Below, one piece after another: positions 1-64,000 of a DNA stretch of 64,000 nt. A model generated the notes under the pieces. The model searched no databases, was not told the origin of the DNA, and worked only from the letters and a program-made list of their open reading frames with translations. Source of the DNA: Hysterangium stoloniferum (lineage: Eukaryota > Basidiomycota > Agaricomycetes > Hysterangiales > Hysterangiaceae); NCBI GenBank assembly GCA_015178975.1, contig WHVD01000079.1, forward strand, positions 332,462 to 396,461, given 5' to 3'. Numbering within the stretch: the stretch's first letter is position 1; the number at the start of each line of letters is the position of its first letter. A program made the translations under genes and the position numbers.

Positions 1-877
1 TCGACCAGGACAAAACTGCTGGAACAATCACCATTTCCCAACAAGCATACCTTGAATGAGTGCTGAATAGGTTTGGCATGGGGGACTGCAATACTCAAGG
101 GACACCACTACCCCCTGGCATTACTCTCACTTGAGACATGAGGCCAAAGATGCAGGAGGATCACTTGTTTATGGCAGATAAACCATATCACAAACTTTTA
201 GGTTCCATTATGTATGCTCAAATCACAACAAGGCCAGATTTATCATACTCTGTATCAACTCTTAGTAAATGTGCTTCTAACCCAGGACATGCTCACTGGA
301 ATGCACTAACCCATGTTCTATGGTATATTAAGGGCACTCTGGACTATAAAATAACCTATGGAGGAAATTTTAGGGACCTTCAACCCATTGGATATGTGGA
401 TGCTGATTTTGGCAGAGATCTTGACAACTGTTGCTCATGTTTGGGGTTCGTATTCATCCAATCTGGGGGGGCCAACTGTGTGGGGTACTCAGTATCAACC
501 AACCATAGCACTCTCGACCACCAAGGCCAACTATATGGCACTCACTAGGAAAATAGAGCAAATACTTTGGATGTACTCCACAATGGATGAAATTGGTTAC
601 CCCCAATCATGACCAGCATTACTTTGGAATGATAATTCTGGCATGGTGTCATTAATGAAGAATACTAAGAATAACAGATGAGTTAAACACATCAATATAT
701 GTATGGTATCATTACATTTGTGAACAAGTTAGTGAAGGGGATATCGAAGTATGCTGGATTGCATCAGTGGATAACCTTGCTGATATTTTCATAAAACCAC
801 TCACACATGTCATACACGAGAGACAGTGCATTGCACTTCACCTCTGTGAAATCAAAGGTCTGCTTAGCCAGGAAGAG
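1..877 (+). pseudogene. Ty1/copia pol 3' remnant (reverse transcriptase end and RNase H)
   Basis: This is the tail of a copia polyprotein that enters from the left of the window. Translation gives the RT C-terminus and connection region (TTRPDLSYSVSTLSKCASNP, then WYIKGTLDY), followed by the copia RNase H block with VWGTQYQPTIALSTTKANYM and the terminal signature DNLADIFIKPL near 769-801. Reading continues only by changing frame at a run of G around 464-470, and further stops lie at 57-59 (TGA), 610-612 and 678-680. The copy is therefore dead. It ends directly at the purine tract and LTR at 878, which fixes its plus orientation. The copia assignment is secure because RNase H lies at the 3' end with no integrase after it. 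Confidence 0.85.
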
Positions 878-1143
878 TGTTGGAATTAGGCTAATATGTG
901 CCCCTAAATTTGAAAGGGCACAGAATCCCATTAGCCCTATTGTGTGTCTCTATTGGGACTTTTGTTCTGCTATTCTTTTTGTTCTTGCTATAGGCTACTT
1001 GTCCTATTGCTCGATAGTGTATGATCACATGACCCACTTTCCTTGCTATTGTTCTCTTGTACTTAAATATAAACCTCATGAAACCATGTAAATTGTTAGT
1101 TGATTCTTTATTACCGATCAACCAAGACATCTTATTTCTAACA
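878..1143 (+). repeat. Copia 3' LTR (266 bp)
   Basis: The sequence begins TGTTGGAATTAG and ends TTCTAACA, an imperfect terminal inverted repeat of the copia type. It is preceded by the purine-rich GGAAGAG, a polypurine-tract candidate, directly after the pol remnant. It contains a TATA-like stretch and an ACTTAAATATAAACC segment. The matching 5' LTR lies outside the window. Confidence 0.75.
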
Positions 1144-2181
1144 TGCCATCATGTACTGCCATCTCTGTTCACAGGTGAATCTACTGTTAGGATCCTATCA
1201 TTTTGGAGTTTACAGAACTTGGTTTTATCCTTGTAACCCTCTTTCACCCCACTATCAGTATTTCCAACCATGGTCTTACCACCTGCAGTGCCCTAACACC
1301 TGTCCCTCTGTAGATTACCCTTTTGACCATCCTGTCCTATCTCCATTCTGATGCTCTCCTGTCACCCATTCGACATGTATGTTGCATTTGCCACCTCACA
1401 ACCTTTGGAACACTTGTGTTTCATCACATTTAGTCTGAGTTTGATCCTTGTTCTTTTTCCCACTTTCCTTTCACCCATCACAACTTCTCACTTCCTTGAT
1501 TGGCCTTCCAATCCTCCATCATACTTTTGTATAAAAAACCCTCTCATGTATGCTATAGTTTCTCCAGTTTGAATATCAACTTAGATTACCCCTTTTTTGT
1601 TTAAACCCTTTTGCTTGCTCCTAATACTCTTGTAGACATCATCAGACAGCTGCAACTCTTATCCTCACAACCCTTGACATTTTGGCCTTCCAGTTGATTC
1701 AGTTTAGTATCATCTTCAGCCAACAAATCATACTACTTGCTCTTCAAAAATACTGGAGCACCCTGACAGTTCATGCAAGGGTGCAACACATAAGTTGAAG
1801 CCAAGCTCCACTTGTTTTGTAGGATGAGACCTCCTGGTTAAGTATGAAATACCTGTCAGCCCTCTGGCATCACTCCCTCTTTTGTCTTTAGATTTTAGAT
1901 CTTAACATCTACTCAAGTTGTTAAGCTCAGGGCTTACAGGTGGGTATCTGGGTAAAACCCCCAGATATTCTGGGGACAGGTAGGACTTGGCCTCAGTGTA
2001 GGTGCTGTGCCCTCATATGATTGTTGGGTCATTTCAGATGGAGGGATATGGGAAACCTGGGGGGTCCAGGAATACACAAAGGGATAGAGACAGCAAGCCT
2101 TGGGCTCTGAGAATACACTATCTCTCAGTTGGAGGGCCCACAAGTTCTGGGAAGATGCTGGAGTCTACTTGTTAAACTCAT
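1144..2181. other. Decayed LTR material, no gene recognised
   Basis: No coding region is supported. Around 1779-1812 there is a minus-oriented copy of the shared LTR core motif (AACACATAAGTTGAAGCCAA). At 1931-2176 there is a degenerate minus-strand LTR-A-like end (AAAACCCCCAGATATTC, then ACTTGGCCTCAG). CTCAT at 2177-2181 is the left target duplication of the next LTR. Confidence 0.5.
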
Positions 2182-2591
2182 TGTCATGACTGTCACAGAA
2201 CTCTCACAAAAACATACAAGATCAACTTCAACACTCTTTCAACTAATCTTCAACTTGTCTCAATTCAACATCATACGTACTGTATATGATTTCATTAGTA
2301 AGTCATAATATAGTCATAGTAAAATGATGAAGAATATAAAAGGGCTACAATAGGAGCAAGGGAAGTCAGTCAGAAAATCTCCCACAAAATCTGTAAACTA
2401 GTCCATTGTATTAATAATCTACTTTCATTCTTCTCTTACATAATGTCATAACCTTTTGACATACTATTTATGAGCCATTGTATCTTGGAATTGCCTCTTA
2501 CTTTATCAACAGGATGAATTAATACTTCCTCTAATGAGGCATCTGTATTCAATTGATATTGACTTTATCGAAATAAATTTGATTTGTGTCA
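2182..2591 (+). repeat. Solo LTR, family C (410 bp)
   Basis: The unit starts TGTCATGACTGTCACA and ends GTGTCA. It is flanked by a perfect 5-bp target duplication, CTCAT (2177-2181 and 2592-2596). A TATA box (ATATAAAAGGG near 2335) is followed 33 nt later by AGTCAGAAAAT. It is homologous to 3259-3747. No primer-binding segment follows it, so it is a solo LTR formed by LTR-LTR recombination inside older LTR-A-like sequence. Confidence 0.8.
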
Positions 2592-2596
2592 CTCAT

Positions 2597-3258
2597 GGCT
2601 TACAGTTGGGCATCTGGGTAAAACCCCATGGATGCTCCAGGATAGGTAGGCCTAGGCTTCAGTTTATATGCTGAACCCTTGCACAATTGTCATGTCCAAC
2701 TTCAGATGTGGAGAATGGGAATCCCAGGAGGTCTTGGAATATGCAAGGTAGGGGACAGGAGACCCAGGGTTTCTGAGAATTTGCTATGTCAAGTCAGAAC
2801 ACCTGCAGGCTCTGGGAATACACTGGTACTGAGTTCTTAGAGTGAGAGGTGAAAATACTAGGTGTGCTAAGTTGATTTTCTGATCAGATTGTACAGTAAG
2901 TACATGTTTGGCTAACTATATAGAGCTAGAGATTATTCTACAAATGTGGCAGGACAAAAAGACAAGACAGGTAAAAAAGAAAGGACCAGGCATACTATAC
3001 TAGGGAGAAGGGTCAAACACAGGAGGCATAATAAACCAGGTGTCAAACAGGTTCAGGGGCAGATTAGGACAAAGATCTTCAAGTGTCTAAGACTTAGGAA
3101 GATTCAGGCAGAGCCCAGTTGGTGAGTCATACTGTAAAAGAGAGTGAAGTGCTTATGTATAGGATAGGGTCTGGGACCTGGCAGGTTTTCCAGTCCCAAC
3201 CATACCCTCCCTTTATGGCCAATTTCCCAAAGAGGCCTTTGAGCATGATAAGGTTTGC
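2597..3258 (-). repeat. Degenerate LTR-A-like sequence
   Basis: This is the continuation of the LTR-A-like material interrupted by the solo LTR-C. It has AAAACCCCATGGATGCTCC, CTAGGCTTCAGTTTATATGC (a decayed shared core motif), and ATTTTCTGATCAGATTGTAC, all in the order and orientation of the LTR-A copies at 5346 and 19827. It is heavily diverged. Confidence 0.5.
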
Positions 3259-3747
3259 TGTCACAACTGTCACAAAACATCAAAAACAATCAAGATCAAC
3301 TTCAACAATTCTTTGACTCAACTTCGACAATATTTCAACTTAATGAACAAACTTTGACAAACCTTCAATTTGACAAACATTTGACTTTATTCAACAACTT
3401 TGATTAGCCTTCAACTTGTTTCATTTCAACATCATGAATGATTTCATTCTTAAATCATAACATAGTCATAGGTAAACAATGATAAAAAGGAATGATAGGA
3501 GTGAGGGAAGTCAGTCAGAAAATCTCAACCTCATCTGTACAATAGTAATTGTATTATTAATCTGAGTCTCTAAAGTTGTAACACTTTCAACATTACACCT
3601 GTGAGCCTTCATGTCTGGTATTAGCCTCTTATTTCATTGACAGGATGCATCAATACTTCATCAAATGAGGCTTCTACATATATTCAATATTGTAGAGTAT
3701 ATTTTGATTGATACTTTGACTCTATCAAAAAAAGTTGATTCATGTCA
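3259..3747 (+). repeat. Family C 5' LTR (489 bp) of a truncated gypsy element
   Basis: It starts TGTCACAACTGTCACA and ends TTCATGTCA. It is homologous along its length to the solo LTR at 2182-2591, with an extra block of about 80 bp near 3310-3400. The TATA-like GATAAAAAGG at 3481 is followed 32 nt later by AGTCAGAAAAT (3513-3523). A self-complementary primer-binding segment starts 2 nt beyond its end, and a gag remnant lies downstream, so this is a 5' LTR. Confidence 0.75.
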
Positions 3748-3749
3748 GT

Positions 3750-3760
3750 ATTTTCTGACT
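3750..3760 (+). promoter_or_regulatory. Self-primer binding site of the family C element
   Basis: ATTTTCTGACT lies 2 nt after the LTR end. It is the exact reverse complement of AGTCAGAAAAT at 3513-3523, the predicted 5' end of the transcript. This is the arrangement known for Tf1/sushi elements, where the RNA 5' end primes minus-strand synthesis. Confidence 0.7.
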
Positions 3761-3929
3761 ATCAACAGTTAATGAAGCCCAGGATGGGATCCAAGACTGT
3801 CAAAGAGTCAAGTACTATGGCACTTCAATCTGTGGCCTCCATTCCTTTGCCAAAACCTATCTGACCCTCAAGAATTTGAGTATCACTGTTACCCAAAACA
3901 CAACAAGCTATGTTGCCAACAACTCCACA

Positions 3930-4400
3930 AGTGACATCACCAATTTGGGAATCAGAAGAAGTTTGAGAAGAGTGTATTAAATCTCCAATGTTGCCAATTC
4001 AAAAACATGAATCTCCACCCAAGTCTCCACCTCCAGAACTTGTTACTTCTGAGGATGAAACAATGTTTCGACATTTTGGAGCTGCACTTGGAAAGGTTCT
4101 CAAAGATTGATTATCTTCCCTCAAAGAATCTGAGATTACAATTAATAAACCAGAAGAGTTTACAGGAGAAGAGCCATCAATGTTGAAGAATTTTATCACT
4201 CAATGCAAAATGGTTTTTTGATTTTGACCAAAGTCATATGACTCCAATCAGTCAAAAATTACAATAGTAACTTCTTACTTTTGTAAAACTGCTCAAGAGT
4301 GGTGGCAACCTTACTTGTTAAACCCTCTGATTCCAGCTCAATCTTTTCTTGTGGACTATCTCAATTTGGAGAAATTGATACAGAGGCTGCAGGGACTAGT
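3930..4400 (+). pseudogene. Gypsy gag remnant
   Basis: Pieces of a Ty3/gypsy capsid are readable across stops: NKPEEFTGEEPSMLKNFITQ near 4144-4203, then TSYFCKTAQEWWQPYLL near 4269-4320. They correspond to the usual gag blocks with an F-T-G-E start and a W-W motif. TGA and TAG codons interrupt it (for example near 4109 and 4219). Everything downstream of about 4400 (protease, RT, integrase) is missing. It belongs with the LTR at 3259-3747. Confidence 0.65.
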
Positions 4401-5345
4401 AACTGAGAGGTTGGAGGGGCATGGAGAGGCCAGGTGCCCTAGAAGAGGTCCTGGGGTGGATAGCAGCAGGCATAGTTATTAAAATGATAGAATAGATGGA
4501 AAATTGGGGCACAAAATAGTGCCCCTAGTGGATTAATAGACCACCACTTGGACACATACACATACTAGTTACCAGAAGTAACCAAACTCAGACAACTGCT
4601 TGTTGGACAGAGTCACAGACATGGATAGGGGAGTTCTCAATGTGATGTGACAGCATAAAAAGACTAATGTGGAAAGAATAGAAGAGCAATATGGAATGAA
4701 ACAACTGAATAACAAAAGGTTATACCAAAGTGTAAGTGTTAAGAGTGGGACAACATGGGAAAGGGAAAAAGGGGGACCAAAAGGTCATTATATACTTAAC
4801 CAGCAACTCCAGTTCTAAAAACAAGTAGAGCTTGGCTTCAACATGTGTTGTGCCCTTGCACAAAACTGCCAGATTCTCTGATACTTTGAAATAAGCAAGA
4901 AAGTATGTTGCAGGATACATTATGGCACTTAGCTGTAAATGAGGGTCCAGAGGCTAAGGTCAAAAAGGTCATAAGTCTCAGGCTGGCCAGACACTAGCAA
5001 AAGGATTAAGCAGTATGAACAATACTTAAAAGGTAAATGAAGTTATTATTGCATGCACTTCTAAACATGAGAGGGGGATTCTAAATGGGCATTCTGAGTC
5101 AATATTCAAACTGAAGGATAGTAGTGTACATGATGGGATTTTATACTAAAGTAAATGGAAGCACAGAGCTGAAAATGGAGATTTGATATTAACAGAACAA
5201 AGGAAATCAGGAAACAGAACAGGATATTAAGAAAAGGAATACAAGACAACAGAAAAAAAGATAAATATTCTGAGGTGGCAAATGATATGGTGAATTGATG
5301 CAAGGAATAATGGAATGTCATTAGAACAGAACTAAGATAGAGTGG
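4400..5345. other. No gene; decayed repeat sequence
   Basis: No coding region is supported. A diverged shared LTR core motif occurs near 4828-4856 (GCTTGGCTTCAACATGTG). The rest is AT-rich and not recognised. Confidence 0.4.
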
Positions 5346-6146
5346 TGTTAGGGTACATACATGGCAGGTTTCCGGAGAAACCTGCAGGATATCCGGTAGG
5401 ACTTGGCTTCAGCTTATAGGCTGCACCTCGCGAGATCATGTTGTCCAATTTTAGACAGGTGGACAGGAATCCCAGGGAGTCCAGGGTCATAGGTCAGAGG
5501 TCGTGGGTCGAGAGGTTGGGAGTCAAGGTAAATAAGAGAGATAGATGTGTCGGAGCCCATGGGCTCCGACTAGCGTGAGCGGTGTAGTTCAAGGAGGAGT
5601 TTAGAGCGGAAAATGTATTAGATTACTGGGGAATCTAAGCCGATTTTCTGACTGGATTGTATGTACAACATCTGCCAGACTATATAGACTGTGGAATGAA
5701 TAATATACCAAATCCAGTAATGATGAAACGAAACTAGCAAAACATGAAATGAGAATAGTAAAGATCAAATTTGGTATTAGGAACGGGATGGAACAGAGTG
5801 GAGTCCAAATTGTGACAAATAATAAACCATAACAGGAAACGGAGCGGGAGCGGAGTCCAAATCATGACAGGTCATTTGACTAAAATGGGAACAGGGCTCA
5901 GTTAGAGAGATGACAGGTTTTCCGAGTGGGGTCCAGTGACTGATGCATGGGACAGAGTTGGATATAGACCAGGATGGAGTCCGGTGGGTATTCTGGTGAC
6001 TGATACACAATGTAATGAAGTCGAACATGGACAAGTCTGACATATGGAGTCTGGTGGGAATTCTGGCAAACTGACAATCGGTGCATATAGGGTGCAGGTG
6101 CGTATAAGTTAGTGCCCAGAGTCTGGCAGGAGTTCCAGTCATAACA
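5346..6146 (-). repeat. Solo LTR, family A (801 bp)
   Basis: In plus-strand terms it runs from TGTTAGGGTACATAC to CCAGTCATAACA. The sense direction is minus, judged by the TATA and leader order in the better copy at 30684. The flanks AGTGG (5341-5345) and AGTGA (6147-6151) agree at four of five bases. It contains the shared core motif (GGCTTCAGCTTATAGGCTGC, 5404-5423) and a perfect palindrome GGAGCCCATGGGCTCC near 5552. Confidence 0.85.
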
Positions 6147-6248
6147 AGTGACTGGAAAAGAAAATCATAAAGTGGGTATGTTGTTGGGTATCACAATGCC
6201 AGAGGACAGTACATGTATGTAGGTTGAAAATATGTACACATAGGGGCC

Positions 6249-7430
6249 TGTAATGTATTTAGGGGTTTCTCTCAGCTAGCTCAATAAATGCTATAGTGTC
6301 ACAGAGCTTCAACAATAAAACAAGCAAAGGTCCCGTAATTTAAATACTGATAGATTAATTAGTTGTGCTATTAAGCTTAAACAACTAAAATCAATGCTTA
6401 TTTTGATTATTGAGAGGTTCAATAGAACTGTGTATGACTCTTTTAGCAAATAAATAGCTATTCCTTGAGAATAGGGGCTGGAAGCATATATGCACAGTAA
6501 CTTGGCAGAGACTTGATATAAAGCTTCGGTTTCTTGTAATATTTGTAACTATTAATAGATATTTAACAAGGTGTTAAATAATTTATTAACAGAGGCAATA
6601 ATTTGTATCAGATTAATTGAGTGCTTGTACTTGGTTAATTCAATAAACTTAGGTATGGGCCTTGAATAATCTAAGTGTTGGCAGGGATTTCAGTAAGGAT
6701 ACTTGTATTTAATAAGCCTAAGGGGTAGCTGTGAGGCTGGGGAACTTAGATGATTAGCTAAGTTCAAGAGTGCTGACACAGAGTTCTAGATTCTGCAAGT
6801 GTAGGTGTTTGCAGTTAGTATATCAGACTAAGGCTATTATTGTCCTTAGGATGATGAGATAAGCTTCTGAGTTGTGCTGTAAAATATGTGTGTGATAAGT
6901 TATTTTATTGCAGATTTCTGGCCCTCCTTATATACATTTTGATAACTAATTATTTAACTATCTAATTATTTTTGATACCATTACTGAGTCAGTAATGATA
7001 TCATGTTTAACTATTTATTACCCTTTTTCTATCCTATGACTCCCATGTCTGAGACAAGGATTCCAATCTAAGCCTGAACTTGAAGGTTCAGAGACCAAGA
7101 TCCGGGATGGAAGCAAATGCCAGTGACTCAAGCCTTGACTTAAGTAACAGGTCACATGACACCAAAAATGTGCAAGGCAAAGTGCCAGGAAGCAATAAGT
7201 AAGTAAATAAAAGATAAATAATTAGTTAAAAAATTATATAATAAATTAAATGAGATATAATAGCATTATATGAGCTATATGCTATTATTATGCAAAGTTA
7301 AAAGGAACTAGGCCTTAGATTTCACAATAAAAATATAATAAAAATACAATAAATTCAAAAAAATACTAATTAATTCAAAGAAAATTAAGAGAATTTTATG
7401 AGATACATATGTAATACTGATACCTCACAG
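6249..7430 (-). repeat. Solo LTR, family X (1182 bp)
   Basis: It starts TGTAATGTATTTAGGGG and ends ATACCTCACA in plus-strand terms, with a perfect 5-bp target duplication GGGCC (6244-6248 and 7431-7435). The sense strand is taken as minus because the related copy at about 32205-34200 has a clear TATA box in the opposite orientation. It serves as the uninterrupted reference for the copy split at 17666-29656. Confidence 0.85.
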
Positions 7431-7554
7431 GGCCTGAATAATGTGGTTCTTAACAGAAAGGTTCTAAATCAATGTTTGAACTGGAGATTAGGAGGATAAC
7501 CCAAAACTTTTAAAAATGATTTATTCAATAAAGTATATACATTCATATTGTTTG

Positions 7555-8117
7555 TGTTACGACCCGTTCCCGGATGTTTCAATATCCGACTTCCGATCTC
7601 CCACTTTCGATATCCGATATCCGACTACGGAACATCATAGTTACCGTATCATCCATGTTCTTCGTTTGTTCCGCATTTGGTAATTTGTCCGTTGACAAGT
7701 ATTCACTCGTTTGTTGTTGTATTCCCGTCTCGGAATATTGTCTTCCTAATATGTCTTATTGTATTTCCGTTTTAAGAACACTTCCGTTTCCGTCTTATTA
7801 TGGTCTCAGTTTGTAGTACAATAACGAGTAGACTTATATTAGTTTCCGCGAATTTGTACTTTACTTTAGATCTGATATCGACTTAGTTTCTTATTCCTCC
7901 TCCCATCTTTCTGTACGCTCGATATTCGGAACTCTTCGGAACTCTGAATATCCATATCTTCCGTCGTTAGTTCACTTCCGAAATTAAGGACATTGAGCGT
8001 TTGCGTAGAGGCGCAGCACATAAGCTGAAGCCAACGTCCTGACCCTATCCACGAGTTTCCGACTTCCCGGTGACTTCCCGATAGTTCCGGAATAAGTTCC
8101 CGACACGGCACTTAACA
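7555..8117 (+). repeat. Solo LTR, family B (563 bp)
   Basis: It starts TGTTACGACCCGTTCCC and ends GACACGGCACTTAACA, with perfect target duplications GTTTG (7550-7554 and 8118-8122). It is the reverse complement of the gypsy-B LTRs at 56674 and 63622. TATATT at 7835-7840 is followed by AGATCTGATAT at 7868-7878, the self-primer segment. The shared core motif is at 8011-8033. Confidence 0.9.
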
Positions 8118-8359
8118 GTTTGCTGTAGAATTAATATTTAATCAAATTCAGTTGATTAGGTATCACTCTAAAGAATGCAAAAATATTAATATTTATCCTA
8201 TATCTGACAAAATTTAGTCAAACAATCATCTGTAGATTATTCTTTTGGAATAAATTGCACAAGGGGGATTGGTACCCCAGGTAGTTCTGGTTAACTCTCT
8301 AAACCAACTAAATTTAAATTATATGAAATATATTTGAAAGTTTGCTTGTATACAAGAGA

Positions 8360-8540
8360 ATACATCATAACCCAAAGCTTAAGTCATAACCCAAATAATC
8401 TAGGTTAACCCAAATAATCTTGTTTAACCCAAAGATTAAGTCATAACCCAAATAATCTAGGTTAACCCAAATAATCTAGGTTAACCCAAATAATCTTGTT
8501 TAACCCAAAGATTAAGTCATAACCCAAATAATTTTGTGTA
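8360..8540. repeat. Tandem repeat of about 17 bp units
   Basis: The units are variants of TTAACCCAAATAATCTAGG, alternating with AACCCAAAGATTAAGTCAT. They form a higher-order period of roughly 70-85 bp with about nine to ten units. Nothing indicates coding. Confidence 0.8.
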
Positions 8541-8879
8541 ACAATGTCATTTGTGCATATTTTAAAAGGCATGCATATTTTAAAGATGAAATTCCAGGTA
8601 ATTAAATATAAACTTATAGAATAAGTTGTTATGGCCAGAAGGAATAGTCTTACTTAGTTCACCAATTTTAAGCCATTTTTTTGCCTCCATGTTCACTGCC
8701 TCTCTCAGGATACTCCAGGCGCTCAGCTCCCCTGGGATACCCCGCGTGTGTTCCCGATTAGGTATCACTTTCCCACACTTCATCACGCCTGGCTGAAATG
8801 TAAAAAAGAATATATATATATTATACAATATTTACGATATAATTACGAGAGACCGTCAGTGCAACTCGATGCTTGACAA

Positions 8880-9620
8880 AACAATGTTTTCAATATTATA
8901 TGTAAAATACCAACTGGGGCACATCTTCAAGGTAAGTACAAATCCTCATCCTTCCTCAGCGCATATTCTAATTTTTAACTTTTACACTATATTCCAGGTT
9001 TCACACTGTTGACACGCACATACATGTTAGTGTGTTTGAGCAAGGATGGAAACTCTTCCATCTTACCAAATCTGGGGCGAAGGCCAGGAAGGCACCCGAG
9101 GCAGAGTGTATGAAATTTATATATGAAACTGGCCCAGAAAAGTTTCACCATCTGTTGACACCTGATTGGGACATTGCACGCAAGGTATGAGGGGAGGAAT
9201 AACACAGCGACAATGGTTAAATAATTGTGTTGCAGCACAGGATCTGGGACATAGACGGGAAGTATCTCAAGTCACTCGGATCTCCAAATGTCAATTTGAC
9301 GAAGGACCCGATTGTTGAATTCGTTCCAGGTGGTGTGCGGACCACTACTAAAAATTACCATGCAGACGTAGTGATCTTTGCAACCGGCTTCCACTCAATG
9401 AACAACCTTACTACCCTCCGTGTATATGGGCGAAATGGTGAAGGCACAGTGGCAATTTTGGACACTGCGAACACTAAAGTGTCAGCTGCCAATGGTGGGT
9501 TTATGTCCATCATCACTGTTCTATATTTTATTGGTCTCATGGTTTGTTTATGTTGCAATTGGCAGATTGACCGAATATCATCAGTGAATATTTGTACTTT
9601 GGTCAAGATAATGGGAAAGT
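8880..9620 (+). pseudogene. Flavin-dependent monooxygenase (Baeyer-Villiger-like) gene fragment
   Basis: Two exon-like segments read through a GTATGA...TTGCAG intron (about 9187-9234). The first gives LTPDWDIARK and the second gives SPNVNLTKDPIVEFVPGGV, then ADVVIFATGF. The FATGF block with the preceding V-x-L-x-x-D-P-I pattern is typical of FAD/NAD(P)H-dependent monooxygenases. A further candidate intron (GTAAGT...TTCCAG) lies at about 8931-8998. The N-terminal GxGxxG dinucleotide-binding domain and everything after about 9500 are absent, so only the middle of the protein is present. It may be an exon set captured or stranded by flanking repeats. The family call rests on motif memory, not on a search. 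Confidence 0.55.
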
Positions 9621-10029
9621 GTATTCATGGGATTTGCCCAAGTAAATGTGCTATGTCAATATATTGTCATCTCTTAAGTTATTGTTCTCATTATTTTGCG
9701 ATGATCATCTGTGAGGTCTAATTGGCTTTGTGTTTGTTAGCAAAACTATGGTTTTCTTATCTAGAGCTCACCTTGCTGAGTTCGTCCCCTCTGAGCGTTT
9801 CCCTCCAGTATTGACCTCAGCACCATTTTTACACTTTCTCTCCCTTTCTTTAGGAGTACCATACTGTCTTCTCCATGGTTTAGAAATACCTTCTTCTTTA
9901 AGAGCATCCCTTAGTGCAAGGGTGAGCTCTGTTGTACCATTTACTGCCATTGCCATTTTTTAGAAAGATCTCATTATCACGTCCACATCTATTCATGGAA
10001 TTAAAATCAAAATAGTATGAGTCGAGTAA

Positions 10030-12079
10030 ATAAAATTTTAACACACTTTAATATGTACTCTTCAGCTATTAGTTTACGAGCACGGTAGCTCATTGCAAAA
10101 GCCGGGTGAGTCTTCCATTCGGTCGGCCAATCCTTCAGAGGTTTGTGGAGACCCCGACTTTCATCTATATTTTCCCAATCATGTACAAATGTGAGCCATC
10201 ACTCATGCCTTGGAATGCCTATTCGTGCAGCTGGGATGCATAGCCCAGGAGGTGGAGATGCCAACAGTGATGATAATGGAAGTGGAATTGGCATCACATT
10301 GGTTGTGTTGGTGGTGTTGTTGTTGGATTGTATTCCAGTGTGTTCACCATGCCAGTGGGAGGCTGCTGCATCAGAAGTTGAATGGGAGAATCCAGCTTTA
10401 ATTGTTTTCACCATAGATCTCTCCATAGAAGACCACAACTCTTTCATTTCTAAGAGTGACACTGGGCAGATATCCTTATGCTCACCAAGGAATGACATGT
10501 TGACTTCACTTTGAATTGGTTGCAAAGCATCACCATGTCCCTCCTCAGAATAATGGAGCTCATCAAGTAAGTATCTTATTAGAGTATCTCACTTTACCAA
10601 TATTAGCTCTTATTAATCTCTGTCTGAGGTTTAACAAAACTTACATGTTCTCCCTCTGCCCATCCACCCCACCAACGGATTGTTGCTAGTGTCCAAGGTT
10701 TTCCGACTGGTGCTAGCATGAAGCGATATTGAGAGCCACCCTGCCGGAAACAGTGAGTTGAAAGATGAGTGAGTGTGACATCAATGCCAGCCCCTGTACA
10801 AAACTCTTTAATCCATTTCTGGACCACATCATGAGACATGGCAGATCCAGGTTGAACAATGCCATTGCTCCCTACAGATGGGAATAAAAAATCCTCAGAC
10901 TGCAATATTTGGCCATAGACATGTGATTCGAGAAAACTAATCCAGTTACGCATATGCTGATCCATATCAACAGATGGTAGTTTGGGCTGTGGATATATTT
11001 CATATATATGTCCTATGCACTTTGTGTGTCAATTTCTCAAAATATCTATGACTGTGTACATACCCCACAAATCCACCTCATTGTTGAGCTTACTCTGCCA
11101 GTTCTTCCTCTCAACAAGAGATAATTTCCAATGTGGTATTCTAAATTCATCTTCCGTCACACATCCAAATGTGAGATGCTTCCACTTCAGCTTCACAGTT
11201 TCAAAATTCCTATTTTAGATGCCACAAAACCAGTTTACAATGGTACACATACATATTAATATTGAAGAATTAATTGCATACCTGGTCCAGACAGTCCATG
11301 CAGTGGCAGATAATGCATGCCAACCCAGATACTTGTGCAACATTTGCCATTCGTTCAAAGAAAGTTCAGTTGCATGACGCAGAGGAAAGGATACAGGAAA
11401 GACTCTTTCTGACCACTCAAAAATGTGCTCCATATAGCTCAAGCTCATGGCCCCCGAGTGTGTCCAAATTCCTTCTTCACCATGTTTTTTGCTTGCAGCG
11501 TGAATAGTGTCCATCACATCTGACGCAGTTGCTGGATTTCCAACTGCAGTATTAGAAGATTCATCCCACCTCCACAGCCCTCGATAAAGACCTTCACTGT
11601 CTCTGGAGAGGGAGAGGGATCAGCATTCTATTAGTGAGCAGTCTGGAAATAGCAAATGGTTAAGCTTACAAATTATCCCAATATTTCTTGAATGCAGCAT
11701 GGGCACTATCTGCTGTTGACTTCCCCAGATTATTTTCGAAGCACTTCCAGCTAATAAAACTTGCCAGTGCCCATGGGGATGCTCGATTTGGTTTGATATC
11801 AAATGCGTGAGCCAAATCTGCCATAGTCCACTTCACCCCTTCCAGGCTGTTGGGACAACCTCTTGGATTCTCTAATGTGCTTTTCAATTTAGAGCCTTCC
11901 ACCAATCCCTTCAACCATTCCTTTCCATGCCGGATATATCCATCATAGCCATTAGAACTATTACTTGCCATACCATGCTTTCTTTTTGAGGCTTGTTTGA
12001 GTCGTTCAGTATTGGCCACAGAGCTGCCTTTGACATTTGTTCTACAGTACTTTTGTTGTGGTGTTGAGCAGCTAGTCAT
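10030..12079 (-). pseudogene. Crypton-like tyrosine recombinase, five exons, two in-frame TGA
   Basis: From the ATG at 12079 a coherent model reads through introns 11669-11603, 11281-11210, 11063-11013 and 10644-10592. All have GT...AG ends and preserve frame. Exon 1 carries a core-binding-like block (KFHGKEWLKGLVEG-type; FKKYWDNL at its end). Exon 4 carries SHDVVQKWIKEF, the recombinase HxxR box in STHCFRQGGSQYRF, and RWWGGWAEGE. Exon 5 carries DTLIRYLLDELH, with the candidate nucleophile Tyr, and later LKDWPTEW and RKLIAEEYI. These blocks match a large basidiomycete recombinase-like family known to me from memory. TGA at 10589-10591 and at 10199-10201 would each be an arginine if CGA. The exact 3' end near 10030 is uncertain. 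No flanking repeats or target duplication were found. Confidence 0.65.
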
Positions 12080-15000
12080 TGGGGAATGCTTCGATAAAAA
12101 ATTTACTCAGAATATTTGAATGTGCAATTTAAAATTTACTCCCGTGTACTGCATTGAGTAGTATTGTCAAATATATACATTGGGTAGACGACAAAAAAAA
12201 ACAATGATATTTTAACCCACAGATGAACTTCCGATGCCCAAAAACCAACCTCACCATAAATTAAGAACTCTGTAAATCCTATAATCGGTACTAAAAATTG
12301 CAGTATGTATCCTTGCTTTGCCATAGGGGGTGTATCGAGGTTTGCATCTTGATTATCCTTTTCTGCTTCCAATAGGCATCAACCAGGATATTGTGTATTG
12401 GAGGTTTAACAGCACTCCACAGCAGAAATACAAACTGACACCGGGTTCATTTCGCGTACTTGACAAATTAGTAGCTGCATGGATGAGAAATTGGGTTAAT
12501 GTACCATCAGTTGGGCCTAAATTTTATAGTGAACGCTATTGTGAGTCATATCCCTGTTGTTCAATGTTGTCAATGCTAACAACACTGGAAAACAAGGGTC
12601 AATTCGCTGGCCCAGCGTCGAGTGCCATTGCATGAGTGGAAGGTGTGGCAACCACACAAAGGAAGGGACGTGAGGTCAAATCTAAACACTTGGGCGGGTA
12701 ACTGATGGAGTGGTGATTGCTCGAGCTGTACATTATGTCACAATGTGGAAGAAGAGAAGTGAGCAGGTAGATGATGTCGAGGCTGTGCACTGTGGAACAC
12801 GCGGATTTGAGCTTGGAAGATCTAACTATCAGTTTCAGAGTCAATGCAATTATTTGGTTACCACATAGAAGGAGACGCCAATTAGGACTTGTGTGGGTCA
12901 GAACAAGTTTCATGGGCAGATGTAAGACAGCGCTATAAGGTAAAATATTGTGAACATACTGTACGATGGGCCTAATGAGCGAAGAAACCACAACCCTGGT
13001 AAGCAGACAACTAAGTTGCACTAGCCACAAAAACTCACATGGATTTAAGCCGCTTATGGTATCGAAGTCTTCATGGACATAGATTGGAGCTCGCAAGAGC
13101 ATCAATATTCGACATCTAGTAATTTTTTCAACATGGATAGAGGCACAATTTCCTGGAATTTGAAAAAGAAACTTTTTGTTGCACTATTATTGACAGAGGT
13201 GAGATATATAGGTGCGACTCACGTTACGAAGGAATTTTTTTGCACACAGGCATTTAGAGCCGAAATCGCTTGCCCACCATTCGTCCTATCACTGCCAACT
13301 GCGATCGCCAATCCATGATTCCGATTATCAAGACTGGTGAATTTCACACTTGCATGAAGCACATTGAATGGGGAACCCCATGCGGAGAAAACGAGATGGC
13401 AAAGTATATGAATAGCTTTTACTCAACAGTGGGATGGCAAAACAGAACCGTCCATAGCTGTGCAACTTGAATGTCCCATGGACACGAAGGTAAAAATGCA
13501 CTCAGAGGTGAGGGTAAGATGTCGGTGCAGAGTGACACACAAAGTATTCGCTAAGCTCTCCAGTGTGGTGCATCAAATGTGTACATTTGGCATGTGTCTA
13601 TTTCTTCTATCATGGTGATGAATTTTTCGGGATACCCACTTGTAGAGGGCTTTGACTGGAAAAATGTGAGCGTGAAATGACTTACACTTATAAATTAATG
13701 TTTGTGCTCACAGTTGTTATCAGTGTTGCCGGTTTCGACTGTGGCCCATTGAACATGTTATCATTTATCTGCATACATGGACCCAAGGCAACGACTCAGG
13801 CATCGCATCATAAGTCGACCCAAGGCAACGACTCGGGCATTGCATTGTAAGTCGCCATGTCATCTATATCTTGATATCTATCGGGAGACTGAGGACCTCT
13901 TGGTGGTTTTTTGTGTGTGACTTCTATAATGTATCCCCTCCAACGGAAAAACTCATTGACTCTGTAGCTTGGCACATAGTCGATATGCGGATTTTCGTGC
14001 TCTAGGACATCCTGGAAGACCTTCCATTTCTTCTCTGAGGAGCGACATTCAATGAAGAAATCCCTCAGCATATTCCAGATCTTCTCTTTAATCTACAATG
14101 ACAAACAAGTAAACTCCCCCGTCTTCGAGTTGGGACCGATCTTACAAGATATGACACTAGCTAGTCATATGTCAGATTTTCGGCTTCAAATGTTCCCGAG
14201 ACACTGCAACCTAGTATAACAATATAAATATGAAACTCAGCAATGCTCACAGAGTTGAAATCAAGATTTGAAATAGAGTTTCGTCCAACATTGCGCTGCT
14301 TTGAGAGACCTAAGAACAAGGGCCTACATTAGTAGATTGATGAAGGGTACAAAGATGTGCACCTACTGGTTTTGCAAAAGAGACACATACTCTTAGCATC
14401 CCGTTCTCCATGCTGTTATCTGTCCTTTTCAACTCAATAGTATCGATCTTCGCTGAGAAGAGCTGGGAAACCAATGAAGCAGACACAATTACATGCCAAA
14501 GTGAAGAGGTAAAAAGTTGAAAGAGATGTCGAAGGATGGCGGATATGATCAGACGTGATGAGTATGCTGAAGCATGGACAGACACGAATACATACCAAAC
14601 CTAAACAAATGGGCTCATGTGTGCAGTGTCTTCATGCTCAACACTTCCCCTCACCGCTCTACTCCTCCTGTTACGTAGGTTCCTCCCGTAAGCCTAGAAG
14701 GCAACTGCAAAACAGTGAGCTAAAACAAAGCTCCTAGTTGAAGTTGCTTACATAATCAAACATACTTTTCATTCATAGGCTCGAGTGTAGTTTACTCAAT
14801 TACCTTTTCGCACTGAAGGGAATAATATATTTTTTGTTATAATGGTATATAATTAATAATAGGACATTATGGAGTTGGCAAGTGTGTTGGTTTCATAACA
14901 AACCACATGATAGTCACTTTCACCCATAATATAATTGCAAGACCCGTCATCCAGCAGCCCTGAATGCAATAAAACCCACTGAAAAAGTTCTGTTGTATGT

Positions 15001-15095
15001 GAAGAGAATGAATAACAGTCAATATAAGCTACACATAATTTTTTAGGTTGGATTTTAAACATAAGTCGCAATTAAGTGACCTACAAGGCCTAATT
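12080..15095. other. No confident gene; one unidentified ORF fragment
   Basis: Most of this 3 kb shows no supported gene. A minus-strand open stretch at 13808-14071 (start of translation MLRDFFIECRSSEKKWKVF, later FFRWRGYIIEV) looks protein-like, with a faint resemblance to the N-terminal part of BCS1-type ATPases, but no P-loop is present. I leave it unnamed. Confidence 0.3.
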
Positions 15096-15935
15096 AAGTT
15101 AACTGAGCTTAATTTTAAGGCAAATTTTAACGAATTTTAACGAATTTTAAGGGCTCGCATCAACAAACCAGGCGATTTTATAGTACAAAGATGGCTGCTA
15201 GACCTTTTCTTTACTATTAAAAAGCCAACTATCCATTTTCTATAATATTTGAAGTGCAATACAGGCCCAACATACCAAATAAGTTTCATTGAATGGTCTA
15301 TTGCCTTAAGTGCATGTCAAAGAATATAAGCTGACCCATTTCATATGACTATATGTATGATGATAAATGCTACATGAAAGATGAATTAAATTCAAAATTA
15401 TTTCCAGTGAAACTGGTGATGTAGTCAACTATGAGTCTCATCCATTGTAAGATTTGAATAAATTTAAGAACCATCTAAGAACAGTGGCCTCTGTATGAAT
15501 TTAATTCTACAAGAGAAATGGCTGCTGAGGATTAAATCTTTACATTTCTAGGCTTTGCATTCAACTCGGAATGAGATTGGGAAACTGTCGCAAAGTAGTT
15601 TAGGCAGATGATCTATCTGATCACTAATTTTTACTTTCTATGCATTAAAAAATTACAGTGCTGATTTTGTCAAAATGATCTAAAAGAAATTCAAGAGAAT
15701 GATTGTGCCATCTTAAATAAATCTATTCATTCATTCAATTTTTTTTTGTTCGGTGAAAAACGAGCATGACCCAATGGTGTTTAGGACACGACGAAGGAGT
15801 TAGAGTGGGCGTTTGAGTGCGTTCCTGGCAGCATCCGAGGAATGATCCTACACTATCCTGCACTATCCCAATTTTAAGCGATTAGCAAATTTTAACACCA
15901 AAAGGCTTAAAATATCGGAGTTAAGGGGACTTAAA
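15096..15935. mobile_element. Possible non-autonomous DNA element (weak)
   Basis: The left edge has TAAGTTAACTGAGCTTAATT followed by direct repeats of ACGAATTTTA. The right edge, read in reverse, has TAAGTCCCCTTAACTCCG and then TTTTAAG. This gives a loose subterminal inverted repeat around AT-rich, non-coding sequence. No clean target duplication is seen, so the ends are guesses. Confidence 0.2.
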
Positions 15936-16120
15936 AAATATGAGGATTATTCAGTAAAATTTTGTATATTCAATAAAGTGTGACCATCCTCCTTAGTAGA
16001 ATACAAGACAATAATTCTTACTAAAAGATTCAATGACAGACAGATGAGTGGAATGGAAGGAAAGTGGGGTATGAGTATGAAAGAGAATACAAAAAATGGG
16101 GAGCTAGAATCTGCAGAAGT

Positions 16121-17255
16121 TGTTAGGACCAGAAATCCCACTGGGCTCTGGACCCCATCCTACATGCACCCAACTTTCTATAACAGGTTACAGTTAACTG
16201 GAAAACCTGCCAGGACCTGGACATCAAACCTGTCTATGCCTGACCCTCTGTGTCTGTGATGTATCCTGTTATGATGGGAAAACCTGCCGGACTCCGGGCA
16301 CTACCCTATATGCACCTGCACACTTTACACACCAGTTATCAGTTTACTGGAATATCCACCGGAACCTGGATGTGAGACCTGTCCATGCCTGACCTTCATT
16401 ATCTCATGTACCAGTCACTGGAATACCTGCCCAGACCCTGTGCACATCATCCCTGTCTATCCCTGACCCTGTCCCATGCATCAGTCACCAGACTCTGCCC
16501 AGCAAACCGTCTGTGCTCTAACTGAGCCCTGTTCCCATTATGGTCAAATGACCCATCACATTTCAGACTCCACTCTGCTCCATTCCATTCCTAACACCAA
16601 CTTTGGTGTTTACTTATCTCATTTCATGATTGCTTGTTTGGATCTCATTATTACCGGATTTGTTATTGCATACATTCTACAGTCTATATAAACTAGCTAA
16701 TGTTGTACATACAATCTGGTCAGAAAATCAACTAATTTTTCAGACTAAATCCTTCCCCAGTTACTTTACATACCCACTCCATCTCCATCTCACAATGCTC
16801 GACCTTGTCGGAGCCTGTGGGCTTTCCGATAGGTCCTTCAACATCAACCTCTGACCTATCAACCTCTGACCTCCAACCTATCAACCTCCAACCTATCAAC
16901 CTATCAACCTATCAACCTCCAACCTATCAACCTCCAACCTATCAACCTCCAACCTATCAACCTCCAACCTATCAACCTCCAACCTATCAACCTCCAACCT
17001 ATCAACCTCCAACCTATCAACCTCCAACCTATCAACCTCCAACCTATCAACCTCCAACCTATCAACCTCCAACCTATCAACCTCCAACTTATCAACCTCC
17101 AACCTATCAACCTCCAACCTATCAACCTCCAACCTATCAACCTCCAACTTATCAACCTCCAACCTATCAACCTCCAACCTATCATCAATGCCTGGACTCC
17201 CTGGGTTTCCCATCCACCCATCTGAAGTTGGACACAATGATCTTGCAAGGGGGCT
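16121..17255 (+). repeat. Diverged LTR-A copy containing an expanded minisatellite
   Basis: It starts TGTTAGGACCAGAAATCCC and follows LTR-A in order: TTCCTAACACCAACTTTGGTG, TCTATATAAACTAGC (TATA, about 16683), CAGAAAATCAAC, then GGAGCCTGTGGGC. It breaks off at GATCTTGCAAGGGGGC, where the next LTR (17256) begins, before the shared core motif. Orientation is plus by the TATA box. Confidence 0.65.
16856..17185 (+). repeat. 15-bp minisatellite (AACCTATCAACCTCC)n
   Basis: It starts with a few irregular units (CTGACCTATCAACCT), then about 18 near-perfect copies in register with rare C-to-T variants (AACTTATC). It lies where the other LTR-A copies carry short irregular CGACTCACGAC-type units. Both strands are open and encode low-complexity repeats (PPTYQ on plus), but this is a by-product of a unit divisible by three, not evidence of a gene. 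Confidence 0.9.
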
Positions 17256-17851
17256 GTTAAGTTCCAGAACAAAGGATCAGTTCTGAGGAAGTCCCACAGA
17301 GTGTTTCCAGTGAACACACTTTCTGGGAATGTCCCATGGAGTCCCCAGGTAATTAGTCTGGGGAAGTTTCCAGGGATATTAGTACAAGGAATGTGGTATC
17401 AGAATAATTACCAGAGAGTACTACTAAGATGGACTTGGCTTCAGCTTATGTGCTGCACCCTCATACACTCATTCAGGTGTCCATATTTCAAGCTGACAGA
17501 ATGCATACAGGAAGATGTAGATTCCAGAGTTCCTGTGGGAGTTCCAGGAATCAAGCATGCAGACAGACAAGAGGACTAGAGACTGGATCAGGATGTACAT
17601 ATTCAGGGTGTAACTTGTTCAAGGGTGTAACTTGTTTGAGAGTGTAACTTGTTCAAGAGTGTAACTGTAATGTATTCAGGGGTTTCTCTTAGATAGCTCA
17701 ATATATGCTATAGTGTCACAGAGCTTCAACAATAAAACAAGCAAAGGTCCAGTAATTTAAATACTGATAGATCATTGAGCTGCACTATTAAGCTTAAACA
17801 ACTCAAATCAATGCTTATTTTGATTATTGAAAGGTTCAATAGAACAATATA

Positions 17852-19440
17852 CAGTGGGTCAAAAAACTGCCCCAATGTTTGTGTATTTTAGAAAGATTGA
17901 TATTGTGTGAAAGAATGACATCAGCAGAAATTCTGAATAATTCACATGATATACTAGAACATGTTGGCTATCTACCAACTTAAGAAATCATGTGATTCCA
18001 ATCAAAACTCATTGCTCAATAAATCAAACAAAATAATCACTCATTGGGGCAGTTTTTTGACCCTCTATTATTTTACAATCTAATACTTTGTATGACCCCC
18101 CTTTGCCTTTAAAACTGCCTGTATCCTCCAGGCATGCTTTCTATTAGCTTCTGGCATGTCTCTGGTGGTATTTCAGTCCACTCCTTTGCCATGTACTCCT
18201 TTGGGTGGTATGTCATATTGTTGGAGTTTGGCCTTGAGGTGTTGCCAGAGGTGTTCAATGGGATTTAGATCAGGTGATTGGGCAGGCCACTTCATGGGAA
18301 TGATGTTATTGTCAGAAAACCACTGGTCTGCCTTTTTTGAGGTATGTTTTGGATCATTGTCCTGTTGGAAGTACCACTTATCCTCAGCCATCTCCAAACT
18401 TTCAATGCTCTCCTCCACTCCCTCCTCCAAAATCTCACAATACTGCACTGCATCCATGTTCCCCTGCACCTCTATCAGCTTCCCCACCCCATTCCAGCCC
18501 ATGCACCCCCAAACCATCAAGTTATTCCCCCCTCCATGTTTGACAGTTGGTGTGGTGGTCCCGTCTGATACTGGTTCCCCTTGTTGCTTCAAAACATATA
18601 CCTTCCCATCTGACCCAATCATATTGATTTTTGTCTCATCAGTCCACAACACCCTCTTCCACTACTCCATAGTCCAATTTTCATGGTATTGGGCAAACTT
18701 TAGCCATTGCTGACAATGAGACCCCTTGAGCATAGGGACTTTCTTCTTTGTTGCTGACCTAAAGCCAGCTTCCTTCAACACATTCCTAACAGTCTGAGGA
18801 GTGACAGAGGTAGATCTGATGGAATTTATGAATTGGGTGGCTTGGACAGCATTGTCAAGCTTCCCAGAGCTGATTTGATGGATAATTGACTGTTTATCAT
18901 AAGGGGAAAGCTTGGAAGGATGGCCACCAGGATGATTTTCCTTATCCCCCTCTACCTCCCTACTGATCCTGCCAATAGTACCCTTCCCCAGGCCAGTCCT
19001 AGCTTGAATTTGATGATGGGAATACCCCTCATTGAGGAGAGAAATAACAGAAGAATGCTTTTCAGCAGAGATGGATTTCATAGTGGTGGTAAGGAGTCAA
19101 GGAGATGAATGGACAAAGTTCAACACGCCAAATTGATACAAATAAGGTCACATGACATGTTGATGATTCACATGACCCACTCCTACCTTATACTGGTGTG
19201 TAACATTGAAAATCAGAGAAAATAATAGAGGGTCAAAAAACTGCCCCAATGAGTGATTATTTTGTTTGATTTATTGAGCAATGAGTTTTGATTGGAATCA
19301 CATGATTTCTTAAGTTGTAGATAGCCAACATGCTCTAGTATATCATGTGAATTATTCAGAATTTTTGCTGATGACATTCCTTCACACAATATCAATCTTT
19401 CTAAAATGCACAAACATTGGGGCAGTTTTTTGACCCACTG
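17852..19440 (-). mobile_element. Tc1/mariner element (1589 bp) with TIRs of about 221 bp
   Basis: The outer ends are CAGTGGGTCAAAAAACTGCC and its inverse, flanked by the TA target duplication (17850-17851 and 19441-19442). The terminal inverted repeats are about 17852-18072 and 19220-19440. Each also ends internally with the same GGTCAAAAAACTGCCCC motif in inverted orientation (about 18046-18062 and 19230-19246). It encodes one transposase on the minus strand and lies inside LTR-X, whose empty counterpart is visible near 6432. Confidence 0.92.
18080..19081 (-). pseudogene. Tc1-family DD34E transposase, inactivated
   Basis: From ATG 19081 the N-terminal part has two helix-turn-helix-like blocks (HHQIQARTGLGKGTIGRISR, then VTPQTVRNVLKEAGF). 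The catalytic part follows in the same frame: WTDETK (first Asp), QQDNDPKHTS (second Asp) and DLNPIEHLW (Glu), with 34 residues between the last two. A TAG codon at 18662-18664 sits between WTME and the WKRVLWTDE block. Near the C-terminus the frame is lost after PPKGVHG and again after IESMP, where IQAVLKAKGGHTKY and a stop at 18080-18082 appear in another frame. That makes one nonsense and two frameshift lesions in an otherwise full-length gene. Confidence 0.9.
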
Positions 19441-20606
19441 TATGTATGACTCTTTTAGCAAATAAAAGAGCTATTCCTTGAGAATAGGGGCTAGAAGCTG
19501 AATATATATGCAGTAACTTAGCAGAGACTTGATATAAAGCTTCGGATTCTTGTATGCTTATTTGTAACTATTAATAGTTATTTAACAAGGTGTTAAATAA
19601 TTTATTAATAGAGAAAATAATGTGTGTTGGATTATTTGAGTGCTTGTACTTGATTAATTCAATAAACTTAGGACTGGGCCTTGAATAATCTAGTATTGGC
19701 AGGGAATTTCAGTAAGGATACTTAGATACTTATTAGGTTTATTATGTAATTAATAAGCCTAAAGGGTAGCTGTGAGGCTGGGGGAACTTAGATGATTAGC
19801 TAAGTTCAAGAGTTGCTGACAAAGATTGTTAGGATACACACACAGGGCGGGTCTCCGGAGAAACCCATGGGATATCCGGTAGGACTTGGCTTCAGCTTAT
19901 AGGCTGCACCCTCGCTAGATCATGTTGTCCAATTTTGAACAGGCAGACAGGAATCCCGGTGAGTCCGGGCAGGGTTCGTGGGTCATAGGTCGTAGGTCAG
20001 AGGTCATGGGTCGTGAGTCGAGATAGTTGAGAGAGGTAGATGCACTGGAGCCCATGGGCTCTGACTAGTGAGAGCGATGTGAATCAAGCAAGGGTTTAGA
20101 GTGGAAAATGGATTAGATTACTGGGGGGAATCTAAGCTAATTTTCTGACTGGATTGTATGTACAACATCTGCCAGTTTAAATAGACCGTGGAGTAAATGT
20201 CATACCGAATCCAGTAATAATGAAACAAAGCAAGCAAAACATAAAACGGGAATAGTAAACACCAAATTGGTGTTAGGAACGGGACGGAACGGAGCGGAGT
20301 CCAAATAGTGACAAATCATGAACCATAACGGGAAATGGAGTGGGAGCCGAGTCCGAATTGTGACAGGTCATTTGACTAAAATGGGAACGGGGCTCTGTTA
20401 GAGAGGTGATGGGTTTTACTGAGCAGGGTCCGGTGACTGATTCGTGGGATGAAGATGGACATAGACAGAGATGGAGTCCGGGGGAAGTCCAGTGAGTGAT
20501 GTGTTGTAATGAGGTCGAACGTAACAAGTCTTGACATACGGAGTCCGGGCGGAAAATCCTATAAACAGACATTTGGTGTGTGTAGGGCGTGGTGGCGTAC
20601 AGGTTA

Positions 20607-21315
20607 TGTTAGGGCAACACTAACAAGGGTACCAAACACAAGATAAAACACAGAGATATGAAATGAAGAGGAGACAGCTCAATGACAGGGGAGATCACAC
20701 TTGTTTTTAGTGGGATTCCTAAGAGATTGAAACTAAAGATCAACTATGTACATGCCCCTATTTATACTATTTATTTAATATTTTGCATTGATGAAAAATC
20801 TAAGAAGAATACTAAAAACGTCATGTATGCACCTTACATTGCATAGCTGCACTTCGGCGCTTATGTAATCCCGTGCGGCACTGTGTAGGTCTGCACGGCA
20901 CTTCGGCGTTTGCGTAGGCTCCGACTGTTGTTGCAGTGACGGTGCACAAGGACGCCTCCATGGACACACAGTGCTTCGCACTGTGTGTCTGTCGGGGCGT
21001 AGGCGGCGCCGTCAGCGTTATGTCGGCACCGTCGTTTACGCCGTGCCGCCATTACGTCGCATCGCGGTGCTATTGCGCCGCATTGCCGTGTTGCTGTGCG
21101 GCCGCCTCTGTATGACCATCGGGTCTTGGGTGGCAGTGTCGACCTTATGTCGACGCCGTCGCTGTGTTACTGCACCGCGCTGCTTTTCGTGCGGGCGGCA
21201 ACGTGATTACGTAATCGCTCTCGTACCATGCTTGTATTGCTACATGTAGATTTAGTTAAAATAAACTAAAATCAAAAATAAATGGCAAAAATATATATTA
21301 TATATTGCCCTGACA
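20607..21315 (-). repeat. Gypsy-E 3' LTR (709 bp)
   Basis: The ends are TGTTAGGGCAACAC and TTGCCCTGACA in plus-strand terms. It lacks the shared core motif found in families A, B and D. Most differences from the other LTR are transitions at CpG. A 9-bp stem palindrome at 20965-20987 has the loop CTTCG. Confidence 0.93.
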
Positions 21316-21712
21316 TCACCCCCTCTTTAAGGAGTGGCATCCCGACACTCCAACATGTGTCCCTAACCCTAACATCATCCACTCAGATATCCATATATGT
21401 ATGAGAAAGCACAGGTGAAAACAAACATCTACAATGACATACAATAATGATGCAATATGGTGTGAGGCACATCTGAGACATTGTAGTAAGAATGTTTGTA
21501 ATGCTGTGACTAATAAAGGGGGAGGCTGCACTGAACCACATGGTGAAGGACAAACAAGGATGAGATGGAATGATATGAACGATAGAAGTGATGGCCTCAA
21601 ATGCTATGCTTGATTTAGAAATCCTAACAATACTCCTCTTTAGGACCAAGATTGGACGTGCTTGGACCCTGATCTTGCAGTATAAGGAGTGCAACTCATA
21701 CCTATACTGAAT

Positions 21713-22189
21713 TCATAAGCAGAGCACACTCCTCAACCACGCAAGGAACACAAATCGATGACGACCTGGACAGGGCTCTATGTGACTTCCTTTAGGGACC
21801 GGTGTGATATACACATTTGGTCCTCTGTGATCTCCTATCAGAGTGAACCTTGCATCGTAAAAGAATTCCTGTGATGGTGGGGGGTGTTGTCGATAGATTA
21901 CACTATCGAATCGATATTGGAGGAATTCGGAGGTGCCATCGTTCTGGTGTATAAGAATGAAGACAGGATCGTCTGGAGCATATGGGAGTCGAAGGCCTAT
22001 TTGATGGAGATAACGACGATATTCCTTGGATTCGTATGAGGGGAGTGATTGGAGTGGTTTGGGTTTGGGTATGAATTCTGAGCGTAGTGAGAAGGTCGAG
22101 GGCATTGGTTTAAGTTCAATAAAAGAGGGAGGAGTTGACTTTGAGTAGTGATCAAGGGTCACTTTAGAGGATGAAGAAGTATTGAACAT
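21713..22189 (-). CDS. Unidentified ORF between integrase and 3' LTR of gypsy-E
   Basis: This is a sense-strand open frame of 158 codons from the ATG at 22189 (open upstream to at least 22252 without an ATG). It ends with TAA or a similar stop at 21713. The product starts MFNTSSSSKVTLDHYSKSTP and contains YRRYLHQIGLRLPYAPDDPV and YDARFTLIGDHRGPNVYITP. It is Pro/Ser-rich at the N-terminus with mixed beta-like sequence after, and has no membrane segment or signal peptide. The position matches that of env-like or accessory genes in other LTR elements, but nothing here resembles an envelope protein. It is unusually intact given how damaged pol is. Function unknown. Confidence 0.5.
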   Translation of the reverse strand: MFNTSSSSKVTLDHYSKSTPPSFIELKPMPSTFSLRSEFIPKPKPLQSLPSYESKEYRRYLHQIGLRLPYAPDDPVFILIHQNDGTSEFLQYRFDSVIYRQHPPPSQEFFYDARFTLIGDHRGPNVYITPVPKGSHIEPCPGRHRFVFLAWLRSVLCL

Positions 22190-22969
22190 AGTGGAATATT
22201 CATACGTCTGATTGAACTGATTGGGTTGTGTAAAAGTTGTCTCGAGTGCCAAAGTAAATATAAGAATTTGAGCTTGTGACTGTGACCATAACTTGAAGTT
22301 ATAGCCCTATCGGTAGCTTTCCGATTGAACTTTCTAAAACCTTGAGTCAAATTAAATTCTTTTAATTTCCCTTTGATTATGGTTTTCCCATTGGTCACAT
22401 GTCCATGACTTCTATTTAATCAGTGCTTCTACGTCGTAATCCATATCATCATTGGCTTTGAAAACTTCCTCAATTTGGAAGCTTCTCAGGGGGAATAGGA
22501 TGATAAGGAAGAAGCCAAGAGACGGCCACACCACTTTAGGGGATAAATACCATCAAGTTCCAAAGAATGTAATATCCACCTGTAATCTTAACTCAACCTT
22601 AAGCTACCTTGTCAAATTGTATACAATCCGATCAGGCAGTAAGGCGGGCTTTATCTCATAAAGGAGATAATGAAGGGGATTCTGGTTGCATATCTGACAT
22701 TAAGTTCATCTTTGAGATGTCACAACACTTGCTAATTGTGTTACCCCTGACATCTGTTTCCTGAATGAATGTACTCATCCAATTAAACCATAACTCAAGT
22801 GTATGCACCAGAACTGACAACTTCACTATTGCCTGAACTCCGTTCAGGAACACCACAAATATGAATTATCCACCCAAGCATGCCAGTGGAGGGGTCAATC
22901 CCACTGCAAAGGTTTCACTTCATTAATCACTTGATAACTATAAGTTTGATAATAAAGCTTGCTCGGAGG

Positions 22970-25900
22970 TTAAAGGGTTTCAGTTTGAGTCACGGTCTCT
23001 GTAAAATTGATATATTCTTGAAAAGAGAGTCGATTGAAGGTTAAAGCAGAGATTCTCCTGGGGGCAAAGGGGTGTTGGCTATGGAATTTATCCACTAATT
23101 TTTTGGAGTTTCCAAGATTGTCAGCAGGTTCCCATGTGCATTCTTCTTGAGGGTACCCTTTCCATTTCACCAGGTATTGTAGTTTTCCCCTTGCCAATCT
23201 GCTATCTTTGATATATTCAACCTCCCATTCAGGAGTATCTCCTTTTACAACTGGAGGAGGCCTAACTGGAGGTATCCTCCCTTGAATTGTGTCCTCATGG
23301 AAAGGCCTGAGCTTGGCTACATTGAAGACTGGATGGATCTTCATGGAAGAAGGCAGTTTCAACTCATAGGCATTTGGACCAATAACTTTGGTGATTTCAA
23401 AGGGTCCATATCGTTTATCTTCTAGTTTTTTAGATGGCCTGTCTGTCTGAATGTCTCTGCCTTCTAACCATACTTTATCTCCTAGCTTATAGATGTCTGC
23501 CTCTTTTCTAGACTGGTCATAGTACCTAGCCATATCATCAGCAGCCCTATGGAGTGCAGCTTCTGCTTCTTTCCTTGCCTCCTGCATGTCTTTAATAAAC
23601 TGCTCCACTGATTTTATTTGGCTACTTCTGAAAGGCTCAGTCCCCAATCTAGGATGTCTACCATTCTTCGAAATAAAAGGTGTCTGCCTGCCTAGTAGAT
23701 GCTTGAACTCTGTTGTTATGGCAGAATTCTGCTAAAGACAACCATTCTGCCCAATCATCCTGTCTGTGATTCACAAAGAGTCTAAGGTATTGTTCTACCT
23801 CCTGATTTACTCTTTCTGTCTGACCATCTGTCTGAGGGTGATAGGCTGTAGAAGCTGCAACTTTGATCCCTAATATTGAATTCAGCTCTCTTGTGAATTT
23901 TGAGACAAACTGGGGTCCTCTGTCACTGATGATCTGTGAAGGGAGACCATGGAGTTTCCATACATTGTCCCTATAAAGCCTAGCAATGCCTTCTGAAGTG
24001 ATCTGGTCTGTAGTGGGTATGACATGAATCATTTTACTAAGTCTATCCACTACTACCATGATGGTGTTGTATCCTTGGCTTTCTGGAAGTCCAGTAATCA
24101 GATCCACAGTGATAATTTCCCAAATGTCCTTAGGAATCTGGGTTGGTACAAGCTTTCCAATAGGACTGGCAGGATATGTCTTAGTTCTATTGCACCTATC
24201 ACATCCTTTGGTATAAGATGCAACAAATCTGGAGATTCCTGGCCACCAGTAATTCCTGGAGACCAATTCTAAGGTTTTCCATCTGCCTGGATGGCCACTG
24301 GTATGAGCATCATGATGCAGTTCAACAATCTGCCTTCTAAGTTCCATATCTTTTGGCACATAAACTTTCCCTTTGAAGAGAATGAGACCCTGTTCCTCTG
24401 ACCACTCTGTGCCTTCAATTCTTTTACTTCCTGATTTTTTCAGTTCTTCTACTGCCTTGACTACAACTTCTTCCATATCCTTGGCCTCTCTGATTCTCTT
24501 CAGCAGATCTGTCTCCTGTCCTACTAATATAGCATGACCCTGTTTAAGAGCTTGGATCCTGAAATAAGAAGGTTTGAGAAGGGTAATATCTTCATTATCC
24601 CTCTCTCCTTTCCCATGATCAGGTCTTCTGGATAGAGCATCTGGTTTCAGGGAACTTTTACCAGGCCTATGATGTAAGGTGAAGTCAAATCTGGACAAAA
24701 ACAGGGACCATCTAGCCTGCCTCCTATTAAGTTTTTTGGCAGACATAAAGTATTCCAGATTTTTGTGGTCTGTCCAGATTTGAAAGGTATGACTGCTCCC
24801 TTCAAGATAGTGCCTCCATTCATCCAGAGCTCTAATGATAGCCAGCATTTCTTTGTCATGGATTTCATAATTTCTTTCCACTTCATTCAGACTCTTAGAT
24901 AAAAAGGCTACAGGGTGCCACTTTCCATCTGGTCCTTCCTGAGACAAGACAGCACCTGTTGCAAAGTCAGAACTGTCTGCCTCTAACTTGTAAGGTTTGC
25001 TGTCATCAGGAAAGACAAGAATTGGAGATGAAGTGACCTTGTCCTTCAGGCCTTGAAAGGCTGCCTTTTCTTCAATAGTCCACTTCCATGCTGTATCTTT
25101 CCTTGTTAGATTATGCAGGGGTCTGGCTATTTTTGCAAAGTCCTGGATAAACCTTCTGTAGAAGTTGACAAAGCCTAGGAAAGATTGAATCTCCTTGACT
25201 GTGGTAGGTTCTGGCCATTTGGAGACACCCTCTATCTTCACTGGGTCCATGGAGATGCAGCCATGTGAAACGATAAGTCCAAGATATTCAATCTTTTCCT
25301 TTTCAAATTCACATTTTTCTGCTTTCAAATAAAGCTTGTTTTTCTCCAATATTTCAAAGACCCTTTTGACCACTTCTCTATGTTGTTCCAAAGTGTTTGT
25401 GAAGATAAGAATATCATCCATATAGACAATGACAACTTGACCATCAATCAACTCTATGAACAAGTCATTCATCATGGTCTGAAATGTAGCAGGACTATTG
25501 GTAAGACCAAAGAACATGACCAATGGTTCAAACAGTCCTCTATTGGTTCTGAAAGCTGCTTTCCATTCATCTCCTTCTTTTATTCTGACATTGTTATAGC
25601 CCCATCTGACATCCAACTTAGTGAAGTATTTGGCTCCCTTCAGCTTGCTGATAATGTCAGAGATGAGTGGTAGAGGATAGGAGTTTTTGATTGTGATGTC
25701 ATTTAGCTTTCTGTAATCCTAGACCAATCTTAAAGAGCCATCCTTCTTTTTTATAAAGAACACTGGAGATGCCATAGGAGACTTGGAGGGTTGGATCCTT
25801 CCACTTTTTAAGGTTCTCTCCTAAGAATTCATCCAGTTCCTTCTGCTCATGTGGTGCTAAAGGATAGAGCTTGCTTCTAAAAGGTTCTGAGCCAGGCTTC

Positions 25901-26795
25901 AATTCAATGGCATGATCCCAGGGTTTCTTATCTGGCAATCTGTCAAAAGACTCTTTGGAGAATATTCCCTTGAACTGGTGATAACATTTTGGAACTAGTT
26001 CCTCAAAGGTTTTCTTCTGGTCTTGTTTATGAGACTCTTCTGCCAACTTCTGTGATACAGTAGAAGTAGCATTGATATTAGACTGAGGATAGATAGTTGT
26101 AGTCCAGATCCTGTCACTGTCTTCAACTCCTGACTGATCATCTTCCTCATCATCTTCATCTGCATCCTCAATGAGACTAGGAAGTTTCCTTCTAGACTCT
26201 GCTGCCTTCCTTTGTCTACTTTTCTTAATTCTCCTAATCTGGAGAGAACATTCAGGTGGACACCTAGTCAAATCTACTTGTCCAGTTCTCCAATTGATTT
26301 CAGGGTTATGGTGAAAGAGCCAGGTATGTCCAATAATTGCAGATTTGTCTCCAAGGTCACATACAGCAAAGAGTGCCTTTTCTGTATGATCTTTGAAGAT
26401 CATTGTCAATTCTACTTCTTCATGGATAGAGCCTCCTTGGTTTAATGTCCCATCAACATTGTAAACAGGGATAGGTCTGGGGAGTTTAATTGTATTGAGA
26501 TTGTGGTATTCCACAAATCTTTTGTCCAAAAAGGAACCAGTAGCTCCACTGTCTAATAGTCAGTTACTGACATTCTAACTCCTGTGTCCAAAGACCTGAG
26601 AACAATAGGAAGCTGGGTAGAGGTTTTGGGGTTGAGACTTCTGATATAAATTCTTTGAGGGGGATCTTCTGGAGAGGGTGTGGCTGACATGGGTTCTGAA
26701 TTAGTGTCTAGAGTTTCTGATTGAATTGAGATAATTTCTTTGGGATCCTCTAATACACTAAATCTATTACTCCATTGGGACATGTCCTTCACCAA
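22970..26795 (-). pseudogene. Gypsy-E pol: protease, RT, RNase H, integrase, chromodomain
   Basis: Read on the minus strand: a linker, protease LLDSGATGSF (about 26545), RT with VIVYMDDILIF (about 25415-25447), RNase H (EADSSDFATGAVLS, DKEMLAIIRALDEWRHYLEG, TDHKNLEYF), integrase with an H-H-C-C zinc finger (HTSGHPG...CDRC) and D-D-E residues in TVDLITG, ISDRGPQF and TDGQTERVN, then a chromodomain (LQYLVKWKGY...CTWEPADNL). Lesions: a frame break just before the DSG motif near 26555, a further break near 25800, a TAG in RT at 25719-25721 where Gln is usual, and a duplicated 4-mer (TGCCTGCC at 23685-23692) that shifts the frame near the integrase C-terminus. Confidence 0.93.
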
Positions 26796-26803
26796 TGGTG
26801 CCT

Positions 26804-27736
26804 TTAAAAACCCTCTTTCTGTCCACTCTGCTCTTTCTGCAATTCTTCCTTCATATAGGCCTTCAGAGCATCAAAGTCCATGCTATTAATATCCATCTTT
26901 GAGTTGCATTGAGTGGCCTTATGTCCTGGCTTTCTGCACTTGAAACATATGAGAGGTCTGACAGCCTTCCATCCTGAATCTACTTCCATAGGTACAGTCT
27001 TAGATGGTTTAGCAGTCTGGGCTGTTTGGCTGGGCAGGATACTCTTCTGTGGTATGGCTGGTTTATGGGATTTGGAAGGCTGGCCAAAGTTTCTTCTGCT
27101 AGCCTCCCTTTGCCTCCACTGTCTATCTAATCTGGTGGCCCATTCAAACCATTCTTTCAGGGTAGTAGGCATTTCTGGAAGAGCATATATCTTATCAACT
27201 AAGGCAGAGTTGAGTCCCTGTTCAAATTTTTCAATGAGGGCTGCATCATTATACAATGTATCCTCTTTGAATTGTTTGAACTGAGAAATGTACTCCTCAG
27301 CACTCTGTGATCCTTGTCTGAGTTGATTCAGCTTATGCCTAGCTGTACTGGCAGGGTTGGGGTCTCCAAAGGTCTGATTGAACTCCTCTACAAAGTTCTC
27401 CCAAGAGTCAACACCCTCGTTGTTATACTCTTTGACTTTGAGTTTGGCCCAAGGTTCAGCAGTGCCTCCTTTCATGTAAGATAGGGCAAAGATTATTTTG
27501 TCAGAGTCATCCTTCACCTTCTTCCCATGAAAATAAAGCATAAGTTGAGAAATAAAGGTTTCTGTTTTCCTCTGAGATCCATCAAAAGGATCTGGAGTGG
27601 CTACTTTCAAAGTTTTGGCTGATGAGGTGGTTAGAGATGGTTGAAGTTCTCTCAAAAGCTGCTGCATCTGAAGTATCTTTTGCTGCAGCTCTTGAATAGA
27701 AGGAGTAGAAGAGGTGGGAGGGGAAGAGGTATCCAT
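26804..27736 (-). CDS. gag: Gypsy-E Gag
   Basis: It starts at ATG 27736 (MDTSSPPTSSTPSIQELQQ) and runs 310 codons to TAA at 26804-26806. Residues from about 55 give the retrotransposon gag fold signature (TPDPFDGSQRKTETFISQL, then YMKGGTAEPWAKL). Near the end is a CCHC knuckle, CFKCRKPGHKATQC. Gag forms the virus-like particle and binds the element RNA. It is intact. The stop codon lies directly at a -1 slippery heptamer, so pol is expected as a frameshift fusion. Confidence 0.9.
   Translation of the reverse strand: MDTSSPPTSSTPSIQELQQKILQMQQLLRELQPSLTTSSAKTLKVATPDPFDGSQRKTETFISQLMLYFHGKKVKDDSDKIIFALSYMKGGTAEPWAKLKVKEYNNEGVDSWENFVEEFNQTFGDPNPASTARHKLNQLRQGSQSAEEYISQFKQFKEDTLYNDAALIEKFEQGLNSALVDKIYALPEMPTTLKEWFEWATRLDRQWRQREASRRNFGQPSKSHKPAIPQKSILPSQTAQTAKPSKTVPMEVDSGWKAVRPLICFKCRKPGHKATQCNSKMDINSMDFDALKAYMKEELQKEQSGQKEGF
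26807..26813 (-). promoter_or_regulatory. Candidate -1 ribosomal frameshift site, gypsy-E
   Basis: The minus strand reads G GGT TTT immediately before the gag stop TAA. It fits the X XXY YYZ rule in the gag frame. The protease frame is exactly -1 relative to gag and is open across the site. Confidence 0.6.
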
Positions 27737-28179
27737 GGTATCTGTTAAAAAGGAAAGAAGAGGTGGGGTCCAATAGAGTAGGTTGTGCACTGATCTTCCC
27801 TCAGGAGTGTGTGTGAAAGAAAATTAACTACAAAAGTGCCTTTGGTCACACTTATCTACTTAAACTAAAAGGACTATTTAATTATTTTACTGAACACCCA
27901 GTTGTCAGCTTTTTTGAGCCTGATCCCAGAATCACAGGATTGACTACCTGGATATTTTCTGGAGAACTAAAAGCTGTCTCAAAATGAGAACCAGCCCCAA
28001 CAGTTGGTGTTCCTAAGTAAAAAGGTCACAACACACTATAAGGGAGATTTGTTGACAGTGCACGGAGCCTGAGAGGTTGATAGATGGAGGAATGGGGAAT
28101 TGGATGTAGAGTTATAGGGGGAGGAAAAGGAGAGTAGATTTGAGAGAGATAGAGAGATAGATGGTAGAGTTGTTTAAAA

Positions 28180-28190
28180 AGTTTCAATCT
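28180..28190 (-). promoter_or_regulatory. Gypsy-E self-primer binding site
   Basis: On the minus strand AGATTGAAACT begins 2 nt after the 5' LTR end. It is exactly complementary to AGTTTCAATCT inside the LTR at plus 28310-28320, 32 nt downstream of the TATA box. No tRNA-like primer-binding site competes with it at this position. Confidence 0.75.
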
Positions 28191-28192
28191 TC

Positions 28193-28903
28193 TGTTAGGG
28201 CAACACTAACAAGGCTACCAAACACAAGATAAAACACAGAGATATGAAATGAAGAGGAGACAGCTCAATGACAGGGGAGATCACACTTGTTTTTAGTGGG
28301 ATTCCTAAGAGATTGAAACTAAAGATCAACTATGTACATGCCCCTATTTATACTATTTATTTAATATTTTTTATTGATGAAAAATCTAAGAAGAATACTA
28401 AAAATGTCATGTATGCACCTTACATTGCATAGCTGCGCTTCGGCACTTATGTAATCCTATGCGGCGCTGTGTAGGTCCACACGGTGCTTCGGCGTTTGCG
28501 TAGGCTCCGACTGTTGTTGCAGTGACGGTGCACAAGGACACCTCCATGGACACACAGTGTGAAGCACTGTGTGTCTGTTGGGGCGTAGGCGGCGCCGTCG
28601 GCGTTATGTCAGCGCCATCATTTACACCGTGCCGCCATTATGTTGCATCGTGGTGCTATTGCGCCACATTGCCGTGTTGCTGCATGGCCGCCTCTGTATG
28701 ACCATCAGGTCTTGGGTGGCAGCGTCGACCTTATGTCGACGCCGTCGCTGTGTTACTGCACCACGCTGCTTTTCGTGCGGGCGGCAACGCGATTATGTAA
28801 TCGCTCTCGTACCATGCTTGTATTGCTACATGTAGATTTAGTTAAAATAAACTAAAATCAAAAATAAATGGCAAAAATATATATTATATATATTGCCCTG
28901 ACA
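28193..28903 (-). repeat. Gypsy-E 5' LTR (711 bp)
   Basis: This is the promoter LTR of the element. On the minus strand TATAAATA (plus 28345-28352) is followed 32 nt later by AGTTTCAATCT (plus 28310-28320), the predicted RNA 5' end. The stem palindrome at 28551-28573 carries the loop TGAAG, flipped relative to the other LTR. Confidence 0.93.
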
Positions 28904-29769
28904 GGTTAGTGCCCGGAGTCCAGCGGGATTGTCTGGTCATAACAAAGATTCAAGATGCTGCAAGCGTAGGTGCTTGCAGTGAGTGTATCAGACTAAGGCT
29001 ATTATTGTCCTTAAGATGATTAGATAAGCTTCTGAGTTGTGCAGTAAAATATGTGTGTGATAGATTGATTTTATTGGAAACTTGGCCCTCCTTATATACA
29101 TTTTGATAACTAAATATTTAATCATTTATTTACTTTATGAGGTCATTAGTTAGGTCATAATGACCTCATATTCTACTTATTTTTTACCCTTTATTTACCA
29201 TGTGATTCCCCTCTCTGAGACAAGGGTTCTAACCTCTTGCTTGAACATGAAGGTTCAAGGCTGCAGTCCCGGGACAGAAGCAAACGATGAGTCGGCAGAA
29301 TCAATTAATGACTCGAGTAATCACATCCATGACTTGTGTGATATCCCGACACCGGAGGCTTATCTAATAGGTCACATGACTTCAAAAATGCGCAAACAAG
29401 GCAGCAAGGTGCCGAAAAGCAATAACTAAGTAGATAAAATATAAATAATTAGTTAAAAATTATAATAAAATAAATAAGATATAATAGCATTATATGTATG
29501 AGCTCATATACATATGCTATTATTATGTGAAGTTAAAAGGAATTAGGCCTTATATTTCACAATAAAAATATAATAAAAATACAATAAATTTGAGAAAATA
29601 TTAAATAATTCACAGAAAATTAAGAGAATATTATGAGATGAGGCTGATACCTCACAGTAACTTGTTCGAGAGTGTAACTTGTTCGAGATTCAAACTGGAT
29701 TCTAAGTACATGAATATAGGAGACTTATATAGACTGTGAAATGTATGTAATAATACCAAATCTGGTATT

Positions 29770-30531
29770 TGTTACAACTGTGTCACAACCCTGTCACAGC
29801 CCAATGGTCCCCAATGATACTATTGTCTGCCTGCATTTCAAGTTATTAGCCAAGTCATCGTATCAGTAACCATTGGCACACCGACACTGATGTATACCTT
29901 CACAGTGATCAAACCCCATTTACACCCCTGTCAAGTTATACTCATACCATCTGGTTATGCTTTTACATGTCCCCTTTTATTTATGATGATCCATTCTACT
30001 CTATGTTTCACATATGGCCATATATACTTGTAGCTCTTGGACTATTCCCTTTTCTCGTAATTCCGTTCTCAGTTAATCACAGCTTCCAATCTTATTGTAA
30101 CCTTCTGGTTCCTAGTCAAGTTTATTTGTCACTAATTGGACATTCCTGCTCTTACCTTAGTTAGTATCTTGAGATGCCAATAACTAGTATTTAAGTCCAA
30201 CTGTAATGTAGTTACAAAGCAATCAGAATATCAACTCAGAACACTTCTACACATCTCTCATAGTCTCACCCTAAGTATCCCACTCTCCACCTCTGCTTGC
30301 ACTCGCTCACCCCCAGTCTCCAACCCTTTCAACCCAACCCTCAACTTATCCTTCAGCTTCTGATCGGTGAGTTACCGAGAGGATTGTTCAACAGGACTAG
30401 TTTTCTGCCCACCCGAAATTTCAGGACACCCAATGGTAACTTGTGAGGGTGCAGCACATACATAAGCTGAAGCCAAGTCCTTCCATTTCCCCATTGGTCT
30501 ACGGAAATCAGTCAGTTATCTGTTCTTAACA
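29770..30531 (+). repeat. Solo LTR, family D (762 bp)
   Basis: It starts TGTTACAACTGTGTCAC and ends CTGTTCTTAACA, with target duplication GTATT (29765-29769 and 30532-30536). The shared core motif near 30451-30480 has a small internal duplication (ACATACATAAG). It is inserted into the old LTR-A-like copy. Confidence 0.88.
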
Positions 30532-30683
30532 GTATTAATGAGGGGCAGAACTATTAAATACATAATGAAACAAGTAAATACCAAACTAGGTATTAGGGAC
30601 AGGACGGAATGGGAGTAGGATCCGAAACATGACAGGTCATTAGACCATACTGTAATAGGAATGGGGCTCTGTTAGAGGGGTTC

Positions 30684-31501
30684 TGTTACGACCGGACAAT
30701 CCCGCCGGACTCTGGGCACTAACCCGTACGCCCCCACGCGCTACAAGCACCAATCGTCTGTTTATAGGATTTCCCGCCCGGACTCCGTTATGTCAAGACT
30801 CGTTACGTTCGACCTCATTACGATACATATCAGTCACCGGACTTCCCCCGGACTCCGTCTCTGTCTATGTCTGTCTTCGTCCCACACATCAGTCACCGGT
30901 CCCCACTTAGAATCCCGTCACCGCTCTAATCGAGCCCCGTTCCCGTTTTAGTCAAATGACCTGTCACGATTTAGGACTCCGCTCCCGCTCCGTTTCCCGT
31001 TATGGGTTATGCTTTGTCACGATTCGGACTCCGCTCCGTTCCGTTCCGTTCCTAACACCAATTTGGTGTTTACTATTCCCATTTCATGTTTTGTTAGTTT
31101 TCGTTTCATTATTACTGGATTTGGTATGTCATGCATTCCACGGTCTATATAAACTGGCAGATGTTGTACATACAATCCAGTCAGAAAATTAGCTTAGATT
31201 CCCCTCAGTAATCTAATAATATTTTCCGCTCTAAAACCTTACTCAATTCACATCGCTCGCACTAGTCGGAGCCCACGGGCTCCGGCGCATCTATCTCTCT
31301 CGACTCACGACTCACGACCCACGACCCTTGACTTACGACTTACAACCCACGAACCCCGCCCGGATTCCCCGGGATCCCCGTCCGTCCGTTTGAAATTGGA
31401 CAACACGATCTAGCGAGGGCGCAGCCTATAAGCTGAAGCCAAGTCCTACCGGATATCCCGCGGGTTTCTCCGGAAACCCGGCCTGTGTGTGTATCCTAAC
31501 A
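30684..31501 (+). repeat. Solo LTR, family A (818 bp), best-preserved copy
   Basis: It starts TGTTACGACCGGACAATCC and ends GTATCCTAACA, with perfect target duplication GGTTC (30679-30683 and 31502-31506). TATATAAA (31146-31153) fixes plus orientation. AGTCAGAAAAT follows 33 nt downstream (31179-31189), and the shared core motif lies at about 31421-31441. It is very CpG-rich compared with its relatives, so probably young. It carries a palindromic GGAGCCCACGGGCTCC near 31268. Confidence 0.92.
31146..31153 (+). promoter_or_regulatory. TATA box of LTR-A
   Basis: TATATAAA. The same 32-33 nt spacing to a candidate transcript start is seen in families B, C and E, which supports this as the LTR promoter. 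Confidence 0.7.
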
Positions 31502-31934
31502 GGTTCCAGGAGTCAGATTCCAGTGACTGGTCCATGAGATACAGAGTGTCAGGTGTATATAGGGTGGAGTTCAGAGTCCAGTGGAGTCTGATGACTGGTA
31601 CATACATAAGACACATGACAGACCATTTGACCATAATGGGAGCGGGGTTCTATGCTCTGTTAGAGGGGTTCCAGGAGTCTGGTCAGAGTCCAATGATGGG
31701 AACAGAGAGTTGGGTATAAACAGGTTGATGGGCAGGTCCAGCAGAGTCTGAGGACTGGTGCATGAGACACAGTGTCAGATACAGACAGGTTGATGTGCAG
31801 GTCTGGCAGAGTCTGACAGCTGGTGCATACATATTGGGTGATGTGCAGGTCCCAGGAGTTCAGTCAGAGTCTGGTTCAGGAGATGACCAAGAACATGTAA
31901 AGAAGTGGAGTCCGATGGATTCCAGTCATAACAG

Positions 31935-32204
31935 AAGGTGTCTAGTGTTGGGGACAGACTGACAGAATGGGATGTGAGTCAAAGGGGACTTGAGGGATGA
32001 GGGTCAGGTTCCGGTGGATTCCAGATCTTGATACTGATCTGGAAGATGGTTCAGAACCTAATATAATATCCAGAGGATACTCTGTGGAGTTCCCAGGAAC
32101 AGGTCTTGACAGGTGCAGCCTATAAGCTGAAGCCAAGTCCTACTGGAATATCCATGGGTTTCTCCAGAAACCCTCCACTAAGCTTTGCATGACCCTTAAC
32201 ATAT
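31935..32204 (+). repeat. LTR-A-like 3' end fragment
   Basis: The fragment ends with the shared core motif (GCAGCCTATAAGCTGAAGCC, about 32114-32133) and TTTCTCCAGAAACCC, then CCCTTAACA, which is the plus-oriented end of an LTR-A relative. The part before 32100 is not recognised. It may be the other end of the copy that starts at 16121, but this is not proven. Confidence 0.4.
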
Positions 32205-34200
32205 CCAGTCTATTTTCACAAATTTTCCCTTAATTTTCCAGAATTTATTTCTATTTTATTTATTTTATTTATTATTTCAATAATTGGGCTAATTCCTTTT
32301 AACTTTGCATACTCAAGGCTTCAATGATGTCACATTACATAATCGAAGCCTAGAGTGGTCAAAATATATTTATAATAAGCTGGGTTATCTAGTTTTGGGT
32401 GACTGGGTTCTTTATTATTTATATTATAGTATGTATATATGTGCATTATTTAATTTTGACTATGTGACATCATGTGACATCACATGATGATGATGCGACA
32501 ACGCATTCACAAGTTGTCATGTATAGTTTTTGCAGCCGCCTAGCTGGGTTTACTTCCATTTTGGCCACCCCGCCTGTTTTGCTTCCACTCTCAGCCATCC
32601 CAGACATGTCTTCTGACTTGAACAGCTCAGATCTTCGAGTCAGGTGATAGCTATGATATCGTAGTGGAATTATAGAAACTTTTAAAAGCTTCTAATAATT
32701 TCCTATTTAGTTATTTAGATATTATTAAGCAGAACTCTCTACATGTATAAAAGAAGGCCTAAATCTTGAATAATGACAATCTACTTTACTACTATCAACA
32801 GCACCAGCTAAGAAGCAACAGCCTTCATACAAGGACAGAATAATAGCCTTAGTGTGAAATTATCTAACTACAAGCACCTACACTTGCAGAATCTTGAACT
32901 CTTTGTCAGCACTCTTGAACTTAGCTAATTCATCTAAGTTCCCTCAGCTTCCTGGAAACCTTTAGGCTTACTAATCACTTAAGTAAATCTAAATTCTTAT
33001 TACTGAATCCCTGCCCATTTAGGTTATTCAAGAGCCCACATTAACAGCACAGTTAATCGATCTTTAAACAAATGCTTGGATATTTGACTCTCAGACAATC
33101 TCTCTATTTATAAATTATTTAACAGCTTGTTAAATCTTTATAAATAGTAAACTAAAAGGCTACAAGAAATTAAAGGCTTCCAACAAGTTTCTGCCAACTT
33201 ATTGTGCATACATTCAGCTCCCAAACCTTTATTCTCAAGAAGAACTTAACTTTTGTAGATGTTATGACTGTGTTGCAACCCAACAGTCCCCGAGGTTATT
33301 GCCATCTATCGACATTTCAAGTTATTGATCAAGTCATCACATCGGAAACCGTCGGTCTCCCAACACTGACATATGCTTTCATGGTGATCAAACCCTGTTT
33401 ACGCCCCCATCAAAATATACTTGTACTATCTGGTTATACTCTGATACATCCCTTTTTATTATGATGATCTGTTCTACTTTATGTTTCACATATGTCTATA
33501 TATACTTGTAACCCTCAGACTATTTCCTTTTTTCGTAATCCTGCTCTTAGTTAATCATGGCCTCCAAACTTATCGTAACCTTCCCATTCCTAGTCAAGTT
33601 TATTTGTCAATAATGTTTTCTGCTCTTCTCCTAGTTAGTATTTTCCAGACACCGATAACTTGTATATATGTAAACCCGCTGTAGTTGTAGTTACTAGGCA
33701 ATCAGAATATTGACTCAGAACACCCACATACATCTCTAGAAGTCTTGCTCTAAGTATTCTGCTCTCCACCTTCATGTGCACTCACCCACTCTCAGTCCCT
33801 GACCCCTTGGCCCGACACTTGACTTATCCTTCAGTCCGGATCAGTAACTAAGAGGTACTCATTAGGACTAGTCTTCACCTGTCTGAAATTTAAGGACACC
33901 TGACGGTTATTTGCGAGGGCACAGCATATAAGCTGAAGCCAAGTCCTTCCGATCGGTCCCCATTGGCCTACCGACATTAGTCAGTTTTCAGTTCTTAACA
34001 GTAGAGCACGTCACTGCAAGTTCATCTGAATTTGTCAAGAGACCACACAAATATTGACTTTAGTTGTTTAAGCTTAATAGTCCAGCTAATTAATCTATCA
34101 GTATTTAAATTACTGGACCTTTATTTGTTTATTTCTTGAATCCCTTGCCATGTCAATGTTTGTTAACTATTTGAGAGAGTAAATAGCTGAATCCATTACA
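32205..34200 (+). repeat. Diverged LTR-X copy interrupted by LTR-D
   Basis: Reverse-oriented relative of 6249-7430. Shared blocks include CTAATTCCTTTTAACTTTGC, CTACACTTGCAGAATCTTG and CTAATTAATCTATCAG, and it ends CATTACA at 34200. A strong TATA (GTATAAAAG, about 32749) sits in the plus sense. The segment 33260-34000 is a later insertion. The start is approximate. Confidence 0.65.
33260..34000 (+). repeat. Solo LTR, family D (741 bp)
   Basis: It starts TGTTATGACTGTGTTGC and ends GTTCTTAACA, with perfect target duplication GTAGA (33255-33259 and 34001-34005). The shared core motif is at about 33918-33941. It is homologous to 29770-30531. Confidence 0.9.
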
Positions 34201-34643
34201 GTGTCTTATGCACCAGTCATTGGAATACCCGCCAGGACCCACACACATCAACCCTGTCTATATCCAACCCTGTCCCAAGTACCAGTTCACTGGACCCCCT
34301 GGACAACCAATCAGCTCTCTAATGGAGCCCCGTTCCCATTATGGTCAAATGACCTGTCATGTTTTGGACCCTGCTCCCATTCCGTTCCATCCCTAACACC
34401 TAGTTTGGTGTTTACTTGCCTTGTTTCATGATTACTTGTTTTGATCTTCATTATTCCCAGATTTGGTATTTCAATCTATTGACCAAATTGACTACACCCA
34501 GACTCCCTGGGTTTTCTGTCCACTTGTCTGAAATTGGACACCATGATCTCATGAGGGTGCAGCCTATAAGCTGAAGCCAAGTCCTACTGGAATATCCACA
34601 GGTTTCTCTGGCAACCCTCCATGAGCCTGCACAACCCTTAACA
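34201..34643 (+). repeat. LTR-A-like fragment, 3' part
   Basis: It carries the LTR-A order in plus sense: CCCGTTCCCATTATGGTC, CCCTAACACCTAGTTTGGTG, then the shared core motif (about 34560-34580) and CCCTTAACA at the end. There is a deletion around the TATA region. Confidence 0.6.
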
Positions 34644-34779
34644 GAAGTCCCCAATATGACATGGGAAGGGCAATCACAGCCATATGGGAAATTGGAAGTC
34701 CAGTGTGGAACAGGATGCCTAACACTTCAAGAGAAAAAAATTGAGGAAGAATAAAAATACTATTCCAAGCCAAATATGT

Positions 34780-35420
34780 AGTGTTTAAGGATGTTATTAT
34801 TGATCCATGAGTAAGTATTCAGCAAGGTTCCAAAAGGAGACTGACTTATGTTTTTTAGGTTCAGTGAATTTACAAATGTATATACTGTATATAATTCTGA
34901 ATAATGTAAACTTTAATCACTTTAAAAATAAGTCTCTGAATGAGAATAAATGGGAAGCTGGAATGTACAGAAGCCCTCAGTATGACATGGTCACAGAAGG
35001 AATACAAAAGTTATGTGATCAAGGATTTGAAAATATTATTTTAAGACAGATATGACTGCTGATGTAGTGTTTAAAGATCTTATTATTGATCCACCAGGTT
35101 GTGAAGTGACCAAGTAAAGTTGTGGGGTGGTAGCATGGGGGCTTGCCCCCCATGGGTCATAGCCTTGTTGACCCATAAGTAAGCATTTAGGCAAGGTTGC
35201 AAAAAGAGACTGACTTACATATATCTTTTAGATTCAACAAATTCAAAAAAACATATAATTGTATATAATTTTAATCATTTTAAAATAAACTTCTCTGAGC
35301 TGGATCATGTGCCCTGATAAATAATCAGAATTGTTGATACAGAGTAAAGTTGTGGGTGGTAGGCTCCCCACGGGTTCACCCCTTGTATTTTACGCGATGA
35401 ATAGTGTTAAGCGCCTACCC
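34780..35420. repeat. Local imperfect direct repeats
   Basis: Sequence around 34800-34880 (CAAGGTTCCAAAAGGAGACT) recurs at about 35185-35240 (CAAGGTTGCAAAAAGAGACT). The pair AGTAAAGTTGTGGGGTGG (about 35114) and AGTAAAGTTGTGGGTGG (about 35343) is another. No gene is seen. This is the edge of the AT-rich repeat compartment. Confidence 0.5.
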
Positions 35421-35639
35421 CCCCCACACGTGCCCAAGAGCGAGACTGCTTGAACTGCAGCTTTCCTTTATTCCCTCACGTACATCTCTTGATTATCGGG
35501 GTGATGTAGGTGCTCAAGATGCCTTTTATACCAATAAGACTGATAGTAGCACTCAAATATCTAGCGGTAACTTGTAACCCTTTTTGACGGGCCAATATCC
35601 GTCTTTTCCTAGTGATCCAAGTCATTCCTAAATCCCACC

Positions 35640-37094
35640 ATGGCTCGAGGAGGGGAACCTAGCCCATATGTACCAAACGTTTTTTTTAGGGAAGAAAACC
35701 CATCGCGTCGTGCTCCTGCCGGTGTTCCATCGCCTTTCAGAGGACGACCCAACCACCAGCAACGTGAGGAAAATAATCCTGGGAGTAATAGGCAGCATTA
35801 TGCCCAACCTCCAGACCCAGGATTTCCAGGCCCTCATAGCAATCAGTGGGGGTACGCCGTCCCTCCGAATCCATATCCCCCCCAGGCAGGTCATTACCCC
35901 CCACCTGGTCCTTATCCCCCTCATTTCCCCCCTCCTCCTGGTCCTTATCCACCGCATGCCGCATATCCTCCGACTGGCGCATTTCCTCCTGCTCATGGTT
36001 ATGGCGGCTTCCCGCCACCTGGTCCCTATCCCCCTTACGTCGCACCCGGTAATACACCTCATCAACGCAACGGTCACCCTCCTCCTACCGCACCATATCC
36101 ACATATGCCAATGGGTCCACCACCTTATGTATATCCATATCCATATACAGGTGGTATGCCATTTGGTCCTTTACCATATGGGCAGCCAGAGCAACCCGTG
36201 CCCGTTGAACGTCCCTTGGAAGCAGGTGATGTCCTAGTTGATAGATGGGCCGCGGGGCCTAATTGTGCGTGTTCCAATTCCTGCTTTTTTACCATTTCCC
36301 ATCATATCCGGGTTCATCTATCGCATTCTTCGACAAAGGCGTGATGCTGACAAAACCGTACAGATGGTCCTGTATTGACGCCGCTCGAAATTAGCATCCT
36401 GGACGTCAAAGTACAGATTAACCCACTGCTCGCGCCATCAACCGACACAGCTGACCAGCCTTACCTGGAGTATAACGTGTTGCTACCTGTCCGCTCGGCC
36501 CGCCGCTCCACAGATCAAGCCGGGAGATCCTGGACAGGCGGTCGCACCGCACCCGCTACATTTCCACGCGTAACCAAGCTCAACCTGATTTCGAAGACCT
36601 TCAAGTGGGTAATGATCATCGAGGCGGACAACCCAACCCTTGGAGTCACATGCTCAGATGTCCTCCATGGCATTCACGAAGACATGAACCGTCTTGCACC
36701 GCGCTCCACCATCGAGGGGCTTGCACCCCGGGAGTACAATCTCCTCATGGAGTCGTATAAGATCAACCGCAGCACGGCACGCCATGCGCCCGGTGGCGAG
36801 TTTGGCGCACCCGTGAAGAGAGGTGACTTTTTACACAGGTCTATAATGTTTGATGGTATTGTGGAAGATGAGGCATTCACGCTGCAGAAGCTCGGCGCGT
36901 CTGGCCCCGGGTGGAAGGGATTGAAAACGGATAATAAACGGCGGGGGTACCCTGTTACTTTTGTGTTGAATCTCGACGAATTTGTGATGGGTCGTATTCA
37001 CGGTCGTATGGACGATTCTGCGTCGTCTGCGACTGATCGTGATGACACCACAGAAACGGGTACCACTACAGAAACAGGTGACCACGATACTTGA
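35640..37094 (+). CDS. DUF6699-like protein with proline-rich N-terminus
   Basis: Two exons. Exon 1 runs 35640-36264 from an ATG in good context (ACCATGG). The intron 36265-36363 has GTGCGT...GTACAG ends. Exon 2 runs 36364-37094 to TGA. The product is 451 residues. Residues about 50-190 are dominated by Pro/Tyr/Gly (PGPYPPH-type) repeats and are disordered. The junction reads PNYGPVLTPLEISILDVKVQ, followed by INPLLAP. The C-terminal domain has WVMIIEADNPTLGVTCSDVL and HGIHEDMNRLAP, which resemble the DUF6699 family found in many mushroom-forming fungi. No biochemical function is known to me for that family. It is the first unbroken host gene to the right of the repeat region. Confidence 0.8.
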
Positions 37095-37392
37095 GTCTGA
37101 ATTCGACGCCCTCGGTACTTTCATTTTTTGGACCCTCTCCCATGCATTTTCGCTTGTATCAAGCGTTTATCTGTTGTAATTTGTCGGTCATCTTCAAACT
37201 CTTTTGACTGTGCTCTACACTGATTTGGTATTGTTTGGTCCCATTGTTGTCCTTGTTCTCACATCACCTCCCACTGTTTCCCACTAGTATGCATGTAGAT
37301 TTTCAATAAAGTAGTGGTTTTGTTCCCCATCACTCATTCTAGTCTGTCTGCGCCTGCGGCAGATACTAGTCTTATAGCATTGAAAGTCATCA

Positions 37393-39133
37393 CTATAAAA
37401 CAGCAATAACAGCAATAAAAACCGATAAGAGAAACATAACCACCCAAAGTAATAAATGACTCCGCACAGGTCCCATATCAACAGCCTCTTTTAACGCGTT
37501 CTCCATACACTCTGCCATCTTATTAATACCAAAGACATCACTAGCACGCCGCATCGCGCGTTCACTCAGTTGACGTCGTTCTTCCTGCGATAAACTAATT
37601 ATCCCCATAATAGCCTCACTCCACGTTTCAGCATCCGGCGCTCTAAGCCACCCTGTCCTCATGGAGGCAGGCTGACCAGACACATCCGGGTCCACAATGC
37701 TCTCCATCGGACCACCACTGTTACACGCTAGGACTGGCAGACCAGAAATCATCCCCTCCACAGGGATAATCCCAAAGTGCTCGTTGGTTGGCGTGTAAAG
37801 CAGTGCGAGTGTCTTGGGCGATGTGAGTAGCCACGTGCGCTGTTCCTCGGTGAAGTTGAGCAACAGGATTACGTCGGGGTCGGGGTCGGGGCCGGGACCG
37901 GGGCCAGGGCCACCGTTGCAGCCTGAGAGACCCATTTCGGCCGATCTGACGACGCAGCTGAGCGAATGGAGCTCGCATAGCGAGGTAAGATGAGCGACTG
38001 TTTCAACATTATCATTTAAACGAGGATCGAAGCCGCCTGGAACCTATATCAGATCGCAAAGGGAGGGAATAACACTAGGGGTATACCTGCAAGTATGAGT
38101 CTTAGCTTATCCAGGCCGCTCAAGTTGCCTCGTTTACTTAACAGCTGTCGTCTCACAATAGCAAATGCTTCGATAGCCAGCGCTGCATTCTTTTTCTTTT
38201 CAAACCGATTCAGCGATACGAGCGAGGGTCTATCACTTTGCTGCACAATTCTAAACAAGATGGTAAGCAATCCGCCAACATCTTAAATATGACCATCACA
38301 TACGAAAATATACTTCCTAAGTCTGCATTGGCTGCGGCACGGGTATTGGTGTACGCCTCGATGTTTATGCCTGGATATACTACTCGAGGATCGTGTCTGA
38401 TGGTCTTGAAGTTGTTCCGGAAAACGCGGGCGGTGAACTCGGAATTAGCAAGGAGGATATCGGTTTCACCTATGACAATGTGTCAACGTATCAGAAAGAA
38501 AAATGAATGTTGCGTAGACGTAAGAGTTACATACGAGTGGTAAGCTCTTCAAGCCAGTCCATGGGCATACGATATATCGCCTTGATGGACAACCTTTTAT
38601 ATCGCCCGGATTCGCCTTCAACGAATTGACCACCAGCAAGAAGTTTATCTGGAAAGTGTCCATAAAAAACGACACGTTTATGAGCAATTCTTCGGAGGAA
38701 GGGTATACATGTCGACAGCTGGTCAACTAAGTATACATCGTAGTCTGATGCCTTTCCAGAAAGAAGCAAATAGGCGGTAAGATGAAGTTGTCGTAGATGT
38801 GCAAAGACGATATGGCCCTTGCCGAGAATTGCTCTAGGAAAAGGAGGCCGAATGTACCGTACTGTCAGAATGCCTAAATAGCAACTTAAGGACTCAATTA
38901 ACGAATCGACGCAAGGGGAATGCGTACCACCCTTCTTGGTCTCAGGAAAGCAGTGGTCAGGGTTATGATGCGAGGTGAAGATATGGACTTCATGGCCAAG
39001 CCGTTGTAACCCAAGCGCAGCATCGACAATGAGACGTTCAGCACCGCCTAAACATAACTAGTTAGTAAAACTGCGGCAATTCTAAGGACTACATACCAAT
39101 TCCGAGGTCAGGGTGCAAAATTGCGATTCTCAT
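37393..39133 (-). CDS. ALG2: ALG2-type alpha-1,3/1,6-mannosyltransferase (N-glycan precursor synthesis)
   Basis: ALG2 adds the second and third mannoses to the dolichol-linked core oligosaccharide on the cytosolic face of the ER. Six exons on the minus strand: 39133-39097, 39047-38928, 38873-38535, 38469-38304, 38250-38087 and 38036-37393, with introns of about 50-65 nt. The N-terminus is MRIAILHPDLGIGGAERLIV, the GT4 entry motif. Also visible are YDVYLVDQLSTCIPFLRR, VVFYGHFPDKLLA, NRFEKKKNAALAIEAF, and the C-terminal GT4 motif FGIIPVEGMISGLPVLACNS with E-x7-E spacing (EHFGIIPVE). A hydrophobic C-terminal segment (HLLLWVVMFLLSVFIAVIAV) fits membrane association. A Gly/Pro/Asp low-complexity stretch (about 37875-37925) is inserted before LLNFTEEQ. 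Exon borders are by eye. Confidence 0.85.
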
Positions 39134-39427
39134 TTTGGATTTCTTACATAAGCACCGATAGCTTATCCCATTATTTGATAAGTGTGGTGCGAGAATAATA
39201 GGTCTTTACTTGAATAATACGGTGGACTCTAGCGGAACCTGCTGTCGACTATCAGCTCTATCGATCACAAGGAAAGAGCTCTTAACTCTCTCAAAGAATA
39301 TTCAGACACTTCATAAGCTCCGATCTGGCCAAATTTGACCTCGAGGGATTTGATGGTGACATCACGTGACTAACTGTGACACGCCCCTCCGGCGGGGTTT
39401 TCTTACAAGGTATTTGGTCGTACTAGC

Positions 39428-41082
39428 ATGAACACCGATTATGAAGGTTTCATTCACAAATCAGGAAAGATAACACTCCTGTACCGTGGTCCTTGGGCAG
39501 GCGACCGGTTCGCATTCTGGGATACTAGTCAAGCCAAACTTGATGGTTACGAAGACGTCAGTGACGAAGTATGCAAAGAACTTAGAGCGGTATGGGCCAG
39601 CGAATATCGATCCCAGCCATCGGGTATATGGCCCATAGAGACTAAATATGGACTAATATAAACTGACATTTCCGATAAAGCGACCCGAAAGGAGCTTTCA
39701 AATAAAAACAAAAAGTCTGATCTATACGATGAATTGGGTCAACAAGTGGAAGGAGTTAAGTTTAAGTTTAATCGATCTCAAGCGGTAAAGGAGGTTCCTT
39801 TTGAAAAACCGCCTCCGGAGATTATCAGCATTATCCTCCATTTCGCCATGGGCCTTCGTGAACGCGGACGATCTAGGTCTAGTACCTTAGTGACATGCAC
39901 TCATGTTTATCAGACTTGGCGAAATTTGGCCATTCGTGATCCAGGGCTATGGTGTCTCCTCGAATCGGGTGATTTAACAAGTCAAACTGAAACGTTTCTT
40001 GCCCGCTCCCAAAGTACAGATCGGAAAATGTATTTAGACATCATGGTTGAAGATGCTCATTATGACAGCCACAATGGCACACCCGAGTCAAAGCTGGAGA
40101 AATTCATATCTTTAGTAAGGCCGCATTCAAGCCGATGGGCACGTTTCACGTATCTCGGGGAGTCAGAAACGTTTGATGTGGTGTTAGCAAAGGAGTTAGA
40201 TTTTTCTGTAAGTCCGTCATAAGTGTACTTGACTTCAACTCCTTCAGTCGCTCCTATCGTTGACTATCAATTGTGAAAATCTTATGTCTGGGACCCTCGC
40301 TGACATTTTGATCAGGGCTAAAAGACTCGAGGAATTGGATCTGCTTCAATGTGCTTTTGGTGATCGGCGTACATCATACCCGGATAAACCCGTTTCCCTC
40401 AATAACCTACAAACGTTGAAACTCAATAATTTGGGTGGCCGATTTGCTATGTGATACGAAATGTCTCATTCCCGAATCTAGTGTGTTTTCAACTCTACCC
40501 CCAAGGCAACGCTGAGATATCTCACTGACTTGGATTATGTTGCAGCATCATTTGACATTGATTAACGATACAACTGATCAATTCGTAATACCGGACTACC
40601 TGTCGGAGGGGAGAGACCGCCAGCAAGCAGAGTTGATACGAACGTTCTTTATGTCTATCCCGAAGCTCAATACGCTGGTCCTTGGCGGGAAACTGGCCAG
40701 TGGCCATATTCTTTGCGAGTTATCAAACCACCTTTCTATAACTTGTGAGTTATATTCACCACACATCCACTTCGAAGAAGAGAGGAGGTTTTCGCGATAC
40801 GAAAAACCATCAAATATTTTACTCCCCGAGCTACATACATTGAAGGTCTCGAAGATCAGTCATTGTGCGATCAACCGCTTGATCCAAGAGCGAGAGAAGC
40901 TGGGGGCATCATCGTTAAAGCAACTCCATGTCGCCGGTGTCTTCCGTGGGCTTTGTGATTATTTCGCAGACCGGATCTCCTCTACAGAGCCTCTCATCAT
41001 TAAGACGTGGGAGGAGTATAGCGCAGAAATGATGGCCCCAGATCAGGAAATGGAATGCGAAACTGGTTCCGAGTCTGTCTAA
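39428..41082 (+). pseudogene. F-box/LRR-like protein, 3' half out of frame
   Basis: The ATG at 39428 starts exon 1 (to 39623). An intron 39624-39680 (GTATAT...AAAG, with AACTGAC branch) removes an in-frame TAA. Exon 2 (39681-40207) carries an F-box-like block (FEKPPPEIISIILHFAM...CTHVYQTWRNLAIRDPGLW). A short intron 40208-40247 follows, and exon 3 gives LRR-like sequence (RAKRLEELDLLQCAF, LNNLQTLKLNNLG) to TGA at 40452-40454. Beyond it protein-like sequence continues in two other frames: NVSFPNLVCFQLYPQGNAEI (about 40460-40519), then a long frame to 41082 with IPKLNTLVLGGKL and LLPELHTLKVSKI. Two -1 changes or an unrecognised intron would be needed to join them. F-box proteins recruit substrates to SCF ubiquitin ligases; this family is large and rapidly evolving. 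Confidence 0.55.
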
Positions 41083-42570
41083 CGTTGTTAGATTAACTAG
41101 TTCACTGACCATGCTATAGCATTTTAGAATAATACCGTAGTTTTCGAATACAGTGTTCTTCTGTGAGGTGGTGACCCGGGTCTTTGAGGTTTCTTTTAAT
41201 CGGACGACCTGGTCTTGATTGTGTCTCGCCAGTTCCCAGGCCAGAACCCGGGGGGTCAGACAGGTCACTAGTGTAAGACGCACTACGACAGGCTCCAACT
41301 GCAAAACTGCACTATATTACCCGATTTGGACATGCTGGGAAACGATCCTTGTTTGAACATTATGGCAAAATCGGTTCAAACTGGTTACACAATGCTTTAC
41401 AATAGGCATGTCAATTCCCCACTGGGGGATGATGTTCTTACTGATCAGAGCGGGGCAACAACTTGGGTGAAGTCGTTATAAAGGCCGTTTTCAGATAATT
41501 AAATTAGCAAAGTCGTTCCAAGGTTTTTAAGAGAGTCAAAGGTTTTGATAATAGGCCTATTGTATATTATATTAAGCATCGAACTGGCTAATGATATTAT
41601 TAACCAGCTAAATTGCCTCTTCAATTAGATACTACGTCTTTGTGATATCAAACGTCGCACCTACTGTTTGTAACTTTACTACGCTGTTCATTTTTTAGTA
41701 TTCAAACATTTTACGGCAAAGTGTTCAATCATCTGGCACCTCTCTTTGCTCCAGGTGGTATGTGTATCCTTTCCTTCTCGCTCAGTCCTCCTCTCTTTCC
41801 TCCAGGAGGTGTGTGTACCCTTTCCTTCTCTCTCCGAATGTCTCGAGAAGACGCAATAAATGTTCAATCTCCTCTCGAATATACTATTATATACGCGTAG
41901 TATAGTTAGTGAATCTCTCAGTGAACGTTTTACGCTGAAAGTAAGTGTTAAGTTTTCGTGGTGCTGTTCCTAGACCGTATAACTTTCCGTTTGTCTGAGT
42001 GAGGTGGCAGTACTCGTTGTAAACGGATAAGGACTAAATAAATACAATAGACTGGCTGTGGTATCAGCCTCACTCGGTCGGTAACGGACAGGACAAAAGT
42101 ATCGTGTTGTGAGTGATTCTTCCTTCTACAAAACAGATGTGACGTCTAACTAATATATATATAATAGAGAACCATCAAGTATTCGCGACAAGGGGAATTT
42201 CAGACAAGCAGGACCGAGAGTCTAGATCGTGGTAGGGAAGGAGAAGGAAAGAGAAAAGAAAAAGGGTTCGAATCTTTATCGAGTCTGATCTTGGGTTGGG
42301 CTCGATCAGGGGAAACCATAGGAGTGCGGTCAGTGATCAGGGGTCAGGATGCGGCTCTGTATGTGTGGTTAAGGCGGCCAGGATTACAGTACGCGGTGAA
42401 TCCCCAATGCTGCGACCCGAGCCCTAATGCTCGCAATCCATCGCTAACCCGAAATCCCAGAAAAGTAAGTACTTTGATTGCCTCATCACGAAGCAGAACT
42501 TATCATATATATTTAGTACTTAAAACGCCTTTACGAGAGAGCTACTCACTTTTGTCCTGGTTGGGTTCCC
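41083..42570. other. No gene recognised
   Basis: A tandem pair of about 52-bp units lies near 41738-41845 (GCTCCAGGTGGTATGTGTAT and CCTCCAGGAGGTGTGTGTAC, each followed by CCTTTCCTTCTC). A segment GTGGTATCAGCCTCACT near 42058 looks like a copia primer-binding site, but no LTR or pol could be tied to it. Confidence 0.35.
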
Positions 42571-42648
42571 CTGTAGTTTGAACAATGAGTGAGTGGTCAA
42601 CTCAAACGATACTCACCGCTCACCATTTTTCTTATCTGTAGTATTCAA

Positions 42649-42893
42649 TTTTTTTTTTTTTTCGGAGGCTGACGATCAAACGCGACTAACAACGGATCGC
42701 GCAAGATACGGCAGACCACTCCCAGGAAGAAATGTTACACAGACCCAATATGGGTACTGTGGGGCTCCACGACAAGCGCGGTTCCCACCAAAACTCCCTG
42801 GTGACTTTTAGTGGGATTTTAACCCAAGACCTCAACGGGCGGTCGGCATAACACCAGACCAGGTTTGACGGCATGTGTCACTTAGCCGTCGCA
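42649..42893 (-). mobile_element. tRNA-derived SINE-like unit with poly(A) tail
   Basis: On the minus strand an A-box-like CGGCTAAGTGA (plus 42878-42888) precedes a B-box-like GGTTAAAATCC (plus 42814-42824). About 150 bp of unrelated sequence follows, then a run of 14 A (plus-strand T run 42649-42662). The head resembles a tRNA with a long variable arm. Target duplications were not found, and the box spacing is longer than in an intact tRNA, so it is a decayed copy. Confidence 0.4.
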
Positions 42894-42949
42894 CCCCACT
42901 CTCGGTTGATATGCACCTAACATGTCTGAAAAGATGCATTATCAGAAAA

Positions 42950-43900
42950 AGGAACGGATGGTAAAGACAAAGGATATTTACCTGATCATCGGTGTTGGAA
43001 GGTTCCTGTAGTTTTGAACAATAAATGAAAGGAAATGAGTGGTCGACATAAAAGATACTCACATTTTTTATTGAACCATTGCGTGAGCTGCGAACAACGT
43101 GAGTGGGGAACATATCAACCCCCCACCTCCCGCGGTAAAGTTCGCGTTGAAGTGGAATACGTTCCGCTTAGGATGAAGCCAAACAAAGCCTGCAATCATG
43201 GTATATTTGGGTGTAAGCCAGTCAACAGCAAACGCGCCGACCAGGGTGCCAGGCATGTAAAATAGACTTTGAGACAAAGTGTTAGTCCACCGCATGGACG
43301 ACCGCGATTGATAGCAAGGATAACGTACTTTATGACAACATTCCAACCCAGGATAGTCGTAAAGGCTGTACCAGTCGGTTCAACACTATTTAGGACAGTG
43401 GAGGAGAATAGGCCGAAGGGATATGTGATAAAATCATAGATGAACCTATAAATATGATAACCATGAGCAAAAGGAGATAGAGTAACAAAATATCTACCAT
43501 GCAATGCAAATGGCTGTGAGACGGACCCAGTAACGCTTTAAAATGAGGAAGTAAGGAATTTTCGCATGTTTCATGGAGTCTTTTTTTATAGCGCGTGGGC
43601 TCCTGGTGTAATTATAAGTATGACATCTGACGGCCCAAGCGAGTTACATACCCTCATATTAAAACGCCAAATGAATACTGCGGCAGCGGGAATAACACCT
43701 AAACCAAGGGTCCCCCGCCATACGGCGTTGAGATGCTTATCGCCAAAGCTAGTGTCAAGGGAAGTCGGTCAAATGGAACAAGATGGTGGGATAAAAGAGA
43801 CTTCTCACATCCAGAAGAGAACAAGTGGTACGAATGACCCAATAACGAAACCAAAATCGATCATTGAATCTGGCAGTGTGTGAGTGAGCAGATAGTAAAT
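42950..43900 (-). pseudogene. GIT1-like MFS permease fragment (glycerophosphoinositol-type)
   Basis: On the minus strand exons splice cleanly to give MIDFGFVIGSFVPLVLFW, then FGDKHLNAVWRGTLGLGVIP, AAAVFIWRFNM, EPTRYKKDSMKHAKIPYFLI, AICIAWFIYDFITYPFGLFS, ILGWNVVI, and LFYMPGTLVGAFAVDW with PKYTMIAG. This is the central part of the GIT1/phosphate-type branch of the major facilitator superfamily, including several membrane segments. After MIAG the frame breaks: FGFILSGTY lies in another frame and runs into a stop. No N-terminal membrane segments could be found upstream (43900-44350). It is therefore a fragment, truncated at both ends. The family call is from memory of conserved blocks. Confidence 0.6.
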
Positions 43901-46229
43901 AATCAAAGGAATCGTGTATAAATTACTAGTTGCCAGTTGAAGGTGAACAATAGGCAAGAATTCTTCGAGTGTTCCATCGGCCCAGTGTGAACTTAGCTGG
44001 GGGATGTGGTAAAGGAGCGGTACTGGAGTTAATCGCTGGTGACTGGTCTTTTATACGCTGAGAGGTGCGATCATTGGTAGGCGAAATTCGGAACAATAGA
44101 CTGGAAACCAGGATACTTGAGAGATACGGGTGACAACGACCATTCATTCTCTTATCCGTATCACACGGACTTGGCCTTCCATCAGAACAAGTATACTTAA
44201 ACGTCACAAGACAAATTTCTGTATCGGTACTTGCAACCTCATGGATTTATGAATGTAAGTATAGGCGTAGATTACCTTCGGAGTCGCTATGTTCTCAGTA
44301 TACAACGGCTCAGACAATGGATGACTATTTTCTTTGGGATATGCCATGACTCAACGCGCGTTCGGAACTGACTTGCCCGCCGGAAACCTTCACGTGCTCA
44401 TTATGCATTGAATCCCATGACAAATTTTCCTAGCCGGGCACTTTTAGTGACCTACAAGACAAAAGGGGATTGATGAAGGGGCAGTAAATTACTGACATGC
44501 CCGATAAATTCAAGCGCGATAGAATGCGTATGTTGTGCCATTTTTATCTTTCCTGGCCTCGTGGAAGCCTCTCAAGCCACCAAGCCTTGGATCAACCTCA
44601 CAAAGAAACCGAGTAGTATACGCTCTTGGCCATTATGACCACAGGACAAACATCATTACAATAGGAATTACATTGATACAGAGTATTGGACGGCCACAGT
44701 GGTGAGCAAATCACCTGAAGCTCGGGTGTTATCGTAGATAGGCTAGCTGGTTGTGAAATAGTAGTAATATCTTGCTTCTTTCAATAGAAAAATTTTCAAG
44801 GGTATCGGATTAACCTTGGCATCCCGACTTGGAGTGGCGGTGGCAGACGTTTGGTCCGATTCATTGGAGCCCTTTGCGCTCTCGAGAAATTTCAAATCGT
44901 CCGTTTCATCATCCATGCATATGCCGGTCGTGAGAGGCACATAGGGAAGGGGGGGGAGGGACCACCAGCATATAGCGGAGGTGTTTCCTTCAGGAAATTT
45001 CTCAACTTAGTCGAAGATCTTGTCGTGTCTTGAGGATATCCGTTTAGTGCGGATATGTCAATGCGGTTACTAATAGTATATCCCGATAATACCCACAGCT
45101 GATGCTGCGTTTTAACCAAGAATGACGTTTAGCGAACGGTGCAATAACCGAATCTGCAATTTGGTCCTTCTGCGATCAAGGGCGCTTAGTGTCATATCGT
45201 TCGAAAATCGTTCGGAACACAGCTTCAACGCATCAAAGACGACCTCCCCTGTAGTTTTATAAAGTGGCTGAATCGCCGTTCAATGCTCGGTATTTGGAGG
45301 GAGAAAGCACACTATCGTTCCAAGTTTACATCAAATTGCAGCTAGCGCTCAGCCCCAAGCTAATACGATGACAGTTAATTTACTACGCGTGAAAGATGCC
45401 GTGGGTCCATGTGATACATTGGCGGAGTCGTCAATCTTTTAGATGCGCAAGTGACCATTTAGTTCTGAAGACGAAGACAGCAGAACAGGGCATGATCTGT
45501 TGGACGTCGTCCTAACCCCATTAACAATAGGCAGTTGAGACTATGGAGTCTCAAACCAGCTGGCCAAATAAGAATCTTTCTAGCCATCCCTTCATAAATT
45601 GAATACAAACTCCCAGTCTTCGAGAGTTCCAGATGGACCTGAAGTCCAGTAGCATAGATAGTAAGAGCAGGAGACAAGCGTGATCCGCACGGCTCGCATA
45701 TCAGAAGATGTCAGAGAAACGCCTTTTGAGTGGTCGTTCGGTCGTCGTTTCACCATCGGTCGAAATGAGTCAAACGATTGAAACGGCGAGGCGAGCCCGG
45801 AACCATTAATTTAGCGTTCCCTTCGACGCCTATTCCGCCCGTTGTTTCGCTGATCATTTTCGATACAACTTGACAAAACTCGATGACGCACAATAACTTT
45901 GAGTTACGGTCATCTATGCCCGACCACACAGCTCCCGTTGATGCCAGCCGCGTGTCACGAGTTTTTGTCACAACCCCCGTGTGCTAGCCCTCGACATCTG
46001 ACTTCACTTCTTTTCTCGACTTGTAACATGTACGATAAATATCGCCATAAATACACATTATAGACAATGTCTGTTACTAATTAGGAATATTTTCAAGCAA
46101 AACTCCCAGGACAATTCGGGAATGGTACATGGTGTTACACCAGCTTTCGTGTTGGATTGTGAGGTAAAACAATTTTTATGGTATTTGCAAAGACTAGATC
46201 TCCGAGCTTCAAAATGACGATTGACCTTC
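43901..46229. other. No gene recognised
   Basis: Short open stretches only. One at 45750-45971 (minus; contains IEFCQVVSKMISETTGGIGV) looks protein-like but has no start context or recognisable domain. A T-rich stretch at about 46228-46255 is the tail of the LINE that follows. Confidence 0.3.
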
Positions 46230-47870
46230 TCTTTTTTTTTCTTTTTTCTTTTTTTAATTCAGTTTTGTAGTCTGTCAGCCCATGGTCGACTCTAATTACA
46301 AAGTAATATCATCTGTCTGTCTTTCCTTCCTGCTCCGAAGGTGTCCTTGAATCTGCCTGTCGAATCAATATAGCGCATTAGGTGTGGGATCATGCCGTGG
46401 TCTGTGAGGAGCTTCGCTACCGATTTAGCATGGAAGACTCTTTGAGAATCGACCTGTGCGGCTCGTGTGCGGGACATCGTACTAGAAAATGCACTACCGT
46501 TTCATCTTTCGTCGGGCAGATGCTTTCGGAGTGGGCGTGCCCCGTGCGTAGCTGCGTAAAGACGCTGGTTGTCCTGAGACATAGGTCATCTGTTGACTTG
46601 CGGTAGCTCGACGAAGGCAGGGTATTATCAATCCTTCGTAGCATGAGGTATCTGGGCGACGAGTGAAATTCTTCAGTATGACTTTTTGTGAGTGCTTCTG
46701 CCTGCAACGTCTACACCAGTGACGCTAATCGGCTTCCTTCTTCGTAGTGGAGTTTGTTCCTCACACTGTCGTCTTCCTTCACAGCCTCTTTTGCACATTG
46801 TCCCCCCTCTCATTCCGCCTCGCACCTCTTTGCCAAGACACCCAGATCAGCTCCAGAGCCGGCATTATTTGAATCGGGCCTTGTCCGTCAGCCGTCGAGT
46901 CTCTTGGTATTGTCCCGCAGATGATTTCTTAGTGGGCAGAGCCATCATTACTGCCCGAGTGTCGAGAACAATTATAACTCGAGTCCGTGCGTCCTCGTTT
47001 TCAAGCAGCTCTATCCCCAGTAGACTGACTGCCTTTGCTTCGTAGACTGTGTCACTACTGCTTTGTCCCAGCTGGCATTTGAGCATGGCTACCTCGCTTC
47101 CGTCCATATACAGCACCGCCGCCGCCAATCCCTTTCGAAATCTGAATCGTCTGTGCATAGTTGTATCAGGCCGGACTGCCATGCACTTCCTAAATTGCCG
47201 CTTCCTTGTCTGGAGCTATAATGGTTACAAGGCTGATTCTCCGGGATAGAGGACGTCTTGTTGTCTCTACTTATTTCTCGGGTCAAAATCGAGCGCACTG
47301 AACAGCTCTTGGATGGGTAACATGTCAGCGTGAGCATTGAGTATGCTAGTGGCCGTTGTTCTCATTGCACCCGTGGTCTACAAAGGCAGTCGCCCTTTGG
47401 ACTCTAGCTAGCTTGGACCCAATGCTAATCGACCCCGTCGCTGCGTCGCCCTTTTGTAACCCGGTTTCTGGCAGATGGGGGAAAACCAGATGTTGGCCAA
47501 GTAAAATATGTGTGGAATGGCTATAGCGTAATATAAACGTCTATTGTGTTTGGATGGCATACCGGAGCTGGGCTTGGATAGCCTTCGGAATTGCATCACC
47601 CATGCCATACCTCTCGATAGTGCATGCATCGCGTGTTCTTTCCAATGCAGCTCCTGATCAAAAGGCAGTCCGAGGAAGGTGTGAACTCTGATTGGTTTAT
47701 TCTTTCCCGCCAAATGTTTGCTGATTTTCTCGGAATGGGATAGTTCTCTTCTTATACATTCTGAATCTGGGTGATCCCGGCAGTACCTTTCACTTCCTAT
47801 TTTAAGTCCAGAAACACGCTCGTCCCGGCTGGAGAAGACCACCCACGCGCTAGAACCCAACATCGTTAAT
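46228..47870 (-). mobile_element. 5'-truncated Tad-like LINE (RT end, RNase H, zinc-knuckle-like end)
   Basis: On the minus strand it starts in the RT/thumb region (VHTFLGLPFDQELHWKEHAM, GMAWVMQFRRLSKPSSGMPS, RRLYYAIAIPHIFYLANIWF). It passes through RNase H-like sequence (AAVLYMDGSEVA, VYEAKAVSLLGIELL, VIIVLDTRAVMMAL), then ELRTGHAHSE-like and ETVVHFLVRCPAHEPHRS, the conserved C-terminal segment of fungal LINEs. At least four frame changes separate these pieces. It ends in an A-rich tail (plus-strand T-rich 46228-46255). The endonuclease and most of RT are missing, the usual result of incomplete target-primed reverse transcription. Confidence 0.75.
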
Positions 47871-50217
47871 CACTTTAGATGAGTTGTATGGTAAAAAGAG
47901 ATGTCGTACCGAGAAAAATGAAGACTCATCGTCGTAGAAGTACAAACGACATGTACAGAGAGGTCCCACTTTCGGTAACAACAGACAGATCTTTGACAAC
48001 GATATGGGTAGGTACCAGTACAACATAGCTACACGAGAATAAGATATTAGCCATTCTATGGTTTATAGACGAAAGTTCATCAAACTTCACGCACTTCTGG
48101 GTGACATAGATCTGATATGATTTGGTTAAGTGCTAGGGACATCACCCGCAGCGGCATAGACGTCCCGGAAACAGCACGTTTTCGACGAGAATATTTTGGT
48201 ATGCAACACTGGGATCCACGTGTAAATAACCAACATTGTGCCAGCTCAAACTTTCGTTCACTTACAGTAGCATCTGTCCCGTCCAACTCGCGTTTAAATC
48301 CTTTATCATACCGCGACTTTATCTGTTATGACACACTCAATATGACATGATTTGGAGGACCAAAACCCACTAGTACCACAACTTTATTTTTGACTCTACG
48401 GTAATATCAAATCTCGTACGATGCTAATGAGATCAAGACACATACAGATATCCGCAACAATGCAACTGAGCCTCCAGTTCCTTGACAGCCTATCATAAGC
48501 AGTCAATGGCTTTCCTTCGCCTGATAATATTACGTTAACATCATGTGAGCCGCCAACATCGTGAAAAGGGAATTCAAAATAACTGTTTTTGAACAATCAA
48601 GTCCATTATAAGGTCATGTAAGACATTCGAGGAAGGAAATAAGGTCATGTTGTTGAAAATGTTCGCTTAAAATGCTTGAGGATTTATTGCCGCCTTTTAG
48701 TTCAATCCTATGATTCTTTTGATCCTCAGATTCACTTGGAAGTCAGTGGATGTCATTAAGCTATGACTCCTACCAATGTAGTTGGGGATGCAATCCATCC
48801 AAATTGATGGCTGATGTGTCTTGAAAACTATGTAAAAGGTGGGAGAAACATCGTACGGGATAACAGGCTTAATTGTGTCTAGTCTGTGCAGCCCAGCAGG
48901 TCGTAGCAAATGCAGAGAATCTGGCTACAAAATTATCGCCGTAATTCCATAGGTTTTACACGTTTAGAGAAGATCCCACCAGTCGAAGGCATCATTATGC
49001 CAGTTTCCAATCGTCCTTGATGCAGGGTATAATTACTATAAACCAAATGCAAATCGATGGCCTCCAACTGATTTATATGATCCATTGTGTCACTTTTCGG
49101 CAGCGATACCACATACAGGGAGCGACATCAGAGAGCGGATGAGCCTTGAACGAGGAGTGGAATAGATGTCAGACCGGATAGCTTTATCGCGTTCAGAACA
49201 CGAACTGGATTTCTTTGAGTGTCGTATAGTGGACCTCGAGCATGATGGCATACTTACCGTGAATTACCCCGCGACTATGTGGTCCAACACCGGCTATTAG
49301 AACTCGCATCATAGCATGGTCTAGAAGTCACCACCGTGGACTCCAGGACAGCTATGCGTCTTCGGTAGCACCTGACGTCAGATAACGGAGCATAGTTAAA
49401 TCGCACTTCTCGTGGTCGTATATATTCTGGTGTGAGAAATTATGTATGAATATTTACTTTTCGTGAGCTAGGTTAAGTGGATCTACTCGCCAGATGTCAG
49501 ATTCTGCTATCATTGAGGAGAAGGATACATGGTATGAGGAGTAGCTATCGTATTTTCATGACTTCGCTGTCACCAAGGCCTTTCTGAAGTGTTCCGATGT
49601 TCAAGCCGTCTTATGCTGACCCTGTTAAGGAGGTTGCTTTGGTTATGCTGTGGCCGCGCGAAAGAGGGTTTGCCTCGATTGGGGAGACTTAAGAGTCACT
49701 ACGTATCACGACCATGAGGTATTAAGCACCGGGAAGATGCCACGACATGCTAACAGAGCAACCACTTACTACTTGTTAGATTTCGTTGTGTTATGAGGAC
49801 GGGAACTGAGAACAACATACCCTAATGTGTTTCAATTCCAAACAAAACGAGGTGAAAATCAGAAACGAAGGCACCAAGATAAAATATACTTTACCATGAA
49901 TGGAACCATGAGACTGGGAAAGATGTTTAACGTTTTAACCACTAAGTATATTATTCAAGACATTGGGCGCTCGCGTCAATTACCTGGAGCCTGGTCTGTA
50001 TGTACGTGAGAAAGTAAAGTTAAATACTACCTTACAAACGCATAGTACACCCATTCTCTCGGGCTTGACTCGAAATTCTTGTAATCAATAATCATCTCTT
50101 AAGTGACCACCCTACTCAAAAATTATAACGGTCCGTTTCACAGAACTGATGGCCCACAACAAAGTCTACCACTGTAATCATGTGCCGAGCATTAATGTCT
50201 CGGAATGGTGAGCCCGC
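47871..50217. other. No gene recognised
   Basis: There is no open frame above about 80 codons with recognisable motifs on either strand, no LTR ends and no tandem repeats. Composition is close to that of the flanking host DNA, so this is probably intergenic sequence or very old remnants. Confidence 0.35.
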
Positions 50218-50343
50218 ATGCATATAACGTTGAATAACGGCCAAAAAAATTTTTTCCTAAGATTTCCCCCCCTCATGGGGGTTATAACACGTTCATTGCG
50301 TTTATATGGCGATTCGAGAGCCAACACAGAGCACACCACCGTC

Positions 50344-51675
50344 ATGCCATTACAGCTGCCCACAGAACTTGTCCTAGAGATAGTGTCGCATCTCGTTGGT
50401 ATTTATGGCGATATCTACCACGACATGGAAGCGCAGATCAAACGAGTCTTTTTGACGATTGCTCGGGTATGTCGGGGATGGCATCGAGCCATTGTGACAT
50501 ATCTCTATGTATCCACGACACCCCGCAATATTCGTACTTGCAGGCTCCTTCAGCGGACACTTGAAAACGATAGAGAGCTGGCCTCCGTTGTTAAGTCGCT
50601 CACGCTCCCGGCAGACGATAAGTTGCATTTCCGCACCATGATCTCTACAAAGCTCACCGCACGCCGCGGGAGAGCCATTCGCCAACTCGTTGCTCAATGT
50701 CCAAACCTGACGCATCTCGCGATACCTATGGAGAGCGCATTGTGGTGGGACGCCAGCACTATTCAAAAAAACTTCCCATCCATGGCGTATGTCACTAATG
50801 TCACCCACCTCGAGATATCTGGTTCGAAAGGGCCGTGGGTATACCCCCCTCCGAAACGCATCATCGGGTTTCAACATCTGGCCGCCTGGCTCGGTCAAAT
50901 TCCCCTTCTTCCGAATCTAGAGTGTTTAACTCTTACAGAAATAGTCATGTCCCGCACAGAAGGAGCGATCGTATGGCCCGAAATGCCTCGGTTGCGCCAT
51001 ATGAGGTTGAATGATCCATTTTGGACGACTACATTTGACGACAGGCTGTTTTTACACGTTCAAAGATCCCTTAACTCACTGCACATTTTCGATACTTATC
51101 AACCATATCTTGAGCGATCCTCTACTTTTCGACCATTCAGCGACCAATCATACACCGCTACACGACTTCTACCGTATTTAGAGGCGTTCACCCTCGTATA
51201 CAATTTAAATGGAACGGGGATCCCTTCTATGAACTGGTTAATGACAGACGTAGGCCAGCACGCCTCGCTACGATGGCTACGCATCAGCGGATTCCTCGTC
51301 CGAGAGAAGCTTTTGACATACTCCCGTTCGCCATTGGAAACACTAGTGCTCGTTGTACGTGGTACAGTAGATATGACATCTATAGACAATATGTGGGGAG
51401 ATATTACCCAATACCGTCAAAAATGTGACTATAGAGGTTGAGCCTCCAAAGATTTTGTCAGAGGAAGCGTGCCTGGAGCACATGATTGTTGCTTCACGTC
51501 TCAAAGCGGAGCGATTGGGGATTCACCTGCGTGTAGATCGTAGACCCAGTAGGTTTTCGTTCCTCTTTTTTAGCAAGATTATCTTGTAATTATTTCCACA
51601 GAACCTGACGTGAAGCTGGAACTAACGAAACTGAGTTGGGCAACAAAACATCTAAGCCTCTTGACTAAGGGTTAA
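50344..51675 (+). pseudogene. F-box protein gene with one frameshift near the 3' end
   Basis: The ATG at 50344 (GTCATGCC) is preferred over upstream starts because the F-box-like block follows at once (MPLQLPTELVLEIVSHLV, then ARVCRGWHRAIVTYLYV). The main frame runs to a TGA at 51439-51441, 365 codons. Leucine-rich stretches recur (LLPNLECLTLTEIV, RLLPYLEAFTLVYNL, ASLRWLRISGFLV). Directly after the stop, another frame continues naturally (NVTIEVEPPKILSEEACLEH, ASRLKAERLGIHLRVDRRP). It then reads through a GTAGGT...CCACAG intron (about 51550-51602) into LELTKLSWATKHL and a stop near 51675. A 1-nt change around 51395-51415 is the simplest explanation; an assembly error is also possible. Confidence 0.65.
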
Positions 51676-52079
51676 ATAAATGGAAAATGGACATATACAA
51701 GGAATCTTTCATCGACCGCCGAAACAACATGACATTTTGCTATATTCATTTGTATGGGTGCAGATACAGTTATCGATAACCTCAGGAAGGTAAAAACGAC
51801 GTTTATAGTACTTTCTGTTGCTCCATCACTATGACGTTGAAAAAAACTGGTCCGTTGTTGTTTGATGGTGTAGAAGGGGGATAAAGTGCAATTATGACAG
51901 AGTCAACTGAATCAGTAAAAGATAAGCTCCCTCAAGCACGCATTCCGTTTGTTGCTGTTCTTCTACGCCGCTTTCGTGGTTGTTCAAGTTGAATCCCATG
52001 CCTCTCTGTTTTCCTTCTTACTCTACATATCCACATGTTAGATATATCACTCCCCCTCCTCTCTTGAGATGGCATGGTA

Positions 52080-52887
52080 AGTTTTTTCCCCTTCTATGCT
52101 TTCAAATATCTTATTCTTGTGGTTCAGGATGCTAGTCCGTAGTTATGTCCCCGAGACTCACAATCAACATTATAATCCTCATCTTTCGATCGCCCCATGC
52201 GATGTATTCCCTGATTATGCCAAAGTGATGTGGCGGCTTGAGAGGGAACTAGCCGGCTATTCTAGGTGTCTATGTTCCCCATTTGCTTCAGAGTCCGTAT
52301 TAACTCGCCATTTTAAAAAGTGAGGAGGGAGAGGGCATGCCGCCTTGGGTAGAGGATTTTTCTGCTGAAGATTCTGAAGACGACCACATGTCCCATGAAC
52401 ACCAGCCTCCCCTCCCGCCACCAATATTCGGAGCTCCTATTCTGGTGCTCATATTGGAAGGGGTTCGCGCTCAAAACCAAGTGGTACCCGCCAAGCTGCA
52501 GGAACGGCCCGAAAGACCCTGAGGGCTTCCCGAACTACATCAGCGTACTATCCTGTGGGCTCTCTCCGTCGTGTCCCCGCTCCCGTCCTGAGCCCCAACC
52601 CAGCTCGACATTGTCCATACCTCGACCCAATAACAGACAAACAATTCACTTCAACGTCCAAGAAAGAAGAGGATTGGACGACACTTAGACATTGGAAGTC
52701 TCTCCATTATGACAGAGAAACCATTGCAATGTATAAAGGCTACCTTGTAATCGGTCAAGAGACCTTGATTACCTCTAGGGGGGAGTACGAGCGCATTAAC
52801 CCCTCGCAATTGTGTTGCCAACATTGCGATGAATTCTTTTCTCGTAAGGACTGTAAGACTAATCTCTGCCGCAGAGCAGACGCATAG
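52080..52887 (+). pseudogene. C2H2 zinc-finger-like protein remnant
   Basis: Readable pieces lie in different frames. CDVFPDYAKVMWRLERELAG and FASESVLTRHFKK (52200-52320) resemble two decayed C2H2 fingers of a fungal type. MPPWVEDFSAEDSEDDHMSH follows at 52337 one frame away. GSLRRVPAPVLSPNPARHC and YDRETIAMYKGYLVIGQETL, then QLCCQHCDEFFSRKDCKTNL (52555-52887), lie in a third frame. At least two frameshifts are needed to connect them. Function unknown. Confidence 0.45.
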
Positions 52888-53081
52888 TAGAATGAGTGGT
52901 GGGAGGCAAAAACCACTAGTCTATTAAAAATCCACATGTACAGATTCTATAAGTGGAAAACAATGGGAACCTATTCCGGTCAACCCTGCATGTGCCACAC
53001 GGAACGAAATATTACCAAATCGTTGTGCAGGCGAGTCACCCTTCCTTACAGGACGCCAAGCAACGTCATATCAGAGAATGG

Positions 53082-53416
53082 TGTTGAATTTTAGGCTCTT
53101 GCAGTCGGACCAATGGCTACCCAACACCGTATACGGATACACCACCCCGTATACGGTTATACCAAGCCGCATTATCCCCTGCCTAATATACCACGAGTCA
53201 CTACCATCAACTACGTAATTTAGATATTTTACTATTTAGCCTCGAACGTTTCGATACCCATACCCCAGTCGAATCACTATCTGTGTCGACTGAGGTACGT
53301 CACTATGAACTATTTCTCGTCTTCGTATTCTTATCTTGATGTAATGTAGCGTGTTTCTTACAGGTAGTAAATCTTAGTCGAATCACTATCTGTGTCGACT
53401 GAGCGTGTTTCTTACA
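53082..53416 (+). repeat. Copia 5' LTR (335 bp)
   Basis: It starts TGTTGAATTTTAGGCTC and ends GTGTTTCTTACA, followed by GGTTATGGGCCCTGACC, a primer-binding-site candidate. Within it ATCACTATCTGTGTCGACTG occurs twice (about 53271 and 53382), as does GCGTGTTTCTTACAGGT at or next to the end. This suggests a small internal duplication at the LTR/leader border. The 3' LTR is not in the window because gypsy-B interrupts the element. Confidence 0.6.
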
Positions 53417-53565
53417 GGTTATGGGCCCTGACCAAAGCTGTTAATTAACCATTGAAATTGACCGACCAAACAAACTGACCCCGACATTGACCAACTGAAC
53501 CTGACCCTGACCAACTAAACTTGACCTCGACCAACTGAACCCCGACTCAACTGACTAAAACAAAT

Positions 53566-56500
53566 ATGGTGTCACACCAACCAGCACTATTTATGTTGCA
53601 ACCTGAGGATCGCCTCGATGGACACAATTGGTTCGCATGGCACGACACTATCTGGTCTGCAGCGGGTGCATGAGGCGTCCGAGGGTATATGGATGGAACT
53701 ATAAAGAAACCTTCCCAACTTGCCCCCAATACTACCCCTGTATCAACGACTTACTGGGGATCACACAATCCTTCACCCGAGGAATGAGAACAGCGCGACG
53801 CATATGCAAAGGCAATGATTGATCTGAACGTCAAGAATCCTATCGGCAACGGCATTCAACCATCCGATACTGCGAGTGAGGCCTGGTCCGCCCTGAAAGC
53901 GATACACAGTGCAACCTCCGATATAGGTTTGCTTAATGCCGATAACGATTTGCGTACAATCAAGCATATTGACGGCGCGGACATCATATCCCATTTCACA
54001 CGACTACGCGAAGGATGGGCAAAGGTCAACGCGCAAGGGGGAAAAATGGACGATTCTACTTTCTGCACAATTGTGATTGCGTCGATGCCTAAGGAGTGGG
54101 ATCTAGTAATTGGAACTCTTTTCTCACTGAAGACCTCCAAAGAATTAATATCAAACCTCACCTTATATGACAAAACAATCGCACGAAACAGGAAACCCAC
54201 ACCCCAAACTTCACAAGCTCTCGCGACTACTAAATCTAATCGGTCTAGTGATGTTTGCTCCAACCCCAACTGTAAACGCATAGGACACACGATTGAGAAG
54301 TGTTTCAAAGTTGGAGGGGGAATGGAAGGTCAGTTTCCTGATTGGTGGAGAAAGAAGGGGACCGGTACTGGTGGAAGTCAAGCCGCGCAGCAACAAAAAC
54401 CATCCGACGGTGTACCTACCAAATCAACAGCTAACGTGTCGACAGCTAACGTGGCAGTTGTGCCCTCTACTCCCTTCACACCTGGATCTGGAGAATTCTG
54501 CACCCTTATGATGCAGGTAGATCCAACGGTATCCACCAACAGCACTATTGTCACCTATGCTGACTCCGCAGCGAGTGATCATTTTTTTATTGATATAAAC
54601 GATTTTCAAACTTACAAGAATTATAATGGGAAGGATGGGACTATGGCTAACAATGATAGCACTTTTTCAATCTGCGGAAAGGGGACAGTTAGCAAGCGTT
54701 GCATATACGATGGACACGTTGTCAATCTCATATTTCAGGACGCACTTCATTGCCCGACCTTATCCCACAACCTCGTGTCCATCGGGAAACTTGACAACAG
54801 TGGATGTTATGCAATTTTTGGGGGCGGCGGCGTTACCTTTATCAACCCAGATGGTCGTCCATTTATGTATGGGAGGGGAGAAGGAACAATGTACAAGATC
54901 GACATCTTTCCCCCAGCTGGCCCCCTCCCAGATAGCGTGCAATTATCACCGGAGATGGCAATACACCCAGCGGCCGTAGTCAAGATGACCGCACATGCTT
55001 TTGCTGCCAAATCCCACGACCGACCAACCGATATAGATACCTGGCATCGACGCCTTGGTCACATTCGGTACGATACTGTACAACAAATGGCCAATCACAA
55101 CTTCGTTTGTGGCATGCAGGTAACCACCATGACACCCCAACCAGGGACATGTGAGGGATGTATAATGGGGAAGCATACAAGCCGCCCATTCTACATCAAT
55201 GATGAGCGTGAAACAGCAATCGGGGAACGGACCTATGTTGACTTGTGGGGACCGTCCCGAGTCCAGTCCATCGGCGGGAGAAGTTACATGATGCCGTGTG
55301 TCGACGGGTACAGTGGTCACCCGGAAGTTTTCTTCTTGTCCAGTAAAGAAGCAAAAGGAACCTTAGCCGCATTGAAGCAATATACAGCGCTCACTGAATG
55401 TCAGACAGGGATGAAGGTGTGCAGGATACGTACCGATGAAGGCACCGAATTCTTCAATTCATTGTGGACCACTTACCTCAACGAACAAGGGATTATACAC
55501 GAAACCACCACTGCGTACTCGTCTTCGTCCAACGGCGTTGTCGAGCGATGTCATCGCACCATCATCGAGCGAGTGCGTGTTTGCCTGTATGAGAATAAGT
55601 TACCTTCTGCGCTGTGGTGCGAAATCGCAGCAGCGATCGTATACGTGATGGATTTTATCCCTACTACCAGAAACCCCAACTCGACTCCTTTTGAGTTGTG
55701 GCATGGGAAGAAACCCGATATTTCTCACCTGCATCCCCTCGGTTGTGTAGCTTATGCTAAAATCCCCGTCGAAACAGGAGGAGGGCTTAGTAAACTGGAT
55801 CCACGGTCCATAAAAGGGGTGCATATTGGATATTTCGGACGTGACGCTTATAGAATTTACGACCCAGAGACGCGTCGTATTTTTCGCTCGCGTGATGTCA
55901 TCTTCGAGGAGGGTCGCAGTTACAAGACACTGATGGAGATATCGGGCGATGAGGAAATACAGAATCTTGACCACGTTACACTCACCACACCGGTTAACGA
56001 GAACACAGACAAACTGAGCAGCGGTTTGGCACCAGTACAAGACCACACTTCCGCAATTGCCCCAACCAATATCTCAATCCCAACCGTCACTGAGTCTACC
56101 AGCATGGAATCTGCACCACGTCGTTCCACGCGCGTATCTGTTCCAACACAGGCACTTAAGGAATCTCTCACCTCAGAGATGAACATACAGCAAGCCCAGT
56201 TGGCAGGGGAAGCGTGGGCTGACGACAGAGTACATAGTGCGTTCCATACTGATGCCATGACAGTTCCAGACCCAACAAACATGTGGCTTCCCAAAACATA
56301 CAGCGAGGCGATGACGCGTCCTGACATATGGGCCGGCCCTATCAACAAAGAGTTAGACGTCATGAGAAAACACGGGGTGTGGACAGTTATGGACTGTCCT
56401 GCTAATGCTAGATTGGTACAAACGCGTTGGACCTTTGCACACAAATACAACAGTAACGGCGAACTTATTGCCCGCAAGGCAAGACTCGTCGCTAAAGGTT

Positions 56501-56673
56501 TTACCCAAATACCCGGTGTCGATTTTTTCGAAACATACGCCTCTGTCGTTCGGTATGAGTCACTGCAAATGAATTTGGCCATCGCAGCTGCCAAAAACAT
56601 GGAGTCATGGCAGATTGACTATGTCTCGGCATACCTCAATTCAGTTTCCACAAGCTGTTACATACATCGAACT
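53566..56673 (+). pseudogene. Ty1/copia Gag-Pol, two nonsense codons, cut off by gypsy-B
   Basis: From ATG 53566 the frame reads the gag start (LFMLQPEDRLDGHNWFAWHD), hits TGA at 53671-53673 and 53785-53787, then stays open for 963 codons. Domains in order: gag with a CCHC knuckle (CSNPNCKRIGHTIEKC), protease (YADSAASDHFF), integrase zinc finger (WHRRLGHIRYD...CEGCIMGKH) and catalytic region (TYVDLWGP, IRTDEGTEFFN, SNGVVERCHRT), then the RT N-terminus (QTRWTFAHKYN, KARLVAKGFTQIPGVDFF, IDYVSAYLN). The integrase-before-RT order is that of copia. Gypsy-B enters at 56674, before the RT catalytic YxDD, so the rest lies beyond the window. The second TGA is in a position where Trp is usual. Confidence 0.9.
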
Positions 56674-57258
56674 TGTTAAGTGCCGTGTCGGGAACTTATT
56701 CCGGAACTATCGGGAAGTCACCGGGAAGTCAGGAACAACTAGATAGGGTCAGGACGTCGGCTTCAGCTTATGTGCTGCGCCTCTATGCAAACGCTCAATG
56801 TCCTTAATTTCGGAGGTGAGACTTATGATGGGAGTTACGGATATTCAGAGTTCCAAAGAGTTCCGAATATCAAGCGTACAGAAAGATGGGAGAAGGAATA
56901 AGAAACTAAGTCGTTATCAGATCTAAGGTAAAGTACAAATTCGCGGAAACTAATATAAGTCTGCTCGTTATTGTACTACAAACTAAGACCATAATAAGAT
57001 GGAAACGGAAGTGTTCTTAAAACGGAAATACAATAAGACATATTAGGAAGGCAATATTCCGTAACAGGAATATAACAAACAAACGAGTGAATACTTGTCA
57101 ACGGACAAATTACCAAATGCGGAACAAGGGAAGAATGTGGATGATATGGTAACTATGATGTTCCGTAGTCGGAGGTCAAAGTCGGAAGTCGGGGATCAGA
57201 AGTCGGGAGTGGGAGACCGGAAGTCGGATATTGAAACATCCGGGAACGGGTCGTAACA
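56674..57258 (-). repeat. Gypsy-B 3' LTR (585 bp)
   Basis: The ends in plus terms are TGTTAAGTGCCGTGTCGGG and GGGAACGGGTCGTAACA. The shared core motif is at about 56761-56780. The same family occurs as a solo LTR at 7555-8117. Confidence 0.95.
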
Positions 57259-57385
57259 GTACCCCCCTGTTAGGCCGAAATCCCATAGAGGCGATTAGGT
57301 ACTAAGTGTTTGAAGCAACGGCTGATTGTTATGTGTCGTGAAATTTACGCAAATATGAGGTGAGAGTTTCGGCTGTTATTCTGAG

Positions 57386-57393
57386 TATAAAAA
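57386..57393 (+). promoter_or_regulatory. TATA box of the antisense gene in gypsy-B
   Basis: TATAAAAA on the plus strand, 49 nt before the ATG at 57442, with a pyrimidine-rich stretch (TTTTTGTTTCTTTAACC) between. It lies outside the LTR, so the antisense gene appears to have its own promoter. Confidence 0.55.
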
Positions 57394-57441
57394 CCTCCAA
57401 ATATCCGAATTAACGTTTTTGTTTCTTTAACCACAACTTGT

Positions 57442-58584
57442 ATGTCGATTCGTCGGCCGTTGTTCATCACTACCCCGGAAGACTCAGATACCGAAATATC
57501 CGTACTTCAAAAGATGTCAAAGGTCGCAGAACTTCAACAAAAACGCCAGAAAATGGAGGAGTTGAAGTGACGACAAGAGGAGGGGGAAAGAGCGTTGATG
57601 CAGGAGTTGAAGGATGCGGAGGAGGCGGAAAAGCGGGAATTGGAGCAGGTGAAGGCGGAAAAAGAAGCATGGATACGGAAAACGGCGGAGGTGCAGAAAA
57701 AGAAAGAGGAGGTGGAAAGATTACAGCGGGAGTCGCAGGTGGCGGAAAAACTGAAGGAGATAAGGGAAGGAAAGGTAAGTTTGACCCATACATTCCGTGA
57801 TTCCAACCGATAACTATTGATGCAGCGGAAAGCCGTGGAGGTGGACGTAGAGGGCGAAGCTGGACCTTCAAGTCCTAAAGTGAGTGCATCTGTAACGGAA
57901 ACGGTAGTTGTTTAACTTCCGAAACAGAAACCAAAGGTCAAAGCTCCGGAACGAATGGAAGTCGTCCACGAAACTCCGTGTTATCGATGTTCCATACGGA
58001 ACATGACGTGTTGGAAACAGAAGGTAAAATGGGGCGGAACTTGCTATCCCTGCGCGGTTCTCAAACTTCCGTGCACCCTTGCCTCAAAAAGGGTTCCGAA
58101 AGGTGAGAAGACTCCGAAAACTAACGACGCGGGAAGTTCAGGAGCGGCCAAAGCTATGGAAACTGAAACGTCGAAAATGGATAGTACAGGCATTGAGCTT
58201 CTCAAAGAAACTGTCGACGCGTTGGTTTTTATCGGGACGGAAGTCATGAAAATGCGGGATACAATGGATCGCCATAATGATATCCAGGAGAAAGGTTTCC
58301 GTTCATTGGTCCGGAATTTCCGGAGGCAAAACGATTTCCTGGAGAAGATAATGGTTAGCATTGGTGTAATCGCAGTATCCGAGGGGTTTTCCGATAGGGC
58401 ACGGGAAAAAACCAATGATCCATTGGCGGAATGTGTTGAAAAGAGGTGGGTGTCGGGAAAAGGGCCGGAAGAATCAGAGAGTGAAGATGAAGAGGTACAG
58501 GATATGGTGGAAAGTGCGGAAATTGCTGAAGAGCCGGAGGTTGGGACGGAAGGTGGATTTGGGGTGTCAGAGACTTTGAGATAG
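57442..58584 (+). pseudogene. Antisense accessory gene: coiled coil plus Zn2Cys6-like cluster, two introns, one TGA
   Basis: This plus-strand gene lies antisense between the gypsy-B polypurine tract and the end of pol. From ATG 57442, exon 1 (to 57774) encodes MSIRRPLFITTPEDSDTEIS and then a long Lys/Glu-rich coiled coil. Intron 1 is 57775-57825 (GTAAGT...TGCAG); exon 2 is 57826-57879; intron 2 is 57880-57927 (GTGAGT...ACAG). Both introns are phase 0, and both contain in-frame stops that splicing removes. Exon 3 (57928-58584) gives cysteines in the order C-x2-C-x6-C-x10-C-x2-C-x6-C (CYRC...CWKQ...CYPC...LPC; residues about 147-178), a second helical region (ETVDALVFIGTEVMKMRDTM), and an acidic tail (EESESEDEEVQDMVESAEIA). 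Spliced length would be 347 residues. TGA at 57568-57570 (codon 43) interrupts it and would be Arg if CGA. The spacing is that of fungal GAL4-type binuclear zinc clusters; DNA binding is inferred, not shown. Confidence 0.7.
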
Positions 58585-58674
58585 ATTTAATAATATTTTT
58601 TTTTTTGACTTGCAAAACCTAAAACGAGTGTGAAAACGGAAGTGTCGGGAACTGAGCAGAAAAGAACAGAAAGA
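58585..58674. other. Convergent 3' junction of antisense gene and pol
   Basis: About 90 bp with a run of 12 T (about 58597-58608) separates the two converging stop codons. It is a natural place for both transcripts to end; no signal is certain. Confidence 0.4.
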
Positions 58675-61600
58675 TTAGAGTGATGATAAAGGTCCGGGTT
58701 TGCCTGGATAAGCCGTGTGGAAGTCAGTAACAATTTCCATAGCATGTCCAAGTTCTGTGGCCAATATCCATGAAGTTTCCTCGTCGGTACCTTCATAACC
58801 TGCCCATTTAACTAAATAGAGCAATTTACAAGTACGTCGGCGATTGTCGATTTTAGAATCCAAAATTTCAGAAACTTCGAATTCGGGTTCTCCATCAATG
58901 ATGACCGGAGGGGACGGAGGTTGAATACGTTCTGGGAATGAGTTAGGAACACAAGGTTCTAACATGGAAATGTGGAAAACGGGGTGGACTGCTCGCATAC
59001 TGTCGGGAAGACGGAGAGTCCATGAAAGTGAACCGGCTTGTGCTATAATTTCAAAAGGTCCTAAGAATTTCTCAGCGAGTTTTTTAGAAGGTCGGGTAGT
59101 ACGGAAGAATTGAGCTTTTACAAAAACCTGATCACCAATTTTAAAATTAGGAGGCGGGATCCTGTTTTTGTCCGTGGAACATTGATAATATTCCTGTGCG
59201 GAAGAAATAGCTTTCCGAAGTTCTTGATGTAATTCGTCGAGATCGGTAATAAATTCTTGAGCACGGACAGAAGCCAAATCTCGTTCGGAATGTACTGTGA
59301 GATTCGGATTATAGCCTTTATTGGCGAAGAAGGGAGATATGCCGGTGGTTGCATTCGGAGAGTTATTGTAGGCAAATTCCGCGATCGGAAGAAGGGATTT
59401 CCAGTTGTCCTGTTGGTAATTACAATAGATGCGGAGATATTGTTCCAGTGTTTGATTAACGCGTTCCGTTTGTCCATCACCTTCCGGGTGATATCCCGAG
59501 GTGAAGTGTAGTTTCATGTCGAGGGCTTTTCCGAGGGCCTGGAAGAAATGGGAGACGAACTTGGAGCCTCGATCGGAAGTTACATGAGATGGAACTCCGT
59601 GTTTGGAAAATACGTGAATAATGAAAAGTTCTGCTAATTGTAAGGACGTGATTGTATCATGAGTGGGTATGAAAATGCCTTGTTTCGAGAATCGGTCCAC
59701 AACAACTAGAATGGATGTAAAGCCTTCGGAAGTCGGGAGTTGTTCGATAAAATCCATGGAAATTGAATTCCAAGGTTTTTCTGGTATCGGGAGTTGCTTG
59801 AGAAGGCCGTACGGCTTATGCCTCTGGGTTTTGGAGCGTAAGCAGGTGGTGCATGACTTACAGAACTGAGTTACGAAATCTCGGAGGTTGGGCCAAGTAT
59901 ATTCTCTACGGATTAAACCAAGAGTATTGTTGATGCCGTAATGTCCGGAGATTGGATGATCGTGTTTATACTGAAGTACACGGAGTCGGAGATTGTCGGA
60001 ATCTGGAACATAGATACGTCCATCGAGACAGATAAAACCTTGAGAGTCTTGTGACCATCGGGGTTGGTTGGGATTGTCGGGAACATCTAAATGTGGCTTG
60101 AGGGCCGGGTCGGAAGTGAGTGTGGAAAGGATATCTTGATGTAATTGCTCAATGTCCATAATCATGACGCTACGCATAATTGGATAGTAAAGGGAAGTTG
60201 CTCGGATAGATGCGGAAAGTTGTTGCGTTGTAAAAACCGGTTTCAAGTTATGCGGATTAATAACAGCGTAGTTACTTTCCCCCTCTTTAGGATAGACGTC
60301 CCATCATCGAGTCATGGCATCTGGCTTTCCACCAAGACGTCCGGGTCGGAAACGGATAATCATGTTGAAAGCGGAAAGGAATTCAGACCAACGGGCCTGC
60401 CGGCGGGTTAAAAGTTTAGTGGTAGAAAAATATTCGAGATTTTTGTGATCGGTAACAACGTCAACGGGAGTTGCAGAACCTTCGAGATAATGGCGCCAAT
60501 GTTTGAAAGCTTCAAAAATAGCCAAAAGTTCCTTATCATGAACGTCGTAATTGAGTTCGGATACTGAAAGTGTCCGAGAAAGAAATGCGACCGGATGAAT
60601 TTCACCATCAGAATCTTGAATGGAAAGGATCGTGGCAATTGCATAATCGGAAGCATCGGTTTCCACAATAATCGGAACATCAGGTTTCCAATGGGAAAGG
60701 ATCGGGGCAGAAGTGAAAGCATTTTTTAAAGTCTGGAAGGCAGAGCGGCATTTATCGTCAAAAACCCATGGTTGAGTTTTACGGGTAAGACGAGTGAGCG
60801 GTACTGTAATATCCGAGTAGTTCCGAATAAAATGACGGTAAAAGTTGGCGAAACCTAAAAATGATTGAATGTCCTTGACCTTCCGTGGTTCGGGCCAGTC
60901 ACGGACAACCTGAACCTTGGTTTCATCCATACGGAGACCATCAGGGCCGATGATGAAACCTAAGTATTCAATAGAATCCATGTCGAAATAACATTTTTTA
61001 CCATTTGCGAAAAGACCGTTTTTACGGAGTCTTCAGAAGACTTCATGGACCTGTTCATCGTGAAGAGCGGGATCCTCGGAAAATACCAAAATGTCGTCCA
61101 AATAGACTATAACACATACGTCAAGCATGTCGGAAAATATATCATTAACAAAACGTTGAAAAGTGGAAGGGGCGTTGGTAAGGCCGAATGGCATAACCAA
61201 CCATTCAAAGGATCCATAGCGAGTCCAAAAAGCAGTTTTCCATTCGTCACCCTCGGCAATTCGGACCAAATGATAGGCGTGTTTGAGATCTATTTTGGTG
61301 TAAATCCGAGCTTTCCGTAGGGCATCGAGTAAATTGGTAACGAGTGGCAGTGGATACTTATCTTTCCGTGTGATGGAATTTAATCCTCTGAAATCAACAC
61401 AGAGTCGAAGGGAGCCATCCTTTTTACGGACGAAAAGGACAGGTGCTCCATACGGAGACTTTGAGGGACGGATAAAACCTATTGACAAATGTTCATCCAG
61501 GAACTCCCGAATAGACGAAAGTTCCGATTGGGATAATGGGTAAATAGGTCCTAGCGGAGGGTTTGAACCGGGCTCAATATCAATTTTTAAGTCGTAAGGC

Positions 61601-62366
61601 CTATGTGGTGCAAGCCTGTCAGCTTTTTGCTTACTGAAAATGTCCGCGAAATCATGGTATTTTTCGGGAACTCCTTCCAGGTCGGCTTTTAGCTCAGATA
61701 ATTCTGGAGTCGCAAAACGACCAGATGCTTCATCAACTTTTAAGCTGATCGAAAAACATTGCGAACCATCCAGTTTACTCGCCCTAACAAATGCCGAAGC
61801 ATTGATGAGAGAGATTTTTGGAGGCTCAGAAGTTTCGGTAGAAGCCGGAGGTGCCATTGATGCCGAAAAGGCATTGGCCGGAAAAGACGCTGCAGGAGGA
61901 ACGGAAGTGTGGGGAGTCCGGAAAGTAATACTGCCCAATACCCAGTCAATCAACGGATTATATCGGGTGAGCCAGTTGTATCCAAGAACTACCGAACAGC
62001 TAGAGTCCAACTGTGTTACGAAAAAGGTAACCGTCTGGGATGTTCCACAAGGGAACCGGATAGACATGTCGCAGGCTTGAGTAATTGCCGTATTGCTAGT
62101 GCCGTCAAACAAACGTAAGGAAATTGCGGGAACAGAATGGAGTTTCAGATTATGTTTCATGGCAAAGGTGGTATCTACAAAACAGTGTGTGGAGCCGGAA
62201 TCTATTAGAGCTCGGAACACTAAATTTCCAAGAAAGTCAGAGACGAGTTTTACAAATAATGAATCGGGATTAGAGAGAGCGGACGCGTTGAGGCGGATAA
62301 CCTCGGAAACATGGAGAGAGTCAACGCAACCCTCTGTCCGTGCAGATTCCGGAGGGTTGCTTACTC
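58675..62366 (-). pseudogene. Gypsy-B pol: protease, RT, RNase H, integrase, chromodomain; two TGA
   Basis: One frame throughout. Protease ALIDSGSTHCFV (about 62205), RT with VIVYLDDILVF (about 61085-61115), RNase H (VETDASDYAIATILS, DKELLAIFEAFKHWRHYLEG, TDHKNLEYF), integrase zinc finger (HPISGHYG...CKSCTTC), D-D-E residues in SMDFIEQL, TSDRGSKF and GDGQTERVN, and a C-terminal chromodomain (CKLLYLVKWAGYEGTDEETS). The only breaks are TGA at 61033-61035, between HEVF and RLRKNGLF, and TGA at 60304-60306, after PDAMTR. Both positions would be arginine if the codon were CGA. The chromodomain may direct integration to marked chromatin, as in other chromoviruses. Confidence 0.95.
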
Positions 62367-63587
62367 TTTTTTCGACTCCGTGGCGGGTTTTTCCTTAGAC
62401 GTTGTAGTCATAGTGGAAGTTACCGTGCGAGCCTTGGAAGAGCTAGATTTAACGGTACAGTTGGAAACCTTGTGTCCGCCTTTTCCGCAGAAAAGGCAGA
62501 GGTCGTTGTCCATATGCCGTTGTTTCTCCTTCGGGGTGAGTTTACCGTCGGTACCCAACAAATGGGAAATGTCGGGTTTGTCGGAAGTTGACTGTTTCTC
62601 CTTGTTGGATTTCTTGTCTTTCTTCCGGTCGGAATTTGATTTGCCAGTATTAGTGCCAGAGCCGGTATTATTGCCTGAGTTGTTGCCGGAAGACTTGCTA
62701 GTCGACGCCTTATTGTTCTGAGAACGTTCCGTTGGGTTCTCTCGAGAAACCTCGGCTTTTCGTTCCCAATAACGGGCATCAGATGTTTGAGCTTTCATCC
62801 GCATGAGTTGGAGAGTTTTTGGCTTTCCATCTTTGCAGATTTCGTCTTTAAGGCGTGACGGAAGTCCCATATAGAAATGGTGCCTGAGGGCGGAATCGTC
62901 CCATCCACATCGTGCAGCGAGGGTATTGAACTTGACGAGATAATCGGAAACTCGTTGATTGTCCTTCATCTTGAGTGTCATTAGTTCATTTTCTGCTTCG
63001 CCGGATTGATTGGAAGGTCCGAAATTAGTTTCCAGTTCTTCCACGAAAGCATCCCAGTCGTCGAGCCATACGGGTGTCTCGTCGGATATTCCGGATAGTC
63101 CGGGTTCGAACCAATCCTGAGCGGTATCCTTGAGATAAGAGAGCGCAAAATTGACTTTTCGACTGTCGGATTTAAAAGCATTGGGTCGATCACGAAAACT
63201 GAAATGGCATTGGAGAAGGAAATTCTTCAATTTTTTCGGATCCTTGCCGGTAAAAGGTTCGGGTTCTTTGACTCCGGTGCGGGATGGATTCTTTACTATC
63301 CTCAGCGGATTTCAAATAGTCAGCGAATTTCACAATGGAGTTGATAAACAATATTTCAGTCGGTTCATCGGAAGATTTCTTTTCGATGTCTCCGGCTGAT
63401 CTTCTGCTTCATTGTCGGAAGTGTGGGGAACATTGGGATCCTTTGTTACCTCGGTAACCTCCTCGGTAACTTCTTCGACTGAAGCTGATGTTGTCGGCTG
63501 AATTGGGGTTTCAGGTTGAGTGGTGTAAAGTTGCAACGGGGATTGAAGTTGGGATGGTCCTTCGGCAGCTTTGCGTTTGGGACCCAT
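62361..63587 (-). pseudogene. gag: Gypsy-B Gag with two frame changes
   Basis: ATG 63587 starts MGPKRKAAEGPSQLQSPLQL. The frame is lost around 63350, where ILFINSIVKFADYLKSAED continues in another frame, and is regained around 63295 with EPEPFTGKDPKKLKNFLLQC. From there it is open to TAA at 62361-62363. It has the gag capsid block (FALSYLKDTAQDWFEPGL, YLVKFNTLAARCGWDDSALR), a low-complexity Ser/Asn/Lys region, and a CCHC knuckle CLFCGKGGHKVSNC. The two frame changes nearly cancel, so only about 20 residues are affected; sequencing error is possible. The stop lies just after a run of six A. Confidence 0.85.
62367..62372 (-). promoter_or_regulatory. Candidate -1 frameshift run (A6) between gag and pol of gypsy-B
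   Basis: The minus strand reads TCG AAA AAA GAG TAA in the gag frame. The pol frame is exactly -1 and is open across this point, up to the protease. The heptamer is not fully canonical (G AAA AAA), so this is weaker than the gypsy-E site. Confidence 0.4.
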
Positions 63588-63608
63588 GATGAGCGAGTCG
63601 CAGAGTTG

Positions 63609-63618
63609 AGATCTGATA
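63609..63618 (-). promoter_or_regulatory. Gypsy-B self-primer binding site
   Basis: On the minus strand TATCAGATCT starts 3 nt after the LTR end. It is complementary to AGATCTGATA inside the LTR; the solo copy at 7868-7878 extends the match to 11 nt. The gag ATG follows only about 20 nt later. Confidence 0.75.
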
Positions 63619-63621
63619 TAC

Positions 63622-64000
63622 TGTTAAGTGCCGTGTCGGGAACTTATTCCGGAACTATCGGGAAGTCACCGGGAAGTCAGGAACAACTAGATAGGGTCAG
63701 GACGTCGGCTTCAGCTTATGTGCTGCGCCTCTACGCAAACGCTCAATGTCCTTAATTTCGGAGGTGAGACTTATGATGGGAGTTACGGATATTCAGAGTT
63801 CCGAAGAGTTCCGAATATCGAGCGTACAGAAAGACGGGAGAAGGAATAAGAAACTAAGTCGTTATCAGATCTAAGGTAAAGTACAAATTCGCGGAAACTA
63901 ATATAAGTCTGCTCGTTATTGTACTACAAACTAAGACCATAATAAGACGGAAACGGAAGTGTTCTTAAAACGGAAATACAATAAGACATATTAGGAAGGC
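63622..64000 (-). repeat. Gypsy-B 5' LTR (partial)
   Basis: The first 379 bp match the 3' LTR at all but five positions, every one a CpG here and TpG or CpA in the other LTR. The self-primer donor AGATCTGATA (minus; plus 63863-63872) lies 33 nt downstream of a TATATTAG box. Confidence 0.95.

What the first reader, a model, noticed from the sequence alone, without database searches (positions are those of the whole stretch)
57386..58584. Spliced antisense Zn2Cys6-like gene inside a gypsy retrotransposon
Gypsy-B carries, opposite to gag-pol and between pol and its 3' LTR, a gene model with a TATA box, an ATG, two phase-0 mini-introns (51 and 48 nt, each removing an in-frame stop), a coiled coil, six cysteines with exact binuclear zinc-cluster spacing, and an acidic tail. 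A 347-codon model with only one stop (a possible CGA-to-TGA) suggests it was kept under selection. Antisense ORFs are known in some plant gypsy lineages, but a spliced regulator-like protein of this kind in a fungal element is, as far as I know, not described. It could be a transcription factor acting on the LTRs or a silencing antagonist (inference).
Basis: partly seen in the sequence, partly recalled or inferred. Interest (0 to 1): 0.9.

Follow-up and report, generated by a model that had tools for sequence, protein, structure and literature searches.

The report
Spliced antisense gene in fungal retrotransposon
A jumping gene of a forest fungus carries, on the strand opposite its own replication genes, a real spliced gene for a zinc-cluster-like, probably nuclear protein that selection has preserved in many copies and whose inner parts are swapped between copies, which looks like a self-made regulator of the element.

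Summary
The gene model is real. In the host (Hysterangium stoloniferum, from a named protein and contig length) the antisense gene lies between pol and the 3' LTR of a roughly 7.5-kb chromodomain Ty3/gypsy family. Of 100 copies examined, 98 keep the ATG, 97 and 98 keep GT..AG at introns 1 and 2, and 83 pass a frame filter; 38 are complete. dN/dS is 0.24 in frame and 1.0-1.3 in four of five other frames. Intron lengths drift freely, exon lengths change mostly by threes. The cysteines match zinc-cluster spacing in 78 of 83 copies, but Pfam Zn_clus stays far below its cut-off, so: zinc-cluster-like. A 48-54% identical relative exists in the same genome.

Further: three blocks of the gene are mosaic. 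Of 171 pairs with flanks at least 97% identical, 71 differ by over 20% in a block. The LTR carries a variable array of 7-bp TCGG repeats.

Best reading: a self-encoded nuclear regulator of the LTR; RNA, target and sign are untested. Antisense genes at this place are known in plants and in fungal Boty (brtn); this is a new variant.

The parts
56674..57258 (-). 3' LTR of the gypsy element (585 bp, TGTTA..TAACA)
   Evidence: Genome LTR matches begin at query 15-18 and end at 602-603 (capped list); second copy at 63622-64000, 98.7% over 379 bp
57167..57228 (+). U3 tandem array of 7-bp units, most ending in TCGG; 24-122 nt long among copies
   Evidence: TRF: period 7 (57% matches) and period 21 (78% matches); of 78 copies matching the bounding pattern, 54 lie on a 24+7n ladder and 24 are one nt short of it
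57259..57441 (+). Leader between LTR and ATG; begins with the polypurine-tract-like run of the sense strand
   Evidence: Sequence; 95.6% mean column conservation in 97 copies
57386..57391 (+). TATA box of the antisense gene
   Evidence: TATAAA in 97 of 100 copies; 57386-57395 99.6% conserved against 95.6% for the leader
57442..57774 (+). Exon 1: conserved N-terminus MSIRxPLFITTPEDSD and charged helical/coiled-coil-like stretch
57568..57570 (+). In-frame stop of this copy (intact copies exist elsewhere)
   Evidence: 13 of 100 copies have it, this one included
57775..57825 (+). Intron 1, 51 nt, phase 0
   Evidence: GT..AG in 97/100 copies; 50-55 nt; no YTNAY branch-point-like site in range in 58 of 97 copies
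57826..57879 (+). Exon 2; part of a basic, NLS-like stretch (K/RK...SPK)
   Evidence: 54 nt in 95 of 100 copies; NLS reading is recalled
57880..57927 (+). Intron 2, 48 nt, phase 0
   Evidence: GT..AG in 98/100 copies; YTNAY site 12-13 nt from the 3' site in 95 of 97 copies
57928..58584 (+). Exon 3: NLS end (KPKVK), zinc-cluster-like motif, linker, long predicted helix, acidic tail, stop
57979..58074 (+). Zinc-cluster-like motif, six cysteines
   Evidence: each Cys kept in 80-83 of 83 in-frame copies; pattern in 78 of 83
57674..57774 (+). Variable block V1 (limits approximate, set by eye)
   Evidence: two main alleles 32% diverged on average; dS 1.36, dN/dS 0.24
58050..58270 (+). Variable block V2: end of zinc motif, linker, start of helix
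   Evidence: two main alleles 26% diverged; dS 0.56, dN/dS 0.46
58366..58460 (+). Variable block V3
   Evidence: two main alleles 28% diverged; dS 2.3, dN/dS 0.07
58675..60246 (-). Integrase part of pol with chromodomain; convergent with the antisense gene, 90 bp apart
   Evidence: Pfam rve, Integrase_H2C2, Chromo
60304..60981 (-). RNase H part of pol
   Evidence: Pfam RT_RNaseH
61033..62220 (-). Protease and reverse transcriptase part of pol
   Evidence: Pfam RVP_2, RVT_1
62745..63587 (-). gag (first 281 codons), two in-frame stops in this copy
   Evidence: match C532:395206-396048; ATG seen
63622..64000 (-). 5' LTR, cut by the contig end

Best explanation
Shown: the element carries an intron-bearing protein gene opposite to gag-pol, kept by purifying selection. 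Inferred: it is transcribed by Pol II from its own TATA promoter just inside the 3' LTR, spliced, and made into a nuclear, DNA-binding, coiled-coil protein. The introns survive retrotransposition because they are antisense to the genomic RNA and so are not spliced from it. The protein binds the TCGG repeats in U3, which would lie upstream of the gag-pol promoter in the 5' LTR and lie about 160-220 bp upstream of its own TATA box at the 3' LTR, and through its acidic tail keeps the element transcribed or unsilenced. Old alleles of its coiled-coil, DNA-binding/linker and C-terminal blocks are exchanged between elements, most simply by template switching, which may change partner or target specificity.
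For: Gene reality. dN/dS 0.24 in frame; other frames 1.26, 1.00, 1.03, 0.31, 1.26 (the 0.31 frame averages 5.3 stops per copy against 0.87). Between main alleles dN/dS 0.07-0.46 at dS 0.56-2.3. Divergent relative with the same start, zinc motif (5 of 6 Cys), helix and LTR junction, 48-54% identity. Zinc spacing in 78/83 copies and 0/200,000 shuffles. NLS-like GKRKA..SPKKxKVK in 14 of 14 proteins printed. U3 7-bp array of variable length. CGG+CCG in the LTR 28 against 15.4+-2.7 in 50 shuffles; CGGAA/TTCCG in six gypsy coding pieces 55 against 27.6+-4.4 in codon shuffles, 0 of 500 reaching it; copia control 3 against 5.7. Mosaic blocks.
Against: No RNA data. Zn_clus below cut-off, no zinc-cluster chain found in PDB with the profiles, and the basic residues lie in the Cys3-Cys4 loop, not the Cys2-Cys3 loop as in Gal4. 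CGGAA excess is not clearly CGG-specific: TGGAA is also in excess (33 against 23.9+-3.4, 3 of 500), and against an order-2 Markov model CGGAA is 87 against 51. The leader has no CGG excess (4 against 4.2). CpGs in CGG/CCG decay like other CpGs (window copy as reference: LTR 29% against 24%, gene 32% against 30%, integrase end 34% against 36%), so no sign of protection in resident copies. CGGAA positions and density are not well kept between alleles. Array length shows no clear link to block alleles in the young group, by eye. 17 of 100 copies fail the frame filter and 44 of the other 83 have internal stops.
Confidence: 0.42

Rival explanations
1. Self-limiting factor: the same nuclear protein represses the element's own LTR or particles, as HBZ does for HTLV-1 and p22 for Ty1; swapped blocks let new elements escape repression by resident copies.
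For: Antisense, spliced, 3'-located gene as in HBZ (PMC10186651 passages); exchange by recombination of the gene that sets copy-number control is known in Ty1 (PMC7055915 abstract). 71 of 171 pairs with flanks at least 97% identical differ by over 20% in one block.
Against: The acidic tail and CGG array fit an activator as well. The family is large: 150 matches of the gene were scored out of 798 candidates.
Confidence: 0.22
2. Nuclear accessory protein without a role in transcription, for example for nuclear import of the preintegration complex, chromatin tethering or chaperoning.
For: NLS-like stretch; a nuclear antisense protein of unknown role exists in maize Grande (PMC7264820 passages). 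Zinc-cluster membership is unproven.
Against: The integrase already has a chromodomain. It would not explain the TCGG array, though the array need not be linked to the gene.
Confidence: 0.22
3. The antisense RNA, not the protein, is what matters (double-stranded RNA or interference control of gag-pol), with the frame incidental.
For: Antisense transcripts are discussed as regulators of retroelements (PMC7264820 passages). The gene converges on pol with 90 bp between.
Against: Codon-level selection, in-frame exon indels and conserved splice sites.
Confidence: 0.05
4. Captured host gene or chance open frame without function.
For: No homologue outside this genome was found in 5.8 billion proteins.
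Against: A gene match lies within 1.6 kb of 72 of 83 integrase match rows, plus 2 more seen only at DNA level; conserved over large synonymous divergence. A single-copy host gene was not specifically sought, and the match lists are capped.
Confidence: 0.03

Closest known systems
Boty-like gypsy elements of Botrytis cinerea with antisense gene brtn (Zhao et al. 2011)
   Same: Fungal gypsy element with an extra antisense gene, listed in PMC7264820 among elements with the gene between pol and 3' LTR; chromodomain pol (PMC4227169 passage)
   Different: Ascomycete; I saw only titles and mentions, so brtn's protein, introns and selection could not be compared
Plant antisense aORFs (Grande gene23, RIRE2, Retand, PvRetro13)
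   Same: Same place and strand; described as present in most copies; Grande's has its own promoter and a nuclear protein (PMC7264820 passages and section 5, PMC11963269 passages)
   Different: No TRP28 (PF04195) match here; here two introns inside the coding sequence and a zinc-cluster-like motif
HTLV-1 HBZ and related antisense proteins
   Same: Antisense gene with spliced RNA at the 3' end, nuclear regulator of transcription-factor type (PMC10186651 passages)
   Different: bZIP, not zinc; retrovirus; HBZ RNA starts in the 3' LTR, this gene's TATA box lies in the internal region
VANC anti-silencing proteins of Arabidopsis VANDAL transposons
   Same: Element-encoded protein with conserved and variable regions; candidate target is a short motif in a tandem array of variable length in the element's own noncoding DNA (PMC5735166 passages)
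   Different: Different element class and protein; binding and loss of methylation shown there, only inferred here; CpG decay gave no support
Ty1 copy-number control (self-encoded, from gag) evolving by recombination
   Same: Recombination swaps the module that carries self-regulation (PMC7055915 abstract)
   Different: Sense, derived from gag, acts on particles

Membership tests
Zn2Cys6 (Gal4-type) binuclear cluster | C-X2-C-X6-C-X5-12-C-X2-C-X6-8-C | tested here: met
   78 of 83 copies, 0 of 200,000 shuffles. Spacing rule recalled.
Zn2Cys6 (Gal4-type) binuclear cluster | Profile match above curated cut-off | tested here: not met
   PF00172 8.6-8.8 bits, cut-off 21; 13 of 20 members match at E up to 10, best E 0.88
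Zn2Cys6 (Gal4-type) binuclear cluster | Basic residues between Cys2 and Cys3 | tested here: not met
   SIRNMT here; basic residues lie in WKQKVKW after Cys3, against RLKKLK in Gal4
Zn2Cys6 (Gal4-type) binuclear cluster | Profile-profile similarity with all six cysteines aligned | tested here: inconclusive
Zn2Cys6 (Gal4-type) binuclear cluster | Linker and coiled-coil dimer helix after the cluster | tested here: inconclusive
   Helix 86-151 of exon 3 in a single-sequence model with mean pLDDT 47
Zn2Cys6 (Gal4-type) binuclear cluster | Binds zinc and CGG triplets | not testable with these tools
   Only CGG enrichment seen
Antisense aORF of gypsy elements (aORF-3R) | Between pol and 3' LTR, antisense, in most copies | tested here: met
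   next to 72 of 83 integrase match rows of a capped list
Antisense aORF of gypsy elements (aORF-3R) | Transcribed from its own promoter | not testable with these tools
   TATA box 97/100 is sequence evidence only
Plant Retand antisense protein | TRP28 domain PF04195 | tested here: not met
   Not among the families listed in Pfam scans (E up to 10, exon 3 of 20 copies, E up to 1, 6 full proteins)
Boty brtn | Sequence homology to brtn | not tested
   Paper not held
Chromodomain Ty3/gypsy (chromovirus) | PR-RT-RH-IN order with chromodomain, LTRs | tested here: met
   (Chromo 27.1 bits, cut-off 25.1)

The most novel reading that the evidence does not exclude
The element runs a VANC-like or activator system of its own: a zinc-cluster-like protein from an intron-bearing antisense gene recognises an expandable TCGG array in the LTR, and old specificity modules are shuffled between elements by template switching, giving families with nearly identical bodies but different regulatory identities, comparable to swapped phage immunity regions.
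Probability: 0.25. Interest if true: 0.87.

Novelty: new variant of a known kind. Interest (0 to 1): 0.68.

Why it matters
Antisense genes in LTR retrotransposons have been noted for years with their function unknown (PMC7264820). Here one shows codon-level selection, two conserved introns that fit only a gene read antisense to the genomic RNA, a DNA-binding-like motif, a candidate target array in the same element, and module swapping. That makes the question of what such genes do directly testable, with natural allele swaps as ready-made experiments.

Tried and rejected
Protection of CGG sites from methylation: not supported in resident copies. With seven reference copies and four regions, CGG/CCG and other CpGs are deaminated to similar degrees, with differences in both directions.

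Conserved density of CGGAA with turnover between alleles: not supported; counts fall in older families.

Co-variation of U3 array length with block alleles: only an old/young split is seen by eye (24 nt in 18 of 23 copies with V3 class 3; 37-122 nt in the copies with V3 class 1 or 2), confounded with descent.

Positive selection in V2: dN/dS 0.46, not above 1.

Structure: single-sequence AlphaFold2 model of exon 3 too poor to use (mean pLDDT 47), so no fold search was run.

IMG/VR hit L110: I read it as a chance match of a short stretch in an unrelated contig. No Rfam match in 56600-64000; no plasmid match. Weak Pfam/NCBIfam matches of full proteins (for example TolA best E 0.0016, MutS2 0.00011, Borrelia_P83 0.0095) I read as composition matches of the charged helix.

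Full report
Where it is. The window is G000:C532:332462-396461 of a 111-Mb genome. The one protein found with the exon-3 profile is named Hysterangium stoloniferum BU17DRAFT_62310 and lies on a contig of 1,501,424 bases. It matches contig C2 at 100%, and C2 has that same length. So the host is this basidiomycete (lineage; its ectomycorrhizal life is recalled). The element is a chromodomain Ty3/gypsy element inserted in a copia-like element. It runs on the minus strand from a 5' LTR at 63622 (cut by the contig end at 64000) through gag, protease-RT, RNase H and integrase-chromodomain to a 3' LTR at 56674-57258. The LTRs differ at 5 of 379 compared bases, so the insertion is fairly recent. Two LTR pairs elsewhere (on C544 and C286) put the length near 7.5 kb. 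In this copy pol is split into three ORFs and gag has two stops.

The observation. I compared the window copy with 99 others: 39 from the DNA search and 60 chosen from the 150 matches of the protein search. TATAAA 97/100, ATG 98/100, intron 1 GT..AG 97/100, intron 2 GT..AG 98/100. Intron 1 varies from 50 to 55 nt; intron 2 is 47-49 nt in 98 copies, 12 and 51 in the other two. Exon lengths change 80 times in frame and 14 times out of frame, intron lengths 37 times by threes and 60 times not (5 copies left out; shared ancestry makes these counts dependent). 83 of 100 copies passed the frame filter; the other 17 were dropped from codon analyses. Of the 83, 39 have no internal stop and 38 are complete. 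The stop of this copy is present in 13 of 100 copies; intact copies exist.

Selection. Median pairwise dN/dS falls from 0.60 (4 pairs) and 0.48 (46 pairs) in the closest pairs to 0.21-0.26 for dS 0.2-1.5, as expected when resident copies decay but the replicating lineage is constrained. In 800 random pairs the true frame gives 0.24; the other frames give 1.26, 1.00, 1.03, 0.31 and 1.26. The 0.31 antisense frame is not a better candidate: it has 5.3 stops per copy on average, against 0.87. The nearby integrase end gives 0.31 in the 48 copies where it was compared, the antisense gene 0.24 in the same copies. The six cysteines are each kept in 80-83 of 83 copies.

Spread. The exon-3 protein search scored 150 of 798 candidates, and all 150 listed matches have 70-100% identity (capped). 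Of 83 integrase match rows, 72 have an antisense-gene match within 1.6 kb. Two of the other 11 (C286, C528) have it in the DNA search; nine are undecided because the lists are capped. A second branch with 48% (exon 3 and end of exon 2) and 54% (exon 1) identity keeps the same start, coiled region, zinc motif (5 of 6 cysteines), helix and LTR junction, with one stop. Outside this genome nothing was found in 5.8 billion proteins, PDB, plasmids or viral contigs (99-101, a chance match). How well fungi are covered by those collections is unknown to me.

The protein. N-terminal MSIRxPLFITTPEDSD, a highly charged helical stretch, a basic stretch GKRKA...SPKKxKVK that is joined across both introns, kept in 14 of 14 printed proteins, and resembles nuclear signals (recalled motif), the cysteine motif, a linker, a long helix and an acidic tail. 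The spacing is that of zinc clusters and did not arise in 200,000 shuffles. Yet Zn_clus reaches only 8.8 of 21 bits, hhalign gives 31%, and the basic residues sit in the next loop. I therefore do not file it as a Zn2Cys6 member; it may still work like one.

Mosaic blocks. Copies about 93% (LTR) to 98% (integrase) identical to the window's can be 25-35% different in V1, V2 or V3. L104 and L051 are 93-100% identical per 100-nt step from LTR to integrase, except 57974-58273, where identity drops to 0.71-0.85. Among 93 copies (7 dropped), 171 of 4278 pairs have all three flanks at 97% or more, and 71 of these have a block below 80%. Block classes occur in reassorted combinations, for example (7,4,2), (1,4,2), (1,4,1), (1,1,1). 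Between main alleles dS is 1.36 (V1), 0.56 (V2) and 2.3 (V3, saturated), against 0.07-0.09 in the adjacent integrase end, with dN/dS 0.24, 0.46 and 0.07. So old, constrained alleles have been moved into a young element, most simply by template switching (inferred); a donor was not found. gag shows a milder version: the window's gag is 86% identical to L108's while RT is 97%. RT is 89-97% over the 104 other scored matches and integrase 91-98%, both capped lists.

Candidate target. The U3 end next to the leader holds a 7-bp tandem array with most units ending in TCGG (weak by TRF, 57% matches at period 7, 78% at period 21). In the 78 of 100 copies that matched the bounding pattern its length ranges from 24 to 122: 54 lie exactly on a 24+7n ladder and 24 one nucleotide short of it. 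It lies about 160-220 bp upstream of the antisense TATA box. CGG+CCG are enriched in the LTR (28 against 15.4+-2.7) but not in the leader (4 against 4.2). CGGAA/TTCCG is the most over-represented 5-mer of the element (87 against 24 by an order-1 Markov model, against 51 by order 2; chosen after ranking all 5-mers). In six coding pieces (gag taken from L108) it exceeds protein- and codon-usage-preserving shuffles (55 against 27.6+-4.4, 0 of 500), unlike copia (3 against 5.7); TGGAA is also in excess, 33 against 23.9+-3.4. Against a direct protective role: CGG sites decay like other CpGs in resident copies, and CGGAA sites are not well kept between alleles.

Mechanism. Shown: gene, splice signals, selection, mosaicism, array. 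Inferred: transcription, splicing itself, nuclear site, DNA binding, target, sign. The introns argue for antisense expression, since a sense genomic RNA does not present them as introns and they would survive reverse transcription. I put 0.42 on an activating or anti-silencing regulator of the LTR, 0.22 on a self-limiting factor and 0.22 on a nuclear accessory protein.

Known kinds. [quoted passage not shown] PMC11963269, passages; brtn mentioned in PMC4227169 and PMC8365987, passages; the brtn paper itself not held). [quoted passage not shown] the word antisense does not occur in it. HBZ (PMC10186651, passages), VANC (PMC5735166, passages) and Ty1 copy-number control (PMC7055915, abstract) are functional parallels, not relatives. 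Searches, judged from their listings, showed no spliced zinc-cluster antisense gene in a fungal LTR element; most subscription papers are not in that library. Verdict: new variant of a known kind.

Noticed in passing
7555-8117: Another LTR of the same family (89% identical); no second LTR match lies near it in the window, so probably a solo LTR. It coincides with the CGGAA cluster at 7-9 kb.
   Followed up: partly
53500-56673: Copia-type gag-pol ORF (53815-56679) interrupted inside its reverse transcriptase by the gypsy LTR.
   Followed up: partly
62745-63587: The window copy's gag is only 86% identical to that of copy L108 though RT is 97% identical; gag too seems to be exchanged between lineages.
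   Followed up: partly
23042-26559: Another gypsy element (best RT segment 54%, integrase 45% and 36% identical to this one) in DNA with CpG observed/expected of 0.37 and no CGGAA in the 1-kb bins from 23 to 27 kb.
   Followed up: no
1-50000: CpG observed/expected rises from 0.29 in the first 10 kb to 0.94 at 40-50 kb, suggesting strong CpG decay in the left part.
   Followed up: no
L057 and L012 (LTR): U3 arrays of 122 nt (one copy, L057) and 86 nt (two copies, L012 the example), about 17 and 12 units.
   Followed up: partly
50218-51441: 407-codon ORF whose start resembles an F-box protein by eye; not tested.
   Followed up: no
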